Shown piece after piece: positions 1 through 64,000 of a DNA stretch of 64,000 nt (positions are counted from its first letter, which is position 1; each line of letters begins with the position of its first letter). The position numbers and the translations under genes are program-made. The stretch comes from a bacterium (GTDB lineage: Bacteria > Cyanobacteriota > Vampirovibrionia > Gastranaerophilales > Gastranaerophilaceae): assembly GCA_017941035.1 (NCBI GenBank), contig JAGAXG010000008.1, forward strand, positions 1 through 64,000. The letters are read 5' to 3'. Under the pieces are notes generated by a model that worked only from the letters and a program-made list of their open reading frames with translations, did not search any database and was not told where the DNA came from.

Positions 1-259
1 AGCAAAAGCTTCCAATTCTCTATATTGAGCAAGAGCAAGCCTTAGTGTTCCTGCAACTTGTTTTATACCTTTCGTTTGGGCTGCTCCACCGACACGAGAA
101 ACAGATATACCTGCATTTAATTCTGGTATAAGACCAGCAATAAATGCAGGTATATCTGTTTCTCGTGTCGGTGGAGCAGCCCAAACGAAAGGTATAAAAC
201 AAGTTGCAGGAACACTAAGGCTTGCTCTTGCTCAATATAGAGAATTGGAAGCTTTTGCT
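1..259. repeat. 119-bp inverted repeat (fold-back) at window start
   Basis: Bases 1-119 are the reverse complement of bases 141-259, with a 21-nt spacer (120-140); I saw no mismatch when reading the two arms against each other. The right arm lies in frame inside atpA, so the left arm is an antisense copy of part of atpA. A conserved ATPase gene would not normally carry this, and it sits at the very edge of the window. A chimeric read or assembly fold-back is the likely cause, although a genuine inverted duplication cannot be excluded. Confidence 0.9.
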
Positions 260-574
260 CAATTTGCATCTGATTTGGATGCTTCTACAAAAAAACAACT
301 TTTAAGAGGACAAAAACTTACAGAAGTTCTTAAACAACTTCAATATAATCCTCTGAGTGTTGCTGAACAAATTTCAATTTTATATGCCGCTAATGAAGGT
401 ATTTTAGATGATATTGAAAATTCAAAAATTCAAAATTTTAAAAAAGATTGGTTTATATATTTTAATGCAAATATGCCTGAATTGGAACAGAAATTGAATG
501 AAGGAGCGGCACTTACAGACACAGATAAATTAGCACTAACAGAAGCACTAAATTCATTTAAAGGAACTTTTTAA
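116..574 (+). CDS. atpA: ATP synthase F1 subunit alpha, C-terminal part only
   Basis: This is the 3' part of the alpha subunit of the F1 catalytic head, which carries the non-catalytic nucleotide sites. In the frame ending at the stop 572-574 the reading begins [12 protein letters not shown] around position 116 and continues [16 protein letters not shown], then [20 protein letters not shown], a very conserved stretch of AtpA. The rest is the C-terminal helical domain. About 150 residues remain of a usual 500 or so. Everything 5' of about 116 is replaced by the inverted copy of the gene, so the break is probably an assembly artefact and not a real truncation. The stop TAA overlaps the ATG of atpG (TAATG), indicating translational coupling. 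Confidence 0.9.
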
Positions 575-1500
575 TGTCGAATTTAAAAGAAATAAAGAAA
601 AGAATAAACAGTGTTGAAAGTACGAAAAAAATAACTCGTGCGATGAAAATGGTTGCAGCTGCGAAAGTAAAACATTCTGAAACAGCTGTGAAGGCTTCAA
701 GACCATACACTCTTGAACTTTTACATATGTTTCAAAGACTTTTAAACTCTGTTAGAGAATTTAGTTCTGAGACCATTAAAATAAAATACGCAATTGATGA
801 CTACCCGAATCTTTTGAAAAGAAAAGAAGTAAAATCTGTTGGTATTTTTGCAATTACAGGCAATAAGGGGTTAGCTGGCGCGTATAACTCTAATATTGCG
901 AGAGCAGTACTTAACGAAATTCATGAATATCAAAAAAATGGAATTAATGTCAAGGTTTTTATTGCAGGACAAAAAGGTATTTCAATATTAAGGAAAAAAC
1001 TTGCTGATATAGGCTGTAATATAGAAAAAAAATATTTTACAGCTGTTGATGAACCAACTCCGATTGAAGCCAGAAATATTGCGGAAGACTTAGCAGAATA
1101 CTATGTTGATGGTAGAATTGATAAAATAGAAATTATTACTACAAAATTTAAAAATATGGTAAGTTATTCTGTTGACAAATGGCAGGTTCTCCCGATTGAT
1201 GAAGTAAAAAACGAACAAGAAAAAATTAGCGATAATATTATAGAGCCTTTGATGGATTTTTCACCTGATATGCACCATATATTACAAAAAATTGTTCCTA
1301 TGTATATGACTGACATATTCTACCAGTCATTATTAGAAGCTCAAGCAAGTGAATTAGCGTCCAGAATGACAGCTATGTCAGCAGCTACAACAAATGCTGA
1401 AAAAATTATTCAAGAACTATCAATTCAATATAACAAAATTCGACAAACATCAATTACAAACGAAATTATTGAAGTAATATCAGGCGCAAATTCTCTTTAA
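574..1500 (+). CDS. atpG: ATP synthase F1 subunit gamma
   Basis: This is the central rotary shaft of the F1Fo ATP synthase. The 308-residue product starts with the typical helix [19 protein letters not shown] followed by ITRAMKMVAAAK, and ends with the conserved C-terminal helix containing ASELASRMTAMSAATTNAEK and IIEVISGANSL. Both ends form the coiled-coil shaft. Its ATG overlaps the atpA stop by one base. No atpD (beta) or atpC (epsilon) follows; the next gene is convergent. This matches the cyanobacterial arrangement, in which alpha and gamma end one cluster and beta-epsilon lie elsewhere. The length is within the usual family range. I did not try to assign the redox-regulatory insertion seen in photosynthetic gamma subunits and saw no cysteine pair typical of plants. 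Confidence 0.95.
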   Translation: MSNLKEIKKRINSVESTKKITRAMKMVAAAKVKHSETAVKASRPYTLELLHMFQRLLNSVREFSSETIKIKYAIDDYPNLLKRKEVKSVGIFAITGNKGLAGAYNSNIARAVLNEIHEYQKNGINVKVFIAGQKGISILRKKLADIGCNIEKKYFTAVDEPTPIEARNIAEDLAEYYVDGRIDKIEIITTKFKNMVSYSVDKWQVLPIDEVKNEQEKISDNIIEPLMDFSPDMHHILQKIVPMYMTDIFYQSLLEAQASELASRMTAMSAATTNAEKIIQELSIQYNKIRQTSITNEIIEVISGANSL

Positions 1501-1505
1501 TACTT

Positions 1506-2702
1506 TTAATTTTTTAAATTCTTTAAAGTTTGAAGTTCTTTTTGGTAAGGTGATATTCTTGCAATATCTTCTATAACAGAAGGAAGTTTATCTATAACAT
1601 AATCAATTTCATCCTCTGTTGTAAATCTGCTTAAACTCCAGCGAATGCTTCCATGAATTGCAGTGAACGGAACATTCATAGCTCTTAGAACATGACTAGG
1701 TTCTAGAGAGCCTGAGGTACAAGCAGAACCAGAAGAAGCACAAATACCTAAATCAGAAAGGTGAAGTAAAATAAGCTCGCCTTCAATATACTCAAAACCA
1801 ATATTTGTTGTATTAGGAACACGTTCCGCAATACCGGTATTTACTCTCGAATTATAAATTTTTTTAATTATATTAGATTCAAGTTTGTCTCTCAACCTTT
1901 TGACTTCAGTCATTTCATATTGAAGATTATCAATAGCCAACTCTGCAGCTTTAGCCATACCTGCTATATAAGGAACATTTTCAGTACCTGCTCGTTTTCC
2001 TCTTTCCTGATGACCACCAATTATTAAAGGGGTTATCATTGTTTTAGAATTTACATATAAAGCGCCAACACCTTTTGGAGCATGGAATTTATGACCTGAA
2101 ATACCAAGCAAATCAATACTATTAGCTTGAACATCAATAGGAATTTTACCTGTAACTTGAACTGCATCAACAAAGAATTTTGTATCAGGATTTTTTGATT
2201 TAATAATTTGAGAAATTTCACCGACCGGATTTATAACCCCGGTTTCATTATTAGCCCACATAACAGAAACAAGTGCTGTTTCATCGGTTATAATATTTCT
2301 CAACTCATCAAGATTCAATTCTCCATTGGAATTCACACCGACATAATCGACTTTATATCCTTGTTTCTCAAGAGTTTTATAAACATTTAAAACGCAAGGA
2401 TGTTCTATTTTAGTAGTTACAATATGCTTTTTAGTTTTATTATAATTTAGAACTCCGCGTATAGCAGTATTAGCGCTTTCAGTACCGCAAGAAGTAAAAA
2501 TAATTTCTTTTTCGTCAGCTGCATTTACAAAATCTTTAATAACACCTCTGGCTTCTTTTATAGCTCTGGAAGATTTTTTACTAAAATCATACATACTTGA
2601 AGGATTAGCATATTCTTCTTTCAAGTAAGGAAGCATAGCCTCTACTACACGCTCATCAACTTTTGTTGTAGCATTATTATCTAAATATATAAGATTATTC
2701 AT
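1506..2702 (-). CDS. nifS: Cysteine desulfurase, NifS/IscS class I
   Basis: A PLP enzyme that takes sulfur from cysteine and hands it to the NifU scaffold for iron-sulfur cluster assembly. The 398-residue protein opens with IYLDNNATTKVD, has the PLP-binding lysine in SGHKFHAPKG (Lys205) and the persulfide cysteine in the flexible loop SSGSACTSGS (Cys328), which marks class I desulfurases. It starts 4 nt after the nifU stop, with an AGAGG ribosome site inside the end of nifU, so the two form an operon. No nitrogenase genes are present; the pair is best read as the general Fe-S system, as in Helicobacter and Campylobacter. The gene converges on atpG with a gap of only 5 nt. Confidence 0.95.
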   Translation of the reverse strand: MNNLIYLDNNATTKVDERVVEAMLPYLKEEYANPSSMYDFSKKSSRAIKEARGVIKDFVNAADEKEIIFTSCGTESANTAIRGVLNYNKTKKHIVTTKIEHPCVLNVYKTLEKQGYKVDYVGVNSNGELNLDELRNIITDETALVSVMWANNETGVINPVGEISQIIKSKNPDTKFFVDAVQVTGKIPIDVQANSIDLLGISGHKFHAPKGVGALYVNSKTMITPLIIGGHQERGKRAGTENVPYIAGMAKAAELAIDNLQYEMTEVKRLRDKLESNIIKKIYNSRVNTGIAERVPNTTNIGFEYIEGELILLHLSDLGICASSGSACTSGSLEPSHVLRAMNVPFTAIHGSIRWSLSRFTTEDEIDYVIDKLPSVIEDIARISPYQKELQTLKNLKN

Positions 2703-2706
2703 AATA

Positions 2707-3540
2707 TTATTTAACCTCTATTACATTAATTTCATCACCCAAAGCATTTTTTAAAGTCGATTCTACGAAAAGTTTTAAAGTCATAGTCGAATTTTTACAT
2801 CCGGAACACATGCCTCTAAGTTTTACATAAATATCATTACCTTTTATATCAACCAATTCAATATCACCTCCATCTTTTACAAGTTCAGGAGATATTTGAG
2901 TTTCTATAATATTATTTATTTTCAAAATCCTTTGAGTATCAGTCATATTGGATTTAGAATCATTTTTAATATCGCGATAGTAATTATCAATAATTTTTTG
3001 AATTTCGGATTTACATCTTCCACACGCACCACCGGCTTTAGTATAATTTGTAACCTCGTCAACAGTTTTTAAACCATTTGTTTTAACAGCATCAAGAATA
3101 ACTTTATCAGTTACTTGAAAACATGTACAAATCATCTTTTCTTTTGGCTGAATTTTATCTAAGGATACATAACCATCTTTTTCATAATTTTTAAATGCAT
3201 CCTCTAATGCTTCATAACCCATAACAGAACAATGCATCTTTTCCGGAGGAAGACCATCAAGTTGATCTGCAATATCTTTATTTGTAATTTTTTTTACCTC
3301 TTCAACAGATTTACCTATAATCATCTCTGTAAGAATACTTGAACTTGCGACCGCAGATCCGCAACCGAAAGTCTGGAATTTAGCATCAGTTACTATATTG
3401 TCTTTTATTTTTAAATATATCTTTAATTGATCACCACAAACCAAAGAACCTGCAGTTCCAATCGCATCTGCATCTTCAATAACACCAACATTTCTCGGAT
3501 TTCTGTAATGATCCATAACTTTTTCGGAATAATCCCACAT
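2707..3540 (-). CDS. nifU: Fe-S cluster scaffold NifU, full three-module form
   Basis: A scaffold on which Fe-S clusters are built before transfer to apoproteins. All three NifU modules are visible in 277 residues. The IscU-like domain has ligand cysteines 35, 60 and 104. The central BFD-like [2Fe-2S] domain has Cys138, Cys140, Cys173 and Cys176 (CTC and CGRC motifs). The C-terminal NifU domain has the CSGC pair (Cys245 and Cys248). This is the Azotobacter/Epsilonproteobacteria-type architecture and not the short IscU or SufU form. The start has an AAAGGA ribosome site at good spacing. It is first in the nifU-nifS operon and is separated from pnp upstream by a terminator. Confidence 0.95.
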   Translation of the reverse strand: MWDYSEKVMDHYRNPRNVGVIEDADAIGTAGSLVCGDQLKIYLKIKDNIVTDAKFQTFGCGSAVASSSILTEMIIGKSVEEVKKITNKDIADQLDGLPPEKMHCSVMGYEALEDAFKNYEKDGYVSLDKIQPKEKMICTCFQVTDKVILDAVKTNGLKTVDEVTNYTKAGGACGRCKSEIQKIIDNYYRDIKNDSKSNMTDTQRILKINNIIETQISPELVKDGGDIELVDIKGNDIYVKLRGMCSGCKNSTMTLKLFVESTLKNALGDEINVIEVK

Positions 3541-3632
3541 AACAGTTTCCTTTCATTAAAACTTACTCTTAACAATATTATAAATCAAAAATAAATTTTT
3601 CATTATACCATAATTATTAAATTTTTAATTAA

Positions 3633-3661
3633 AAAATCCCTAACAAAAAGTTAGGGATTTT
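3633..3661 (-). terminator. Intrinsic terminator downstream of pnp
   Basis: A 12-bp stem (3633-3644 with 3650-3661, core CCCTAAC/GTTAGGG) closes a 5-nt loop. On the minus strand it is followed by a run of T residues. It lies just past the pnp stop and before nifU, so it separates the two same-strand units. Confidence 0.85.
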
Positions 3662-3679
3662 CATATAAAAGAAACTAAT

Positions 3680-5824
3680 TTAATTTATACATTTAGCTTT
3701 ATCATCTTCAGTCACGCCCTTTAAAGTTAAGTTAATTCGACCTTTTTCGTCAATTTTGATAACTTTAACAATAACTTCATCACCGATATTTAAATGCGGT
3801 TCAATTGTTTCAATTCTCTCGTTGCAAACTTGAGAAATGTGAATCATACCATCTTTACCTCCGCCTAACTCAACGAAAGCACCAATAGGAATAATTCTTA
3901 CAACTTTACCTTTTATAACCATTCCGACTTCAGGTTTGAAAGTGATATCTTTAATCATTTTGATTGCTATTTTAGCACCTTCCTGATCATTAGATGTAAT
4001 AGTTACTAATCCTGAATCCTGAATATCTATTTCTGCACCTGATGCGTCAATGATTTCTCGAATTTGTTTACCGCCAGGCCCAATAACTGCTCCGATATCT
4101 TCAGTTGGAATTGTAAGAGTTGTAATGCTTGGAGCAAATGGTGATAATTCCTTAGCCGGTTCGCTGATTACTTCTCTCATTTTACCTAAGATATGTAATC
4201 TCCCTTCTTTTGCTTGGAATAAAGCTCTGCGTAATGTTTCATTCGGAATACCTTTTGCTTTCATATCCATTTGAAGTGCTGTAATTCCTGTATCATTACC
4301 GGTAACTTTGAAATCCATATCGCCCAAGAAATCTTCAATCCCTTGAATATCGGTTAATACAACAGGTTCATAACCTTCTTCTTTAATCATACCCATTGCA
4401 ACACCACCGATCATACATTTAACAGGAACACCTGCATTCATCAATGCCATTGAAGAACCGCAAGTTGAACCCATTGATGTTGAACCGTTTGATTCTAAGA
4501 CATCTGAAGTCACTCTGATTGTATAACCAAATTCATCTTGCGAAGGAAGTGCCGGAATATTAGCTCTTTCAGCTAAATTACCATGACCAACCTCACGTCT
4601 GCCGGGACCTCTTAAAGGTTTTACTTCGCCTACTGAGAATCCAGGGAAGATGTATTTATGCATATAAGTTTTTTCTGTTTGAGGATCAACTCCGTCAAGT
4701 TCCTGTTTCATTGCAGGACCAGCTAAAGTTGCAACAGATAAAATTTGAGTTTGACCTCTTGTAAATACTGCAGAACCATGAGCTCTTGGAATAACACCAA
4801 CTTCACACCAAATAGGACGAACTTCGGTTGGTTTTCTTCCGTCCGCTCTGACTCCTTCGTCAAGAATCATTGCGCGCATAATATGTTTTTCTGCAGCTTT
4901 AAACTCTTCTGCTACAAAGTCAATTCCTGTTTCTTCAATGATTTGTTTAATATAATCATCTTCAGGTAAAGCGTCAATTTTTTCTTTTACTAATTTTTTA
5001 GCTTCTTCAAGTTTATTTTGACGATATTCTCTGTCAAAATTATGATATGCATCGAAAATCATATCGTGAGCTGTTTCTTCAATAATTTGTGCAATTCTTG
5101 AAGTATCATAAGGATTTACAAATTCTTCTTTAACAACACCACAAGCTTTTGCAAATTCAACCTGAGCATCACATTGTTTTCTAATTTCACCCTGTGCGAA
5201 TTCAACAGCGTTCATAATATCGTCTTCTGTAACGAATTTGCAACCTGCTTCAACCATGATAACTGAATCGTGAGTTCCGGCTACAACGATATCTAAGTCT
5301 GATTCGTGAGCTTGCCTGTGAGTTGGGTTAGCAATAAAGTTACCATCTGCATCACGTGATACTCTGACAGCACCAATAGGTCCTTCAAAAGGAGCACCGG
5401 AAAGCATTAATGCACAAGATGCACCTAACATTGCTAATGTATCAGGTTGATTTTCTTGATCATAGCTGAATAATTGAGCTACAATCTGAATATCGTTTCT
5501 ATATCCTTTAGGGAAAAGCGGTCTGATTGGTCTGTCGATTAAACGAGAAACTAAAATAGCTTTGTCGCTTGCTTTTCCTTCAGATCTGTTGTATCCGCCA
5601 GGAATTCTCCCAATAGCAGACATTCTTTCTTCATAATCGATTAGTAATGGGAAGAAATCTATACCAACTCTAGGTTCTTTTGATACAACACAATGAACAA
5701 ATAACATTGTATCTCCACATCTTACTGTAACAGAACCATTTGTGGATTGTGCATACTTCCCAGTTTCAATTGTAACGGTTTTCCCGCCAATTTCTAATTG
5801 AAAACTTTTTGTTTCAGGTTTCAT
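3680..5824 (-). CDS. pnp: Polyribonucleotide nucleotidyltransferase (PNPase)
   Basis: A 3'-5' phosphorolytic exoribonuclease for mRNA turnover and RNA quality control. The 714 residues contain two RNase PH core domains (first half with GYNRSEGKASDKAILVSRLI, second with PLRGPGRREVGHGNLAER), then a KH domain around residues 560-620 (VIGPGGKQIREI) and an S1 domain in the last 90 residues (GAFVELGGGKDGMIHISQV). Length and order are normal for bacterial PNPase. The start has an AAAGGG-like ribosome site. It stands alone: rpsO, a frequent upstream neighbour, is absent, and the gene upstream is divergent. An intrinsic terminator follows. Confidence 0.97.
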   Translation of the reverse strand: MKPETKSFQLEIGGKTVTIETGKYAQSTNGSVTVRCGDTMLFVHCVVSKEPRVGIDFFPLLIDYEERMSAIGRIPGGYNRSEGKASDKAILVSRLIDRPIRPLFPKGYRNDIQIVAQLFSYDQENQPDTLAMLGASCALMLSGAPFEGPIGAVRVSRDADGNFIANPTHRQAHESDLDIVVAGTHDSVIMVEAGCKFVTEDDIMNAVEFAQGEIRKQCDAQVEFAKACGVVKEEFVNPYDTSRIAQIIEETAHDMIFDAYHNFDREYRQNKLEEAKKLVKEKIDALPEDDYIKQIIEETGIDFVAEEFKAAEKHIMRAMILDEGVRADGRKPTEVRPIWCEVGVIPRAHGSAVFTRGQTQILSVATLAGPAMKQELDGVDPQTEKTYMHKYIFPGFSVGEVKPLRGPGRREVGHGNLAERANIPALPSQDEFGYTIRVTSDVLESNGSTSMGSTCGSSMALMNAGVPVKCMIGGVAMGMIKEEGYEPVVLTDIQGIEDFLGDMDFKVTGNDTGITALQMDMKAKGIPNETLRRALFQAKEGRLHILGKMREVISEPAKELSPFAPSITTLTIPTEDIGAVIGPGGKQIREIIDASGAEIDIQDSGLVTITSNDQEGAKIAIKMIKDITFKPEVGMVIKGKVVRIIPIGAFVELGGGKDGMIHISQVCNERIETIEPHLNIGDEVIVKVIKIDEKGRINLTLKGVTEDDKAKCIN

Positions 5825-5964
5825 AAAATACCCTTTCTTTCTGCATCTCTTGATGCGTTTTTACTATACACTTCCATTAAGTACAGTACAATTTTACAAC
5901 AAACAGAAATAAAAGCATAATTTAATAGCAAAAAAAAATTTTTTTGTTTTTTATAAATAGAGTT

Positions 5965-6525
5965 ATGAAAATTGAATCAAACAATAATACTGCATTCGGT
6001 GCTAAATTTATAAAATTTGAAAAAATAAAAAAATTAAAAACAGCAGAAAAGACTTATGAGAATATTTATGCATCTTTTGTAGAAATTAATCCACAAAATC
6101 AAAATGATATATCTGCTCTTTCAAAAACTGCAAAGTATTGGGAAAATGAAAAATTCGCAGGTAATATTTATTTAACAGCAAAAGAATTAACGAAACAAAC
6201 AAAAAATATTGGGAAAATATACGCATTAACAGAACAAAAAGGGAATTTTGAAAAGCTTGAATTTAAAAAAATTTTAGGGATAACAAATATTATAAAAGAA
6301 GATACTAAATGCATTTATCTTGATCATATACAAACAAATCCAGCATACATATACGATGTAATGAATAAATTTAAAGGTATTGGAAGCGGAATATTAAATT
6401 CATTAAAATCTTTATATAATGTAATAACTTTAATATCATTGGATACAAAAGCGACTAAAAATTTTTATAGAAAAAATGGTTTTCAAGAAGTTAACAATTC
6501 GAATTTATTTGTTTGGTATAAATAA
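5965..6525 (+). CDS. GNAT-like N-acetyltransferase with lineage-type N-terminal motif
   Basis: Probably a GNAT-fold acyltransferase of 186 residues; the substrate is unknown. The second half looks like the GNAT core: a strand with YLDHIQTNP, the acetyl-CoA loop region KFKGIGSGILNSLKS, and the late motif SLDTKATKNFYRKNGFQEV, which is typical of GNAT C-termini. The first 15 residues, MKIESNNNTAFGAKF, carry the N-x-[FY]-x-G type motif seen on other proteins here. I chose the ATG at 5965 over an upstream TTG at 5944 because it gives that motif at the N-terminus and a TATAAA box lies 7 nt before it. There is no Shine-Dalgarno sequence. It is divergent from pnp. Confidence 0.7.
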   Translation: MKIESNNNTAFGAKFIKFEKIKKLKTAEKTYENIYASFVEINPQNQNDISALSKTAKYWENEKFAGNIYLTAKELTKQTKNIGKIYALTEQKGNFEKLEFKKILGITNIIKEDTKCIYLDHIQTNPAYIYDVMNKFKGIGSGILNSLKSLYNVITLISLDTKATKNFYRKNGFQEVNNSNLFVWYK

Positions 6526-6573
6526 TCAGAATTTGAAAGATTCTGGATTTTGTGATAAATTAAAGAAAAATAA

Positions 6574-6650
6574 GGCTTCGTAGCTCAGCAGGATAGAGCG
6601 GTGGTTTCCTAAACCATGTCTTTGCCCGCGTTCGAGTCGCGGCGGGGCCA
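6574..6650 (+). tRNA. tRNA-Arg (anticodon CCU)
   Basis: A 77-nt cloverleaf. The acceptor stem GGCTTCG pairs with CGGGGCC with G-U wobbles. The anticodon stem GTGGT/ACCAT closes the loop TTCCTAA (anticodon CCT at 6608-6610, reading AGG). The T stem CCGCG/CGCGG closes TTCGAGT. The discriminator is A and CCA is not encoded. A terminator follows directly. Confidence 0.93.
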
Positions 6651-6653
6651 AAT

Positions 6654-6681
6654 AAAAAGACGGATTTGTTCCGTCTTTTTA
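6654..6681 (+). terminator. Intrinsic terminator after tRNA-Arg(CCU)
   Basis: The stem AAAAAGACGGA/TCCGTCTTTTT has a 5-nt loop and ends in a T run, four bases past the tRNA. It probably ends the tRNA transcript. Confidence 0.85.
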
Positions 6682-6783
6682 TTTGAACATATCAAATTAT
6701 AAATAAACATTTCTTAACATTTTTATTTAATTAGGCAATTATAAAAAGTAAATATACTTTATATAAGTAAGGGGATTTAAGAG

Positions 6784-7485
6784 ATGTATTTTAATTTTAA
6801 CGTAACACCACTGCTCTATAATAATATTAATATATTTGCATCTCATGCGAATAACACATTTTTTACGATGCCGTTATTTGGAATGACAAATACAATGCCT
6901 TTTATGCCATTATTTAGTCATATAAATCCTTTCAGAACAAGTTTATTTAATTTTAGTATGCCTTCATTGAGCAAAATTCCTATTTTCAACTACTCAATTC
7001 CAAAAATCGGAATGACTATTAAATCAAAAGCAAAAAAAGTCAAAAAAGAAGGAACTAATTTTGTTGAAAAAGCAATTTCAAGTGTTACTAACGGAGTTAA
7101 AGGTATTATCGACTGTGCAAAAAAATATTTAGGATTCAATGAAAAAGACGGTTCTTATTTGAAATTTACGAATGGCAGACGCGAAGCTTGGTGTGCAGAT
7201 TTTGTATCATATATTTCAAAAGAAGCCGGAATTAAAGGCCCAAGTTCAAGTTCAGTAGAAGGAATAAGACAATGGGGCATCAAAAATGGAAAATATTCTA
7301 CAAATACAGCTAAAGTCGGAGATGCTATTATTCTAAAAGGCAAAGGTGCATCTCATACAGGTATCGTTGAAAAAGTTGGAAACGGAAAAGTTACTTGTAT
7401 CGCAGGTAATACATCCAATAAAGTAAAAAGGATAACATATTCATTAAACGACCCAAGAGTAAGCGGTTTTGTAACATTAGCATAA
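6784..7485 (+). CDS. CHAP-domain peptidoglycan hydrolase-like protein
   Basis: A 233-residue protein with a C-terminal CHAP (cysteine amidase/peptidase) domain that would cleave peptidoglycan peptides or amide bonds. The catalytic cysteine is in REAWCADFVSY (Cys137) and the histidine in GASHTGIVEKV (His191); CIAGNTSNKVKR supplies the usual third polar residue. The first 80 residues have no classical signal peptide. They are rich in Phe, Met, Pro and Asn, with recurring MPLF and FNF-like segments, followed by a lysine-rich stretch (79-90). How it reaches the wall is unclear. AAGGGG precedes the ATG. The gene lies exactly between two tRNA-Arg genes, which is unusual for a housekeeping gene. It could also be a toxin-like or phage-derived lysin. 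Confidence 0.8.
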   Translation: MYFNFNVTPLLYNNINIFASHANNTFFTMPLFGMTNTMPFMPLFSHINPFRTSLFNFSMPSLSKIPIFNYSIPKIGMTIKSKAKKVKKEGTNFVEKAISSVTNGVKGIIDCAKKYLGFNEKDGSYLKFTNGRREAWCADFVSYISKEAGIKGPSSSSVEGIRQWGIKNGKYSTNTAKVGDAIILKGKGASHTGIVEKVGNGKVTCIAGNTSNKVKRITYSLNDPRVSGFVTLA

Positions 7486-7487
7486 AC

Positions 7488-7561
7488 TGCGCCCGGGGGG
7501 AATCAAACCCCCGACCTTGAGCTTCGGAAACTCACACTCTATTCTACTGAGCTACGGACGC
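7488..7561 (-). tRNA. tRNA-Arg (anticodon CCG)
   Basis: A 74-nt cloverleaf on the minus strand. Acceptor GCGTCCG pairs with CGGGCGC, anticodon stem TGAGT/GCTCA closes TTCCGAA (anticodon CCG, reading CGG), and T stem GGGGG/CCCCC closes TTTGATT, a slightly unusual T loop. The discriminator is A and CCA is not encoded. It begins 2 nt past the CHAP stop, convergent with it. Confidence 0.92.
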
Positions 7562-7571
7562 GCATTTATAA

Positions 7572-8924
7572 TTAATTTTCACCAGCCAAAACAACCGTAA
7601 AATCAGTATTTGCACACATATAGTTTGCAGGTTCGTAAACAAATTGCTTTGATTTAACGGTTGGAACAGTTTTTTTCAAATTCGCATAATAATCAACTGT
7701 TACATAATCAGAATGAGCAATGAATTGAGAGTGAATAGTATTAAGAGTTCCTTCACATTCAACCTTTATACCATTAGCTTCTAAATCGGATTTTAACTTT
7801 TTAGCAGAGTCTTTTTTATCAGATGAACTCATAATACTTGCAGTGTATTGTTCCTTCACATTATCAGTTTTTTGGCGATAGATGAGCCTATCAATAACTT
7901 TTTGCGTTTTAGCAGGATCTAAAATCCAATAACTGGTTATTCCGCTTTTATTTGGACCTCCAGGCAACATCGCAATTTCTATATTATCCATATCAAAATG
8001 AGTTGCTAAACCCGCATACTGAGTCATTTCATAAGGGGTCATATCAGTTTTAACATATTTATTTACAACTGAAATAAGCTGCGGAATCTTGACAACAGTT
8101 TCAGGTTTCTTCAAATCGGCAAGAAGGCCGCGCAAAAACCATTGTTGACGTTTTGTCCTTCCAATATCTCCTGTTGCATCATGTCTAAATCGTAAATACT
8201 CAACCACGTCCCTATCTGTTAAATGATGTTTACCTTTTGTGAAATTAATATGAAGTTTTCCGGCATAATCATCATATTTCATATTTTTTTCTACATAAAT
8301 ATCAACTCCGCCAAGAGCCTTTACAACAGCCCTGACGCCTTCATCATGAAACATAATATAACGATCAACTTTAACTCCTAAAGAATCTTCAACAGTCTTT
8401 AATGTCATTTTAATTCCACCAATAGCATGGGCTGCATTGATTTTCTGAGTCATGCCATTTGGTAAATAAACTTTACTGTCTCTAGGAATAGAAATCGCGT
8501 TAATTGTTTTTCTTTTAGGATCAATATTCATTAAAATCATGGTATCTGTACGAGTACCCACCCATAAATCTGAATCAGCACCATTTGAATCAACTCCAAG
8601 AAGTAATATATTTTGACGCCTTGGACCAAACGGGAAATTAAATTCCGGAGAAGATTTTGAACCGTTTTTTATAGACAATTTTGCAAAAACTTTTGCTAAA
8701 AAAGAGTTTTCTCCTAATTTTGAATCCAAATAAGCCTGATTTCCCGCAAATAAAAATATCGCACTCAATGCAACAAAAAATAATAAAACCATGACTGCTA
8801 ATACTTTGCCAAAACTGTTATTTTTTTTCTTAACACGCCTTGCTTTATAATTTTCATAAGCCCCATTTTGAGCTTGAGGGTATCTTCTTACATATCTAAC
8901 CGGCTTTTTATAATTCTCTCTCAT
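7572..8924 (-). CDS. LytR-CpsA-Psr (LCP) family protein with LytR_C domain
   Basis: A membrane-anchored ligase family that attaches undecaprenyl-linked glycopolymers to the cell wall or other acceptors. Of 450 residues, 1-38 are basic and cytoplasmic, 39-61 form one membrane helix, and the LCP domain follows. That domain has ILLLGVDSNG, the arginine-containing TRTDTMILMNIDP, ISIPRDSKVYLP, ALGGVDIYVEKNM and LRFRHDATGDIGRTKRQQ, all classic LCP motifs. Roughly residues 355-450 form a LytR_C domain (TASIMSSSDKKDSAKKLKSD). The outer-membrane genes elsewhere in the window make a Gram-positive teichoic acid role unlikely; in cyanobacterial relatives the acceptor is not settled. No glycosyltransferase genes are adjacent. 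It precedes the tRNA-Arg(CCG) on the same strand. Confidence 0.92.
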   Translation of the reverse strand: MRENYKKPVRYVRRYPQAQNGAYENYKARRVKKKNNSFGKVLAVMVLLFFVALSAIFLFAGNQAYLDSKLGENSFLAKVFAKLSIKNGSKSSPEFNFPFGPRRQNILLLGVDSNGADSDLWVGTRTDTMILMNIDPKRKTINAISIPRDSKVYLPNGMTQKINAAHAIGGIKMTLKTVEDSLGVKVDRYIMFHDEGVRAVVKALGGVDIYVEKNMKYDDYAGKLHINFTKGKHHLTDRDVVEYLRFRHDATGDIGRTKRQQWFLRGLLADLKKPETVVKIPQLISVVNKYVKTDMTPYEMTQYAGLATHFDMDNIEIAMLPGGPNKSGITSYWILDPAKTQKVIDRLIYRQKTDNVKEQYTASIMSSSDKKDSAKKLKSDLEANGIKVECEGTLNTIHSQFIAHSDYVTVDYYANLKKTVPTVKSKQFVYEPANYMCANTDFTVVLAGEN

Positions 8925-9281
8925 AACTATTCTCTATAAATTCTTATTTTTTATTACTAGTAATATTTTAATATAAATAAATAAAAAGAGCATACAATAA
9001 AAAACGTATATTTACATTACCATTTGTATCTTAATAAAATTTTACAAAAATTTTACAATAAAAAATCGCGCATTTTTAAACATATTTTATAAATTTTAGC
9101 ATTTTTAAATTTAACTAAAACAATTTTTATTTTAAAGAACTCTATTTTTAGAAAATTATTTAAAAAAACATCTTTACAAAAACTTTATATTTGGATAAAA
9201 ATAAGCAATTTTTAGAATTCACTGCTTTTAATAATCATGTAGTTTGGTTATAATACTAATACATTAGCAGTAAAACTATAA
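8925..9281. other. AT-rich intergenic region between divergent genes
   Basis: About 357 bp with no credible ORF. It separates the divergent LCP gene and the first of two tandem membrane-protein genes. A TATAAT box at 9249-9254 could be the promoter of the rightward gene; no good -35 box is visible. Otherwise I see only A/T tracts. Confidence 0.6.
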
Positions 9282-10991
9282 ATGTTTATGATTAAAAAAG
9301 TTGAATTAGGTAGTGTAAAAAATAATAATACCCCGAAATTACGAAAAGGGGAAACAAATTTCACAGGTCTTGGTGATATAGCATTAAAAGGTGTACAGAT
9401 GTGCGAACAACATCCTATGGTTAATGTTTCTGTACTTGATTTATCTACTGCAATACTACCAAGAACTTTTTTTGAAACTTTTATCGGTTCAAAGAAAAAA
9501 GATGAAAATGGTGAAATTCAAAAACGTAAATTAAATTTATTTGGAGGATTTGAAGCATTCAGACGAGAATCTTCAGGTTTAATTATTAACTGCTTAATTC
9601 CTAGTTTTCTTGTAATAGGAACTGCTAAGTTATTAAACAAACCTGTAATGGGCGGATTTAATAAATCAGACTTGACAAAATCATGGGCAAACAGTGAAGT
9701 TATTGATAATATAAATTCGTTCTTCTTAAACTCTAAAGGTACAAGCACAAAAGAGCGAATTATTGACACATTAAAAACGATGACAAATGATTTGCATGGT
9801 GCTGACGGAAAAGAAGAAAAAGCCTTTAAAAATTTTCTTTTAAATGATCCTGAATTTGATAAAATTCTTGAAAAAACAGCTGATAATATAACTAACGGCG
9901 TAAGAGAAGAAATTGTTTCAAAAAATAAAACAGTTGCAAAATTAAAAAATTTCTTTGGAATAAAATCATATAAAAATTATACAGATGATTTGTATGAATA
10001 TGTTCTAAATAAAACCGGTATTGCAGAAAATATCAAATTTTCTAAAGATACTGGATATTCAACAAGCAATTTAAAACATTTGTACAACAGTACCGGTGAA
10101 ATATTGAGTGGAATTGTAAAAGAAAATATTGCTCAGGATTCAGAGCAAATATCAAAATACATAACAAAAGCAAAACGTTTAGTAAATGCTAAAAGCGCTT
10201 TTGGTCTAATAGGTTTGATTATTCCTCTTGCTATATCAGCACAACCTATTAACAGATGGATTACACATAAACTTTCCGGCAAATCCGGAGCTCCAATTTA
10301 TAACGATGATAAAGATAGGCATTTGACATCTGACGAAAAGAAAAAACTTACGGCTGAAAAATTTATTGCTGTTCCTTTAATGTGGGGAGTAGCAGGATTA
10401 TCAATGCTTATGGACAGACCTAGTTTAAAAATGTTCCAATTTAAAAATATATTTCCAACAATGGATCAGGCAAGAATTATTTCTGCTGCAACATTCTCTT
10501 CAAGAATTGCTGCATCTGAAGATTCGAATGAATTAAAAGAATCTACTATAAGAGATATAGCAACTTTCTCCAGCTTCTACTTCTTAGGAGATTATGCAGC
10601 AAAAGCAATTGCGACATTTATAGAAAAAACTAAGGGTATAAAATTAATAAATACTTTAAAAGAAAAAGAACAAAATGCCAATATTTTACAAAAATTCTGG
10701 CACTGGGCAAAACATACAACAATGAAATCATCAGATGAACTCAGTTCAATTAAAGATGAAGTATTAAGAACAAAAAGCACAAGATACCGAGCAATGTGTC
10801 AATTGGGCAATTTGGCATTCTCCCTGTTATCTTTAGGGATATTTATTCCTCTATATACACGAACCCAAACTAACAAAAAACAAAAAGAACAGGAACTAAA
10901 AACTAAAATAGCACAAGAAGCATCTGCTACATTCTCCAGCAATTTTTCAAAATCTCCTGCATTCAAATCTTTTTCGTTAGTACAAAATTAA
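9282..10991 (+). CDS. Large membrane protein of unknown function (tandem paralogue 1, NFTG motif)
   Basis: I do not recognise a named family in this 569-residue protein. The N-terminus carries GETNFTGLGD (about 24-33) with no signal peptide. Hydrophobic segments include GLIINCLIPSFLVIGTAKLL (about 94), FGLIGLIIPLAISAQPINRW (about 307) and LAFSLLSLGIFIPLYTR (about 508). It is paralogous to the next gene: LPRT, E-A-x-RRES-x-G, SAQPINRWITHKLSG, MFQFKNIFPTMDQARIISAA and SNELKESTIRDI have direct counterparts there in the same order. The C-terminus is charged. ATG at 9282 or 9288 are both possible; no strong ribosome site is seen. The 12-nt gap to its paralogue implies one operon. The role is unknown; a structural or surface function in the inner membrane is a guess. 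Confidence 0.75.
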   Translation: MFMIKKVELGSVKNNNTPKLRKGETNFTGLGDIALKGVQMCEQHPMVNVSVLDLSTAILPRTFFETFIGSKKKDENGEIQKRKLNLFGGFEAFRRESSGLIINCLIPSFLVIGTAKLLNKPVMGGFNKSDLTKSWANSEVIDNINSFFLNSKGTSTKERIIDTLKTMTNDLHGADGKEEKAFKNFLLNDPEFDKILEKTADNITNGVREEIVSKNKTVAKLKNFFGIKSYKNYTDDLYEYVLNKTGIAENIKFSKDTGYSTSNLKHLYNSTGEILSGIVKENIAQDSEQISKYITKAKRLVNAKSAFGLIGLIIPLAISAQPINRWITHKLSGKSGAPIYNDDKDRHLTSDEKKKLTAEKFIAVPLMWGVAGLSMLMDRPSLKMFQFKNIFPTMDQARIISAATFSSRIAASEDSNELKESTIRDIATFSSFYFLGDYAAKAIATFIEKTKGIKLINTLKEKEQNANILQKFWHWAKHTTMKSSDELSSIKDEVLRTKSTRYRAMCQLGNLAFSLLSLGIFIPLYTRTQTNKKQKEQELKTKIAQEASATFSSNFSKSPAFKSFSLVQN

Positions 10992-11003
10992 AAGGCAAAT
11001 TAA

Positions 11004-12653
11004 ATGATAGTAAATAGCATACAGTCAAAAAACATATACACAACTCAAGAATATAAAAAACTAAAACCACAAAATATAAACTTTACAGGTTTTTCTCCAG
11101 CACCTCTTTTAAATTGGTTGGATACAAATCAAGCATGGGGCGCTAATGCTGTTGACTTTTTCTGTATGGTACTTCCAAGAACGTTAACGGATTTTGGAAG
11201 AGGGAAAGATGCCGGAATTGAAACTGCCAGACGTGAAAGTATGGGAACAATCAATGATTCTTCTGTCGGGGCATACGGTACGCTCGCAGGTCTTGCTCTT
11301 GCAATGGGAGTAAATAAATCTTTCAAACTCGGTGATAGAGATATTAAAGTTTCTTCTGTATTCGCAGATTCTGAAACAATTGATATGATGGGTGATATTT
11401 GGTATAAAAAACTTTCGCCAGATATTAAGGATCCGCTATTAGAAAGAATAAAACTTTCACTAGGTAATTATGAAGTATTCAAAGACGGGAAGTGGGAAAA
11501 ATTCACAGACTCAGATATCGAAAAAGCTTCTAAAATTTTAAAACGTGAAATTGAAACGCATGAAAAACTTTCTAAAGATATAGCATATGATGTTCGTAAA
11601 ATTTTAGCTTCTTCAAACAATCTTGAAAATAATTTTAGAATTATATCTAAAACTGGTAAAGAACATTCTTCACGCTACGGTATAAATTCTATAGTAGAAA
11701 ACACATTCAAGTTATCTAAATTGTTTACAAAAGAAAAAGTAGTTGAAGCTTTTGAAAATTCTATAGATTCAAATTCAAATGAATTTTTAAAAGCATTAAA
11801 GAAAATGAACCTTAAGCGTTCATTATCAGGAGTTGCAATTGCAACTGCTGTCGGATGTTCCGTTCAGCCTATCAATATGTGGTTGACTAAACGCAAAACA
11901 GGATCTGATAGTTTTGTAGGGGGTGGCAAAAAAGATGACTCCTTAAAATTTAAAATAGAAAAAGCTCTTGTAGGCTTTGGGTTTGGAGCTGGTGTAATTG
12001 CGACCATTGGGAATCCAAAGAACTTAATTAAAAATCTCCAATTCAAAGGATTTACTCCTACTATTAACCAATTAAAATTCATTTATGGTGCGACAATTAT
12101 TTCAAGATTTCTTGTAGCACGTAACGAAAATGAATTAAAAGAATCTTCGATTAAAGATATGTTAGGATTTACCAACTGGCTGATTTTAGGAAACTTTGTT
12201 CAAAAACTTACAGCCCAAGCTCTTGATAAATCACTTGTTAAACAAGAAAAATTCGGAGGTATAATTAATTGGATTACATCTTCATCGCTAAAAACAAGAG
12301 ATGAAATACTTCATTCTGAATTAGGTGAAAAAGCATTTAAAAATGGAAAGGCTTTAAGTTTTAATGAAATGGTTAAGGCTTTACCTAAAGGTTCAGAAGC
12401 CTTTAAGAAATTAAAAGTTCTTACTATTGCACAATTAGCAGGTTATGCATACTCAGGCATTGTTCTAGGTATCGGAATACCTAAATTAAATATATTCTTA
12501 ACTAACAGAAGACTAGCAAAAGAACATGCTAACCAAAAAATTCAAGATGCTAACGAACAACAAAAAGAAGTAAATAATGATGGAATGTTAAATCCATCTA
12601 ATATTCAATTCTTAAAAGAATTTACTGGAAGCAAATTTTTCAATAAGAATTAG
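11004..12653 (+). CDS. Large membrane protein of unknown function (tandem paralogue 2, NFTG motif)
   Basis: A 549-residue paralogue of the preceding gene. It starts MIVNSIQSKN and carries QNINFTGFSPAP at about residues 24-35. Shared landmarks are LPRTLTDF, ETARRESMG, SVQPINMWLTKRKTG, LQFKGFTPTINQLKFIYGA and ENELKESSIKDM. Hydrophobic stretches include GAYGTLAGLALAMG, SGVAIATAVGCSV, KALVGFGFGAGVIATIG and AQLAGYAYSGIVLGIGIP. A transmembrane segment ending in P-x-N or P-x-x-N followed by [FW]-L-T-[KN] appears twice (SVQPINMWLTKR and IGIPKLNIFLTNRR), which hints at an internal duplication. AAGG lies upstream of the ATG. The function is unknown; the operon with its paralogue suggests they act together. 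Confidence 0.75.
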   Translation: MIVNSIQSKNIYTTQEYKKLKPQNINFTGFSPAPLLNWLDTNQAWGANAVDFFCMVLPRTLTDFGRGKDAGIETARRESMGTINDSSVGAYGTLAGLALAMGVNKSFKLGDRDIKVSSVFADSETIDMMGDIWYKKLSPDIKDPLLERIKLSLGNYEVFKDGKWEKFTDSDIEKASKILKREIETHEKLSKDIAYDVRKILASSNNLENNFRIISKTGKEHSSRYGINSIVENTFKLSKLFTKEKVVEAFENSIDSNSNEFLKALKKMNLKRSLSGVAIATAVGCSVQPINMWLTKRKTGSDSFVGGGKKDDSLKFKIEKALVGFGFGAGVIATIGNPKNLIKNLQFKGFTPTINQLKFIYGATIISRFLVARNENELKESSIKDMLGFTNWLILGNFVQKLTAQALDKSLVKQEKFGGIINWITSSSLKTRDEILHSELGEKAFKNGKALSFNEMVKALPKGSEAFKKLKVLTIAQLAGYAYSGIVLGIGIPKLNIFLTNRRLAKEHANQKIQDANEQQKEVNNDGMLNPSNIQFLKEFTGSKFFNKN

Positions 12654-12793
12654 TAGTTTTGTTTAATATTATTCTAAACATTACACTTTTTGCTTAGGGA
12701 AAAATAATTTAGTTTATATAAACAAAAATTCCTAAATTATATAATTAAATTTCTATAATAAAAAATTTATTCTTAGACTAAGGAGAAAATAAA

Positions 12794-13732
12794 ATGAAAA
12801 AATTATTTATATTCTTAGTCTGTACAATAATTTTGAGTTCAAGCACATTGGCTAACACAACCATAGACAATATTGAAAAATCATTATATGGTTTTACATA
12901 TCCAAATGATAATGAAACTGTGAGATTAAATCGAATAGAAGAAAAAGTATACGGAACGACATCAAAAGCAAATAATCAATCACGAATTGCTAAATTAAAA
13001 CAGGATTTATCTGCGGATTTAATTGGTCAAGAAATTTCTCCAAGAGAAGACACTTTTACAAATGAAGAAGACTCTATTGTATACGAGAAAGAATCACCTG
13101 AAGCAAAAAATATGGATTATCCTGTTATAAATGAACTTGAAAAACAAGCATTTGGCAAAGAAAACAAAGGTCAGGATATAAAAACCAGATTATCCAATCT
13201 TGAAAAGAAAACCTTTTCGAAAACATATGATAAAGATGACTTATCAACTCGTGTAGATAGACTTAGAGCAGAATTGCGTCCTCGAAGTTTTATAGCAAAC
13301 GGAATGGACCAACAGGATAATGACTTTTATTCACAACCTGCTGATAAATTAGCACAAAATTATCATTTAGACCAATACGGACAAGGTCCTTTTGATTACG
13401 AGGCTTATAATAACAGATATGATTACAACGATGAAGCAACTAATACATTCCGAGGGGCAAAACCAATTAACTTAACAAAAATTGAAAAAAAATTATACAA
13501 TAAAAAATTTGATAACGAACCAACTTCATCAAGACTATCCAGAATAGAATCATCTGTATTTGGCACAAGCTTCCCTAACGATAGTGATTCTGAACGTATT
13601 GCAAGAATATCAAGTGCAATACAAGCCCAAAAAAGTTCAGGCAGATATGATAGCAACAAATTTAGTCAAAACATGGCAACAGCAGTTCAAATAGGGACTC
13701 TTATTTTAATGGTTTTAGCCTGCATACTTTAG
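12794..13732 (+). CDS. Secreted repeat protein with C-terminal membrane helix
   Basis: The 312-residue product begins with a clear signal peptide (MKKLFIFLVCTIILSSSTLA, cleavage near residue 20). The mature part holds degenerate repeats in pairs, each of the form [IL]E-x-x-x-[YF]G-x-x-[YF]-x-(N)D-x-x-x-x-R[LI]-x-R[IL]: near 24-70 (IEKSLYGFTYPNDNETVRLN), near 113-162 (LEKQAFGKENKGQDIKTRLS) and near 228-280 (IEKKLYNKKFDNEPTSSRLS, then VFGTSFPNDSDSERIARIS). Between them is an Asn/Asp/Tyr-rich linker. The last 20 residues are a hydrophobic helix, so the protein may be anchored at both ends of its route or tail-anchored. AAGGAG precedes the ATG and TATAAT sits at 12754-12759. Its stop overlaps the convergent asmA-like gene by 4 nt. 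The function is unknown. Confidence 0.75.
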   Translation: MKKLFIFLVCTIILSSSTLANTTIDNIEKSLYGFTYPNDNETVRLNRIEEKVYGTTSKANNQSRIAKLKQDLSADLIGQEISPREDTFTNEEDSIVYEKESPEAKNMDYPVINELEKQAFGKENKGQDIKTRLSNLEKKTFSKTYDKDDLSTRVDRLRAELRPRSFIANGMDQQDNDFYSQPADKLAQNYHLDQYGQGPFDYEAYNNRYDYNDEATNTFRGAKPINLTKIEKKLYNKKFDNEPTSSRLSRIESSVFGTSFPNDSDSERIARISSAIQAQKSSGRYDSNKFSQNMATAVQIGTLILMVLACIL

Positions 13733-16700
13733 TTGCCATTGTTTTCTTCCGTAACAGATTCTATAGACTTTTGCTTAGAGGTATCAATCTTTTTATTCGC
13801 GTTAGACGCCGCATTAAAAAGTAATTTCCCTAAATTTACAGCTCCCTGTCCGGCATTTTCTTTGATATTTTTAATATCTTCAACAGTTTGCCTAGCTGAT
13901 TGTTTTTCATTTTGGATATTTTGTTTTGTAGTATTTACGGCATTGTTAACATTTGTTTTTACTGTTTCTACAGTATTTTTTGCACTGTTTATCTGTGAAT
14001 TTATATTATTTTTCACAGCATCTTTTGCGTCCTTAATATCTTGTTTTATGTTTGATTTTTCTATTTCACCTTTTGACAACCATTTAAACGATTTTATAGA
14101 AGAAACCTTGTTAACATATCCATTAAATATTACTTTAAATTCACTATATGACGAACTCCCTGAGGTTAAAGCAGGAATCAATGACACATTTTCATTTTCA
14201 GGATCTTGAGTTATTAAATTCAAAAATTGTGCAGTTTGTGCACCAAATTTAGGTATTAATCCTAAAACTTTATCTGCAGATAATTGACCAAAAGGTCCTA
14301 GAGCTCCAACTGTTTTTGAATCAAGCCTTCCTAAAATCAGAAGATACGCACTGTTTTTTAATATATTATAATTTCCCTTAATATAATAAGACATCATTGG
14401 ACCAGCGACACTTATAAAAGGTAATTCTGCTACTCCGTTTAACAAATTCATTTCACCTTTAATAGTTTCAAATTTATCTGTATTATGTACCGTCGAAAAA
14501 GTTGATAACGCAGAAACAGCTGATTTCAATAATGAATTCGAAACTATATTTTGAGCCTGAACGAGATTCTCTAATTTCCCTATACTCAAAAATCTACCAT
14601 CATTTATATGAAAATTTATTTTACCTTTCATATTTTTAATTAAAGCAATATCCGTAACACCATAAGAATTTAATTTGGCATCAAAATCAAGAGAACCGGT
14701 TAAGGCTTTAGGAATGCCTGAAAAAGCATAAACTGCATCAGTAGAATTCAATCCTTTTCCCTTAAAATCCAAATTTATAGCTGTAGACGAAATATTGTAA
14801 GATAACAAACCGTTTATTGTTCCATTAAAAGCATTTCCTGATATATCGCTAAGATAAAAGTTATTAAATTTTGTCAGCGCAAATTTAGAATTTAAATCAG
14901 CTGCTTTAAGATTATCCATTTTTATGGATTTTGCGGTAGCATTCCCACAAATACCCGAACCGTTCAAGTGTAAAATCAAATCTTGAAGAACAAAATTCAT
15001 ATCTTTTATAGATATATCAGGAATATTTATTATTCCTTTTATTTTAGGATTATCTATAGCTCCAGATATATTTACACCTCCATTGGCTGTCAAGTTAGAA
15101 CTTTTAAGTCCCCAAATAGGAAATGATATATTATTTGGGACATCAATGTTTATATTCAAGCTAGGATTTGAAAGATTATTTATTCCGCCGGATAATTTTG
15201 CAATAGGATTTTGACCTTCATAAATACCGGAATTAGAAAAAGTTAATGAATTAGATGATATTTTCATATCGGCATAAATATTTGTAGTTTTGTTTCTTAA
15301 TAAATTGATATCAGCAAAACGGATATAATTAGCAGGATTTGCGATAATTTTTAAAGAAATATCCTGAACCTGAGCATCTCCGACAGCTTTTAATTCAATA
15401 GGCATAGCTCCTTTGTAAGGAAACATTGAATGAAATTCCTTAGGAATAAAAGCAATTACATCCGCAGATGCAAGATTTCCTGATGCTTTTATATTCATAT
15501 TCATCTTTGAAGAATTATAATCCTTTACTAATCCAGCAAGAGCTATTTTTGAATTATTAATAAGCACAGAGGAATTTTTTATATTAATATCTCTTGTATC
15601 AGCAGTAATATCAGCATTAGGAATAGAAACAGATGCTCCGTTAATTTTAAAAGAAAGATTTTTTATTCCTATATCGCCATTTATTTTATCATTATCAATA
15701 AGAAGTTTTACAAATGAATTTACTAATAAAACTTTTGCAGCCATTGGTTTATTATATATATCTACTCCGTCAATACTTAAAGTAATATTTGGTTTAATTT
15801 TACTTAATTTACCCTTAATAATAGCATTAAATGATACTACACCTGAATTGATTTGATTATCTTTTAAAATGGAAATTTGTCCTAAAGCGCCAAGCAATCC
15901 TTTTATAGACAATTTATCAGCACTAAGCTTTAAATCAGCAAATGCATCCGAAGATATAGAACCCAAAAGATTTAAAGGATGATTCAATATAGAAAATCCT
16001 AAATGTTTAATATTAATATTATTATTCCTCATATCTATATCCGCAGAAATTTTATCGATAAAAATATTGTACAGTCCATAAGTTAAACTTGATTGATTAA
16101 TTTTGAAATATCCGGAAGAAAACATTTTTTTTAGATTTGAGCGTATATTAAAGTTTGCATCAATACTTCCGGTTGCAGAAACAGTTTTTAAATCATTTAC
16201 TCCAAAAGTCTGACATACACTATCTATTAGTCTAATAATATTGTTAAATTTCGCATTTGAACGAAATGTTAGGTCAATTGACGGTTTCTTACCTGATTTA
16301 ATTGTACCGATAAGCTGAGTTTTTTCATTTTTATCCGCAGAAGAAAAGAAAATAGAATCAACTACAGTAGATTTGCCTTTAAATTTTAAATTCGCGTAGC
16401 TTTCAGGTAGTTTATTTCCATTTACAGCAACTGTAATTTTACTTAAATTAAAATATCCTTTTTGTACAGGAGATTTGAAAGATCCAGAAACACGAATATC
16501 TGTATCCAAATTTAAATGCATCTGATTTCGTTTTATCAATTTAAAAATATCAATAATAGTGTAATCAGATTTGTTAGTTTTTGTCGGCATACTATCATTA
16601 TTTTGCGAAATAACAACAGGCTGTTTTGGGAAAACAATATCATCAAATATCAATTTCGGCATTATTTTATTAAAAATTTTCACATTATAATTTGAAATAA

Positions 16701-17322
16701 CTTCATTATCAAAAACTATTTTACCGGATGTCGAAATTTTAATCTTTTTGTCAAGTATAAAATCATTGATTTTGAAGTTTTTACCTTGTATGTAATATGA
16801 TTTATCTTCCTGAGTATCAATAAATGTAAATTTGTAATTCATAATTACAAAATCAGGAAGTCTATTTGATAATTTTAAACCGTACGGAAGCGACATTGAT
16901 GAAGTTTCTTCCTTTTGATTTGTTAATAAATAATCTTGAATAACAAAAGCTCCATCCCTTTTTACAGCAAAACTACCATCAAGATTTTGAGCACTAATTT
17001 TACCAAATTCTACTTTTTTAAAAATTAAAGGAATGAGTTTTAAATTAATGCCGGCTTTTTCTGCGGTAAAAAACGGCGAATTTTCATTCGGAATAGAAGC
17101 TGTTAGTTTGTCTGTCTTTACTCCAACAGCAAGATTTAGAGAAGTTGTCAGAGCTAAATTTGATATTTGCACTTCAATACCTGTTGAATCTTTTATTAAT
17201 TTTTCAACATCTTTTGTATAATTATTTACAAGCGGTGATATAACAAACGGAAAAATTAAAAACAATGCATATACACCAAATAAAATAGAAAACAATATAA
17301 TTCCTAATTTTTTATAATTCAT
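13729..17322 (-). CDS. AsmA-like envelope protein with C-terminal coiled-coil tail
   Basis: A 1197-residue AsmA/TamB-like protein. This superfamily forms long beta-grooves that bridge the inner and outer membranes and is implicated in phospholipid transport. One N-terminal membrane helix (about 6-30) precedes a long beta-rich region full of LSADKLSIKG-type and INIKNSSVLINNSKIALAG-type strands. The AsmA C-terminal motif follows (GKINFHINDGRFLSIGKLEN through FNGYVNKVSSIKSFKWLSKG). The last 115 residues are different: a Lys/Asn/Ala-rich heptad stretch (IKQDIKDAKDAVKNNINSQI, then NTVETVKTNVNNAVNTTKQN) predicted as coiled coil. The start has an AGAGG/AGGGAT ribosome site. It stands alone. Presence implies an outer membrane. 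Confidence 0.85.
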   Translation of the reverse strand: MNYKKLGIILFSILFGVYALFLIFPFVISPLVNNYTKDVEKLIKDSTGIEVQISNLALTTSLNLAVGVKTDKLTASIPNENSPFFTAEKAGINLKLIPLIFKKVEFGKISAQNLDGSFAVKRDGAFVIQDYLLTNQKEETSSMSLPYGLKLSNRLPDFVIMNYKFTFIDTQEDKSYYIQGKNFKINDFILDKKIKISTSGKIVFDNEVISNYNVKIFNKIMPKLIFDDIVFPKQPVVISQNNDSMPTKTNKSDYTIIDIFKLIKRNQMHLNLDTDIRVSGSFKSPVQKGYFNLSKITVAVNGNKLPESYANLKFKGKSTVVDSIFFSSADKNEKTQLIGTIKSGKKPSIDLTFRSNAKFNNIIRLIDSVCQTFGVNDLKTVSATGSIDANFNIRSNLKKMFSSGYFKINQSSLTYGLYNIFIDKISADIDMRNNNINIKHLGFSILNHPLNLLGSISSDAFADLKLSADKLSIKGLLGALGQISILKDNQINSGVVSFNAIIKGKLSKIKPNITLSIDGVDIYNKPMAAKVLLVNSFVKLLIDNDKINGDIGIKNLSFKINGASVSIPNADITADTRDINIKNSSVLINNSKIALAGLVKDYNSSKMNMNIKASGNLASADVIAFIPKEFHSMFPYKGAMPIELKAVGDAQVQDISLKIIANPANYIRFADINLLRNKTTNIYADMKISSNSLTFSNSGIYEGQNPIAKLSGGINNLSNPSLNINIDVPNNISFPIWGLKSSNLTANGGVNISGAIDNPKIKGIINIPDISIKDMNFVLQDLILHLNGSGICGNATAKSIKMDNLKAADLNSKFALTKFNNFYLSDISGNAFNGTINGLLSYNISSTAINLDFKGKGLNSTDAVYAFSGIPKALTGSLDFDAKLNSYGVTDIALIKNMKGKINFHINDGRFLSIGKLENLVQAQNIVSNSLLKSAVSALSTFSTVHNTDKFETIKGEMNLLNGVAELPFISVAGPMMSYYIKGNYNILKNSAYLLILGRLDSKTVGALGPFGQLSADKVLGLIPKFGAQTAQFLNLITQDPENENVSLIPALTSGSSSYSEFKVIFNGYVNKVSSIKSFKWLSKGEIEKSNIKQDIKDAKDAVKNNINSQINSAKNTVETVKTNVNNAVNTTKQNIQNEKQSARQTVEDIKNIKENAGQGAVNLGKLLFNAASNANKKIDTSKQKSIESVTEENNGN

Positions 17323-17372
17323 ATCCCTAACCTCTTATTTAAAAACATATTAGCATAAATTAACAAAAAAAT

Positions 17373-18767
17373 TTAAAAAGATTTTACAAATTTAACTGCT
17401 TGTTCATAAGTAGTAACTTCTCCGTCGAGCTGTGCCTGATGTAAAGAATTTAAAATTTCACCAAGATATTTCGAAGGTTTAATATCAAGCAATTTCATTA
17501 TTTCGTTTCCATCCAACAATTTCGGCAACGGAATGAGAGTTTCTAAAGACTTTAAATAAAAATCTTGCAGATTATTAAGCCTTGAAATATTATCTTCAAC
17601 AATTTTTTTTGTTATATCCTTGCCCAACGCAGACAATCTGTCTGCTTTAGCCAGTGTAATCATATCAATTGCATTTTCTCCTGCTTTACGAACAAAACGC
17701 ATTTTTACTTTATCAGTTAAATCAGGAGCGTAAACAACCATTGAAGGATAAATATGATTTTTTATCATAGTTTTTATGTAATTAATTTGCTTATTTGAAA
17801 AAGCTACTGATTTAAGAATTTCTGAGCACATTTGAGCACCAACATCATCATGCTTAATAAATCTATGGCGACCAGTTGCCTCCTCAATAGTCCAAGTAGA
17901 AAATTTTCCTATATCATGCATAAAACCCGCAAGCCTTAAATGTGAAATTCTTGGGAATCCTCCAAAATCGACCTTATTAAGATGATTTTGAACCTCTTTT
18001 GTTGAATTTTTATAAATAATTCCAATTTGTCTTACTGTCTCTACACTATGATGAAATAAATCTAAATGATGATGAGAATTAGGAGGAACTTTTTTCAAAT
18101 CAATAACAAAAGGAAAAATCAACTCTAAAATACCAGCCTCGTCCATTTTCAGAATAGCAGAATGCGCAAAATCTCCGTTGAAAAGCTTCATAATTTCGTT
18201 CTCTATACGCTCTTTTGCAGTTTTTTTTATAAGTTGAGCGTGCTTTTTAGCCGTATTCATTAAATCCTCAGAAATTTCAAATCCTAAAATCGCATAAAAT
18301 CTAAAAATCCTTAACAACCTTAGCGGATCATCTGTAAAATTATCTTCACTTATACCTTTGATTAGTTTATTCTTAAAATCTCTTAAACCACAGGCAGGAT
18401 CATATATTTCACCAGTCCTTATGTCAGCGCAGATTGCATTAATCGTCAAATCTCTTCGAAAAATGTCTTTGTCCAAAGAATTTTCAACAGGATTTGTTAT
18501 ATCAATGTAATTTATTTTGTCTTTTAATACGACTCTGTATATTTTATTTTTTTCATCCAATGGAATAAATTTTCCACCAAAAAATTCTGCTACTTTTATA
18601 GCAAAATCTTTTGCATCTTCATCTGTAACAATCAAATCTCTGTCAACTATTTCCTTGCCAAGCAGGATATCACGAATTGCACCGCCTACAAGGTATATCT
18701 TATTATCAAAAAAACTTGACAGATTATTTAAGATTTGATCATTCTTTATTTTGGTTAGAATATTCAT
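17373..18767 (-). CDS. cca: CCA tRNA nucleotidyltransferase / poly(A) polymerase family, HD domain
   Basis: A class II nucleotidyltransferase that adds or repairs the 3' CCA of tRNA. Of 464 residues, the head has YLVGGAIRDILLG (Gly28-Gly29), the metal-binding DRD pair Asp42/Asp44, RRDLTINAI and the DPLRLLRIFRF element. An HD phosphohydrolase domain follows (GFMHDIGKF, then HDDVGAQMC). The head-plus-HD layout is that of bacterial CCA or A-adding enzymes; in lineages with split activities it could add only part of CCA. All three tRNA genes in the window lack an encoded CCA, consistent with an essential role. Its start overlaps the end of rsmE by 29 nt, so the two are translated from one message. 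Confidence 0.92.
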   Translation of the reverse strand: MNILTKIKNDQILNNLSSFFDNKIYLVGGAIRDILLGKEIVDRDLIVTDEDAKDFAIKVAEFFGGKFIPLDEKNKIYRVVLKDKINYIDITNPVENSLDKDIFRRDLTINAICADIRTGEIYDPACGLRDFKNKLIKGISEDNFTDDPLRLLRIFRFYAILGFEISEDLMNTAKKHAQLIKKTAKERIENEIMKLFNGDFAHSAILKMDEAGILELIFPFVIDLKKVPPNSHHHLDLFHHSVETVRQIGIIYKNSTKEVQNHLNKVDFGGFPRISHLRLAGFMHDIGKFSTWTIEEATGRHRFIKHDDVGAQMCSEILKSVAFSNKQINYIKTMIKNHIYPSMVVYAPDLTDKVKMRFVRKAGENAIDMITLAKADRLSALGKDITKKIVEDNISRLNNLQDFYLKSLETLIPLPKLLDGNEIMKLLDIKPSKYLGEILNSLHQAQLDGEVTTYEQAVKFVKSF

Positions 18768-19488
18768 AAATAATATTTCCTAATCCCACAATTACTGCTG
18801 TATCCGCTTTTAATATTAAATCCCCGAGAGTAAGCATTTCTACATTACTATAAGATCTAAACAAGTCAAATTCTCTTTGGGAAAAACCTCCCTCAGGACC
18901 TATTACAACAAGAACTTTATCTCCCTTATTTACAGACTTCTGTTCAAAACTCTGACGGATAGTCCTATCTGCAATTCTTTCACAAAAAACAATAATTTTA
19001 TCGAAATTATTATTATCAAATAAATTTTTAATATCAGTTCTATTAAAGCACTTTGGAATAAAAGCACGTTCACATTGCTTTGATGCTTCAAACATAATTT
19101 TTTGCCACTTTTGAATTTTTTTATCAATCATTTCAGAATTAAGCGCACAATTATCCGTTTTAATCGGATATATTCCACAAACTCCAAGTTCTGTAGCTTT
19201 TTCAACTAACAAATTTTGAGAATCACTTCTTAGCGGACTTTGAGCAAGATAAAGTTCAAATTTCAAAAAACGTTTTGAGGGATATGATTTAACAACATTT
19301 ACCAAAATTTTAGACGAAGTTATTTCTATAATTATTGTTTCATATTGAATTTGTTTTTCATCAATTAATAATAATTTTTCTCCAACTCTGGCACGCAGCG
19401 AACGAGCGATATGAAGATAATTTTCCTTGTCGCTTATTATAATAGTTTCATTATTTACCTGTGAGGAATTTATAAAAAAATGTGGCAT
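18739..19488 (-). CDS. rsmE: 16S rRNA (uracil-1498-N3)-methyltransferase
   Basis: Methylates U1498 of 16S rRNA in the ribosomal decoding region. The 249-residue protein has the N-terminal PUA-like part (HIARSLRARVGEKLLLID) and a C-terminal SPOUT/trefoil-knot domain with VVIGPEGGFSQREFDLF and LTLGDLILKADTAVIVGLGN, the hallmark SAM-binding knot of RsmE. Length is normal. AAAGGA precedes the ATG. It lies between rqcH and cca, all on the minus strand, and overlaps cca by 29 nt. Confidence 0.95.
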   Translation of the reverse strand: MPHFFINSSQVNNETIIISDKENYLHIARSLRARVGEKLLLIDEKQIQYETIIIEITSSKILVNVVKSYPSKRFLKFELYLAQSPLRSDSQNLLVEKATELGVCGIYPIKTDNCALNSEMIDKKIQKWQKIMFEASKQCERAFIPKCFNRTDIKNLFDNNNFDKIIVFCERIADRTIRQSFEQKSVNKGDKVLVVIGPEGGFSQREFDLFRSYSNVEMLTLGDLILKADTAVIVGLGNIIYEYSNQNKE

Positions 19489-19506
19489 AACATCCTTTCG
19501 AAGAAA

Positions 19507-20916
19507 TTATACCACAATTTCTTTTTCATTACGATAAGTTACATACCCCAAATTTGCTTTGGGCGGTTTTCGTAAATATTTACGTTTTGTATATATTACT
19601 CCTACCTTTGCAGAATTTGCTGCACTAGAATATTTTTTTGCGAGTTTAGCACATTCTAAAATTAATTGTTCGGATATTTTCTGAGTTTTTAAGAGAACAT
19701 GTGAACCTGCACAATTATGCACATGAAACCATAAATCATCTTCATTTGCCAATTTCGAAACTATATAATCATTTTGTTTATTATTTTTACCTATATAAAT
19801 TCTTGTTTCGTTTTCTTTTTCTATTTTAAGAGGCTCAATCGTACGTTTGTCATATTTTTTTACAGGCTTATCACTCTCGACTTCATCTCTCAAATCCGAC
19901 AAGTCATTTATTTTTTTAGCCAAATTTATAGAATACAAAAGATTTTCAAAATAACTCTTTTGCTGACTATAGCCCTCAATAAGTTCAAAAATCTTTTCAT
20001 TTTTAGACTTATTATATTTTTTATAAAAGTTATTAGCATTTTCTTTTAATGTTTTTTTATTATCAAGTTTTATTGAAATTTCTTTGTTATTTTCATAATC
20101 AAAAACAATAGCGGAATCTGAATAATCATTTAAATTATAAAGATTAGCCATAAGCAAATCGCCCCATAAACGGTACTTGTCAGCATTTTTATTTTTCCCC
20201 AACAGATTAACAAGCTGAGAAAGGACTTTTTCAACTTTTTTTAGTTTTTTGTTTGATAAAATCAAAAATTTATTTTTCAATAAATGAAACTTCTCTTTCT
20301 CGATATGATAAGTATAATAATTATCAATAATCGAATTTATATCTGAGGGGACATTGATTAAAAATTTATATCTGTATGGAGGTATTCCACTACTTTTAGG
20401 GGGATAAATATAAGGAATTTGGCCATAGACTTCCCTTACAGAACTTTTTTCAGAACCTACATTATGCGCACATCCTAAAATTATATTCGTGTCAGAATTG
20501 TATAATATTATATTTGAATATTTTCCCATTAATTCAATCGCAAGACACAGATATATTTTATCCCCAAGCTCATTATAAGTTTCGAAAAATAATTCTAATA
20601 TTCTTTCTCCAGACGGTTGATTGATTTTTGCAATTCTGGAATTGCTTAAATATTTTCTCAAAAGCATGCAAAACATCGGAGGTTTTTGCGGTATTTCAAT
20701 TATTTTACGTTCAATATTTTTTTCTGATGAAAAACAAATATGATAAAACTGAGGAGAAATGTTTATATACAATAGTCTGCTTTTTCCATCATTTCGAATA
20801 GTCAAAAGAAGCTCCCTTCTTGAAGGCTGTTGAATTTTGTTAATTCTTGCCCCTTCTAAAAACGTTCTTTCTTGACTTATGAATGTTTCAAGCAGTTTTG
20901 AATCAAATGTTATCAT
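19507..20916 (-). CDS. rqcH: RqcH / NFACT-family ribosome quality-control protein
   Basis: A homologue of bacterial RqcH (eukaryotic Rqc2/NEMF), which binds stalled 50S subunits and recruits tRNA-Ala to add alanine tails to unfinished peptides. The 469 residues show the NFACT-N domain (LLETFISQERTFLEGARINK, then IQQPSRRELLLTIRN), a central coiled-coil region rich in Lys/Glu/Asn, and the NFACT-R part (ANEDDLWFHVHNCAGSHVLL, then KRKYLRKPPKANLGYVTY). It is about 100 residues shorter than the Bacillus protein, mainly in the middle and at the C-terminal end. Older annotation calls this family fibronectin-binding protein. It lies 18 nt upstream of rsmE on the same strand, so probably co-transcribed. 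Confidence 0.9.
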   Translation of the reverse strand: MITFDSKLLETFISQERTFLEGARINKIQQPSRRELLLTIRNDGKSRLLYINISPQFYHICFSSEKNIERKIIEIPQKPPMFCMLLRKYLSNSRIAKINQPSGERILELFFETYNELGDKIYLCLAIELMGKYSNIILYNSDTNIILGCAHNVGSEKSSVREVYGQIPYIYPPKSSGIPPYRYKFLINVPSDINSIIDNYYTYHIEKEKFHLLKNKFLILSNKKLKKVEKVLSQLVNLLGKNKNADKYRLWGDLLMANLYNLNDYSDSAIVFDYENNKEISIKLDNKKTLKENANNFYKKYNKSKNEKIFELIEGYSQQKSYFENLLYSINLAKKINDLSDLRDEVESDKPVKKYDKRTIEPLKIEKENETRIYIGKNNKQNDYIVSKLANEDDLWFHVHNCAGSHVLLKTQKISEQLILECAKLAKKYSSAANSAKVGVIYTKRKYLRKPPKANLGYVTYRNEKEIVV

Positions 20917-21130
20917 AAAGAAAATTTACCAAAAATATATAATAGTGTCTATTATTTTTTGTTTGTGGTAATATAAGGTCAGTATGGTATTAAGGCAATA
21001 AAGCAATAGGTATTTTAATTGTATTGGTTATTGTTTTCATATTAATAATATTTGTAAGTATGCTTGTTTCCTTATTTACCTGTTTAAATATTCCATTTGC
21101 GAAATAAAAGTAGAATTAGAGGATATAAAG

Positions 21131-22912
21131 ATGATTAAAACAAATTTTAAAGACCACGAATGCGGTAAATTAAATTTAGACAATATTACTCAGACAGTTA
21201 CTCTCTCAGGCTGGGTTTCTACAGTAAGAGACTTGGGTGGTATTTTATTTATTGAACTAAGAGATAGAAGCGGGGTATTTCAACTCGTTGCAAACCCTCA
21301 AATCAATCCTCAGGTTCATGAAATTTTTGGAAAAGTTAAAAGTGAATACGTAATAAAGGTTACAGGGAAAGTAACAAAAAGGCCTCCGGAAACATATAAT
21401 GAAAAATATCCTACAGGTCAGGTTGAAATGTACCCTGAATTTGTTGAAATATTATCTGAAGCAAAAACTCTACCTTTTGTTTTAGATGATGAAAATGTTT
21501 CCGAAGATATTCGTTTAAAATATCGATATCTTGATTTAAGACGTGAACCTATGCTATCAAAACTTGTTTTACGTCACAACATTGTTCAAGCAATCAGAAA
21601 TTATATGAATAATTTAGACTTTTTGGAAGTTGAAACTCCAATCTTAATTAAAACAACCCCTGAAGGAGCAAGGGATTATTTAGTTCCTTCAAGAGTACAA
21701 GAGGGTAAATTCTTTGCACTTCCGCAATCTCCTCAAATATTTAAACAACTTTTGATGGTTGGAGGTATTGAAAGATATTATCAAATAGCAAAATGCTTTA
21801 GAGATGAAGATTTGCGCGCAGACAGACAGCCTGAATTTACGCAAGTTGATATTGAAATGTCTTTTGTAGAACAAAAAGACGTTATCAATGTTGTTGAAGG
21901 TCTGATTGTAGATGCATTTAAAGCAGCAGGAGTCGAAGTTAATCCTCCATTTACACAAATAACATGGCAGGAAGCAATGGATAGATTCGGTTCTGATAAG
22001 CCTGATACAAGATTCGGACTAGAATTATTTGATTTAGGCGATATTATTATGCAGTCAGAATTTCAAATTGTTAAAAACACTTTGCAAAATGGAGGTATAG
22101 TTAGAGGAATCAGAATTCCAGGCGGAGCCAAATTCTCAAGAAAAGAAATTGATGATATTACAAAACTTGCTGTTTCATTTGGAGCAAAAGCTTTAGCTAA
22201 TATCATTTATCAAGAAGACGGAACTCCAAAATCACCTGTTTTAAAATTTGTTTCTGAAGAACAGGCAAAAGCCATTCAAGACAGAGCCGGCGCCCACGCA
22301 GGAGATATTATATTCTTCTTAGCAGATAAACCAAAATTAGTTTACGACATTATGGGCAGATTAAGACTTCATTTTGGAAAAATGTTAAATCTTATTGATG
22401 AATCTAAGCATGCATTGTTATGGGTAGTTGATTTCCCTATGTTTGAATGGTCAGATGAAGAGCAAAGATTTATGGCTATGCACCATCCGTTCACATCTCC
22501 AAATATGGAGGATATAGACAAATTGAAATCCGGAGATTTAGGCAATGTTAAATCAATCGCTTATGATATTGTTTATAACGGAACAGAATTAGGCGGAGGA
22601 TCTGTAAGAATTCACTCTTCTGAAGTTCAATCAGAAATATTCAAAGCTCTTGGTTTAACACAAGAAGAAGCTGAAGAAAAATTCGGATTTATGGTAAATG
22701 CACTTCAATACGGAACTCCTCCTCATGCAGGCTTAGCAATCGGTTTAGACAGACTTGTTGCACTATTAGCAAGAACAGATTCTATTCGTGATGTTATAGC
22801 ATTCCCTAAAAACGCAGGAGCAAAATGTTTGATGTCAGGTGCTCCAGGTGAAGCTTCTATTCAACAGTTAAGAGAACTTCATATTAAAAGCACAGTAAAT
22901 GCAAATAAATAA
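21131..22912 (+). CDS. aspS: Aspartyl-tRNA synthetase
   Basis: Charges tRNA with aspartate. The 593-residue bacterial-type enzyme has an N-terminal OB anticodon-binding domain (LSGWVSTVRDLGGILFIELR), class II motif 2 (FRDEDLRADRQPEFTQVDIE), the bacterial GAD insertion in the middle, and motif 3 (GLAIGLDRLVALLARTDSIR). The start has GAGG at good spacing. The 214 bp upstream hold a possible promoter (TAATAT near 20969) but no convincing leader. A strong terminator follows. Whether it is discriminating or also charges tRNA-Asn cannot be read here, since gatCAB and asnS are not in the window. Confidence 0.97.
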   Translation: MIKTNFKDHECGKLNLDNITQTVTLSGWVSTVRDLGGILFIELRDRSGVFQLVANPQINPQVHEIFGKVKSEYVIKVTGKVTKRPPETYNEKYPTGQVEMYPEFVEILSEAKTLPFVLDDENVSEDIRLKYRYLDLRREPMLSKLVLRHNIVQAIRNYMNNLDFLEVETPILIKTTPEGARDYLVPSRVQEGKFFALPQSPQIFKQLLMVGGIERYYQIAKCFRDEDLRADRQPEFTQVDIEMSFVEQKDVINVVEGLIVDAFKAAGVEVNPPFTQITWQEAMDRFGSDKPDTRFGLELFDLGDIIMQSEFQIVKNTLQNGGIVRGIRIPGGAKFSRKEIDDITKLAVSFGAKALANIIYQEDGTPKSPVLKFVSEEQAKAIQDRAGAHAGDIIFFLADKPKLVYDIMGRLRLHFGKMLNLIDESKHALLWVVDFPMFEWSDEEQRFMAMHHPFTSPNMEDIDKLKSGDLGNVKSIAYDIVYNGTELGGGSVRIHSSEVQSEIFKALGLTQEEAEEKFGFMVNALQYGTPPHAGLAIGLDRLVALLARTDSIRDVIAFPKNAGAKCLMSGAPGEASIQQLRELHIKSTVNANK

Positions 22913-22931
22913 TTATATTCATTTATATAAA

Positions 22932-22968
22932 CTGAAGGCTTGCAAATTATAGCAAGCCTTTAGTTTTA
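22932..22968 (+). terminator. Intrinsic terminator after aspS
   Basis: AAGGCTTGC (22935-22943) pairs with GCAAGCCTT (22952-22960) around an 8-nt loop, followed by T-rich sequence. It ends aspS; the convergent 94-residue gene lies just beyond. Confidence 0.85.
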
Positions 22969-22970
22969 TT

Positions 22971-23255
22971 CTATATTTTTTTTATAAATTCATGCGCATT
23001 AATAACATCATCAATACTAATAGGAGGCGGACCGTCTATGATTTCTAATGGCAAATGAGATTTTGATCTATAATTGTAATTCAATACAATATCTCCAAAA
23101 TCTTTTCCACATTCGGCACATGATAACGTACAAATCAAAGTTTCACAATCCTTCTTTTTTATATTAATAGATTCTTGAGAAAAATCATTTTTACAACGAG
23201 AACAACAAAGATTCGAAAACATTGATTTTATATCTTTTGAACAATCATCTTTCAT
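22971..23255 (-). CDS. Small zinc-ribbon-like protein, unknown function
   Basis: A 94-residue soluble protein with two cysteine knuckles: CCSRC (about 17-21) and LSCAEC (about 44-49), with a further Cys at 37 and 42. This layout is typical of a treble-clef or zinc ribbon. The C-terminus contains DGPPPISIDDVINAHEFI. I do not recognise a named family. It converges on aspS and has no ribosome site; instead TAAAAT sits 6 nt before the ATG (23267-23262), which predicts a leaderless message. A DNA- or RNA-binding or regulatory role is plausible but unproven. Confidence 0.65.
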   Translation of the reverse strand: MKDDCSKDIKSMFSNLCCSRCKNDFSQESINIKKKDCETLICTLSCAECGKDFGDIVLNYNYRSKSHLPLEIIDGPPPISIDDVINAHEFIKKI

Positions 23256-23261
23256 ATCAAT

Positions 23262-23291
23262 ATTTTATATTAATTTTTGTAAATAGTTCAA
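23262..23291 (-). promoter_or_regulatory. Predicted leaderless promoter of the zinc-ribbon gene
   Basis: On the minus strand, TTGAAC (23291-23286), an 18-bp spacer and TAAAAT (23267-23262), then exactly 6 nt before the ATG at 23255. Spacing puts the start site on the A of ATG. Confidence 0.5.
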
Positions 23292-23368
23292 CTTTTTATA
23301 GTATTGTTTGTTATTTTTCTTAAAATTTAGGGATTAATATTAATGGATAAAGCCAAAGGAGGTCAACT

Positions 23369-23461
23369 ATGGCTATTAATCTTATTCTATTCGGTTTTAT
23401 AGTTTATACTGCATTGATTGTAGTACCAAGCATTTGGGAAGAACTAACAGCTGAAGGATAG
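23369..23461 (+). CDS. Single-helix membrane microprotein (30 residues)
   Basis: A complete 30-codon ORF preceded by a near-perfect ribosome site (AAAGGAGG, 23355-23362) 6 nt from the ATG, better than most genes in the window. The product has one hydrophobic helix (about residues 3-21, LILFGFIVYTALIVVP) and ends in the acidic tail SIWEELTAEG, so it probably sits in the inner membrane. It stands in the roughly 300-bp gap before mnmG; a weak hairpin at 23524-23547 could end its transcript. I know of no family to name. The size and shape recall small subunits of membrane complexes, but that is only an analogy. Confidence 0.6.
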   Translation: MAINLILFGFIVYTALIVVPSIWEELTAEG

Positions 23462-23550
23462 AATACAATTTAAAATATCTGCAAAATATAAAGAGTGAAG
23501 AATGGTTTAAATTAGTGTTAAAAAAACGTTTAATAAAATGAACGTTTAGT

Positions 23551-23579
23551 TTGTTGTGAGTTTATGTTTGACTTATAAT
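23551..23579 (+). promoter_or_regulatory. Predicted leaderless promoter of mnmG
   Basis: TTGTTG (23551-23556), a 17-bp spacer and TATAAT (23574-23579), then exactly 6 nt before the ATG at 23586. The predicted start site is the A of the start codon. There is no Shine-Dalgarno sequence. Confidence 0.7.
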
Positions 23580-23585
23580 ACAAAT

Positions 23586-25466
23586 ATGAACAGGGATTAT
23601 CTCAATAATAAATTTGATATTATTGTTGTAGGTGGGGGACATGCCGGTTGTGAGGCAGTTTTGGCTTGCGCAAAGCTCGGAATGAAAGTTTTACTGGCGA
23701 CTTTAAATGTTGAAAATATTGCGCTTCAACCATGCAACCCTGCTGTTGGAGGTCCGGCAAAATCAACTTTGGTTCGTGAGATTGATGCTTTAGGTGGAGT
23801 TATGGGAGAGGTTACAGATGCGACTTATTTGCAGATGAAAATTTTAAATTCCTCGAAAGGACCTGCTGTTCGTGCACTTCGTGCGCAATCTGATAAAGCT
23901 GAATATTCTCGCTACATGAGAAATCTTCTTGAAAATAACGAAAATATATATATTAAACAATGCTGTATTACAGATTTATTAGTGGAAAATGATACAATAA
24001 CAGGTGCGGTAGATGAGTTTGGAACTGAATACAGTGCTCGTGCGGTTGTATTAACGACTGGAACATCATTAGAAGGGAAGATATTTGTAGGTTTGCGTTC
24101 ATTTAGTGCGGGAAGACTCGGAGAAAAATCTGCAATAGGCTTATCTGATAGTTTGCATAGATTTGGTATTGAAACAAAAAAACTTAAAACAGGAACACCT
24201 GCCCGCGTAGACAAACGAACAATTGACTACTCAAGACTTATTATACAACCGGGAGATGAAGAATTAAATTTCTTTTCTTTTAAGCCTAACCGCCCAATTA
24301 GAAAAACATATCCTTGTTATTTAACAAAAACTAACGAAGACACTCACAAAATTATTCGCGAAAATCTTGACAAATCTCCAATGTATCAAGGACTAATTCA
24401 TGGTGTAGGACCACGCTATTGTCCTTCAATAGAAGATAAAGTCGTACGATTCGCATCTAACCCTTCTCATCATATTTTTATTGAACCTGAAGGTTTAGGA
24501 ACATATGAAACATATATTCAAGGATTTTCAACAAGTTTACCGATTGATGTTCAAACAAGAATGCTTAGAACTTTGCCAGGTCTTGAAAATGCACACATAA
24601 TAAAACCTGCATATGCAGTTGAATATGATTATGTGCCTGCAATTCAAACTACACACTCTTTAATGTCAAAAAAGATAAAAGGACTATTCTTTGGAGGACA
24701 AATTAACGGAACAAGCGGTTATGAAGAAGCAGCTGCACAAGGGTTAATTGCGGGTATTAATGCTTTTAATTATTTAAATGGAACTGAAATGCTTGAACTT
24801 TCTCGCAGTTCTTCTTACACAGGGACATTAATAGATGATTTAGTTACTAAAGATATTCAGGATCCATATAGAATGCTAACATCACGTTCTGAATACAGGC
24901 TTTTATTAAGACAGGATAATGCAGATGCAAGATTAACCGAAATTGGTCATAAAATTGGTTTAATTGATGACATGCAATATTTTAGATTTGAAGAAAAACA
25001 AAGGCTAATTGCAGAAGAAACAAAACGTCTTGAGAATGTAAAAATTCCGGCATCCGAAGAAAATAACAAAATACTTGCAAAATATGGAGAACATTTAGAA
25101 CGCGGGATGAGAGCATCAGAGCTTATAAAAAGACCAGCAATAAATTACAAAATAATTTGCGAACTTGATAAAGGAACTTCAAAATTACAAATACCTCGTG
25201 ATGTATATGAACAAATAGAAGTTTTAATCAAATATGACGGCTATTTAAAAAGACAAGAAGAACAAGTTCATCAAGGTGCTAAATTAGAAAAATTTAAAAT
25301 TCCTAACGATATTGATTATTCAAAAATTGAACATATTTCTTCTGAAACCAAAGATAAATTATCTAAAATCAAACCTAAAGATTTAGCACAAGCTTCTCGC
25401 ATAGGGGGAATAAAACCCGCAGATATTTCAATATTAATGATTCTTTTAGATAAACATAAAATTTAA
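23586..25466 (+). CDS. mnmG: tRNA uridine-5-carboxymethylaminomethyl modification enzyme MnmG (GidA)
   Basis: The FAD subunit of the MnmE-MnmG complex that makes the cmnm5U34 modification in the anticodon of several tRNAs. The 626-residue protein has the FAD motif VVGGGHAGCEAVLACAKLGM, NPAVGGPAKSTLVREIDALG, GGQINGTSGYEEAAAQGLI and the helical C-terminal domain ending QASRIGGIKPADISILMILL. A GTG at 23556 would add 10 residues that are not family-like. The ATG at 23586 fits the family start (MNRDYLNNKFDIIVV) and the promoter position, so I chose it. Its stop overlaps the convergent formyltransferase-like gene by 4 nt. mnmE is not in the window. Confidence 0.95.
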   Translation: MNRDYLNNKFDIIVVGGGHAGCEAVLACAKLGMKVLLATLNVENIALQPCNPAVGGPAKSTLVREIDALGGVMGEVTDATYLQMKILNSSKGPAVRALRAQSDKAEYSRYMRNLLENNENIYIKQCCITDLLVENDTITGAVDEFGTEYSARAVVLTTGTSLEGKIFVGLRSFSAGRLGEKSAIGLSDSLHRFGIETKKLKTGTPARVDKRTIDYSRLIIQPGDEELNFFSFKPNRPIRKTYPCYLTKTNEDTHKIIRENLDKSPMYQGLIHGVGPRYCPSIEDKVVRFASNPSHHIFIEPEGLGTYETYIQGFSTSLPIDVQTRMLRTLPGLENAHIIKPAYAVEYDYVPAIQTTHSLMSKKIKGLFFGGQINGTSGYEEAAAQGLIAGINAFNYLNGTEMLELSRSSSYTGTLIDDLVTKDIQDPYRMLTSRSEYRLLLRQDNADARLTEIGHKIGLIDDMQYFRFEEKQRLIAEETKRLENVKIPASEENNKILAKYGEHLERGMRASELIKRPAINYKIICELDKGTSKLQIPRDVYEQIEVLIKYDGYLKRQEEQVHQGAKLEKFKIPNDIDYSKIEHISSETKDKLSKIKPKDLAQASRIGGIKPADISILMILLDKHKI

Positions 25467-26404
25467 TATAAAACATCAACTTTATTTCTGATAAAGTTTT
25501 TTACACCGGAAGAACCATATAATTTTAAATCAGTAAATCTAATTGCTTTTTTGTCATTACAAACAATAGTAATAGAAGCTTTAGAATCATCTTTTGCTAT
25601 TATACTTCCTGAAGGTTTATTTGTTGTATGCAAAATTTTGTAATTGTATGGATTTACCACGAAATATTTATTTTTATATGTAATATAGCATGGCATAAAC
25701 GGATGCAACGCTCTTATTGTACGAGAAATTTCATCAGAGGTTTGATAAGTAAAATCAAGCATCATCTCCTTGCCTGAAATATTAGGATAGTAAGTTGAAT
25801 ATCGCTCATCTTGATTAACAGGAGTCAAAACTTTTTCATTTAAATCATTTAATAATTCTGTAATCAAAGTACGCGCTTCTCTGGTGGTTTTATCTCTTAA
25901 TTCTTTAGATGTATAATCAGGCTCAATTTTTATTTTTTTCTGTTTTAGAATAGGACCAGCATCGTATTCTTCAGTCATTAAATGAAGTGTAACTCCGGAA
26001 AATTCCTCGTTATGAAGGATTGTTTGCAAATAAGGATTAGGTCCTCTATATTTTGGCAAAAGAGAAGGATGCACATTAATTGTTGCAATTTTTGGAATAT
26101 TAAACGTTTCAGGCTGAATTTTTTCTTTCCAAGTCCCAACAATAACTAAATCGATATTTTGACGAATAAGCAAATCCCTAAATAACTGCGAATTAGCAGA
26201 TTTTAAACGAATTTGATTGAGTTTTAATTCTTTTATTAGGGTAACTTCAGGCGCAGGTCTAAAAAAATCATCTAGTAAAAGTCTAAAAGCAGCAGTACTC
26301 GTTTGCTCATAACGAAAAACTCCAACAATCTCAGCCCCAGCATCCCTTACTCCAAGGATGATATTAGCCAGCATCAAACCTTTACCTAGAATGACTACTC
26401 TCAT
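25463..26404 (-). CDS. Formyltransferase-fold protein (divergent Fmt-like)
   Basis: A 313-residue folate-dependent formyltransferase-like protein. The Rossmann N-terminus begins MRVVILGKGLMLANIILG. The active-site region is INVHPSLLPKYRGPNPYLQT, holding the Asn and His of the family, and the later Asp is in TEEYDAGPIL. The C-terminal part (PSGSIIAKDDSKASITIVCN) resembles the Fmt C-terminal OB-like domain. Differences from true methionyl-tRNA formyltransferase (GPNPYLQ where Fmt usually has GAAPI, and YDAG where Fmt usually has LDTG) suggest a paralogue, perhaps acting on a sugar nucleotide or another amine. It could also be the organism's divergent Fmt, as no other copy is seen here. The start is set at 26404 because TATAAT lies 6 nt upstream. 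Confidence 0.75.
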   Translation of the reverse strand: MRVVILGKGLMLANIILGVRDAGAEIVGVFRYEQTSTAAFRLLLDDFFRPAPEVTLIKELKLNQIRLKSANSQLFRDLLIRQNIDLVIVGTWKEKIQPETFNIPKIATINVHPSLLPKYRGPNPYLQTILHNEEFSGVTLHLMTEEYDAGPILKQKKIKIEPDYTSKELRDKTTREARTLITELLNDLNEKVLTPVNQDERYSTYYPNISGKEMMLDFTYQTSDEISRTIRALHPFMPCYITYKNKYFVVNPYNYKILHTTNKPSGSIIAKDDSKASITIVCNDKKAIRFTDLKLYGSSGVKNFIRNKVDVLY

Positions 26405-26410
26405 AAAAAC

Positions 26411-26416
26411 ATTATA
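26411..26416 (-). promoter_or_regulatory. -10 box, predicted leaderless start of formyltransferase-like gene
   Basis: TATAAT on the minus strand (26416-26411) followed by 6 nt and ATG at 26404. The -35 position holds only TTTCAT. No ribosome site is present. Confidence 0.6.
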
Positions 26417-26444
26417 GCTCAAGTAAAAAAAATATGAAAGTTTA

Positions 26445-27242
26445 TTATACTGCTATATCATAATAAGCTTGCTGATTATTTTTTAATTCCACATAATTAT
26501 TGATATATTCATTAGTCATTTTACTGTTATGCTTTGCTCCATGACATAAATACGTAAATGCCAAAGCTAAAGGTCCCCATCCCAAGATAGACTTCGTAAA
26601 CTCTTTTATTGACGAAGGAATTTTATCAATATATTTTGCAGATGTATTCAAAATTTTATTTTCAGCCAAAAACTTATCCAATTTAGCTGGTGTTTTTATA
26701 ACGCCATATGAATCGAATAATTTATCAGCATGTTTCATCAACAATTTATTTGCACCAATACTTGCTAAAGATAAAGCTCCTATTCCGGCAGCAAGTGTCC
26801 CAATAGAAGATATTATTGGATGTTTTTCAGTAAAATCTTTTACAGATTGGAAATTTTTACTTGCGAAAGATCTAATATTATATACCGCATTAAATATTGC
26901 GATACCAACACCCATAGATAATGCGGATGTTCCAAATCGTGCGAGTCTTATACTTCTTACTCTGGAAGGATCCATAACAATTTTACCTTCATTAGCTATA
27001 TCAGCAACTGCAGAGCTGATTGTTTCTTTGCTAAAACCTTTTTGCTGAAGCTCAAACAAATCTTTCGGATAAATATTCACATCCTTGACCGCAGATGAAA
27101 GCCCGGAAGCTAAAGGAATTGAATAAAATAATGCATTATCAATCCTTCTATTTTTTTTATCTTGTAAATCAACAGAAGCTTTTTTATAAGCAAATTTCCT
27201 TAAATCACTATCACTTGCATTTGCTAAATCAACTTGTAACAT
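26445..27242 (-). CDS. Membrane-associated protein of unknown function
   Basis: A 265-residue protein without signal peptide or recognised domain. Hydrophobic segments occur near 108-128 (ALSMGVGIAIFNAVYNI), 145-165 (ISSIGTLAAGIGALSLASIG) and 222-237 (GWGPLALAFTYLCHGAK); the N-terminal 90 residues are charged and helical. In composition and alternation of glycine-rich helices with charged loops it resembles the other orphan membrane proteins in this window, though I cannot align it convincingly. AAAGG precedes the ATG. It stands alone between the formyltransferase-like gene and mtaB. Confidence 0.65.
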   Translation of the reverse strand: MLQVDLANASDSDLRKFAYKKASVDLQDKKNRRIDNALFYSIPLASGLSSAVKDVNIYPKDLFELQQKGFSKETISSAVADIANEGKIVMDPSRVRSIRLARFGTSALSMGVGIAIFNAVYNIRSFASKNFQSVKDFTEKHPIISSIGTLAAGIGALSLASIGANKLLMKHADKLFDSYGVIKTPAKLDKFLAENKILNTSAKYIDKIPSSIKEFTKSILGWGPLALAFTYLCHGAKHNSKMTNEYINNYVELKNNQQAYYDIAV

Positions 27243-27334
27243 ATATCACACTCTACCTTTCGCAAATTTATTATACACATATTAAATACAAAAGTAAATT
27301 TTTTTGCCATTGATAAAACATAAGTATACAAATA

Positions 27335-27363
27335 TTTACAATAATTACTGTTTTTTATATTAT
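27335..27363 (+). promoter_or_regulatory. Predicted leaderless promoter of mtaB
   Basis: TTTACA (27335-27340), a 17-bp spacer and TATTAT (27358-27363), then 6 nt before the ATG at 27370. There is no proper ribosome site. Confidence 0.6.
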
Positions 27364-27369
27364 TAAAGA

Positions 27370-28656
27370 ATGAAAAAGTTTTACATACATACAATGGGCT
27401 GCAAATCAAATCAATTTGAAGGTTCAATAATTAAAGAAAACTTAAAAAAGCACAATTTTGAAGAAACTTCAGACATTGAAGATGCAGATTTATATATTTT
27501 AAATTCATGCAGTGTCACTCACAAAAGTGACAAAGAAGCATTCTATCATTTGCGTAATGCGAAACATAAAAATCATTCAATAAAAACAGTTCTGACAGGT
27601 TGTATCGCTCAAATAGAAAAAGGAAACCTTTTAAAAGAAGATTTTATAGATTTTGTAATCGGAAATGATGAAAAACTTCACTTGTATGATTTTTTAGAAA
27701 AAGAAGGAAATTTTTTTGCAAATGATGTTATGATGCAAAAAAAATTTAGTGAAGTAGAACTTTTTGATACTGCAAAAACCCGCGCGAGTTTAAAAATACA
27801 AGACGGATGCGATAACAGATGTACTTACTGCATAATTTGGAAAGCCAGAGGCAAAAGCAGAAGCGCAAGTTTAGATTTTATAATAAATCAAATTAATCAT
27901 TTTGCAGATCTGGGATTTAAAGAAGTTATTTTAACCGGTATTCACATAGGTCAATGGGGAAAAGATATTGGGCTTACTTTTATAGATTTAATTAAAGCTA
28001 TAGAAAAAACATCAATTCTACGGTACAGATTAGGCTCTTTGAACCCTACCGAAATAAATGATGAACTCCTTGAAGTTTTATCTAAATCAAAAAAATTTTG
28101 TCCACATTTTCATTTATCACTGCAATCAGCTAATGATAAAACTTTACGTTCAATGAATAGATTTTATACGACAGAATTTTATTTGAATCAAATTAATCAA
28201 ATTAACACGATATTTGATTTACCTTTTATTGGAAGTGATATTATAGCGGGCTTTGCCGGCGAAACAGAACAAGATTTTGAAATTACACGTAAAAATCTTG
28301 AAAAATCAGGATTGACACAAATTCATACATTCCCATACTCTGTTAGACGAGGAACCATCGGGGAAAGTTTACCAGACCAAAATTCTGACATTACAAAAAA
28401 TAAAAGAGCTGATATTATAAAAGAAATTTCACGAAAAAAATATAATGATTTTATAATTCGAAATATTGGTAAAGTTCATGAAATACTGATAGAAAAACAC
28501 AGAGATAAACATTCAAATAACTTAAAAGGAATTACAAAAAATTACTTAACTGTACAAATTATTTCTAACCGCGAAGATTTATATAATACTATTCAAAATA
28601 TTAAAATAACCGAATATAAAAATGGTATTCTTTATGCTGAATTAATACAAAGTTAG
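27370..28656 (+). CDS. mtaB: tRNA t6A37 methylthiotransferase MtaB-type
   Basis: A radical-SAM methylthiotransferase converting t6A37 to ms2t6A37 in tRNAs reading ANN codons. The 428-residue protein has the UPF0004 domain with three cluster cysteines (Cys11 in TMGCKSNQ, Cys47 in NSCSVTH, Cys78 in LTGCIAQ). The radical-SAM CxxxCxxC follows (Cys147, 151, 154 in GCDNRCTYCIIW), then the C-terminal TRAM region. GCKSNQFEG fits MtaB better than MiaB, which usually has GCQMN. It precedes glgC with a 69-nt gap that contains promoter-like sequence, so the two may be separate units. Confidence 0.9.
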   Translation: MKKFYIHTMGCKSNQFEGSIIKENLKKHNFEETSDIEDADLYILNSCSVTHKSDKEAFYHLRNAKHKNHSIKTVLTGCIAQIEKGNLLKEDFIDFVIGNDEKLHLYDFLEKEGNFFANDVMMQKKFSEVELFDTAKTRASLKIQDGCDNRCTYCIIWKARGKSRSASLDFIINQINHFADLGFKEVILTGIHIGQWGKDIGLTFIDLIKAIEKTSILRYRLGSLNPTEINDELLEVLSKSKKFCPHFHLSLQSANDKTLRSMNRFYTTEFYLNQINQINTIFDLPFIGSDIIAGFAGETEQDFEITRKNLEKSGLTQIHTFPYSVRRGTIGESLPDQNSDITKNKRADIIKEISRKKYNDFIIRNIGKVHEILIEKHRDKHSNNLKGITKNYLTVQIISNREDLYNTIQNIKITEYKNGILYAELIQS

Positions 28657-28725
28657 TTATTTAGAATTAGTGACCTTTTATACTTTTTGTTATACACTTA
28701 ATAAGTATTAGAATGAGGATTTTAT

Positions 28726-29961
28726 ATGATAGTAGACAACACATTAGTAATGATTTTAGCAGGAGGAGAAGGGAAAAGACTCTTTCCCCTAACCAAAGAC
28801 AGAGCTAAACCTGCAGTCCCATTTGGCGGAAGATACAGAATAATTGATTTTGTATTAAACAATTTTATTAACTCCGGATTTTACAAAATTAAAGTTCTCA
28901 CTCAATATAAATCTGATTCATTAAATAAACATATTACAAGAGGCTGGGCTTTATCTCCTTTTTTGAACCAATATGTAGATTTATGTCCTGCGCAAATGAG
29001 AACAGGTAACGATTGGTATAAAGGAACTGCAGATGCTATATACCAAAATATTTTTCATATAATTAACGAAGACCCTCGCTATGTATGTGTTTTTGGCGGA
29101 GACCATATATACAAAATGCAAGTATCACAAATGCTTGATTTTCATAAAGATAGAAAAGCAGACTTGTCTATTTCAGGAATACCTATTCCTATCGAAGAAG
29201 CCTCAGAATTCGGAATTATGGAAGTTGATGAGAATTGGCGTTTAATAAATTTTGTTGAGAAACCACAGCATAAACCAAAATCTATTCCGGGAAATCCTAA
29301 TATGTGCTTGGCCTCTATGGGAAATTATATTTTTGATAAGGAAGTTTTGCTTGATGCAGTTACAAGAGATGCAAAATTAGAAAATTCTTCTCACGATTTT
29401 GGTAAAAATGTAATACCAATGCTTCTATCAGAAGGTAAAAATATTTACGTTTACAATTTCTCGCAAAATTCATTTCCTGGAATGAATCAAGCAGAACGGG
29501 GGTATTGGAGAGATGTAGGGAGCATTGATGCATATTGGCAAGCCAATATGGATTTACTTGATTATTCTCCTGTATTGAACATTTATTCCAAAGAATGGCC
29601 ATTAAGAACATTCAATTATAATTATCCTCCGGCGAAATTTGTCTGGGAAGAAGGAGATAGAGTCGGAATGGCAACAAATTCTATGGTCTCTGAAGGCTGT
29701 ATTGTTTCAGGGGGAGGTTTATCTCATTGTATATTATCGCCTAAAGTTAGGATAAATAGTTATTCAAGCGTATCAGACAGTATATTAATGGAAAATGTTG
29801 AAGTCGGCAGATACTCACAGATTAGAAAAGCTATTATTGATAAAAATGTAATAATTCCTCCTAATACAAAAATTGGTTTTGACAGAGAAGCTGATATTAA
29901 ACGAGGATTTCACGTATCAGATGGCGGAGTCACTGTAGTTCCAAAAGGAGCTATAATATAA
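28726..29961 (+). CDS. glgC: Glucose-1-phosphate adenylyltransferase (ADP-glucose pyrophosphorylase)
   Basis: Makes ADP-glucose, the committed step of bacterial and cyanobacterial glycogen synthesis. The 411-residue protein has the nucleotidyltransferase motif [20 protein letters not shown] followed by [17 protein letters not shown], the catalytic GGDHIYKM region, and [19 protein letters not shown] for the glucose-1-phosphate site. A left-handed beta-helix at the C-terminus ([20 protein letters not shown]) is typical of allosteric GlgC. The ribosome site is GAGG. A terminator follows. glgA and glgB are not in the window, but a malQ-like gene and a GH13 amylase are. Confidence 0.95.
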
Positions 29962-29985
29962 AACTTGTAAATTTTATTTTATATA

Positions 29986-30017
29986 AAGGGTATAATGTAA
30001 TTATACCCTTATTTTTT
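29986..30017 (+). terminator. Intrinsic terminator after glgC
   Basis: AAGGGTATAA (29986-29995) pairs with TTATACCCTT (30001-30010) over a 5-nt loop, followed by ATTTTTT. Confidence 0.85.
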
Positions 30018-30097
30018 GTAAATTTTTTGAAACAATTATAAAAAAAATATCAATTTTCATAGGGCAACATGTTTTATTACGATAGGCAGAAGTGTGT

Positions 30098-30667
30098 ATG
30101 AATATCTTATTTAAAGTAGACCATTACATATCTAAAATTACACGTTCAATATATAGCAACGTTCCAAATATGACTGTTAATAATCAAAAGATTATAAACG
30201 GTGTAAAATGGGTAGGAGAGCATATTTCATCCCCGCAAAATCGTTTAATATTAGGAGCTTCTGCTTTAATGAGCCAACCTTTTATTGATTTATACAATAA
30301 AAATGTTGATGAAGAAACACGAAAAACTTCTGCTGCCAGAACAGTTGCAAAAATTATTGCGGGTACAACTACAGGATTTTTAGTAAGATATTACTGCATT
30401 AAAGCTATAGATACGTTTGCGAAAATTCCGAAAAAAGGAGTTAAACCTTGGGAAACTATTTTAACTCCTGATATGGTTAAAACAGGATTAAAGAACTTGG
30501 GCAATTATAAACAAGCTCTTGGGACAATATTATCTTTATGGGTTATGTTATTTACAAATTTCGCTATTGATGCTCCTTTTACTAAATATTTAACAAACAA
30601 ATTTATAAATAAGGTTCATAATTACGAGCAATATAAAAAATGGAGGGAACAAGTAAATAATGAATAA
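30098..30667 (+). CDS. Small membrane protein of unknown function (pair, first gene)
   Basis: A 189-residue protein with hydrophobic segments near 60-75 (LILGASALMSQPFID), 90-110 (VAKIIAGTTTGFLVRYY) and 145-165 (ALGTILSLWVMLFTNFAIDA). The last ends in APFTKYLTNKFINKVHNY, which resembles the P-x-N-x-[FW]-[IL]-T-[KHN] element after membrane helices in the two large paralogues at 9.3-12.6 kb. A GTG two codons upstream (30092) is possible, but the ATG at 30098 is preferred. The stop overlaps the next gene by 8 nt, so the two are coupled. I cannot name a function. Confidence 0.65.
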   Translation: MNILFKVDHYISKITRSIYSNVPNMTVNNQKIINGVKWVGEHISSPQNRLILGASALMSQPFIDLYNKNVDEETRKTSAARTVAKIIAGTTTGFLVRYYCIKAIDTFAKIPKKGVKPWETILTPDMVKTGLKNLGNYKQALGTILSLWVMLFTNFAIDAPFTKYLTNKFINKVHNYEQYKKWREQVNNE

Positions 30668-31274
30668 ATCCCTTCTAAACATAATTGCTAAAAAATTTGG
30701 TAAAGACCCTGGCAAAATGCTTATACACACAGGAGTAATAGGCTGGGGAATGTCTGCAGCTGCTCAAATTTGTGCGATAGTATTTAATGATAAACTTAAA
30801 CCTGAACAAAAAATGTTTATGATCCCGCAGGAATTTGCAGATGCAATGGTTAATATTGTATCATTTTATGTAATTACAAGAGGCTTTTCTACTTTAGGAG
30901 CTACATTTGTAAGAACAGGAAGACTTATCCCAAAAAATATATCTAACTATATTAAAAAAATCGGTTTTGGAAAACAAATAGGAAAAATAGATTTTAATAT
31001 AAATAAACATGTAAAAATGCCAAAAAATATAAAAGCAGAATATAATGATTTCAAAAAAGGAATTGAAGTTTCATCTACAATAATAGGATCTATTTTATCC
31101 TGCAATATAATAACGCCTATTGTACGTAATCTTTATGCTTCGAAACGACAAGAACAAAATATTGCGAAATTAAATATCAAAAAAAATACGCAAAAAGCAA
31201 ATATTGCATCATATACCAACTATATTTACCCGACCATGCAAACTTTCCAAAACAATGCATCCCTAAAAATATAA
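30660..31274 (+). CDS. Small membrane protein of unknown function (pair, second gene)
   Basis: A 204-residue protein coupled to the preceding gene by an 8-nt overlap; the ribosome site GGAGG lies inside the upstream gene. Hydrophobic segments are near 20-42 (MLIHTGVIGWGMSAAAQICA), 65-85 (ADAMVNIVSFYVITRGF) and 140-160 (SSTIIGSILSCNIITPIVRN); the last is followed by a basic, Gln/Asn-rich tail. There is no signal peptide and no named domain. Its 3' end overlaps the convergent anti-sigma gene by 12 nt. The two genes probably encode partners of one membrane assembly. Confidence 0.65.
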   Translation: MNKSLLNIIAKKFGKDPGKMLIHTGVIGWGMSAAAQICAIVFNDKLKPEQKMFMIPQEFADAMVNIVSFYVITRGFSTLGATFVRTGRLIPKNISNYIKKIGFGKQIGKIDFNINKHVKMPKNIKAEYNDFKKGIEVSSTIIGSILSCNIITPIVRNLYASKRQEQNIAKLNIKKNTQKANIASYTNYIYPTMQTFQNNASLKI

Positions 31275-31775
31275 AAATATAAAACCTGCAAATATAGCAA
31301 ATATTATTATTGCAAATAATATCATTATTTTTGAAAAATACGTCGTTGTATAATCATTAATATTATTAACTCTTGATATTATAGCTTTTGAATAATCCAT
31401 TTTATAATCATTTTTTGTTTTTTGATATGCTAAATGTAATAATTTTTGAAACGTATACATTGACTCAAGTTCTTTCCTTGCATTGGGATTTGAAATAGTC
31501 ATTTTCTTCATTCTGATATTTTCATTTTCATTCAATTCATTATCCACATAGGCTGATAAATTATCAACGAATTCTTTACTAATATATTCTTGAGTTAATT
31601 CAAAATTTTTTGAATATTTAACAAGAATTTTTTTTAAATCTTCAATTTTCTTTTTACAATGAGGACAATTTTTAATATGCAAATTCACATATTCACTCAA
31701 AGTGGAGTTTAATTTCCCTTCTACATAAAAATTTACTAGAGCAGACACTTGACTACATGTCAGATTTTTGTTCAT
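31263..31775 (-). CDS. Putative membrane anti-sigma factor (zinc-finger type)
   Basis: A 170-residue protein lying 9 nt downstream of an ECF sigma factor gene. The first 50 residues form an anti-sigma zinc-finger (ZAS-like) module with LHIKNCPHCKKK (His-x3-Cys-x2-Cys). A second similar helix pair (about 70-110, FVDNLSAYVDNELNENENIR) lacks the cysteines. A single membrane helix (about 148-168) closes the protein, so the N-terminal domain would face the cytoplasm and hold the sigma factor. By family knowledge it should release the sigma factor upon an envelope or redox signal; the signal is unknown. AAGGAG precedes the ATG. Confidence 0.8.
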   Translation of the reverse strand: MNKNLTCSQVSALVNFYVEGKLNSTLSEYVNLHIKNCPHCKKKIEDLKKILVKYSKNFELTQEYISKEFVDNLSAYVDNELNENENIRMKKMTISNPNARKELESMYTFQKLLHLAYQKTKNDYKMDYSKAIISRVNNINDYTTTYFSKIMILFAIIIFAIFAGFIFLYF

Positions 31776-31784
31776 AATTTCTCC

Positions 31785-32381
31785 TTAAGCATAATTTCTC
31801 AAAACTTCCTGCAACTTTAGTCTTGCTCGCGAAATTCGCGATTTTACTGTTCCTATTTCTGTATTAGTTACATTTGCTATTTCTTCATAACTAAGACCTT
31901 GAAATTCTCTTAACACAATCGCTATTCTAAATGTTTCTGGCAAATTTCGTATTGCTTTTCTAATTTCACTTTCGCATTCAGAAGTTATACATTTTTCCAT
32001 TGGTTTGCTTTTTTTATCAGGAATTTCTATTTTTATAGGTTCATCATTCACACTACAAGAGTATTCAAGAGAAATGATTTCCGGTTTACGTTTAAGTTTT
32101 CTTAAATAATCGTAGTATGTATTTGCAATTATATGATTTAGCCACCCGTGAAAACATTTTGGACTATTTAAATTTGAAATATACTTTGCCACTTTTAAAA
32201 GAACTTCTTGAGTCAAATCTAAAAGATTATCACCTGTTTTCATCATATAAGATAAAGTAGCAAAAACATCTTTTTGAATTTTTCTTATCAATTCTTCAAG
32301 GGCATAATAGTCTTCTTGTTGAGATAAAATAACAAGCTCGTCAAGAGTCATTTTTTTATATGAAAGACTATTTTTATCCAT
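31785..32381 (-). CDS. ECF-type RNA polymerase sigma factor
   Basis: A 198-residue sigma-70 family regulator. Region 2 is visible as LLDLTQEVLLKVAKYISNLN with FHGWLNHIIANTYYDYLRK. Region 4 is LPETFRIAIVLREFQGLSYE followed by EIANVTNTEIGTVKSRISRA, the DNA-binding helix-turn-helix. No region 3 is present, as in ECF factors. It is co-transcribed with the membrane anti-sigma gene downstream; AAGGAG precedes the ATG. Which genes it controls cannot be read from the window; ECF operons often control their own promoter. Confidence 0.92.
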   Translation of the reverse strand: MDKNSLSYKKMTLDELVILSQQEDYYALEELIRKIQKDVFATLSYMMKTGDNLLDLTQEVLLKVAKYISNLNSPKCFHGWLNHIIANTYYDYLRKLKRKPEIISLEYSCSVNDEPIKIEIPDKKSKPMEKCITSECESEIRKAIRNLPETFRIAIVLREFQGLSYEEIANVTNTEIGTVKSRISRARLKLQEVLRNYA

Positions 32382-32474
32382 AAATATCTCCTTAACTAAA
32401 TGTTAAAGAAAATATTTAAAATAATTATCGTCTTGATTTCTATATAAACGGGTAATATTATTTAACGTAAAAAA

Positions 32475-33326
32475 CTAACGAAGCTTGTATCTAACAACAG
32501 AATCACTTCCTTGAGAAGATATGAAAAGCAAATTTCCATTAATATGCATACAGTATGGATTTTTAACATTAGAAATAAGTTCTGAAACAATTCCACCAGT
32601 ATCAACTTTTAATACATTATTTTTATTATAATTTGCTATATATATATTTCCATCTTCATCAATAGCAATACCTATAGGACCATCAATTTTTTTATCTTTT
32701 ATATATACGATTTTTTTATTATCAGGACCTATTTTATATATTGTATTATCTGAAAACCCTGCGACATATATATTACCATTGTTATCCGTAACAATGCCTG
32801 TAGGACTTGAAATATCACTGTATAAACCATTAGAATCATCTTTAGGATTTGCTTCAGCAAAAGATTTTGGCTTTTTTTGCTCTGCCTGAATTGTTGGTAA
32901 ATCTGTTTGCAAAGTACTTGCAAGTTTATTTGCTCTTTGACCGATTAAAGAATCAACAGGTATCAATGATAAATACATTTTTGCTTTATCAGGATTGCCA
33001 ATTTTCTTACTTAATTCTGCGGCCTTATATACAGATTCATAATCATCAGGCTTTCTTAAAATAATTTGCTTAAATGCATTAAGCGCTTCTTCATTTTGAT
33101 TAAGATATTCTAATAAAGACCCCAAATTGAAATACGCATCAATATAATTAGGATCAAGTTCAGTAGCCTTTTTAAAACTATCTATAGCCATATTATACTG
33201 ACCAAGCTGATAGTAATCAATACCCTTATTATATTCAAGTTTAGCATCATTAGCAATATTCGCAAAAACAGGAATACCCAAAAACAATAATGATGATAAT
33301 ACGATTATTAATTTATTTAATTTCAT
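32475..33326 (-). CDS. Exported TPR-NHL repeat protein
   Basis: A 283-residue protein with an N-terminal signal peptide (about 1-22, IIVLSSLLFLGIPVFA). Two to three TPR repeats follow (YYQLGQYNMAIDSFKKATEL, then YFNLGSLLEYLNQNEEALNA), and then a short NHL-type beta-propeller part with repeated GI-x-x-D-x-x-GNIY[IV]A (ISSPTGIVTDNNGNIYVAGF and IGIAIDEDGNIYIANYNKN). It is likely periplasmic and works in protein-protein contacts. It overlaps the end of the glucanotransferase gene by 14 nt with GAGGAG inside it, so the two are coupled; why an amylomaltase should be coupled to a periplasmic propeller is not obvious. Confidence 0.8.
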   Translation of the reverse strand: MKLNKLIIVLSSLLFLGIPVFANIANDAKLEYNKGIDYYQLGQYNMAIDSFKKATELDPNYIDAYFNLGSLLEYLNQNEEALNAFKQIILRKPDDYESVYKAAELSKKIGNPDKAKMYLSLIPVDSLIGQRANKLASTLQTDLPTIQAEQKKPKSFAEANPKDDSNGLYSDISSPTGIVTDNNGNIYVAGFSDNTIYKIGPDNKKIVYIKDKKIDGPIGIAIDEDGNIYIANYNKNNVLKVDTGGIVSELISNVKNPYCMHINGNLLFISSQGSDSVVRYKLR

Positions 33327-35160
33327 CTAACTCCTCAATAATTTTTTTATTATCATTTGCCAAACCTTTTGATATTATAGCCTTTTTCAAAATTTGAGGC
33401 AAGTTTATAGTATTCATATTTTCAAAATTATCAGGAAGCCTTAAACTCCAGTTTTTATCGCCAGAAGTTCCCGGAACATTGTATGTTTCTTCCATATTAA
33501 AGAAATCAGTAAAGAATATTTGAACATTTTCAGCATCACAAGTAAAAAGTTCAACTAGCTTTGTTTCTTTTAAAAAATCTGCATCTTTCGTCATTTTTAC
33601 TATAATATCGTCTTTATTTTCAACATTAGCAAATAAATCTTCAACAAGATTTTTAACATGCAAATAACCCTCATGAGTATTTACTAAAGATTTTGCCCAT
33701 TGAGAAACCGGTTTATTATCGTGAGTTCCAACCATAGCCCAGCATTTTTTGCCGATATTTTTACATCTATATGGATCATCTTTTTCTGTCGGAACAGTAA
33801 ACTGAGTCAATTTCATTCCCAAAAGTCCATATTCTTTCATTACTTCAGCAACAGGTGTTGTTAAAGTACCCAAATCCTCGCAAACAATTTGATTTTTGGA
33901 TAAACCTTCTTCCTCTGCGGCTTTTATAACAATTTTTTCAATTAATCTGCCATAGAGTTTTATTTGATCTTTTGTCAAAGATTTTACTCTCTTTTCATTA
34001 TCAGAAGTATATTCATCATTCAAATCACTAAGTTGCGCAATTGCGTATTTTTTTAGTTCAGGATGTTCAGGTGAAGAATATAATCTACCAGCTCCTTGCT
34101 CTGACATAGGTTTTTTCCCTTCTCTGTAAACCCAAGGATCAATAAGCCCCACAATGTGGTCTATTCTGACTCCACCAGGGTTTTCGCGGAACATTTTTTT
34201 ATATAATTCTTTCATTAAAATACCGCCTTCTCCCAAAGAACCATCAGAATTAAACAATTTTTCAGGATTCATTACAGGGAACCCCCATGCTTGACCATCT
34301 TTTGAAAAATAATCAGGAGGACAGCCTAAACACCAGCCTTCCAAAAATAATGATTGATATGCCCAAGTATCACGATCTGAAAATGCGACCTGACGATCAG
34401 CTATCATTTTTAAATTTCTTGATTTTGCATATATACGAGTTTCTTCATTCTGCTTATATAAAACAAATTGAATGAATTTATACTTATCTATTTCTTTGGA
34501 ATATTTTTGAGAAAGTTCATTAATCCTATTAGCAAATTCAAATTTTTCTTCATTTGATTTAGGATTTAAGAGATTTTTATCTTTTTCACTTTTCCAATGT
34601 GGCCAGTAATCAGTTCCATGTTCAATAGACAAAGCTTCATATAAACTATCATTGTCAAGCCACGATTTATTTTTATTTTTATACGATTCAAATTCTTTAT
34701 TCAATCTTTTGTCATTGAGCTTTATAAAATTATCATAAGCTTCTGAAAGAGCACTTTCCTGTCTTACTGTTATATAGGAATAACTTGTTCTATTTGTATC
34801 TTTGTTCGGATTATTATTAACGATATCGTTAAAAGAATCTATAGAAAGAATATTTCTCCATTTTTTAGTTGTAAGTTCTTTTAAATCAATAAATAAAGGA
34901 TTATTTGAAAAAATTGTTCCTGTATATGGAGAAGCGTCAGAAGATTTTGTTTTACCTGCAGGTCCCATTTGGATAGCATCAAAAATACCTGCAATATAAT
35001 CCAAAAATCTTTTTCCTCCATTTGAATTTATTGTCCCAAATCCAGTATTTTCACCCTCAAAAGCAGGAAAACTTCCATTGTGCATGATAAAAACTAAATT
35101 TTTTTTCCCAAGAAGCTTTAACGCTTTTTTTATAGTTTTAGCACCCTTTTTATCAAACAT
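33313..35160 (-). CDS. malQ: 4-alpha-glucanotransferase (amylomaltase, GH77-type)
   Basis: Transfers alpha-1,4-glucan segments, in glycogen turnover or maltodextrin use. The 615-residue protein has the GH77 nucleophile region VRIDHIVGLIDPWVY, the acid/base CEDLGTLTTPVAEVMKEYGL and the transition-state motif VGTHDNKPVSQW. Its N-terminus is unusual: where most MalQ proteins have an S-x-LHPTSLPG motif, it reads NGSFPAFEGENTGFGTINSN with GPAGKTKSSDASPYTGTIFS. It is also longer than the usual 500 or so residues. A divergent subfamily is therefore likely. AGGGG precedes the ATG; the tRNA-Lys gene lies just upstream on the same strand. Confidence 0.85.
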   Translation of the reverse strand: MFDKKGAKTIKKALKLLGKKNLVFIMHNGSFPAFEGENTGFGTINSNGGKRFLDYIAGIFDAIQMGPAGKTKSSDASPYTGTIFSNNPLFIDLKELTTKKWRNILSIDSFNDIVNNNPNKDTNRTSYSYITVRQESALSEAYDNFIKLNDKRLNKEFESYKNKNKSWLDNDSLYEALSIEHGTDYWPHWKSEKDKNLLNPKSNEEKFEFANRINELSQKYSKEIDKYKFIQFVLYKQNEETRIYAKSRNLKMIADRQVAFSDRDTWAYQSLFLEGWCLGCPPDYFSKDGQAWGFPVMNPEKLFNSDGSLGEGGILMKELYKKMFRENPGGVRIDHIVGLIDPWVYREGKKPMSEQGAGRLYSSPEHPELKKYAIAQLSDLNDEYTSDNEKRVKSLTKDQIKLYGRLIEKIVIKAAEEEGLSKNQIVCEDLGTLTTPVAEVMKEYGLLGMKLTQFTVPTEKDDPYRCKNIGKKCWAMVGTHDNKPVSQWAKSLVNTHEGYLHVKNLVEDLFANVENKDDIIVKMTKDADFLKETKLVELFTCDAENVQIFFTDFFNMEETYNVPGTSGDKNWSLRLPDNFENMNTINLPQILKKAIISKGLANDNKKIIEELDEIK

Positions 35161-35213
35161 ATAATACCCCTCATTAAACTAAAGCTCTAAATACAAAACA
35201 ATTATTATAAAAA

Positions 35214-35286
<73 letters not shown>

Positions 35287-35344
35287 ATTTACACAAATAT
35301 TCTAACACATACAGAATAACTGTCAATGAACTTTTATATAAAAT

Positions 35345-35618
35345 TTATTTCACACATACCACACAATAATTTGCGCCATATTGATGAAAATTTGTATTCC
35401 TACGAGTACGATAGACATTAAACTCTCGCATATACGCAGCAGATGCACTAGGAACAGAACTTGACCAAATATAATAATATGAAGGAACCTAACCCAGCAA
35501 AAACAGTACCCCATTTTGAAGTATATAAAATACCATTATATGTTTCTGAAGAATATATGTCCGCATTATAAAAATAGCTGGCAAGCTATGCCAATACAGC
35601 ATCTTTAGCAAGATGGGT
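35345..35618 (-). pseudogene. Decayed 3' fragment of a prepilin-like / FISUMP-type protein
   Basis: On the minus strand the final 48 codons before the stop at 35345-35347 read YYIWSSSVPSASAAYMREFN then VYRTRRNTNFHQYGANYCVV then CVK. This is the W-S-S...AY...YGxxVxCV ending of FISUMP/DUF1566 and prepilin-like surface proteins. Further upstream, in a different frame, the sequence reads LASYFYNADIYSSETYNGIL then YTSKWGTVFAGLG, with an in-frame TAG before it. So at least one frameshift (near 35490) and one stop have broken the gene, and no start or N-terminus remains. It fills the gap between tRNA-Lys and glnA. The family assignment rests on motif memory only. Confidence 0.6.
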
Positions 35619-35619
35619 A

Positions 35620-36984
35620 CTAATAGCGTGCCAAATACTTATCTAATTCCCATTGGGATACATATGTTCTAAATGAATCCCATTCTTTTTTCTTAGAAGT
35701 CATAAATTCTTTAAAAATATGTTCCCCTAAAGCAGCTTGAGTAACAAGGGATCTATCCATATTTTCAAGAGCTTCTGATAAACTACCCGGTAAAGAATCG
35801 ATCCTTTGCTTTTTACGTTCTTTTGCAGTTAATTTATATATATTACTTTCAACTGGCGCCGGAGGATCAATTTTATTTCTTATACCATCCATACAAGCTT
35901 CAAGAATTGCAGCAAACGCTAAATATGGATTGCAGGAAGGATCAGGAGATCTTAATTCAACACGAGTAGAAACACCTCTTTTTGCAGGAACTCTTAATAA
36001 TGCACTTCTGTTTGCCAATGACCAAGCTAAATATACAGGTGCTTCATAACCAGGGACTAAACGTTTATAACTGTTTACCAAAGGATTAGTTACAGCAGTG
36101 AAGCTTTTTACATGTTTTAAAATTCCGCCAACAGAATATTTCGCAACTTCAGAGAGCTGATATTCAGCATTTTCATCATAAAAAGCATTTTTCCCATCTT
36201 TAAATAAAGAAATATTACAGTGCATACCTGAACCATTTATTCCAAATATAGGCTTTGGCATAAAAGTAGCATGCAAATTATGTTTAGCTGCAATTGCCCT
36301 GACTGCAACTTTGAAAGTTGTAACATTATCTGCGGCAGTTAAAATATCAGAATATTTAAAATCGATTTCATGTTGCCCGTCAGCAACTTCATGATGAGAC
36401 GCTTCTATATCAAATCCCATATTTTGCAAAGTTGATACAATATCTGAACGAACATCTTCCCCTAAATCTTCAGGTCCTACATCATAATAACCTGCGTGAT
36501 CTTGAGTTGTTGTAGTAACATTTCCATTACCATCCTTAGAAAACAAGAAAAATTCGGCTTCAGGACCAATATTCATAGAAAAGCCCATTTTTTCTGCAGA
36601 CTGCATAACTCTTTTTAAATTACACCTAGGACAACCTTCAAATGGGGTTCCATCCACATTATATATGTCACAAATTAATCTGGCAGAATTTACACCATCA
36701 TGTTCTCTCCAAGGTAAAATTTGAAAACTTGTTAAATCAGGATGGAAAAACATATCCGAAGTTTCGATACTTCTAAAACCTTTTATTGAAGAACCATCCA
36801 ACATAATTTCATTATTCATTATCTTTTCTATCTGCTCAGATGGTACTGTCATATTTTTGACTTGGCCATTTATATCTACAAACTGAAGTTTTATAAACTT
36901 AATATTGTATTCACCAATTAACCTTTTAATATCTTCTTTACTAAAAGTTTTACCGTCCCCTCTAACATGATGAAATTCTGTCAT
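35620..36984 (-). CDS. glnA: Glutamine synthetase type I
   Basis: Makes glutamine from glutamate and ammonia. The 454-residue protein has the beta-grasp N-terminus (IKFIKLQFVDINGQVKNMTV), the metal and glutamate motifs GPEAEFFLF and VADGQHEIDFKY, FMPKPIFGINGSGMHCNIS, VPGYEAPVYLAWSLANRSAL and RVELRSPDPSCNPYLAFAAI. The shorter length and the lack of a recognisable adenylylation-site loop fit the GSI-alpha group. AGGGAT precedes the ATG. It is 43 nt downstream of panD on the same strand. No glnB or glnR is adjacent. The pseudogene begins directly after its stop. Confidence 0.96.
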   Translation of the reverse strand: MTEFHHVRGDGKTFSKEDIKRLIGEYNIKFIKLQFVDINGQVKNMTVPSEQIEKIMNNEIMLDGSSIKGFRSIETSDMFFHPDLTSFQILPWREHDGVNSARLICDIYNVDGTPFEGCPRCNLKRVMQSAEKMGFSMNIGPEAEFFLFSKDGNGNVTTTTQDHAGYYDVGPEDLGEDVRSDIVSTLQNMGFDIEASHHEVADGQHEIDFKYSDILTAADNVTTFKVAVRAIAAKHNLHATFMPKPIFGINGSGMHCNISLFKDGKNAFYDENAEYQLSEVAKYSVGGILKHVKSFTAVTNPLVNSYKRLVPGYEAPVYLAWSLANRSALLRVPAKRGVSTRVELRSPDPSCNPYLAFAAILEACMDGIRNKIDPPAPVESNIYKLTAKERKKQRIDSLPGSLSEALENMDRSLVTQAALGEHIFKEFMTSKKKEWDSFRTYVSQWELDKYLARY

Positions 36985-37026
36985 ATATCCCTGCTTTCTT
37001 TTTACTACCTGAATAGCATAACATAT

Positions 37027-37383
37027 TTATTTTATTTGCGCAATTTTATTATTTTCATCAACAATAACTATTGCAGGCTTAAAATTCTCAAGTTCTTTTT
37101 CTTCAAATTGAGCATATGAAACAATTATAACTTTATCTCCAGGCTGAACTTTTCTAGCAGCTGCACCATTTAAGCAGATTTTTCCTGAATCAGCCTCGCC
37201 TTTTATTACATAAGTTTGAAATCTCTCACCATTATTAACATCAAGAATTTCAACCTTTTGCCACTCTCTCATATTAGAAGCTTTAAGAAGTGTTTCATCT
37301 ATCGTAATAGAACCCACATAATTAAGATTTGCATCTGTAACAGTTGCTCTATGTATTTTTGAATGTAAAAATTCTAATAACAT
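37027..37383 (-). CDS. panD: Aspartate 1-decarboxylase
   Basis: A pyruvoyl enzyme making beta-alanine for pantothenate and CoA. The 118-residue proenzyme has the self-cleavage site in [12 protein letters not shown] (Gly-Ser), the substrate loop [20 protein letters not shown] and [20 protein letters not shown]. Length is normal. A GAGGG motif lies 11 nt before the ATG. It is upstream of glnA and downstream of a terminator. panB and panC are not here. Confidence 0.96.
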
Positions 37384-37432
37384 TTTATAATATTCCCTCT
37401 ACAAGAATATTATACTACAAACAAAATCAAAA

Positions 37433-37460
37433 AAACGCCTCTAAATAGTTAGAAGCGTTT
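37433..37460 (-). terminator. Intrinsic terminator after the CopG-like gene
   Basis: AAACGCCTCTAA (37433-37444) pairs with TTAGAAGCGTTT (37449-37460) with one mismatch over the loop ATAG. The T run is on the minus strand, before panD. Confidence 0.8.
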
Positions 37461-37496
37461 ATAAATCCCTTTTTCGTCCTTTTTCCTTACCACTGA

Positions 37497-37685
37497 TTAT
37501 CCCAACAACGACTCGAGCAAACTGGCGTTTTGCAATGCTCCTGTTGATTCTTTAATCTTTTGTTTGTAAATGTAAGTTCTTAGAGCTTCTCTTATAAGCT
37601 CACTTCTTGAACGATTTTCTCCCGTTGCAACTTGATCAATTCTGTTCAAAAATTCTTCGGGCATTGAAATCAAAACTCTTGCCAT
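37497..37685 (-). CDS. Ribbon-helix-helix (CopG-type) transcriptional regulator
   Basis: A 62-residue DNA-binding protein. MARVLISMPEEFLNRIDQVA forms the beta-strand and first helix, and ENRSRSELIREALRTYIYKQ the second helix, the standard RHH fold that binds DNA as a dimer. A short hydrophobic tail (LQNASLLESLLG) follows. AAGGAG is well placed. Many such proteins are antitoxins, but no toxin gene is adjacent: the flanks are a terminator with panD and a UbiA-family gene. A stand-alone repressor is the simplest reading. Confidence 0.85.
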   Translation of the reverse strand: MARVLISMPEEFLNRIDQVATGENRSRSELIREALRTYIYKQKIKESTGALQNASLLESLLG

Positions 37686-37848
37686 ATATTCTCCTTTTCA
37701 ACTAATTAAGTTATTATCCTCGTATATTAATAAAAAAAAGCATGAATAAAAAAGTGCTATTTTATATACAAAAAATATATACTAACTTTTAAAATACGCT
37801 ATATTACAGTATTTCAAGGAATAATTCATGTTTACAAAAGTTCACAAT

Positions 37849-38775
37849 TTAATCTAAAATAATACCTAAACAACATAAAAGCATGAACAATGTAGAAATA
37901 TTTATAGCCATAAAAAACCTATAAAAAAACGGAGCGTTTGGAATATTTTTGTTTAAATTAAGCGGATAATTAATTATTGAAACAGTCGGTAATATTTTAT
38001 TATCATTGTTATAAATTTCAAGAGATTTATATAATTTTATTACCAGCGGAATAGTAATAAGAGTCAGCAGATAAAATTTTCCCAAAATAATCATACAAAT
38101 ATATGCACATACATAAAAATAAATTAAAATTTTTAAAGCCTTATCTTTAGATTTTTGCTTAGTACAAAGAGTAACTTTATTTACACAAACATCTTGATCA
38201 AAATCCATAAGCATGTGAGCATAAAGAATTGTATTTACTATTATTGCACAAGCGAAAGACAAAAATATTACACCTAATGAAAAAGTTTTTGTCATTACAT
38301 AATAAACACCTCCGAACATCAAAGGTCCATACGCTGTTATAACAGCAAAATCACCGAATCCTTTAGATGATAATTTTGGATAAGATAGAATTACGAAAAG
38401 AGCAAGAAGCGCAAAAAATAAAACATATATTCCACATTTAAAAAACAGAAAAACCCCTATAGCAGCAGCAATTAACAAAAAAATAAATATGACATTTCTG
38501 AGTTCACATAATGTAGCACTTCCATTTTTAAGATATTTGCATTTGCATTCCTTGGTTTCTTCACAAATATCTTTATAGTCAAAATAATCATCAGTTAAAT
38601 TTGTTGCTAAATGAGCAAGTGCAATAGCAGGAAAAGTTAACAAACCCAAGAAAAAATTACCCCCATGCTTCAAACCGTATGTAAATATTACAAGCCAGCT
38701 TAACCAAGTAATGGGTCCCGTATATAATCGAGCATTGTTCAACCAAAATTTAATTTTATAAAGAATACTTTTCAT
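37849..38775 (-). CDS. UbiA-family membrane prenyltransferase
   Basis: A 308-residue integral membrane protein of the UbiA superfamily, which moves isoprenyl groups from diphosphate donors to aromatic or other acceptors. The first metal motif is NLTDDYFDYKD (N-x-x-D-D-x-x-x-D, about residue 59) and the second region is HMLMDFDQDV (about 195). Six or more hydrophobic helices surround them. A Cys/Lys-rich loop (CEETKECKCKYLKNGSATLC, about 71-90) is unusual. Quinone, menaquinone or heme-A pathways are possible, but no partner genes are in the window. It overlaps the 74-residue gene by 4 nt and is the last gene of the nanE operon. Confidence 0.8.
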   Translation of the reverse strand: MKSILYKIKFWLNNARLYTGPITWLSWLVIFTYGLKHGGNFFLGLLTFPAIALAHLATNLTDDYFDYKDICEETKECKCKYLKNGSATLCELRNVIFIFLLIAAAIGVFLFFKCGIYVLFFALLALFVILSYPKLSSKGFGDFAVITAYGPLMFGGVYYVMTKTFSLGVIFLSFACAIIVNTILYAHMLMDFDQDVCVNKVTLCTKQKSKDKALKILIYFYVCAYICMIILGKFYLLTLITIPLVIKLYKSLEIYNNDNKILPTVSIINYPLNLNKNIPNAPFFYRFFMAINISTLFMLLCCLGIILD

Positions 38776-38996
38776 GAATTTAATATATTTTTTATTGCAT
38801 ATACTGCTTCATAGCTTGCACCAGCCTCAAGAACTTCTTCTGCACTCAAGCCAAACATTGTTACCAAATTTATAGAATTTTTTATATCATTATTTTCTAA
38901 AAAATTTACTACTTGTTTTATCGCATCTTTTCTTGAAATACGCGGGATCTGTTCATTTATTCCTTTGTGAAAAATTCTAGCTTTTGATTTTCCCAT
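38772..38996 (-). CDS. Small soluble protein of unknown function in nanE operon
   Basis: A 74-residue protein, mostly helical, beginning MGKSKARIFHKGINEQIPRI and ending LEAGASYEAVYAIKNILN. It has no signal peptide or membrane segment and I recognise no domain. Its start is 2 nt past the ROK kinase stop and its stop overlaps the UbiA-family gene by 4 nt, so it is tightly embedded in the operon and probably real. Confidence 0.65.
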   Translation of the reverse strand: MGKSKARIFHKGINEQIPRISRKDAIKQVVNFLENNDIKNSINLVTMFGLSAEEVLEAGASYEAVYAIKNILNS

Positions 38997-38997
38997 A

Positions 38998-39873
38998 TTA
39001 ATATTTCCTGTTTAGCGCTAACAAGCCAGCTCCGATCATTCCGGAATAGTTACCGGCAGATGCTTTAAATACTTTTGTCGGAGAAGTAACTATTGCTTTA
39101 TTTACATTATTCTCTATAATTTCTGTTTGTACAAATTCCGCCATAGATCCTGACAAAACAAAACAATCAGGGTCAAAAATATTTGCAAGACCTATAATAC
39201 CATCTATAATGTCATTTTGCCATTGATTAAATATTTTAATCATTTCTGCGTTATTTGAATTAATTCCTTCAATGACATCATAAGTAGTAATCTCACTATT
39301 TTTGGTTATTTCTTCAGCTGTTAATTTTAAACCTTTACCTGAAGCATATATTTCAAAACAATCCCAACTTCCACAGGTACATTTTCTATGCTTATCTGTA
39401 CGCATTTTAAAATGCATTTCACCTGCGCATCCACTTTTACCTTTTAAAAGTTTATCATTTACAATTATTCCTCCGCCTACACCTGTACCAAGAGTAAGCA
39501 TCACTGAATTTGAATAACCTTTTGATGCTCCTATAACATGCTCTGCCCAAGCAGCACAATTAGCATCATTTTCTACAAAAACAGGTTTTATAGATAAATT
39601 TTTAAACGGCATATTAGGATAACCTGGAGCAATATTACCTGTTGAGCCTAATATTCCGTCATTTAAGTTATTTACTCCCCCGCAAGTAGAAAAAGCAATT
39701 ACATCAACGTCATATTCGTATTTTTTAATAATTTTTTCAAACAAAAATTTAATTTCTTCAAAAGACTTAGGAGTTGCATGTTTTTCTATCTCAGAAATTA
39801 TTTCTCCGCTACTATTTATAATTGCATTATAAATTTTTGTACCACCAACATCTATAGCTAATGCCTTATTCAT
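38998..39873 (-). CDS. ROK-family sugar kinase (N-acetylmannosamine kinase or glucokinase)
   Basis: An ATP-dependent sugar kinase of 291 residues. The phosphate-binding motif AIDVGGTKIYNAI opens the protein, and VENDANCAAWAEHVIG is the substrate/catalytic Asp region. The ATP site LTLGTGVGGGII and the ROK zinc motif CTCGSWDCFE follow. The upstream neighbour encodes N-acetylmannosamine-6-phosphate epimerase, so ManNAc kinase (nanK) is the likely role; glucokinase is the alternative. The start has AGGGGG; the gap to nanE is 9 nt. Confidence 0.88.
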   Translation of the reverse strand: MNKALAIDVGGTKIYNAIINSSGEIISEIEKHATPKSFEEIKFLFEKIIKKYEYDVDVIAFSTCGGVNNLNDGILGSTGNIAPGYPNMPFKNLSIKPVFVENDANCAAWAEHVIGASKGYSNSVMLTLGTGVGGGIIVNDKLLKGKSGCAGEMHFKMRTDKHRKCTCGSWDCFEIYASGKGLKLTAEEITKNSEITTYDVIEGINSNNAEMIKIFNQWQNDIIDGIIGLANIFDPDCFVLSGSMAEFVQTEIIENNVNKAIVTSPTKVFKASAGNYSGMIGAGLLALNRKY

Positions 39874-39882
39874 ATTTGTAAA

Positions 39883-40572
39883 TTACCCCCTGTGAATAAA
39901 TTTTTTTGTAATCAATTGTGGTCTTGTAATTGCAGAGCCTATTACTACAGAATGCGCCCCTAATTCAAAAGCTTTATCGACCTGTTGTGGAGTCCAAATT
40001 CTACCTTCTAATATAACAGGGATTTTTGTTTCATTTACAAGTTGTTCTAAAAGTTCAAAATCAGGGCTATCTGATGGTGAATTTAGACTTTCCATTGTAT
40101 ATCCTGCAAGAGTAGTAGAAAGAATATCTGCGCCTGCCTCTTTTGCTTTTATACCTTCATCAATAGTACTAATATCAGCCATCGCGATTTTTTTGTTTAT
40201 ATGAATATATTTAATTAAATCCTGAATTTTTTCATTATGAGGACGTTTTCTTTGAGTTCCGTCAAATGCTATAATATCTGCACCAGCTTTAACAAGTTCA
40301 AGTACATCATTTATTGTCGGTGTAATATAAACTATTTCTTTATAATTTTCAGGGATTCTATCAGGTTTTGTAATACCAATTATAGGAACACTAAAAAGCC
40401 TTTTTGCATTAGTAACATCTCTGACCCCTGCGACCCTTAATCCTCCAGCCCCGCCATTAATAACAGATTTCATCATTGCTACCATACATTTTTCTAAATA
40501 TAAAGGTTCTGACGGCATAGCCTGAACAGAAACAACAACAGTTCCCCTAATTTTTTCAAGTAAATTATCCAT
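39883..40572 (-). CDS. nanE: N-acetylmannosamine-6-phosphate 2-epimerase
   Basis: Converts ManNAc-6-P to GlcNAc-6-P in sialic acid or ManNAc use. The 229-residue TIM barrel has VSVQAMPSEPLYLEKCMVAM, GGAGGLRVAGVRDV, PIIGITKPD, ADIIAFDGTQRKRP, AGADILSTTLAGYT and PVILEGRIWTPQQVDKAFEL, all typical NanE motifs. The ATG at 40572 is preferred over 40587 because TATAAT lies 6 nt before it and the start MDNLLEKIRGTVVVS matches the family. It heads an operon with a ROK kinase, a 74-residue protein and a UbiA-family enzyme. nanA and a sialidase are not in the window. Confidence 0.93.
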   Translation of the reverse strand: MDNLLEKIRGTVVVSVQAMPSEPLYLEKCMVAMMKSVINGGAGGLRVAGVRDVTNAKRLFSVPIIGITKPDRIPENYKEIVYITPTINDVLELVKAGADIIAFDGTQRKRPHNEKIQDLIKYIHINKKIAMADISTIDEGIKAKEAGADILSTTLAGYTMESLNSPSDSPDFELLEQLVNETKIPVILEGRIWTPQQVDKAFELGAHSVVIGSAITRPQLITKKFIHRG

Positions 40573-40578
40573 AAAATA

Positions 40579-40584
40579 ATTATA
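40579..40584 (-). promoter_or_regulatory. -10 box, predicted leaderless start of nanE
   Basis: TATAAT on the minus strand (40584-40579), then 6 nt, then the ATG at 40572. The -35 region is weak (ATTTTA). No ribosome site is present. Confidence 0.6.
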
Positions 40585-40610
40585 CATGAAATATAATTAT
40601 TTAAAATAAA

Positions 40611-40636
40611 AAGGTAATCTTATACAAGATTACCTT
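40611..40636 (-). terminator. Intrinsic terminator after the 151-residue gene
   Basis: AAGGTAATCTT (40611-40621) pairs with AAGATTACCTT (40626-40636) over a 4-nt loop, with a T run on the minus strand. It lies between the 151-residue gene and nanE. Confidence 0.85.
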
Positions 40637-40644
40637 TTATAAAA

Positions 40645-41100
40645 TTAAGCTAAAACATCTTTGTTATGAGCTTCAATTTTTGCTCTATCAGTATATTTTT
40701 GATCAATTTGGCCTGCTCTAAATGCATGATCTGTCGTAATTTTTGAACACGCACTTACAAATATTGCACCTAAAAATGCCAATGCTTTTGTTTTCCCAGA
40801 AGTATTTAAAGCTTTTTTAACAATTTTATCAGATTGTATATACTTTGGAGCAATACTTACAAGTTTCTTTAATCCTTTATCCAAATATTTACCAAGCCAA
40901 CTGAGCATAGCCGGATTTCTTTTGATTGAATAAGCTGTTCCTGCAGCAGCACCTGCAACAACAACAGATTTAGCACTTTCTACAATATTGTTTTTGTATT
41001 GTTCTCCAGCACAAGACATTCTGTTTGATAAATCACCCTTTCTTGAATCAAACATTGTAACAATTGGTACACTTGAAATAATTGATGAATAATTTGACAT
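40645..41100 (-). CDS. Small membrane-associated protein of unknown function
   Basis: A 151-residue protein beginning MSNYSSIISSVPIVTMFDSR with no signal peptide. Two hydrophobic patches are seen, near 45-60 (VVVAGAAAGTAYSI) and 108-122 (ALAFLGAIFVSACSK). The C-terminus is charged (FRAGQIDQKYTDRAKIEAHN). I do not recognise a domain. It has a good GGAGG ribosome site, its own terminator and stands alone, so it is an expressed single gene. Style and composition match the other orphan membrane proteins here. Confidence 0.65.
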   Translation of the reverse strand: MSNYSSIISSVPIVTMFDSRKGDLSNRMSCAGEQYKNNIVESAKSVVVAGAAAGTAYSIKRNPAMLSWLGKYLDKGLKKLVSIAPKYIQSDKIVKKALNTSGKTKALAFLGAIFVSACSKITTDHAFRAGQIDQKYTDRAKIEAHNKDVLA

Positions 41101-41344
41101 AATTTTTCCTCCATTTCCTTTCTTTAATCGAAGTATATTTCCCTTACATCTTCATAAAAAAATTTTTTTAGAAAAAATTGACCAATTATCTGGTATTTAA
41201 TTTCTATATTTTTAAAAATTCAGTAATTACAATACATTTAAGCTTTATATTTCTTAATATTATCAGAAAGTAAACATCAGATTATATATTTTATCCATAA
41301 TTTACTCTCATTTTATTTTGTGAAAAATAGGGTAACATATTGTT

Positions 41345-41671
41345 ATGGACATAAAAAAAGAGCTTGGTCAAAAAATTAAAAGGATTAGGCAGAATAAAGG
41401 TATTACTCAAGAACAACTTGCTGAGATGACTGGAATTTCGACAAGGACTCTCGGAGGAATAGAAATCGGAGAAAACTTTATGACTGCACAAACTATGGAA
41501 AAGATAATTGAATGTCTCAACATTTCAATAAACGATCTATTTACAGCCGAACATTTGCGTCCTACAGAAGAACTTATTAAAGAAATACATGCTGTTATTA
41601 ATTCGCACAAAAATGACCGTATAAAAATAGAAGAAATATATAAAGTTATAAAGGCAATTGCTACTATTTAA
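41345..41671 (+). CDS. XRE-family helix-turn-helix regulator
   Basis: A 108-residue DNA-binding protein. The N-terminal HTH_3/Cro-CI domain covers about residues 6-62 (LGQKIKRIRQNKGITQEQLA, then EMTGISTRTLGGIEIGENF, then MEKIIECLNISINDLF). The last 45 residues are helical (KIEEIYKVIKAIATI) and may dimerise. No ribosome site is seen; TAACAT lies 6 nt before the ATG, so the message may be leaderless. It abuts the convergent decarboxylase-like gene with no gap. Its targets are unknown. Confidence 0.88.
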   Translation: MDIKKELGQKIKRIRQNKGITQEQLAEMTGISTRTLGGIEIGENFMTAQTMEKIIECLNISINDLFTAEHLRPTEELIKEIHAVINSHKNDRIKIEEIYKVIKAIATI

Positions 41672-42709
41672 TTACAATTTAGATAAAACATTTTGTAATT
41701 TATCAAGTTTTCTGTTATCAGTACCTATCCCGCAAAGAAGCATTGTTGATTTGCTATTTGTTATTTCATCTTCTATTCCAAAATCATCATAAAGCATTTC
41801 AGAGAGCTGGTATCCAGAAAGTCCTGGAAGTTTCATTAAAACTTTTGTCGGATCATCACCAAAAAATTCACAAACCGAACATCTTGCTCTAATCCTGTCA
41901 AGCCTTGTAATAAGATTGTCTATTTCTTTTCTCCCTTCCATAGAATTTAAATAATAAATATTTGCCTCTATTGATGCAAGTAAAGGATACGACGGAGAAG
42001 TCGTCATAAACATCTCAAGCGCAGGCTTTACATCGACTTCACAATTACAATGTAAAAGCGCAGTTGGATTCAAACCTCCGGCTGTTTTATGAAGCGATTG
42101 AACAGTAAAATCAGCAACATTTACCGCAGACAAAGGTAATTTGTCAGAAAACGGATATAACGCACCATGAGCCTCATCCACTATTAAAAATGTATTATAC
42201 TTCTCACATACAGCCTTAATTTCTTCAATATCCGATATTATACCCTCATAAGTAGGCGAAGTCACAAGAACTGCTTTAATATCATAACGTTTTAGATATT
42301 CTTCAATAAGTTCAGGTTTTGTTTCTAAAGGAACATCCCAATCTTTATCAATCACAGGATGATAAGTCAAAGCCCGACCTCCGGCTAATCTTACGGCATT
42401 AAAATGTGAAGGATGAGAATTAGAGGCTATTAAGACTTTATCCCCAACATTAACACATGATAAAACAGATGCAATAATTCCGCTTGTTGAACCATTAGTC
42501 AAAAATGTCGTTGAATAAGTTCCATAAATAGACCTAGCCCACAACTGTGCACGACTAAGGGCCTCCTGTGGATTATGATAATCAGTTTCCGATATATCAA
42601 TCTTGTACATTCCGTCTAATGGACTATAAATTCCGTTCTTTTGGCCGTGAGACGGAGTTGTAAATAGAGTTTTTTCTGTTTTTTGTTCAAGTAACCTTAC
42701 AAGACTCAT
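41672..42709 (-). CDS. Orn/Lys/Arg decarboxylase-family PLP protein, short form
   Basis: A fold-type I PLP enzyme of 345 residues. TPSHGQKNGIYS, FLTNGSTSGIIASVLSCV, VTSPTYEGIISDI, LIVDEAHGALYPFSDKLPLS and the PLP lysine in QSLHKTAGGLNPTALLH match the major domain of bacterial Orn/Lys/Arg decarboxylases (speA/cad/YaaO type). Those usually have a further 100-150 C-terminal residues; here the C-terminal domain is only a short remnant (VLMKLPGLSGYQLSEMLYDD). It may still act on an amino acid, or have another role. It follows the PilZ gene by 13 nt on the same strand, so they are probably co-transcribed. Confidence 0.82.
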   Translation of the reverse strand: MSLVRLLEQKTEKTLFTTPSHGQKNGIYSPLDGMYKIDISETDYHNPQEALSRAQLWARSIYGTYSTTFLTNGSTSGIIASVLSCVNVGDKVLIASNSHPSHFNAVRLAGGRALTYHPVIDKDWDVPLETKPELIEEYLKRYDIKAVLVTSPTYEGIISDIEEIKAVCEKYNTFLIVDEAHGALYPFSDKLPLSAVNVADFTVQSLHKTAGGLNPTALLHCNCEVDVKPALEMFMTTSPSYPLLASIEANIYYLNSMEGRKEIDNLITRLDRIRARCSVCEFFGDDPTKVLMKLPGLSGYQLSEMLYDDFGIEDEITNSKSTMLLCGIGTDNRKLDKLQNVLSKL

Positions 42710-42722
42710 TTGAATAACAATC

Positions 42723-43313
42723 CTATTTATTTTTAATTTCTACACTGCGTTTTGCACAATATTGTGTAATCATCATTTTGTCATGACTGGATTTGTATTC
42801 AAATTGACCAGAAACCGTATATTCTCCATGAGAAGTCTTTTCTATTCGAATAGGAGAGTAGATACAATCTATCGACATATTATCAGAAATAGGCACAGAA
42901 ATTAAATATTTACCTTCAATATCAATATTTTCAGATGTTTTTAATTTCATACCTCCGGCTGAAATATCCAATGATGATATATGATAATCTTTGCCGTCAT
43001 ATTTCATAACTAAGTCATAAAGATATTTTACACGGGTATATTGACGTCTTTGTAAAAATTTATGTTTTGCAGGACTAGCAATTACAAGAGTTTTGCCATC
43101 AATTTTTTTTGCATATGAATCAAAATATAATTTTCCATGCGAAGTTTGAGTATAAAACTCACAATAGTTTTCTACCATTATGCCTTCAGGCTCGCTATTT
43201 AACTCTAAATCAAAATCTCCGGCCCTTACAGCTTTTACAATACCTTTATTCGCAAATTTAAAATTTTGCGGAATTATTAAAACCTCTTGATTTTCAACGA
43301 CTAATTCTCTCAT
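42723..43313 (-). CDS. PilZ-domain protein (c-di-GMP receptor, YcgR-like layout)
   Basis: A 196-residue protein with two parts: an N-terminal beta-barrel-like region (about 1-95) and a PilZ domain (about 96-196). The c-di-GMP motifs are clear: QRRQYTRVKY (RxxxR type) and LDISAGGMKLKT (DxSxxG). PilZ proteins of this YcgR-like layout bind c-di-GMP and modulate motility, secretion or polysaccharide machinery. No GGDEF or EAL gene is in the window. AAAGGG precedes the ATG. A structured leader with a terminator lies upstream (43386-43470), suggesting attenuation or a separate small RNA. Confidence 0.88.
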   Translation of the reverse strand: MRELVVENQEVLIIPQNFKFANKGIVKAVRAGDFDLELNSEPEGIMVENYCEFYTQTSHGKLYFDSYAKKIDGKTLVIASPAKHKFLQRRQYTRVKYLYDLVMKYDGKDYHISSLDISAGGMKLKTSENIDIEGKYLISVPISDNMSIDCIYSPIRIEKTSHGEYTVSGQFEYKSSHDKMMITQYCAKRSVEIKNK

Positions 43314-43385
43314 AATTACCCTTTCAAAATTACAATATAATATAATTATACATATTTTTTTTTATATGTCATAATGTTAAGAAAA

Positions 43386-43470
43386 TAAAAAAAAGCCCCC
43401 AAAAATATTGAGGGCAGTTGAGCAATCAGAAGAGTTGAGGATTCATACAATAATAATAACCTTCTGCTTT
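43386..43470 (-). ncRNA. Structured leader or small RNA upstream of the PilZ gene
   Basis: On the minus strand, a CAGAAG/CTTCTG helix (43466-43461 with 43432-43427) is followed by a hairpin GCCCTC/GGGGGC (43415-43410 with 43400-43395, loop AATATTTTT). A run of eight T residues follows. This is a Rho-independent terminator about 75 bp before the PilZ start and in the same direction. It either ends a small RNA or acts as an attenuator. I cannot match it to a known riboswitch class; the GEMM c-di-GMP consensus is not seen. Confidence 0.45.
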
Positions 43471-43583
43471 TATCGTTTCATTATGCAAATTAGCAATTAT
43501 TAAAAAAAATATATTACCGTATTGCGCTAAATTTGATTTTTATTAAATTTGTGTGTAAAATAAAGTAAAAAAAAGGAGTTGTT

Positions 43584-43958
43584 ATGAAAAAAATCGGAAT
43601 TAGTTTAGCTTTATTGATGTTCACGTCTTCAAATGCATTTGCAGTTAATCCAACCTACATAGCCCCAAATGCAGGGAACATGGATTTTTATCCTATGATG
43701 CAGACTCAAATAGAAAAACAAGAAACTCTTGATTTTAAAAAAGATCCAGAACAATACAAAGAGAAAAGAAAGAAAAAAAATAGCAAAAATGAATTAATAG
43801 ACACAAAATTTAATCCTAATTACGTTCCGAATTTCAACGGAACATATTTACATCCAACATACCCTGCACCTATGAAATTTATAAAGGATGAAAATGGAAA
43901 TATTAAAATTCAAGAAATCCAATCATATTCTGAAAAAAATATAAACACGGATAAATAA
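43584..43958 (+). CDS. Small exported protein of unknown function
   Basis: A 124-residue protein with a clear signal peptide (MKKIGISLALLMFTSSNAFA, cleavage near 20). The mature part is Pro/Asn/Lys-rich (YIAPNAGNMDFYPMMQTQIE, then YVPNFNGTYLHPTYPAPMKF) with a basic cluster (KEKRKKKNSKNE). No domain is recognised. A strong AAAGGAG precedes the ATG. The stop is followed after one base by the start of a holin-like membrane protein, so they are one unit. It is probably periplasmic. Confidence 0.7.
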   Translation: MKKIGISLALLMFTSSNAFAVNPTYIAPNAGNMDFYPMMQTQIEKQETLDFKKDPEQYKEKRKKKNSKNELIDTKFNPNYVPNFNGTYLHPTYPAPMKFIKDENGNIKIQEIQSYSEKNINTDK

Positions 43959-43959
43959 A

Positions 43960-44289
43960 ATGATAAAACTTGTTATAAAGTGGATAATTTTTGCTCTTGT
44001 TATAATGGGGACATGCTATATCCCAGGTATAGAAGTTAACGGATTTGAATTTGCAATGCTTATTGCATTTATATTAACAGTAATCAATGTATTCTTTAAA
44101 CCTATATTGAAACTTGTTACGTTACCAATTAATCTTTTAACTTTTGGTTTATTTAGTCTCGTTATAAATTTGGGCATATTATATGGTATTTCTTACTTTA
44201 TTCCGCAATACCAAATTCATGATTTTTTAAGCGGATTTTACGCCTCAGTAATAATTGCCGTTTCGTACTTTATATTAAAGAAAATTTAA
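43960..44289 (+). CDS. Phage-holin-4-superfamily (DUF/PF04020-like) membrane protein
   Basis: A 109-residue protein of four hydrophobic helices. The pattern NVFFKPILKLVTLPINLLTF followed by GLFSLVINLGILYG is the signature of the widespread small membrane family labelled phage holin family 4, which occurs in many chromosomes outside phages. The function is not established. It is the second gene after a small exported protein and ends at a bidirectional terminator. No phage genes surround it, so a phage role is unlikely. Confidence 0.8.
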   Translation: MIKLVIKWIIFALVIMGTCYIPGIEVNGFEFAMLIAFILTVINVFFKPILKLVTLPINLLTFGLFSLVINLGILYGISYFIPQYQIHDFLSGFYASVIIAVSYFILKKI

Positions 44290-44291
44290 AT

Positions 44292-44326
44292 AATAAAAAG
44301 CTCTCCATAATGGAGAGCTTTTTATT
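44292..44326. terminator. Bidirectional terminator
   Basis: A long stem (AATAAAAAGCTCTCCA/TGGAGAGCTTTTTATT) with a 3-nt loop has A and T tracts on both sides. It serves the holin-like gene on the plus strand and the metal-motif gene on the minus strand, whose stop codon (44325-44327) lies inside the stem foot. Confidence 0.9.
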
Positions 44327-44657
44327 ATTTTTGATTCGGTATTTGCGGTCTTTGAGCTTGATCATAATTTGTTTTTTTACCTTTAAAATCAGGGCTTTGT
44401 CCTTCGAACTTTTGAGGAAATTGTTTGTTATGTCTCATTATAGGAGGAATTCGTTTTTCTATTCCTGGATGCATTCCATGCATTCCTTTATGACATTTGC
44501 ATGGAGGAGCAGAAGGTCTTAATAACGCACTTGCAACAAGGATTGCAAATAAAGTTCCAACAAATACAGCTCCTGCGCGTAAGAAAAATTCTTTTAATGT
44601 TTTTGCGCATTCGCAACCGCAGCTACATTTTTGTTCTTCTTTGATTTCTTCAGTCAT
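44325..44657 (-). CDS. Small Cys/His/Met-rich membrane protein, possible metal binder
   Basis: A 110-residue protein. Its N-terminal end has a CSCGCECAK cysteine cluster (about 11-19), then one membrane helix (about 30-50, AVFVGTLFAILVASALL). A Pro-rich tail follows with CKCHKGMHGMHPGIEKR, rich in His and Met. The spacing suggests copper, zinc or another soft-metal site on each side of the membrane; this is inference. The ATG at 44657 is chosen because AAAGGAG sits 8 nt before it; a TTG two codons upstream is also open. It lies between the PfkB kinase and a convergent holin-like gene. Confidence 0.65.
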   Translation of the reverse strand: MTEEIKEEQKCSCGCECAKTLKEFFLRAGAVFVGTLFAILVASALLRPSAPPCKCHKGMHGMHPGIEKRIPPIMRHNKQFPQKFEGQSPDFKGKKTNYDQAQRPQIPNQK

Positions 44658-44710
44658 AATCAATCTCCTTTTTGTCTACACTACTATAACGACAAATAGA
44701 TTTAAATTGT

Positions 44711-45760
44711 TCATTTATTTTCAGAAATAGCAGTATATGAAGGATTTTGTTTCATTTTTGCTTCTATTTGTTCAAAATTCAATAATCCCTGTGTTGCTCC
44801 AAATTCAGAAACAACACCGGCAGAATTAATAGAAGCTGCAACAAGAGCCTTTGGAATATCTATATCCCATCTTGCAAGAGAAGCACAGAATGTAGAAGCA
44901 AAAGCATCTCCTGCACCCAGAGTCGATGTTACCGGTCCATCAAAACAAGGACAATAATAATATTTTTTACCATCATAAGCATATGCGCCATGATTTCCAT
45001 CTGTAATTACTATTACTTGGTATTCTGAAATTTTTAACTTATTAAACATCGCTTTTATATCAGGATGGACAAGTTCTTGAGAATATTTAGTATCCTTTGT
45101 ATCCTGCCTTATTGTTATTCCTGTAGCCATAGATGCTTCTTCCTTGTTCATAACAACAACATCGGCAAGAGCAAGTATTTTACTCAAGTAATTAAACCCT
45201 TTTTTTATTCCTGTTGTTCCGGCATTGAAACATACCCATGTATCATTTTCTTTTGCAAATTTTACAAGCTCATCTAAAACTTTGTTGCTATCCCCATTTA
45301 ATGGAGCAATATACAAAAGCTTTGCATTTTTTATAGCTTCAAAATTTATTTCAGATTTTTTTATATGAGCATTAGCTCCTCGATGAGCTAAAACTGTTCT
45401 ATCGCCTTCAAAACTCGTCAAAATAATAGAAAAACCTGTACTATCATTTTTATCTTGAATTACCGAGTTTAAGTCAATTTTTTTATGTTCAAAAAAATGA
45501 AATAATCCTTCAGAATATATATCATCACCTACTTTAAAAATTGCAGAAGTAGAGTAACCTAAATTTGCAAAATTCGTTGCAGTATTAACTCCGCCTCCGC
45601 CAACTTGAGAATCGAAATCAGAAATTTCAAGTTTTGCTCCATACGGATAACTCATAAAATCCGTTGACTTATCCTTTTTTCGGACAGAAACAACACTTGC
45701 ATCATCACATTCAACAAAAACATCCATTGTAGCACTACCGATAGTAACAACATCACTCAT
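44711..45760 (-). CDS. PfkB-family carbohydrate/nucleoside kinase
   Basis: A ribokinase-fold kinase of 349 residues. The N-terminal GSATMDVFVECDD and the glycine pair in FDSQVGGGGVNTATNFANLG bind the sugar; the catalytic motif is TSTLGAGDAFASTFCASLAR near residue 275. Substrate cannot be read: adenosine kinase, ribokinase or a 2-keto-3-deoxygluconate kinase are all possible. GGAGAG precedes the ATG. It is divergent from leuC, sharing a 105-bp promoter region. Confidence 0.88.
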   Translation of the reverse strand: MSDVVTIGSATMDVFVECDDASVVSVRKKDKSTDFMSYPYGAKLEISDFDSQVGGGGVNTATNFANLGYSTSAIFKVGDDIYSEGLFHFFEHKKIDLNSVIQDKNDSTGFSIILTSFEGDRTVLAHRGANAHIKKSEINFEAIKNAKLLYIAPLNGDSNKVLDELVKFAKENDTWVCFNAGTTGIKKGFNYLSKILALADVVVMNKEEASMATGITIRQDTKDTKYSQELVHPDIKAMFNKLKISEYQVIVITDGNHGAYAYDGKKYYYCPCFDGPVTSTLGAGDAFASTFCASLARWDIDIPKALVAASINSAGVVSEFGATQGLLNFEQIEAKMKQNPSYTAISENK

Positions 45761-45813
45761 AACCAGCTCTCCATAATCTAAAAACAGAGTAATAATAACA
45801 TTAACAACAATAT

Positions 45814-45841
45814 TTTACAAGTTATCAGTTTATGCTAAAAT
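45814..45841 (+). promoter_or_regulatory. Probable promoter of leuC
   Basis: TTTACA (45814-45819), a 16-bp spacer, and an extended -10 TGCTAAAAT ending at 45841. A GAGGG ribosome site then leads into the ATG at 45866. Confidence 0.55.
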
Positions 45842-45865
45842 AACTTTTGAAAAGAGGGATTAACA

Positions 45866-47107
45866 ATGGGACAAACTTTAGTAGAAAAAATTATTTCATT
45901 ACATACAGATCATGAAGTACATGCGGGGGAATTAGTCATTGCAAACGTTGATGTTTGCGCAGTTCAGGACGGCACAGGGCCTTTAACAGTTGAAGAATTC
46001 AAAAAATTAGGCAAAGAAAAACTACACAATCCAGAACGAACAATACTTTTTATAGATCACGCATCCCCAAGTCCAAGAAAAGAATTGTCAAATATGCATA
46101 CAACTTTACGTAATTTTTCGCGCGATTACGGTGCTGTTTTATCAGAAGTCGGTTCAGGTGTATGCCACCAGCGCCTTATAGAAAGTTTTGTTAATCCTTC
46201 AGAAATTTTAGTCGGCGCAGACTCCCATACTTGTACATCAGGAGCCTTAGGAGCTTTCGCAACAGGAATGGGTTCTACAGATATTGCAGTTGCAATGGCG
46301 CTTGGAAAAACTTGGTTAAAAGTTCCTCAGACTTTTAAAATCATAGTAAATGGCAAATTTCAGGAAGGGATTTATGCTAAAGATTTAATTCTACACATTA
46401 TCGGAATGATTGGAGCAGATGGAGCTACATACAAAGCCCTTGAGTTTCACGGAGAAACAATTGAAAATATGGAAATGTCTGAGCGTTTCACAATTGCAAA
46501 TATGGCCGTTGAAGCAGGAGCTAAATGTGGTCTGTTTATAGCAGATGAAAAAACAAAAGCTTATCTTGAAGAAAAAGGACGAGCAGATAAATTTTCAAGC
46601 ATCAAACCAGATAATGACGCGAATTATGAACGCATAATTGAAATTGACGCTTCAACTATCGAACATACTGTTTCTTGTCCGCATACGGTTGATAATACAA
46701 AATTAGCAAAAGACTTAAACAATATAAAAGTAAATCAAGTCTATGTAGGAACATGCACTAACGGACGAATTGAAGATATGAGAGTCGTTGCAAAAATTTT
46801 AAAAGGCCAAAAAGTTGCAGATGGAGTAAGAATGCTCATTTGTCCCGCATCTCGAACTGTTTATAAACAGGCCTTGCAAGAAGGTTTAATAGAAATTTTT
46901 ATTGATTCTGGTGCCACAATTCTTCCTCCCGGATGCGGACCTTGTGTAGGTATTCATGCCGGAATACTTGCAGATGGAGAAGTTTGTTTGACAACTCAAA
47001 ATAGAAACTTCATAGGAAGACTAGGGAACACAAAAGGATTTATTTATCTTTCTTCACCTTATGTTGCGGGATATACTGCAATACGCGGTTATATTTGCGA
47101 ACGATAA
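45866..47107 (+). CDS. leuC: 3-isopropylmalate dehydratase large subunit (LeuC/homoaconitase family)
   Basis: An aconitase-superfamily hydro-lyase carrying a [4Fe-4S] cluster. The 413-residue length is that of the short bacterial/archaeal LeuC or homoaconitase type. Cluster cysteines are in VGTCTNGRIEDM (Cys297) and LPPGCGPCVG (Cys357, Cys360); VGADSHTCTSGALGAFATGM is the substrate region. The small subunit LeuD, which normally follows, is not here: the next gene is convergent. So the partner must be elsewhere or the role differs from leucine synthesis (for example citramalate pathway). A GAGGG ribosome site is present. Confidence 0.88.
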   Translation: MGQTLVEKIISLHTDHEVHAGELVIANVDVCAVQDGTGPLTVEEFKKLGKEKLHNPERTILFIDHASPSPRKELSNMHTTLRNFSRDYGAVLSEVGSGVCHQRLIESFVNPSEILVGADSHTCTSGALGAFATGMGSTDIAVAMALGKTWLKVPQTFKIIVNGKFQEGIYAKDLILHIIGMIGADGATYKALEFHGETIENMEMSERFTIANMAVEAGAKCGLFIADEKTKAYLEEKGRADKFSSIKPDNDANYERIIEIDASTIEHTVSCPHTVDNTKLAKDLNNIKVNQVYVGTCTNGRIEDMRVVAKILKGQKVADGVRMLICPASRTVYKQALQEGLIEIFIDSGATILPPGCGPCVGIHAGILADGEVCLTTQNRNFIGRLGNTKGFIYLSSPYVAGYTAIRGYICER

Positions 47108-47123
47108 TCCTATTCATTAAAAT

Positions 47124-48815
47124 CTAGTGTTGTTTATAAACCTTGTCTGAATATACTTCTATATTTGGAGTATCGATTTCAAATACATGAATTCTTCCAG
47201 GTCCAAGTTCAAGCGCAATTTGACCGTCTGAAACTTGGAATTTACTATCCTGCCCATATTTTGGAAGCAAATTATCTAATTTTTGATTTTCTTTTAATGT
47301 AGGAACTTTTACTTTACAAGCAACTGAACGGTTTACGTCTTTATTCGCAAGTACTAACAATGTTCTGCCGTGTCTGTGACGAGCAAAAGCTATAACTTGA
47401 TCGCGCTTGTCTTTTTCTTTATTCAATATAATATAAGAACCACGATTTACAATTTCTTTATACTTATCCCTAAATTTCAAAGTCTCAGACATGAACTCTC
47501 CGATTTTAGGTTCTTTACCTCCAGGTTGTCTTGATAAATTAAAGATATCCAATTTCCCTTCATGAGCAGTCATTTCATGATTATCAGTCATTGTAACAGG
47601 GTTTTCTATACCTCTGTAATTATACAAATAGTAGTCTCCGGATTGAAAGCCATCAACATAATAAGGATTCATCATAGGTAAAGTTGCTTGCAAGCCTGAA
47701 GTAAGATTACAATAAACTTCTCCTCCGTGAAACATTGGAGATACATCATCATGAGTAGCAAATGAACCTATTAATGATTTACCAAGATTAACACGGTATG
47801 ACATATTCAAATTCTCAACGACATAATTATGCATATCTGTAGCAGTAGGCCACTCGTGGAATATATGATATTGTCCATAAATTGCATCAAATCCAGCTCT
47901 GAGAGAATCTTCAGGTCTGTCATAAGGCATATTGGCTTGTGGAGAGGCATCTTCATAAGTATAAGTTTCTGCAAGCCAAGCAAATTGAGGATCTCTTTTA
48001 TGGGAATAAGGTATAATAATATCCCAAAATTCAACAGGTTTTGCTCTTGCAACATCGGCACGAATTCCATCTACACCAGCATCTATCATCATATCAACAA
48101 ATTGTCTGTGATATTCTAAAAGCTGAGGATTCAATGTTCTTTTGCCTTCATCATCCCAAGGCTGGAACATTCTTATATCCTCCCAACCTTGTGGAGTTTT
48201 TGGGATTCCGTTTTCGATAGCCATTAACTCCGGCTCAGCTTTATACAAATCGTAAGAAGCACAACTTGGCATATCAACCATCACTCTTATACCACGTTTG
48301 TGACATTCTTCTACAAAAAACTTAAACTGTTCCTTATCTGTGCGAGGATCGTCTTTATCTATTAATACTGGGTCAATTTTTAATAAGTCTTCCGGAGCAT
48401 AAACAGATCCTGCTGTTCCCATAGCATTATTTTTGCCGGGAGGATTTATTGGAAGAACATGTAAAGTATTAAATCCTTGAGATTTAATCTCATCTAATCT
48501 TTTTATTGCGCTTAAAAATGTACCTGGTTTTTCATTTCCATCTATGTAACCATTTCCATTTTCATCAACTGCTGTAAATGTTCTTGGTATAATTGCAAGA
48601 ATTTTTGCACTATTTGTATTAAACAGAGTTTTTAAATCATTTTTATAAACATTCTTTTGAACGATCGGAGCATTGGCCACAGCCTGAGCATTCAAAAAAT
48701 TAGCTAATAAGTTTGAATTCTCCGAGACTGGTGATTTAACAATAGAATTATTTCCATAACTTATATTATTATATTGTTTTCTAATAATTAAATTGGAAGA
48801 AACTGCATTTATCAT
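47124..48815 (-). CDS. GH13 alpha-amylase-like enzyme with EF-hand loop
   Basis: A 563-residue glycoside hydrolase of family GH13. The nucleophile Asp is in GVDGIRADVAR, the acid/base Glu in AWLAETYTYED, and the third Asp in FATHDDVSPMF; the barrel start is KILAIIPRTF. A canonical EF-hand calcium loop (DENGNGYIDGNE, Asp84 to Glu95) is inserted after the first strand. There is no signal peptide; the N-terminus MINAVSSNLIIRKQYNNISY with GNN carries the N-x-[FY]-G type motif. It is the last gene of a three-gene operon with two membrane proteins, overlapping the one upstream by 1 nt. It probably acts on glycogen or starch; exact specificity is unknown. Confidence 0.88.
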   Translation of the reverse strand: MINAVSSNLIIRKQYNNISYGNNSIVKSPVSENSNLLANFLNAQAVANAPIVQKNVYKNDLKTLFNTNSAKILAIIPRTFTAVDENGNGYIDGNEKPGTFLSAIKRLDEIKSQGFNTLHVLPINPPGKNNAMGTAGSVYAPEDLLKIDPVLIDKDDPRTDKEQFKFFVEECHKRGIRVMVDMPSCASYDLYKAEPELMAIENGIPKTPQGWEDIRMFQPWDDEGKRTLNPQLLEYHRQFVDMMIDAGVDGIRADVARAKPVEFWDIIIPYSHKRDPQFAWLAETYTYEDASPQANMPYDRPEDSLRAGFDAIYGQYHIFHEWPTATDMHNYVVENLNMSYRVNLGKSLIGSFATHDDVSPMFHGGEVYCNLTSGLQATLPMMNPYYVDGFQSGDYYLYNYRGIENPVTMTDNHEMTAHEGKLDIFNLSRQPGGKEPKIGEFMSETLKFRDKYKEIVNRGSYIILNKEKDKRDQVIAFARHRHGRTLLVLANKDVNRSVACKVKVPTLKENQKLDNLLPKYGQDSKFQVSDGQIALELGPGRIHVFEIDTPNIEVYSDKVYKQH

Positions 48816-51256
48816 TATTTATTCCCTCCGTTTTTGTTCATTTTTCCCATAAAGAATTGAGAAAATATTGTCAAACCTAATAAAGATATTCCCATTGTTC
48901 CAAACATTTTTAACCATTTTTTCCCGTTATAATTACGCGAAAATAATTTTTCAAACATTTCATCCGGAGCACACCCGAGTAATAGTGATTTTTTTTCAGA
49001 ACTTGATTGCACTTCTTTACCATCAACAAGAACATTTGGAAATGCAAAATATTTATCTCCACCAAGATAATTTAAAATATCTTGTCTATATTTCAAAAAA
49101 TTATCTCTAAAAATTGAGCCTTTCAAACCGGCATCTGTGTCAGGATGAATATCTTGACCGTACATAAGTTTCATAACACCGTTGAAAAATCCTCTGTCAT
49201 AAGGTAATTCTACTGCTCCAGCATTCTTAACTGTTTCTTTATTAAGAGACGGATTTCGTAAATAATAAAATTTAACTGCGAAATCAGAAGCATGACCATC
49301 TATTAAAAGCTGCTTTACGAGTTCAATCATTTCAGATTGTACATTTTTTGGAACTCCGGCATGCAAAGCCCAATCTACATTTTCCATTTTAGCAATTCGT
49401 CTATAAACATCTAATGCATTTAATATTCTATAAAATGATGATTTTACACCTTTGACTCTGTCAATTAAGAAAGATAATTGTATATCCTTCAACGAAGTTG
49501 TATCTGTAATCTCATATCCTATAAGCCTTTCTGCTGTATCAACCATCCCAAGAGCCTTAAGATCTTTAGCAGCATCATTAAAAGTAGTCATTACATATTT
49601 TTTGTAAAGATTATTTAAATCACCGCTATATTTATCTATATCAGCAAAATTTGTTTTATTTTCTAAATAAGACAATTTGCGTTCAAATACTTCAACAACA
49701 TTTTTATATTCATCATCGTTAGAAGCTATTTTTTCAAATTTTTCTCTAAGAAGTTTTCCTACAGGCTCTCTGTCAAATCTGTTTTTCTTTATATCTTCAG
49801 AATTTATTCCTAGCGTTTTTAAAATTTCATCTCCAACCATTTCATTCCAGCAATTAGCTAAAATTGTTTCAGGTGCTTGAGCTGTTTTTATATAAGCGAA
49901 TTTATCTAAAACTATATTTTCTGCTTTAAACTTATTCAAAATTAAAGATATAGATTTTAACCTATTTGACAAATCTTCAGATAAAACAAAATTTGATTTT
50001 GATTTAAAAGCATCAATAATATCAGATGAATTTAATCCTTCTTTTTCAGAATAAAGCATATCTTGAAGCTTAAATTCCAACATTGATTTAAGTTCAGGAT
50101 GTTTTGCCTCATATTCTCTGACATTCCAATACATTATATCCTGAATGGCATTTAAGTGTTTAGAAAATTCTTTTACATTTTCTAACGGAAGATTTAAATC
50201 CTTAAATTTTTGAGAAATAACTTCAGCAGAAGGTACCAAACTCGAGAATTCACCTTTGAATTTATTTTGAAGAACATTCCTTACAATATTTACATCAATA
50301 TTAAAACCCTTATTTTTTGAAAATCTTTTTAAATCCTCTTTTATATATTCAGATGTAACATCATCCATTCCATCTGTAATGTTACATAAAATTTTTTTGA
50401 ATAATTCATCTGATATTTCTTTATTCTTGTTTTCAGCTAATATAGAGTCCAATGTCTCTGAAACTTTTGAAAAACTATATTTTTTAGACTCTTCAGAAAA
50501 ATTCTCCAACAATTTATCTGCTTTTTCATTTATTCTTTTATCTTGGAAATTAGCAATTGGCTTTTCTAAAGCATTACATATTAATGCACTCATAATTGGA
50601 GTAGCAAAACCTGACGTGAGCATCCACATTGTATTATTCTGAAGAGCAATTTTTCTCATCTTTTCTTGAATAAAATCTCTGCGATTTTTCATATCTTTTG
50701 GGACATTCATTCTGTCTCCGATTCTATTTATTTCTTCTTCAGAATATAAATCCCAAGGAATAAATTGATGATCTTGAAAAACAGGTTTTTTCGTACCATA
50801 ATTGTCACGATATTGCTGTCTGATATCAAATCCATGGATTAAATATGCCGGTAATTGAAGCGCTAGTTTCGGCCAAATATCCATAGAAGCGAGAAAAGAT
50901 CCTAAGCCGACAAATTCCATTATTTTAGTTAAAGGTGTTGATTTTCTTGAATAAAGATAAGTAGCAATTGATAATCCACCTAACTTCATCCCTAAATCAT
51001 TAAGCCTGCCAAGTTCATTATCATTTGCATTTCCGGAAAGAGAATTTTTAAAAGCCTTCAAATTATATTTTGAATCTTTAAATATTTCTGACGGTATATC
51101 AAAAAGGCTGGTCTTTACTAATTGACCATTACTTGGTAAAGGTTTGATAAAGGTTCTATATGTTAATTCTTTATTAACATCAAAATTTTTTCTTGCATTA
51201 TCAGAATTATATTGCTGATTACCATTTAAGTATGATTGAATTAAATTTGTTTTCAT
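48815..51256 (-). CDS. Large membrane-associated protein of unknown function, amylase operon
   Basis: An 813-residue protein with no recognised domain. The first 250 residues contain hydrophobic stretches (LGGLSIATYLYSRK; VGLGSFLASMDIWPKLALQL; MLTSGFATPIMSALICNAL), then a long charged helical middle (about 230-640). A single helix sits near the end (KMFGTMGISLLGLTIFSQFF) with a basic tail. HQFIPWDLYSEEEINRIGDR resembles FTRWDLLYGDPNDKK of the next protein upstream. It lies between the 344-residue gene (1-nt spacing) and the amylase (1-nt overlap), so all three are co-translated. Role unknown; it may place the enzyme at the membrane. Confidence 0.7.
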   Translation of the reverse strand: MKTNLIQSYLNGNQQYNSDNARKNFDVNKELTYRTFIKPLPSNGQLVKTSLFDIPSEIFKDSKYNLKAFKNSLSGNANDNELGRLNDLGMKLGGLSIATYLYSRKSTPLTKIMEFVGLGSFLASMDIWPKLALQLPAYLIHGFDIRQQYRDNYGTKKPVFQDHQFIPWDLYSEEEINRIGDRMNVPKDMKNRRDFIQEKMRKIALQNNTMWMLTSGFATPIMSALICNALEKPIANFQDKRINEKADKLLENFSEESKKYSFSKVSETLDSILAENKNKEISDELFKKILCNITDGMDDVTSEYIKEDLKRFSKNKGFNIDVNIVRNVLQNKFKGEFSSLVPSAEVISQKFKDLNLPLENVKEFSKHLNAIQDIMYWNVREYEAKHPELKSMLEFKLQDMLYSEKEGLNSSDIIDAFKSKSNFVLSEDLSNRLKSISLILNKFKAENIVLDKFAYIKTAQAPETILANCWNEMVGDEILKTLGINSEDIKKNRFDREPVGKLLREKFEKIASNDDEYKNVVEVFERKLSYLENKTNFADIDKYSGDLNNLYKKYVMTTFNDAAKDLKALGMVDTAERLIGYEITDTTSLKDIQLSFLIDRVKGVKSSFYRILNALDVYRRIAKMENVDWALHAGVPKNVQSEMIELVKQLLIDGHASDFAVKFYYLRNPSLNKETVKNAGAVELPYDRGFFNGVMKLMYGQDIHPDTDAGLKGSIFRDNFLKYRQDILNYLGGDKYFAFPNVLVDGKEVQSSSEKKSLLLGCAPDEMFEKLFSRNYNGKKWLKMFGTMGISLLGLTIFSQFFMGKMNKNGGNK

Positions 51257-52291
51257 TTATCCAACCACACTTTCTTTATTTTTATCCATAACATCATTTG
51301 AACTAACATTTGAAGGCTTCTTACTTATGTGTACAGTGTTAAGAACCCCCAGTAAAGTAGTTGACAATGCTAAAGCTAAAACTCCCTTACCAGCATGTTT
51401 TTCGAAAGAAGATGTTACCTCTGACGGCCCTTTATAAAGATTTATTGCACTTTGTTTTAAACTTTCAACAAAAACTTTTAACGAATGACAAAATTCTTCT
51501 GATTTCCAAAATTTTAGAGTCGCTACTTTAAAATAATCATCCCAAGGTTTTTGGAATGCCAAGGCTACACCGCATGCAGCCCACAAATATGAAGAAAAGC
51601 TACGGGCAAGAGTTGATTTCACAAGTATTTCTTTATAAATAGGCTTAACTTCTTGATCTGAATCATTTAAATTTTCTCCTAATCCATTTTTCTTCGCGAT
51701 TTTATCAAATCTTTCATTCAAAGTTTTTTTATCATTAGGATCACCATATAACAAATCCCATCTGGTAAATTCTACACTCTCCCCAACTTTATGATATTCA
51801 TAACTTGTCAAATCAAAATCATCTTTAGTTTCAGGAAGTTGATGGTACACCTTTAAATATGGCAACTGAGTGTCAACTCCAGTAATCCATTTTACAGGAT
51901 AGTCAACAAAGGATTTTGATATTGATTTCGCAAAAGCATAAAATAAAACTCCAAGAGCCATTTTATTGCCTAGTTTTGAAGCTTTTGCCATTTCAGTATT
52001 TGAAAAATATTTATTTGCGGAATTAAATACAGACATTAATGTTGCACTTCCAATAATATATGGAACTGTGCCCATTGTTAAAAATTCATAAAAATCAGAA
52101 TTTATGTTTCCCTTTAACCCTCTGGCAGGATATACAGTAAAAGCTTTTGTAAATTTATCAAGAGCAATTCTTGATCGTGTTGAAAAATTATTTGGCAAGA
52201 GCATATCAGACTTTGGTGATGACACATCCTTTTGTTTTTCATTCCCAAATACTGTATTTTTGATATCTATACTACTTACCGATGGTATCAT
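51257..52291 (-). CDS. Membrane protein of unknown function, first gene of amylase operon
   Basis: A 344-residue protein starting MIPSVSSIDIKNTVFGNEKQ, which carries the N-x-x-F-G motif (Asn12-Gly16) near its N-terminus. Hydrophobic segments are near 92-108 (MGTVPYIIGSATLMSVF), 130-145 (MALGVLFYAFAKSI), 243-258 (SSYLWAACGVALAFQ) and 313-328 (GVLALALSTTLLGVLNTV). It shares GVD or GFD followed by a WDL motif with the 813-residue protein, so both may come from one family. GGAG precedes the ATG. It heads the operon that ends with the GH13 enzyme. No function can be named. Confidence 0.7.
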   Translation of the reverse strand: MIPSVSSIDIKNTVFGNEKQKDVSSPKSDMLLPNNFSTRSRIALDKFTKAFTVYPARGLKGNINSDFYEFLTMGTVPYIIGSATLMSVFNSANKYFSNTEMAKASKLGNKMALGVLFYAFAKSISKSFVDYPVKWITGVDTQLPYLKVYHQLPETKDDFDLTSYEYHKVGESVEFTRWDLLYGDPNDKKTLNERFDKIAKKNGLGENLNDSDQEVKPIYKEILVKSTLARSFSSYLWAACGVALAFQKPWDDYFKVATLKFWKSEEFCHSLKVFVESLKQSAINLYKGPSEVTSSFEKHAGKGVLALALSTTLLGVLNTVHISKKPSNVSSNDVMDKNKESVVG

Positions 52292-52372
52292 TAAAAAAAC
52301 TCCACACTGTGACTATTAAAATGCATATAAAAAAATTTTTTGACAGATTTTTAACAAAATTTTACAATAATT

Positions 52373-53218
52373 TTACTTAAAAATATTAAAAAATATAATG
52401 GTAAAAAATCCCATTACAAGGCAATACCAACCGAATATATTTAACGAAAATTTTGAAATAAATTTCATAAAATATTTTATACATAAATATCCTACAATTG
52501 CAGATACAATAGTTCCTACAATTATAGATGTCCAATTATAATTTAAAGCCTCGATTATATCAATTTTTATTAAAGGATAAACCATTGAAGCACCTAATAT
52601 AATCGGAATACTTAAAAGAAAAGAATATCTCGCAGAAGTTTCTCTATTTAAACCCGCGAAAAGTCCTGTCGCGATCGTCCAACCGGAACGGGAAAATCCC
52701 GGCAATACAGCTATACCCTGAGCTATACCAACAAAAAGCGCTTGCTTCCAATTTAATTTATCAAATTTTTTTTCACGTTTTTTTGATAAAAATTCACTAA
52801 AAAATAAAACCACACCAGTTAAAATTAATAAACATCCAACTCTAGCAGGATGATATACAAGATGTTCTGCAAAATCATTTAAAGGTAGCGCCAAAGCAAT
52901 TGTTATGATTGTTCCAAATATAATATACAATCCTAATTTAGCATTACTATCAGAAATATTACGTTTTTTACAAGCAAAAAACAACGCTCTTGCAATTTCA
53001 AAAATATCTTTTCTAAAAAATATTAATACAGCAATTAAAGTCCCCAAATGAAGCATAATATCGAAGAAAATCTCTTCATTAGATTGAGAAACTATTTTTA
53101 TTCCTTTAAAAACTTTATAAAAATTTGATGTAAAAACTAAATGCGCAGAACTAGATACAGGTAAAAATTCACTTAAACCCTGAACTATTCCCATTAGTAT
53201 AGATTGTATTAAATTCAT
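52373..53218 (-). CDS. uppP: Undecaprenyl-diphosphatase UppP (BacA)
   Basis: Recycles the lipid carrier for peptidoglycan and O-antigen synthesis by removing a phosphate from undecaprenyl diphosphate. The 281-residue integral membrane protein has the glutamate-rich motif QGLSEFLPVSSSAHLV and the second motif LPGFSRSGWTIATGLFAG, plus seven or eight hydrophobic helices. AAAGGA precedes the ATG. It is last of the kdsD-kdsC-queD-uppP group, all on the minus strand. Confidence 0.96.
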   Translation of the reverse strand: MNLIQSILMGIVQGLSEFLPVSSSAHLVFTSNFYKVFKGIKIVSQSNEEIFFDIMLHLGTLIAVLIFFRKDIFEIARALFFACKKRNISDSNAKLGLYIIFGTIITIALALPLNDFAEHLVYHPARVGCLLILTGVVLFFSEFLSKKREKKFDKLNWKQALFVGIAQGIAVLPGFSRSGWTIATGLFAGLNRETSARYSFLLSIPIILGASMVYPLIKIDIIEALNYNWTSIIVGTIVSAIVGYLCIKYFMKFISKFSLNIFGWYCLVMGFFTIIFFNIFK

Positions 53219-53278
53219 AAATTTCCTTTTAAGTTTTTATCAAACTATTCCCAACTACCAATATTATTTTACTTTATT

Positions 53279-53641
53279 TTATTCTTCTTCAAAATATGAA
53301 CAACAAGAAGTTTGAGTTTCCCAAACCGAAATCTTACTTAATTGAACAACTCTTTCTTTTAATTTTGTATAAATATAATAAGCAATCATTTCGCTTGAAG
53401 GACTCTCACCTTTGAAATCAGATAATTCATTAATATCTTTGTGATCCAAAACTTCTAAAACAGCATTCAATTCTTTTTTTAACACTTTATAATCAATTAA
53501 AATATTACTTTTATCAAGGCGCTCGCCTTGCACGAAAGCTTCTACCATCCAATTGTGTCCATGCTGATTTTCGCAAGCTCCGTCATAATTTAACAAATGA
53601 TGTGCCGCTGAAAAAAAAGCCTGTGTTTTTATTTCATACAT
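53279..53641 (-). CDS. queD: 6-carboxy-5,6,7,8-tetrahydropterin synthase (QueD/PTPS family)
   Basis: Acts in the queuosine/7-deazaguanine pathway. The 120-residue protein has the zinc histidines in SAAHHLLNY and CENQHGHNW, the catalytic Cys in ACENQHGH, and VLDHKDINEL near the C-terminus. I start it at 53641 because GGAGAGGAG precedes that ATG and it then lies 4 nt past kdsC; an upstream ATG at 53671 would overlap kdsC by 26 nt. Other queuosine genes are not here. Pterin biosynthesis is the alternative role. Confidence 0.9.
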   Translation of the reverse strand: MYEIKTQAFFSAAHHLLNYDGACENQHGHNWMVEAFVQGERLDKSNILIDYKVLKKELNAVLEVLDHKDINELSDFKGESPSSEMIAYYIYTKLKERVVQLSKISVWETQTSCCSYFEEE

Positions 53642-53645
53642 TACT

Positions 53646-54143
53646 TTACTCCTCTCCAAATTGTGCGTCATAAACTAAATCGCACAACTCTCTTACTGCA
53701 CCGTGTCCGCCATCTTTTTCAGATATAAAATTACAAATATTTTTTACTCGTTTTACAGCATCCGCAGGACAAGCAGAAATACCGACATGCTCTAATATCG
53801 CAATATCAGGTTCATCATCTCCCATATAAGAAACTTCATCAAAAGAAAGTTCATACTTTTGCATAATTGCTTCTAATATAGGAAGCTTATTTTTAACACC
53901 TTGATAAACCTCAGTAAAATGCAAATCTTGAGAACGCCTATCAACAGTACCATTTCTACGACCGGTAATTACAGCAGTCATAATCCCTGATTTAATCATC
54001 TTTGCCAAACCATGACCATCTTTAGCATTAAACGTTTTATATTCAACTCCGTTTTCGTCATAAGTGATACTACCATCAGTCATAACACCATCAACATCAA
54101 AAACCATAAGTTTTATTTTCTTTGCCTTTTCTTTAATATCCAT
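53646..54143 (-). CDS. kdsC: 3-deoxy-D-manno-octulosonate 8-phosphate phosphatase
   Basis: A HAD-family phosphatase that releases Kdo from Kdo-8-P. The 165 residues hold motif I VFDVDGVMTDGSITYDENG, motif II TAVITGRRNGTVDRRSQDL and motif III/IV SYMGDDEPDIAILEHVG, the C0-capless form typical of KdsC. Kdo is a core lipopolysaccharide sugar, which is evidence for an outer membrane. Its start overlaps the kdsD stop by 1 nt, giving a kdsD-kdsC pair. Confidence 0.95.
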   Translation of the reverse strand: MDIKEKAKKIKLMVFDVDGVMTDGSITYDENGVEYKTFNAKDGHGLAKMIKSGIMTAVITGRRNGTVDRRSQDLHFTEVYQGVKNKLPILEAIMQKYELSFDEVSYMGDDEPDIAILEHVGISACPADAVKRVKNICNFISEKDGGHGAVRELCDLVYDAQFGEE

Positions 54144-55120
54144 TAAGCTACACCTGCTCTTAACAAATCATGAACATGTATTACACCTATCGGATAATTA
54201 TTTTCATCCACAACCGCCAATGCAGTAATAGAATATTTTTCCATAAGATTCAACGCTGAAGCAGTATAAGCATCAGAGGTAATTCTTTTCGGATTTTCTG
54301 TCATTACATCTTTTACGCAAAGAGAAGTCAGATCAGGATATTTTATTATTGTTCTTCTTATATCTCCATCAGTCAAAACACCGATTAGTCGTTTTGAAGA
54401 ATCTAAAACCATTGCCATTCCAAGCTTATATTCAGAAATTGTTTTTATTACATCCTGAAAACTATCATTTTCTGATACTAATGGCATTCTATCACCTGTT
54501 ATCATCAAATCGGCAACTTTATAAGTTAAGCCTTTTCCAAGTTTTCCTGAAGGATGGAACATCAAAAAATCCTCTTTAGTAAAACCTTTTTTCTCCATTA
54601 AACAAACAGCTAAAGCATCCCCCATAGCTAAAGTAGCAGTTGTACTTGATGTAGGAGCTTTTCCTAAAGTATCAGCTTCACGTTCTACCGAAATATCCAA
54701 AACAACATCACTGGTTTTGGCTAAAGTCGAATTAACGTTACCCGTCATACCAATCATCAGACATCCAAAACGTTTGATCAATGGCAAAAGATTCATCAAT
54801 TCCTGAGTTTCTCCACTATTAGAAATTGCAATAATAACATCATTTTTTGTTATTACTCCTGAATCACCATGAGTACTTTCTGCAGGATGAAGAAAATATG
54901 AAGGCGTGCCCGTTGATGACATTGTAGCAGCAATTTTTTTCCCAATCAATCCTGACTTTCCCATTCCGGTGACAATTACACGACCTTTACAATTATATAA
55001 AATATCAATAGCATTTTCAAATTCTTCACCAATATTATCTCTTAATCTTAAAATTGAATCTGCTTCAATTTTAAAAACTTCTTTTGCTGATTCTAAAACT
55101 TTTGTCAAAGTCATTTCCAT
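54143..55120 (-). CDS. kdsD: Arabinose-5-phosphate isomerase (Kdo pathway)
   Basis: Makes arabinose-5-phosphate from ribulose-5-phosphate for Kdo synthesis. Of 325 residues, the SIS domain is first (VIVTGMGKSGLIGKKIAATM, then STGTPSYFLHPAESTHGDSG, then ISNSGETQELMNLLP), followed by two CBS domains (LMITGDRMPLVSENDSFQDV and VMTENPKRITSDAYTASAL). This is the standard KdsD layout. AGGGAT lies close to the first ATG (55120); the third codon is also ATG and may be used. kdsC follows with a 1-nt overlap. Confidence 0.95.
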   Translation of the reverse strand: MEMTLTKVLESAKEVFKIEADSILRLRDNIGEEFENAIDILYNCKGRVIVTGMGKSGLIGKKIAATMSSTGTPSYFLHPAESTHGDSGVITKNDVIIAISNSGETQELMNLLPLIKRFGCLMIGMTGNVNSTLAKTSDVVLDISVEREADTLGKAPTSSTTATLAMGDALAVCLMEKKGFTKEDFLMFHPSGKLGKGLTYKVADLMITGDRMPLVSENDSFQDVIKTISEYKLGMAMVLDSSKRLIGVLTDGDIRRTIIKYPDLTSLCVKDVMTENPKRITSDAYTASALNLMEKYSITALAVVDENNYPIGVIHVHDLLRAGVA

Positions 55121-55186
55121 ATCCCTAGCCTCTTTAACTCTAAGATAATTATAATATAAATAAATCCTATAAGCAATAATGTAAAA

Positions 55187-55215
55187 AAAGCACCCTGCAT
55201 TTAAAGGGTGCTTTT
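55187..55215 (-). terminator. Intrinsic terminator after nrdJ
   Basis: AAAAGCACCCT (55187-55197) pairs with AGGGTGCTTTT (55205-55215), with a T run on the minus strand. It lies just past nrdJ and before kdsD. Confidence 0.9.
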
Positions 55216-55232
55216 GACAAAATTATAAAGCT

Positions 55233-57260
55233 CTACGCACATCCAGAATATCCACATCCAGGACAAATAAAGCACCCTTCAGCCATCTGAATTTTAGTTC
55301 CGCATTCAGGGCATTTTACTTCTTTAATTTCTCCTGTGGGATTGTACTCTTCTGCATTCTCTGTCTTATCTTCAACGATAGGCTTGATTTCAATTTTCTT
55401 TTCGTCTTTTTTCTTCGCATCCAAATTCATTGGCTGAAATTGTCTTGAATTATTGCGGTAAACAGTAATTCCCTTCAAATTATTCTTATAAGCCAATATA
55501 TAAGCTTCTTTGATATCATCTCTTGTTGCAGATTCAACAAAATTAACAGTTTTAGAAACCGCATTATCAGTATGCAATTGGAATGCAGCCTGCATTTTTA
55601 CATGCCAGTATGGAGTAACATCATGAGCTGTAACAAAAATATGCTTAATTTCATCACTGACGCCATCAACATGCGCAATCGAACCATCTTTTGCAATTTG
55701 AGACATCAACTCTTCTGAATATAAACCGTGCGAAATCATATAGTCTTTAAAAATTGGATTGACTTCAAGCATTTCTGTTTTATCCATAATAAGTCTTGAA
55801 AAGACCAAACCAAACAAAGGTTCAACGCCTCCAGAAGCAGAAGCAATCATTGATATTGTTCCTGTAGGAGCAATACAAGTTGTTGTAGCATTTCTCAATC
55901 CGTAAAGTTTTATTTGAGCATCCAATTCAGCCCACTGACTATCTGATATTTTACCTGCAGACTTACCTTTGTACTTGTTATAGAGGTAATTATCGCTATC
56001 ATAAATACTTCCTTTAAAGTTATTAAATTTCCCGCGTTCCTTTGACAATTCAATTGATTCTGTTTTAGAAACATAATCAATAAACTCCATTATTTGTCCT
56101 GCGAGTTTAGTTCCTTCATCAGAAGAATATGAAATACCGGATTTCATAAGCATATCAGCCCAACCCATAACACCTAAACCGATTTTTCTATTATTCTGAA
56201 CCATTTCTGATATTTGAGGAAGCGGATAATTATTAACAGCGATTACATTATCTAAAAATCTCATCGCAGTTCTTGTTGTCTTTTCTAATAAATCCCAATC
56301 AACAACCCAAGATCCATTTTCCTGTTTCATCATTAAACCAAGATTTATTGAACCCAAGTTGCAAGCTTCATAAGGAAGTAATGGAACTTCTCCGCAAGGG
56401 TTAGTAGATTCGATAGCTCCAATTAAAGGAGTCGGATTATCAGAATTCATCTTGTCTATAAAGATAATTCCCGGTTCTCCATTTCTCCATGCGCCATCAA
56501 CAATTTTATCAAAAACATCTTTTGCAGATAATCTTCCTACAACTTCATTATTTTGAGGGTTTACTAAATCATAATCTTTACCCTCTAAATACGCTTCCAT
56601 AAATTTATCTGTAATTGCTACAGAAATATTAAAGTTGTTCAATTGATTATTATCTGACTTACAATCGATAAAATCTAATATATCAGGGTGGTCAACCCTT
56701 AAAATACCCATATTAGCACCACGACGCGTGCCACCTTGTTTTACAGCTTCAGTTGCAGCATTAAATACACTCATAAATGATACCGGACCTGAAGAAACAC
56801 CCATTGTAGAACGAACAACACTGTTCTTAGGTCTTAATCTTGAGAATGAAAATCCTGTACCTCCCCCTGACTTATGAATTAAAGCTGTATTTTTAACTGT
56901 TTCAAAAATTCCTTCCAAACTATCTTCCACAGGTAAAACAAAGCAAGCAGCCAACTGACCTAACTCACGTCCAGCATTCATCAACGTCGGAGAATTTGGC
57001 ATGAAATAGCGATGAGTAATACAGTCATAAAATCTGTCTGATAATTCTTTTACTTCAGCTTCTGATTTTCCAAATTTTAAATCTCCTGAAGCAATAGTAT
57101 CAGCTACTCTACGAAACATATCTGCAGGAGTTTCTGTACAATTTCCATTTTTATCTCTCTTTAAATAACGTCTTTCAAGAACTTTTACAGCGTTTTCGCT
57201 TAAGTTCAATTTTTCTTCTAAACAAGTGTCTGACACATTAACCTCCATAGTCTGACTCAT
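55233..57260 (-). CDS. nrdJ: Adenosylcobalamin-dependent ribonucleotide reductase (class II)
   Basis: Makes deoxyribonucleotides with coenzyme B12 and no oxygen requirement. The 675-residue protein has the active-site Cys106 in LAACFVLPVEDS, GGGTGFSFSRLRP, AVKQGGTRRGANMGILRVDH, the NPCGEVPLLPYEACNLGSIN motif with the radical cysteine, and ATTTCIAPTGTISMIASASG. The C-terminal tail has a zinc ribbon (CPECGTKI, then CFICPGCGYSGC) holding the redox cysteines. A class I or III subunit pattern is not seen. Start: ATG at 57260 is used; the ATG four codons later (57248) is also possible, and no ribosome site favours either. Confidence 0.95.
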   Translation of the reverse strand: MSQTMEVNVSDTCLEEKLNLSENAVKVLERRYLKRDKNGNCTETPADMFRRVADTIASGDLKFGKSEAEVKELSDRFYDCITHRYFMPNSPTLMNAGRELGQLAACFVLPVEDSLEGIFETVKNTALIHKSGGGTGFSFSRLRPKNSVVRSTMGVSSGPVSFMSVFNAATEAVKQGGTRRGANMGILRVDHPDILDFIDCKSDNNQLNNFNISVAITDKFMEAYLEGKDYDLVNPQNNEVVGRLSAKDVFDKIVDGAWRNGEPGIIFIDKMNSDNPTPLIGAIESTNPCGEVPLLPYEACNLGSINLGLMMKQENGSWVVDWDLLEKTTRTAMRFLDNVIAVNNYPLPQISEMVQNNRKIGLGVMGWADMLMKSGISYSSDEGTKLAGQIMEFIDYVSKTESIELSKERGKFNNFKGSIYDSDNYLYNKYKGKSAGKISDSQWAELDAQIKLYGLRNATTTCIAPTGTISMIASASGGVEPLFGLVFSRLIMDKTEMLEVNPIFKDYMISHGLYSEELMSQIAKDGSIAHVDGVSDEIKHIFVTAHDVTPYWHVKMQAAFQLHTDNAVSKTVNFVESATRDDIKEAYILAYKNNLKGITVYRNNSRQFQPMNLDAKKKDEKKIEIKPIVEDKTENAEEYNPTGEIKEVKCPECGTKIQMAEGCFICPGCGYSGCA

Positions 57261-57469
57261 ATATATATTTACACATTACCCAAATTAATAAGCATGCCCC
57301 AAAAAGAGCGCTTAACGTTATTGTACAACATAGATTTATTCTAATGCAACAAAATAAACAAAGTATAAAAAATATTTCGTAACATATTATAAAAGAACTT
57401 ATTTTAAAATTACTTTCCAATATTTTATAAATTTCCCCATCAAGACAATACATATAAAATAATTTGTTA

Positions 57470-57475
57470 TATAAT
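57470..57475 (+). promoter_or_regulatory. -10 box, predicted leaderless start of the binding-protein gene
   Basis: TATAAT (57470-57475), then 6 nt, then the ATG at 57482. The -35 position is weak (AATACA). There is no ribosome site. Confidence 0.6.
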
Positions 57476-57481
57476 AAAGTC

Positions 57482-59323
57482 ATGAGCAGAAAATGGGTTA
57501 GGGTTATTATTTGGTTAGTTTTAACTGTTTTGATTTGCAAAGCTTGTATTGTTCGTGATATTCCAACTGTAAAAGAAGGAATTCAGCAAATCCACTCCAC
57601 AACTCTTGCACTTAATTATCCACATCCGATTAATGTTAATCTTAAAGGAATTGATTTTCTAGAATCTCAAACAAATATTGGGAAATTTGGAGGGACATTA
57701 GTTTCTTCTATTATAGGAGAAGGTCCAAAAACATTTAACCCATTCAACTGCAAAGATAACACATCTGCAACGATGGCCGGAATAATGTATGATGGGCTTT
57801 TGACATCAGATCCGATAACAGGAGAACCTTTACCAAAACTAGCAAAGGGATTTTCAATTTCTCCTGATGGGAAAGTCTATACAATATACCTTCGTGAAGG
57901 TATAAAATGGTCAGATGGGAAACCGATAACAGCGGATGATGTTGTTTTTACATGGCAGAATATAATTTTTGGAGGTTACGGAGACACTTCCACACGTGAT
58001 TCTCTTGTAATAGACGGAAAGCTTCCTACTGTTCGCAAATATGGAGATTTTACTGTTGTATTTTCAGTTCCACAACCATATGCACCATTTATTAGAATGT
58101 TATCAACACCTATTGCTCCTAAACATATATTTCTTCCGGCAGTAAAAAAAGGTAAAGAATACTTTGACTCGTTTTTGTCAACAACTACAAAACCTAAAAA
58201 TTTTGTAGTTTCAGGAGCTTTTAAATTAAAAGAATATGTTCCGGCTCAAAGAGTTGTATTTGAACGTAATCCTAATTACTATGAAATAAATAAAAATGGT
58301 CAAAAGCTTCCATATCTTGATAAATTAGTTTACCTAATTGTCGGAGATTTGAATAATGAAGTTTTAAAATTTGAGGCAAAAGAACTTGATGTTATATCTT
58401 TGCAGGGTTCAAAAGTCGCTCGCTACAAATCATTAGAACCTCATTCAGATTTTAAATTGTATAATCTAGGACCTGATACAGGTACAATGTATATTTCGCT
58501 AAATTTGAATACTCGAAAAGACAATAAAGGGAAATATTATGTAAGCCCAATGAAACAAAAATGGTTTAACGATATAAATTTCCGCCGAGCAGTTGATTCT
58601 GCAATTGACAGAAAAAATATGGTTTTAAATATTGCTAACGGTATAGGAGTTCCTTTATTTACACCTGAGAGCCTTAATTCAATATACTTAAACAAAAAAT
58701 TAAAACCTTATAAAAAGGATATTAATACTGCCAAACTTATACTTAAAAAATCCGGATTTTATCTCAAAAAAGGTAAATTATACGACAAAAACGGTAATCG
58801 CGTAGAATTTGATTTATATACAAATGCGGGCAATACTGAGCGTGAAGCTATTGGTGTAATGGTTAAGCAGGATTTGGAAGATTTAGGAATGAAAGTTAAT
58901 TTCAAACCTATTGAGTTTAATTCATTAGTCAATAAACTTGTTTCAACTTTTGACTGGGATATGGTAATAATGGGTTTAACAGGCTCACCGCTGGAACCTA
59001 ACGGAGGTAAGAATGTTTGGCTTTCAGACGGAAGGCTTCATATGTTTAATATGAGAACACCATCCGAAGGTAAAAAAGGAATTCTATCTTGGGAAAAAGA
59101 ATTAGATGAAATGTTTACTAAAGGTGCACTTGCAACAAAATTTGAAGATAGGAAAGTTTACTATGATAAATATCAGGAAATTGTCTATCGCGAAAAGCCT
59201 ATGATATACATATATTCACCAATAAGAATAGTTGCCCTAAGGGATAAATTCAAAAATATCTATCCCTCAAGTTTGGGCGGTATTACACATAACATAGAGG
59301 AAATTTATATTGGAAACAATTAA
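57482..59323 (+). CDS. ABC transporter substrate-binding protein, family 5 (peptide/nickel type)
   Basis: A 613-residue periplasmic binding protein for peptides or similar solutes. The N-terminal hydrophobic signal is WVRVIIWLVLTVLICKACIV. The family 5 landmarks are GPKTFNPFNCKDNTSATMAG, LAKGFSISPDGKVYTIYLRE, GIKWSDGKPITADDVVFTWQ and FERNPNYYE. A lipobox is not convincing, so it may be a signal-anchored or cleaved protein. The ATG at 57482 is chosen from the TATAAT-6-ATG pattern; a TTG at 57464 is also open. It overlaps the permease gene by 14 nt. Confidence 0.92.
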   Translation: MSRKWVRVIIWLVLTVLICKACIVRDIPTVKEGIQQIHSTTLALNYPHPINVNLKGIDFLESQTNIGKFGGTLVSSIIGEGPKTFNPFNCKDNTSATMAGIMYDGLLTSDPITGEPLPKLAKGFSISPDGKVYTIYLREGIKWSDGKPITADDVVFTWQNIIFGGYGDTSTRDSLVIDGKLPTVRKYGDFTVVFSVPQPYAPFIRMLSTPIAPKHIFLPAVKKGKEYFDSFLSTTTKPKNFVVSGAFKLKEYVPAQRVVFERNPNYYEINKNGQKLPYLDKLVYLIVGDLNNEVLKFEAKELDVISLQGSKVARYKSLEPHSDFKLYNLGPDTGTMYISLNLNTRKDNKGKYYVSPMKQKWFNDINFRRAVDSAIDRKNMVLNIANGIGVPLFTPESLNSIYLNKKLKPYKKDINTAKLILKKSGFYLKKGKLYDKNGNRVEFDLYTNAGNTEREAIGVMVKQDLEDLGMKVNFKPIEFNSLVNKLVSTFDWDMVIMGLTGSPLEPNGGKNVWLSDGRLHMFNMRTPSEGKKGILSWEKELDEMFTKGALATKFEDRKVYYDKYQEIVYREKPMIYIYSPIRIVALRDKFKNIYPSSLGGITHNIEEIYIGNN

Positions 59324-60281
59324 ATATATAATTAAAAGGATATTACAAACTATACCGCTATTGATAATCGTATCATTGATAAGCTTTTTCATAATAAGAT
59401 TATCACCGGTTGATCCTTTAGCCGAATTAAAATTAAACCCGTCAGTTTCTCCTGAAACTGTCGAAAAAGAAAAAGCAAGACTAGGACTTGATAAACCGAT
59501 TATCGTTCAATATGGCAAATGGGCGATATCATTTATTCAAGGAGATTTAGGAGTAACATCAACAGGAGAAAAAGTTTCTCAAAAACTTGCAGAACGAATT
59601 CCAAATACATTACTTTTGACTACTCTTGTAATATTTTTAACTTGGCTTGTAGGAGTTCCGCTTGGAATAATTTCAGCAGTAAGATGGAAAACACCATTTG
59701 ATAGGCTTATGACCGTATTAACAAGTATCGGTATGGCAATTCCGTCGTTTTTCTTTGCGGTTTTACTATTGATGTTTGCGGTTAAAACAGGTTGGTTCCC
59801 TATTGGAGGATTAACCAGTCCGAATTTTGGAGAAATGCATTTTGCAGCAAAAATTATAGATATAAGCCATCATCTTATTTTGCCTGTTTTTGTACTGTTT
59901 ACAATATCATTAGCAGGATTACAAAGACAAATGAGAGCAAATATGCTTGATGTTTTAGACAGTGATTATGTAAAATTCGCAAGAGCAAAAGGTGTAAGCG
60001 ATAATATAGTAATATACAAACACGCATTGAGAAATGCTGTTAATCCGATGATTACTCTTTTAGGTTTTGAGTTTGCAGGGCTTTTATCAGGAGCAGCATT
60101 AACTGAATATGTATTTCAATATCCAGGACTCGGGAGATTGATACTTGAAGCAGTAATGAAATCCGATATAAATCTTGTTATGGCATCTTTAATGATGGGA
60201 GCAATAATGCTTGTTACCGGAAATTTAATCGCGGATATTCTTTTAATCGTTACCGATCCAAGAATAAGGAGTAGGGCATGA
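59310..60281 (+). CDS. ABC transporter permease, OppB/DppB type
   Basis: One of the two inner-membrane subunits of a peptide-type ABC transporter. The 323 residues include LGLDKPIIVQYGKWAISFIQ near the N-terminus (residues about 55-75), six hydrophobic helices, and the ATPase-contact EAA loop VKFARAKGVSDNIVIYKHAL. It starts with TTG (59310) behind AGAGG and overlaps the binding-protein stop by 14 nt, so translation is coupled. It pairs with the following permease. Confidence 0.92.
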   Translation: METIKYIIKRILQTIPLLIIVSLISFFIIRLSPVDPLAELKLNPSVSPETVEKEKARLGLDKPIIVQYGKWAISFIQGDLGVTSTGEKVSQKLAERIPNTLLLTTLVIFLTWLVGVPLGIISAVRWKTPFDRLMTVLTSIGMAIPSFFFAVLLLMFAVKTGWFPIGGLTSPNFGEMHFAAKIIDISHHLILPVFVLFTISLAGLQRQMRANMLDVLDSDYVKFARAKGVSDNIVIYKHALRNAVNPMITLLGFEFAGLLSGAALTEYVFQYPGLGRLILEAVMKSDINLVMASLMMGAIMLVTGNLIADILLIVTDPRIRSRA

Positions 60282-61306
60282 TAAAAGAAGTTTTGAAACA
60301 ATTATGGAAAGATAAATTTGCAAGGATCGCTCTTATTGTACTTGGAGTTATTTATTTTGCATTATTGACGGCTGATTTTATAGCTCCTTACTCAAAGGAT
60401 TTTTCAGACAGAACAATGGCATATGTCCCTCCGTCAAAAGTATTTACAATTGATGAAAACGGTAAATTCTCTAGGCCTTATACGTATAACTATATTCGCG
60501 AATTTGATCAAGATAATTTAGAAATAAAATATTCTTTGGATAGAAAAACAAAACATTATATTAAATTTTTCAAAAATGGGCATTTATTTTCTACTGATAG
60601 AGGAGGCAGAATTTTCTTACTCGGAACAGACATAAACGGGCGTGATGTGTTTTCAAGATTGTTATTTGGTGGACGAATATCAATGACAATAGGATTTCTT
60701 GCATTATTTGTTCTGTTTCCTATAGGGCTTTTATATGGAGGGATATCAGGATACTTCGGCGGGAAAGTCGATATGATAATGATGAGATTTGCAGAGGCAA
60801 TAATGTCAATTCCAAGTTTTTATCTTTTGATAATTTTAGCTTCAATTCTTCCTTCAGGAATGACCAGTACTCAAAGATTTTTATTAATAGTTATAATACT
60901 CGCATTAATTGGCTGGGCAGGATTTGCAAGAGTAGTAAGAGGAATGGTTTTATCAATAAAAAATCAGGAATATGTGCAATCTGCTCAAGCAATCGGAGCA
61001 TCAAAATTCAGAATTATAACAAAGCATATCCTTCCTCAGACTACTAGTTTTGTTATTGTTGCAATGACTTTATCAGTACCTTCGTATATTTTATCAGAAT
61101 CCGGATTAAGCTTTTTAGGCTTAGGAATTCAACAGCCTGATGCAAGTTGGGGAAATATGCTTAAAGAAGCTCAAGAATTTACAAATATTCTCTATCGCCC
61201 TTGGCTTTTAACTCCGGGATTTTTAATTTTTGTTTCGGTTTTGGCATTTAATCTTATAGGAGACACAATAAGAGATGTTTTAGACCCAAAAAGCAAAGTA
61301 AGATAG
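60278..61306 (+). CDS. ABC transporter permease, OppC/DppC type
   Basis: The second permease subunit, 342 residues. The N-terminal helix is followed by an unusually long periplasmic loop (about residues 40-115), then the TM domain with FGGRISMTIGFLALFVLFP and the EAA loop VQSAQAIGASKFRIITKHIL; the C-terminus ends NLIGDTIRDVLDPKSK, as in family members. It overlaps the upstream permease by 4 nt (ATGA). No ATP-binding subunits (OppD/F type) follow; the next gene is an AbrB-like regulator, so the ATPases must be elsewhere. Confidence 0.92.
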   Translation: MIKEVLKQLWKDKFARIALIVLGVIYFALLTADFIAPYSKDFSDRTMAYVPPSKVFTIDENGKFSRPYTYNYIREFDQDNLEIKYSLDRKTKHYIKFFKNGHLFSTDRGGRIFLLGTDINGRDVFSRLLFGGRISMTIGFLALFVLFPIGLLYGGISGYFGGKVDMIMMRFAEAIMSIPSFYLLIILASILPSGMTSTQRFLLIVIILALIGWAGFARVVRGMVLSIKNQEYVQSAQAIGASKFRIITKHILPQTTSFVIVAMTLSVPSYILSESGLSFLGLGIQQPDASWGNMLKEAQEFTNILYRPWLLTPGFLIFVSVLAFNLIGDTIRDVLDPKSKVR

Positions 61307-61438
61307 GTTTATTTCTTATTAAATCTTCTTTTTCCATTTTTGCCCTACTTAATGTAAGTTTATTGTAATGACTATGTATAGTATACAACAATATAATTAA
61401 AATGTAAAGTATTAGTAAATGAAATGTAAGGGAACAGT

Positions 61439-61594
61439 ATGATTAGAAGATTTCAAAGAAGCGGTAACGGCTGGGCAATATTTTTGCCAAAACCATTATT
61501 AGAATTACTAAAAGTTGATCCGGAAAATGATCAAGTAGAACTTGAATTTGAAGGAGATGTGCTTAAGATAAAAAAACATAAAGAGGAAAAATAA
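61439..61594 (+). CDS. AbrB/MazE-like swapped-hairpin DNA-binding protein
   Basis: A 51-residue protein: MIRRFQRSGNGWAIFLPKPL, then LELLKVDPENDQVELEFEGD, then a lysine-rich tail. The pattern (basic start, G-x-G/S-x-x-[IV]-x-[IL]-P-K, then a D-x-V-E-L-x-x-x-x-x-x-L-x-I strand) is that of SpoVT/AbrB and MazE domains. AAGGG lies upstream. The TAA stop overlaps the ATG of mgtC, so they are coupled. No toxin gene is next to it, so a simple regulator is likelier than an antitoxin. Confidence 0.75.
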   Translation: MIRRFQRSGNGWAIFLPKPLLELLKVDPENDQVELEFEGDVLKIKKHKEEK

Positions 61595-62322
61595 TGATAA
61601 ATTATTTTACTGACATAATTAACATTGATTTTATATTACGGATTACTGCTGCTGCATGTTTTGCATTTTGCATTGGTTTAGAAAGAGAATTAACAAATAA
61701 AGATGCGGGATTAAGAACTCACATTCTAGTGTCACTTGGGGCATGCATTTTTACATTGATATCAATTTACGGTTTTCCGACATTTGTTTCAGGAGACAAT
61801 GTTGACATAAATCAAGCGACAGGAATAAGAGATTCAGCAAGGGTTGCAGCTCAAGTAGTAACCGGTATTGGTTTCATAGGCGCGGGAACAGTATTAAGAA
61901 ATGGACCTATAGTTATAGGACTTACTACGGCAGCTACATTATGGATTGCAGCCAGTATCGGTATGGCTTGCGGTGCCGGCATGTACCAAATAGCTTTTGC
62001 CGGAACTGCTTTAGCTATATTAACATTGGTATTAGTCAGAATTTTTGAAAAAAATCTTTTACCAAATAGTACAAAGCGCACTAAAATGATTAAATTAAGC
62101 ATTATTTGTAAAGATAATTGTTCAAGAAAAATACACGATTTAATAATCGATAAGTATCCAGAAATCTCGGAAATAACAAAGAAAAAGATGTATAACGATG
62201 AAACAATTTCAAAAATTACTTGTGTATTGACTATAACAGATAAAAAACAAGTTACAGAAATTTACGAAGAACTTGAAAATGAAAATGGTATTGAATCTAT
62301 ATCAATACAAGATTTGAATTAG
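61594..62322 (+). CDS. MgtC/SapB-family membrane protein
   Basis: A 242-residue protein. The MgtC N-terminal membrane domain is clear: FILRITAAACFAFCIGLERE, AGLRTHILVSLGACIFTLIS, RVAAQVVTGIGFIGAGTVLR and GLTTAATLWIAASIGMACGA, with four to five helices. The C-terminal 70 residues form a small soluble domain (about 160-242, ACT-like in the family). The MgtC family is linked to magnesium limitation and to control of ATP synthase in some pathogens; in most bacteria the role is unknown. It follows the AbrB-like gene with a 1-nt overlap. Confidence 0.93.
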   Translation: MINYFTDIINIDFILRITAAACFAFCIGLERELTNKDAGLRTHILVSLGACIFTLISIYGFPTFVSGDNVDINQATGIRDSARVAAQVVTGIGFIGAGTVLRNGPIVIGLTTAATLWIAASIGMACGAGMYQIAFAGTALAILTLVLVRIFEKNLLPNSTKRTKMIKLSIICKDNCSRKIHDLIIDKYPEISEITKKKMYNDETISKITCVLTITDKKQVTEIYEELENENGIESISIQDLN

Positions 62323-62373
62323 ACTTTACATAAAAATTATTTTAGGGTATAACTGGGGAAAAGGGAGATTGTC

Positions 62374-63084
62374 TTGAAATATAAAAGAATACTATTAAAA
62401 ATTAGCGGAGAAGCGCTATTAGGAAATCAACAATTCGGAATTGCACCTGAACCTGTCCAAATGATGGCTTCTGAAATAAAAAAGGCACTTGATATGGGTG
62501 CTCAAGTAGCTGTTGTGGTTGGTGGGGGAAATATTTTCCGAGGGATGAAAAATAGCGCAAAGATAGGCCTTGACAGAGCAACAGGTGACTATGTCGGAAT
62601 GCTTGCAACTGTTATGAACGCAATTACACTACAAAGTGCATTACATCAAATAGGTGTCCAATGTCGTGTTCAAACAGCAATTGCAATGAATCAAATTGCA
62701 GAACCATATATTCGCCATCGTGCAATTCGCCATCTTGAAAAGGGACGTGTTGTGATTTTTGCTTCAGGAACAGGCAACCCTTTTTTCACAACGGATACCG
62801 CTTCAGCTTTGCGTGCATCAGAAATTAACGCAGAAGCTATGCTTATGGCAAAAAATGGGATTGACGGAGTGTATACTGCGGACCCTAAATCAGATCCTAG
62901 TGCTAAAAAATTAGATGAAATGACTTATGATGATATTATTAAAAATGGTTTAAAAGTTATGGATACATCAGCGTGTGATTTGTGCAAAAACAATAATATA
63001 CCAATCATTGTTTTTGATTTCAAAAAAGAAAATGGTATCACAGATATTCTTAACGGTAAAAAACTTGGAACATACATAAATTAG
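62374..63084 (+). CDS. pyrH: UMP kinase
   Basis: Phosphorylates UMP to UDP. The 236-residue hexameric-type kinase begins MKYKRILLKISGEALLG, then AQVAVVVGGGNIFRG, DYVGMLATVMNAITLQSALH and DGVYTADPKSDPSAKKLDEM. It starts with TTG at 62374, decided by the AAGGGAG ribosome site and by alignment of MKYKR to the family start. It begins the pyrH-frr-cdsA order common in bacteria including cyanobacteria. Confidence 0.96.
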   Translation: MKYKRILLKISGEALLGNQQFGIAPEPVQMMASEIKKALDMGAQVAVVVGGGNIFRGMKNSAKIGLDRATGDYVGMLATVMNAITLQSALHQIGVQCRVQTAIAMNQIAEPYIRHRAIRHLEKGRVVIFASGTGNPFFTTDTASALRASEINAEAMLMAKNGIDGVYTADPKSDPSAKKLDEMTYDDIIKNGLKVMDTSACDLCKNNNIPIIVFDFKKENGITDILNGKKLGTYIN

Positions 63085-63101
63085 AAATGAGGGAACAAAA
63101 T

Positions 63102-63668
63102 ATGTCTGAAGCTTTAGATGAATTATTTTTATTCGGTGAAGAAAAAATGGAAAAATGTATTTCGCAGTTACAGAAAGAATTTGCAACAATTCGTTCTGGT
63201 CGTGCAAATCCTGCGATATTAGATAAAGTTATTGTTGAATACTATGGAGCCCCTACACCTTTAAGACAAATGTCACAGGTCTCTGTTCAAGACGGGACAA
63301 CACTTGTTATTACACCTTATGACAAATCAATCATGAAAGAAATTGAAAAAGCCATTATAAAAGCGGAAATAGGTATCACTCCAAATTCTGATGGCGTGTG
63401 TATAAGACTTCCATTTCCTCCGTTAACAGAAGACAGACGTCGTGAAATTGCAAAAGACGTTAAAAGAATCGGAGAAGATTCTAAAGTTGCTATAAGAAAT
63501 GTCCGCAGAGACATGGTTGATAAATTAAAAAAGATTGAAAAAGACGAAAATCTTCCTGAAGATGTAACAAAAGATAATCAAGATAAAATTCAAAAATTAA
63601 CTGACAAATATATAGCAAATATTGATAAAGCAATAGAAACTAAAGAAAAAGAGGTTATGACTGTATAA
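63102..63668 (+). CDS. frr: Ribosome recycling factor
   Basis: Splits post-termination ribosomes together with EF-G. The 188 residues include FATIRSGRANPAILDKVIVE, YYGAPTPLRQMSQVSVQDGT, IRLPFPPLTEDRRREIAKDV and KDNQDKIQKLTDKYIANIDK, all characteristic. I chose the ATG at 63102 because GAGGGA lies about 7 nt before it; the ATG at 63087 is only 2 nt past pyrH. Its stop overlaps the cdsA ATG (TAATG). Confidence 0.97.
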   Translation: MSEALDELFLFGEEKMEKCISQLQKEFATIRSGRANPAILDKVIVEYYGAPTPLRQMSQVSVQDGTTLVITPYDKSIMKEIEKAIIKAEIGITPNSDGVCIRLPFPPLTEDRRREIAKDVKRIGEDSKVAIRNVRRDMVDKLKKIEKDENLPEDVTKDNQDKIQKLTDKYIANIDKAIETKEKEVMTV

Positions 63669-64000
63669 TGATTAACCTTGGGCTAAATAAAAATGCGACA
63701 AGAATGCTTACAGGCTTTATTTTGGGCACAATAGTTCTTTTATGTATTGTTGCTGGCGGTTATGAACTATTAGGGTTGCTGGCTGTTGTTCTTGCCTTTG
63801 CGTCAAAAGAATACGTAAAAATTCTTAATCATAAAGGTTTTTACCCAAGTTTAAAAGTTATTTATTTTACAGAGGCTATTCTTGCAATGGTCGTTTATTT
63901 TCACAGACTTGATTTAGTTGCAGTTACATTGACAATTTGTGCAATGTGCTCATTTATGTGGGTGCTTTTTGTCGGTAGACAGCCTTATATTGCTAATGTT
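63668..64000 (+). CDS. cdsA: Phosphatidate cytidylyltransferase, N-terminal part (runs off window)
   Basis: Makes CDP-diacylglycerol for phospholipid synthesis. The first 111 codons are present and open to the window end. Membrane helices are visible (MLTGFILGTIVLLCIVAG, LLGLLAVVLAFASKEYV, LVAVTLTICAMCSFMWV). The MIN-x-x-x-NK-x-A-T-R-x-L-T-G-F start and the position after frr support the call; the diagnostic C-terminal CDP-alcohol motif is outside the window. The ATG overlaps the frr stop. Confidence 0.8.
   Translation, partial: MINLGLNKNATRMLTGFILGTIVLLCIVAGGYELLGLLAVVLAFASKEYVKILNHKGFYPSLKVIYFTEAILAMVVYFHRLDLVAVTLTICAMCSFMWVLFVGRQPYIANV

Follow-up and report, generated by a model that had tools for sequence, protein, structure and literature searches.

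A conserved gene trio of the Gastranaerophilales joining a GH13 enzyme to two paralogous helical proteins: a likely dedicated complex with a probable membrane placement

The gene trio and its conservation

The window analysed here, i.e. the whole stretch of 64,000 nucleotides taken from contig JAGAXG010000008.1, comes from a genome of 1.8 Mb that belongs to a lineage of non-photosynthetic gut relatives of cyanobacteria, its closest named relatives being MAGs of Candidatus Gastranaerophilales / Melainabacteria. It carries a trio of genes, all read from the list of open reading frames, together with a short module lying directly upstream:

51257..52291, minus strand: 344-aa protein, first gene of the trio, no assigned family
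48815..51256, minus strand: 813-aa protein, second gene of the trio
47124..48815, minus strand: GH13 enzyme of 563 aa, third gene of the trio, without a signal peptide
52373..55120, minus strand: uppP/bacA, queD-like, kdsC and kdsD genes upstream of the trio, in the same direction, the trio directly following uppP

There are 0 nt between the genes of the 344-aa and 813-aa proteins (hereafter 344 and 813), and the genes of 813 and the GH13 enzyme have 1 nt in common; the sizes, coordinates and strand are those on which the initial annotation had based its description of three genes overlapping or abutting within 1 nt.

Concerning the relatives, 80 of them were fetched with a GH13 profile, yielding 73 loci that hold all three genes. 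The trio is contiguous and of unchanged order in all these 73 informative loci of the Gastranaerophilales, with gaps from -32 to +4 nt, and the unlinking in relatives that would have spoken against a functional trio was not seen. The genes for 344 and 813 are both present in 74 of the 98 related genomes and both absent from 23, the discordant or partial cases examined (G005, G028, G049 and G074) being all situated at contig ends. At the level of the order, the trio is contiguous in nearly all loci, and both order and overlap are kept across six families with differing flanks; since the neighbourhood varies from family to family while the trio stays, it is the trio itself that represents the conserved unit. 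A different gene order, with the GH13 gene first, was found in one genome (G077), but its 813 gene reaches the contig edge. When the whole phylum was searched with the 813 profile, all strong matches came from the order of the window, accompanied by three marginal ones outside it (E from 2e-4 to 7e-4). Elsewhere in the class, the trio occurs, among the families sampled, only in the one designated f9.

The GH13 enzyme and its two partners

The 563-aa protein matches the Pfam family PF00128 with 24.3 bits, i.e. barely above the cut-off of 22, the match of its catalytic domain being clearer (best E 2.3e-29) when a profile built from 16 orthologs was compared with the GH13 enzymes of the PDB. With the catalytic triad intact as well, the GH13 amylase-like enzyme proposed from the sequence at the outset is borne out. 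The residues R252, D254, E283, H355, D356 and D357 are invariant in all 99 GH13 orthologs, the fused versions described below included; the predicted catalytic residues, each of them invariant, are positioned as follows:

48054..48056, minus strand: predicted nucleophile D254 (GIRADVAR)
47967..47969, minus strand: predicted acid/base E283 (WLAETY)
47748..47750, minus strand: predicted transition-state stabiliser D356 (ATHDD)

The canonical N-H of the conserved region I, a pair typical of GH13 although not universal there, is absent from the enzyme, its place being taken by D181-x-P-[SG] in 99 of 99 orthologs; the activity may therefore differ from that of an ordinary amylase. All 14 NCBIfam matches obtained up to E 1 are far under their cut-offs, and the GlgE equivalog model is not among them. 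The protein possesses no hydrophobic segment, the N-terminus included (maximum 19-aa Kyte-Doolittle value 0.85), in agreement with the absence of a signal peptide stated by the initial annotation. It should be pointed out that the same genome also encodes a paralog of 512 aa (G000:C31, L108:7462-9000), 39% identical to the trio enzyme and with the D/E/D residues intact, which has no linkage to 344 and 813; as its N-terminus is hydrophobic and signal-like, this genome possesses both a GH13 of the secreted type and one without a signal. This signal-bearing paralog is present in the window's family, with in-frame stops in the matches of some relatives.

The two partners are of no assigned family. 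No Pfam family was found among 18 members of the 344 family and 19 members of the 813 family, no NCBIfam family for the window's 344-aa and 813-aa proteins, and no PDB sequence match for the 344 family; those of the 813 profile, to designed helical bundles and other small proteins of a similarly helical kind, were taken as composition-driven and discarded. The two proteins are nevertheless related to each other, 344 aligning as a paralog with the N-terminal domain of 813 over 195 columns (hhalign probability 98.4, E 4.7e-15), from which 813 differs by a variable helical insert of ~550 residues. The AlphaFold2 models, with a pLDDT of 80 for 344 and 84 for 813, are nearly all-helical with a small strand pair, 344 being predicted to have three to four weakly hydrophobic helices. 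A Foldseek comparison of both models with the PDB gave nothing at E<=0.001, which does not in itself prove a new fold, and the best VIA-align Z values (6.2 for the 344 model and 7.3 for the 813 model) do not rise above the noise expected of helical models. The matches to known folds offered by the two programs, such as apoA-IV, BAR domains and XPR1, are all helical and at noise level, and were rejected.

The GH13 enzyme and 813 have a short N-terminal motif in common:

48690..48713, minus strand: NLLANFLN motif in the N-terminal extension of the GH13 enzyme, of the same type as the 813 N-terminus
51224..51247, minus strand: NLIQSYLN motif at the 813 N-terminus, of the NL[IL]xx[YF]L type

The form N-L-I-x-x-[YF]-[LI] begins 70 of the 74 proteins of the 813 family. 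The strict NL[IL]xx[YF]L-type pattern occurs in 46 of 80 GH13 proteins, and in 0 of 74 members of the 344 family and 0 of 743 flanking proteins. Outside the window's family the motif is weaker, with a combined shuffle p of 5e-4 for 16 order-level GH13 proteins, several of which are devoid of it, and the fused 813-GH13 proteins do not contain it. The segment may be a docking element. The initial annotation had pointed to another N-terminal motif, of the [FY]-x-[GN] type, which is indeed found in the window's GH13 as SYGN; as a docking tag, however, it was abandoned, being common in the 344 family (62/74) and not in GH13 (27/80). NL[IL]xx[YF]L would fit a docking role better, clearly so only within the window's family. 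As a separate observation, the window contains three function-unassigned proteins with N-terminal motifs of the NFTG/AFGA type (9282-10991, 11004-12653 and 5944-6525), the first two adjacent and alike near the motif (LPRT).

Fusion, membrane placement and competing readings

In two genomes from another family of the class (G082 and G092), the 813-type protein and the GH13 enzyme are encoded in one frame, giving proteins of 1030 aa in G082 and 1082 aa in G092, and a 344-like gene lies ahead of this frame and overlaps it by 4 nt; the GH13 part sits directly behind the C-terminal hydrophobic helix of the 813-type part. Gene fusion is a classic sign of interacting proteins, and this one represents the strongest evidence that 813 and the GH13 enzyme would be physically associated.

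It is likely that the trio encodes a dedicated GH13 complex, and its placement at the membrane is probable. The constant pairing of the enzyme with two partners, together with the fusion to one partner in remotely related genomes, indicates that the enzyme most likely acts on glucose polymers from a position at the cell membrane. The reading that we favour, by a little over even chances, is that of a lineage-specific α-glucan-processing complex, in which the paralogous helical proteins 344 and 813 would form a membrane-associated scaffold, also in the lineages without the fusion, and the GH13 enzyme would dock on this scaffold, probably at its cytoplasmic face and possibly through the N-terminal motif that the enzyme has in common with 813. 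The docked enzyme would then cleave or transfer α-1,4-glucan chains of the cell's own glycogen or maltodextrin. The computational basis of this reading consists of the linkage and gene order, the co-occurrence, the paralogy of the partners, the catalytic triad, the missing signal peptide, the fusion in the outgroup family and the clustering with further GH13 genes. Counting against this reading are the partners' hydrophobicity, low for integral membrane proteins, and their flat positive-inside signal, a long GH13-like gene placed on another contig of the window's genome, the N-terminal motif being strong only in the window's family, and the GH13 lacking its usual N-H.

The membrane placement is based on the following stretches of the partners:

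48845..48895, minus strand: C-terminal hydrophobic helix of 813 (residues 788-804), charge-free in 63 rows, Kyte-Doolittle value up to 2.44 in relatives; GH13 fused after this position in G082 and G092
50567..50650, minus strand: charge-free helical stretch of 813 (residues 203-230), from the alignment; helix in the AlphaFold2 model
52013..52084, minus strand: charge-free hydrophobic stretch of 344 (residues 70-93), from the alignment; helix in the AlphaFold2 model
51323..51385, minus strand: C-terminal charge-free hydrophobic helix of 344 (residues 303-323), from the alignment

The maximum Kyte-Doolittle values of the window's 344 and 813 are 1.76 and 1.46, whereas the window's multi-spanning proteins reach 2.3-2.8 and its apparently soluble ones mostly do not exceed 1.6, and the positive-inside test gave a flat charge distribution for both. 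Together with the long helices of the confident models, this low hydrophobicity would suit a soluble or peripheral scaffold, i.e. 344 and 813 as helical, non-integral proteins forming a scaffold, coat or inclusion surface (e.g. on glycogen or on a lipid surface) that bears the GH13 enzyme; the 344 model also resembles apoA-IV, BAR and eisosome proteins, weakly and non-significantly (Z 5-6). Against this stand the charge-free helical runs of 17-28 columns found across both families (63 orthologs) and the values of 1.9-2.4 that several relatives reach in their C-terminal helix, and the structural Z values are no higher than the noise to be expected of helical models; we regard a soluble scaffold as rather unlikely. 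The family-wide charge-free stretches and the hydrophobic C-terminal helices of the relatives favour a minimum of one or two helices embedded in the membrane for 344 and 813. That the two are membrane proteins, as announced initially, is plausible but supported only in part, most clearly at the C-terminal helix; the maximum values of the window's proteins are close to the highest of its soluble ones. Given the missing signal peptide, the GH13 enzyme would probably be held on the cytoplasmic side of the membrane.

If the two partners were a transporter with a GH13 subunit, comparable to the SLC3/SLC7 heteromer, the membrane pair would move an oligosaccharide that the GH13 enzyme processes or gates. 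The fusion straight after a hydrophobic helix, the paralogous two-subunit pair and a gene for an MFS sugar transporter near the fused version are compatible with it, but neither subunit has more than about four hydrophobic helices, all of them weak, or matches a transporter family, and the MFS gene was seen with the fused version only. Moreover, while SLC3A1 and SLC3A2 (rBAT and 4F2hc) similarly tether a GH13 fold to a polytopic partner, SLC3 subunits are extracellular and non-catalytic, in contrast to the trio GH13 with all its catalytic residues kept invariant and with partners for which no transporter family was detected. This arrangement is improbable.

The genomic neighbourhood bears on both the α-glucan part of the favoured complex and a further alternative, in which the trio would act on an envelope polysaccharide or a lipid-linked glycan. 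The latter idea draws on the position of the trio directly after uppP, with queD, kdsC and kdsD upstream; uppP, queD and kdsC are found in 70-71 of 74 close loci and kdsD in 55 of 74. This KDO module with an inserted queD-like gene (52373-55120 in the window) is kept in the clade. It is present in 2 of 19 more distant loci, and also in further near genera, and is missing from the sampled loci beyond the clade where the trio is still there; as a general functional clue, the KDO/undecaprenol context was set aside, its conservation being limited to the genus of the window and genera close to it. The GH13 enzymes adjoining the trio indicate α-glucans instead, making the envelope reading about as doubtful as the transporter.

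The most recurrent of these neighbours is a GH13-like protein of ~1,100-1,450 aa, which adjoins the trio or lies at most 4 kb away (in G048) in 12 of 98 genomes (G047, G048, G062, G064, G069, G072, G073, G078, G079, G080, G082 and G092) from the families f1, f3, f5, f7 and f9. The copy in the window's genome (L210:6869-10933, G000:C22; 1354 aa) is located on a contig other than that of the trio. In this long family, further copies of which are L097:2795-6817, L106:11493-15386, L107:958-5013, L110:1003-4809 and L092:2345-6412, a large insert splits the N-terminal barrel part from the catalytic motifs (DWRIDATKD, VAEVTNE and GNHDK in the L210 copy), Pfam barely or not detecting these proteins. 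In G064 and G069, the long gene is followed by a GlgB/TreZ-like GH13 of 784 aa (L097:297-2651 and L217:14633-16987), giving with the trio a five-gene α-glucan cluster in family f7. A GlgC gene lies at most about 2.2 kb from the trio in G074 and G077; in the window, GlgC (28726-29961) and a divergent MalQ-like protein (33313-35160) are both within 20 kb of it, and the same genome also has a Glyco_transf_5 gene of the GlgA type and a further GH13 in a 705-aa frame. The recurrent GH13, GlgB-like and GlgC neighbours point to α-glucan metabolism, intracellular α-glucan being the theme to which the neighbours of the trio point in common. Just downstream of one trio (L096:12564-16483) there are two near-identical tandem proteins of 627-629 aa with an EF-hand-like D-x-N-x-D-G N-terminus. 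The PADLOC defence models returned for the trio proteins nothing beyond a weak GlgB-type GH13 match (E 0.002), and the idea of an anti-phage role, having no support from them, was dropped.

A wider version of the favoured complex, which we hold as tentative and as clearly less probable than the complex itself, would see the new-family paralogs 344 and 813 as a platform at the membrane or granule surface organising several intracellular GH13 enzymes (that of the trio, the ~1,300-aa GH13-like protein and the branching-type one), i.e. a glycogen system with a spatial organisation in the Gastranaerophilales and in one additional family of the class. The usual description of bacterial glycogen enzymes is that of soluble proteins.

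As to a merely positional operon with no functional linkage, tight gene pairs are numerous in small compact genomes, but in its simple form it is refuted by the order and overlap kept across six families despite changing flanks, by the co-absence and by the gene fusion, and it hardly deserves credence.

The membrane-attached glucan-processing machine of the initial annotation is retained in part, with respect to the linkage, the joint presence and absence, the fusion and the α-glucan neighbours, and weakened, by the weak hydrophobicity, with respect to the integral nature of both partners. If the favoured complex is true, a part of α-glucan metabolism would be tethered in an abundant, largely uncultured gut lineage, two new protein families would gain a testable role, and the natural fusion would mark two of the subunits as partners.

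Comparison with known systems

According to one paper, the Gastranaerophilales are able to convert starch or glycogen via glycolysis (PMC4040986). The titles, abstracts and passages retrieved on Melainabacteria or Gastranaerophilales with glycogen or amylase contain no description of the trio.

Among the PDB entries, the best sequence relative of the trio enzyme is 4gkl (E 2.3e-29), a GH13 deposited as 'Alpha-amylase', which is alike in the triad regions and in a stretch of the C-terminal domain; it keeps the canonical N-H of region I (LNHAAVD), whereas the trio GH13 lacks it. To our knowledge, 4gkl has no tie to membrane proteins.

The second-best relative is the maltodextrin glycosyltransferase (maltosyltransferase) from Thermotoga (1gju/1gjw, E 1.7e-27), the resemblance being one of sequence alone. 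Like the trio GH13, it is without the N-H pair in the aligned region I, and both have in common the N-terminal catalytic stretch R-T-x-x-A ... G-T-F; unlike the trio GH13, it contains a long insertion from region I to the nucleophile. We know of no scaffold partners for this enzyme.

The next PDB group is formed by GlgE, the maltose-1-phosphate maltosyltransferase (E 6.5e-18), with a length of ~660-720 aa against 563 aa for the trio GH13, and likewise with no scaffold partners known to us. In mycobacteria, this GH13 transferase is co-transcribed with GlgB (PMC11046441).
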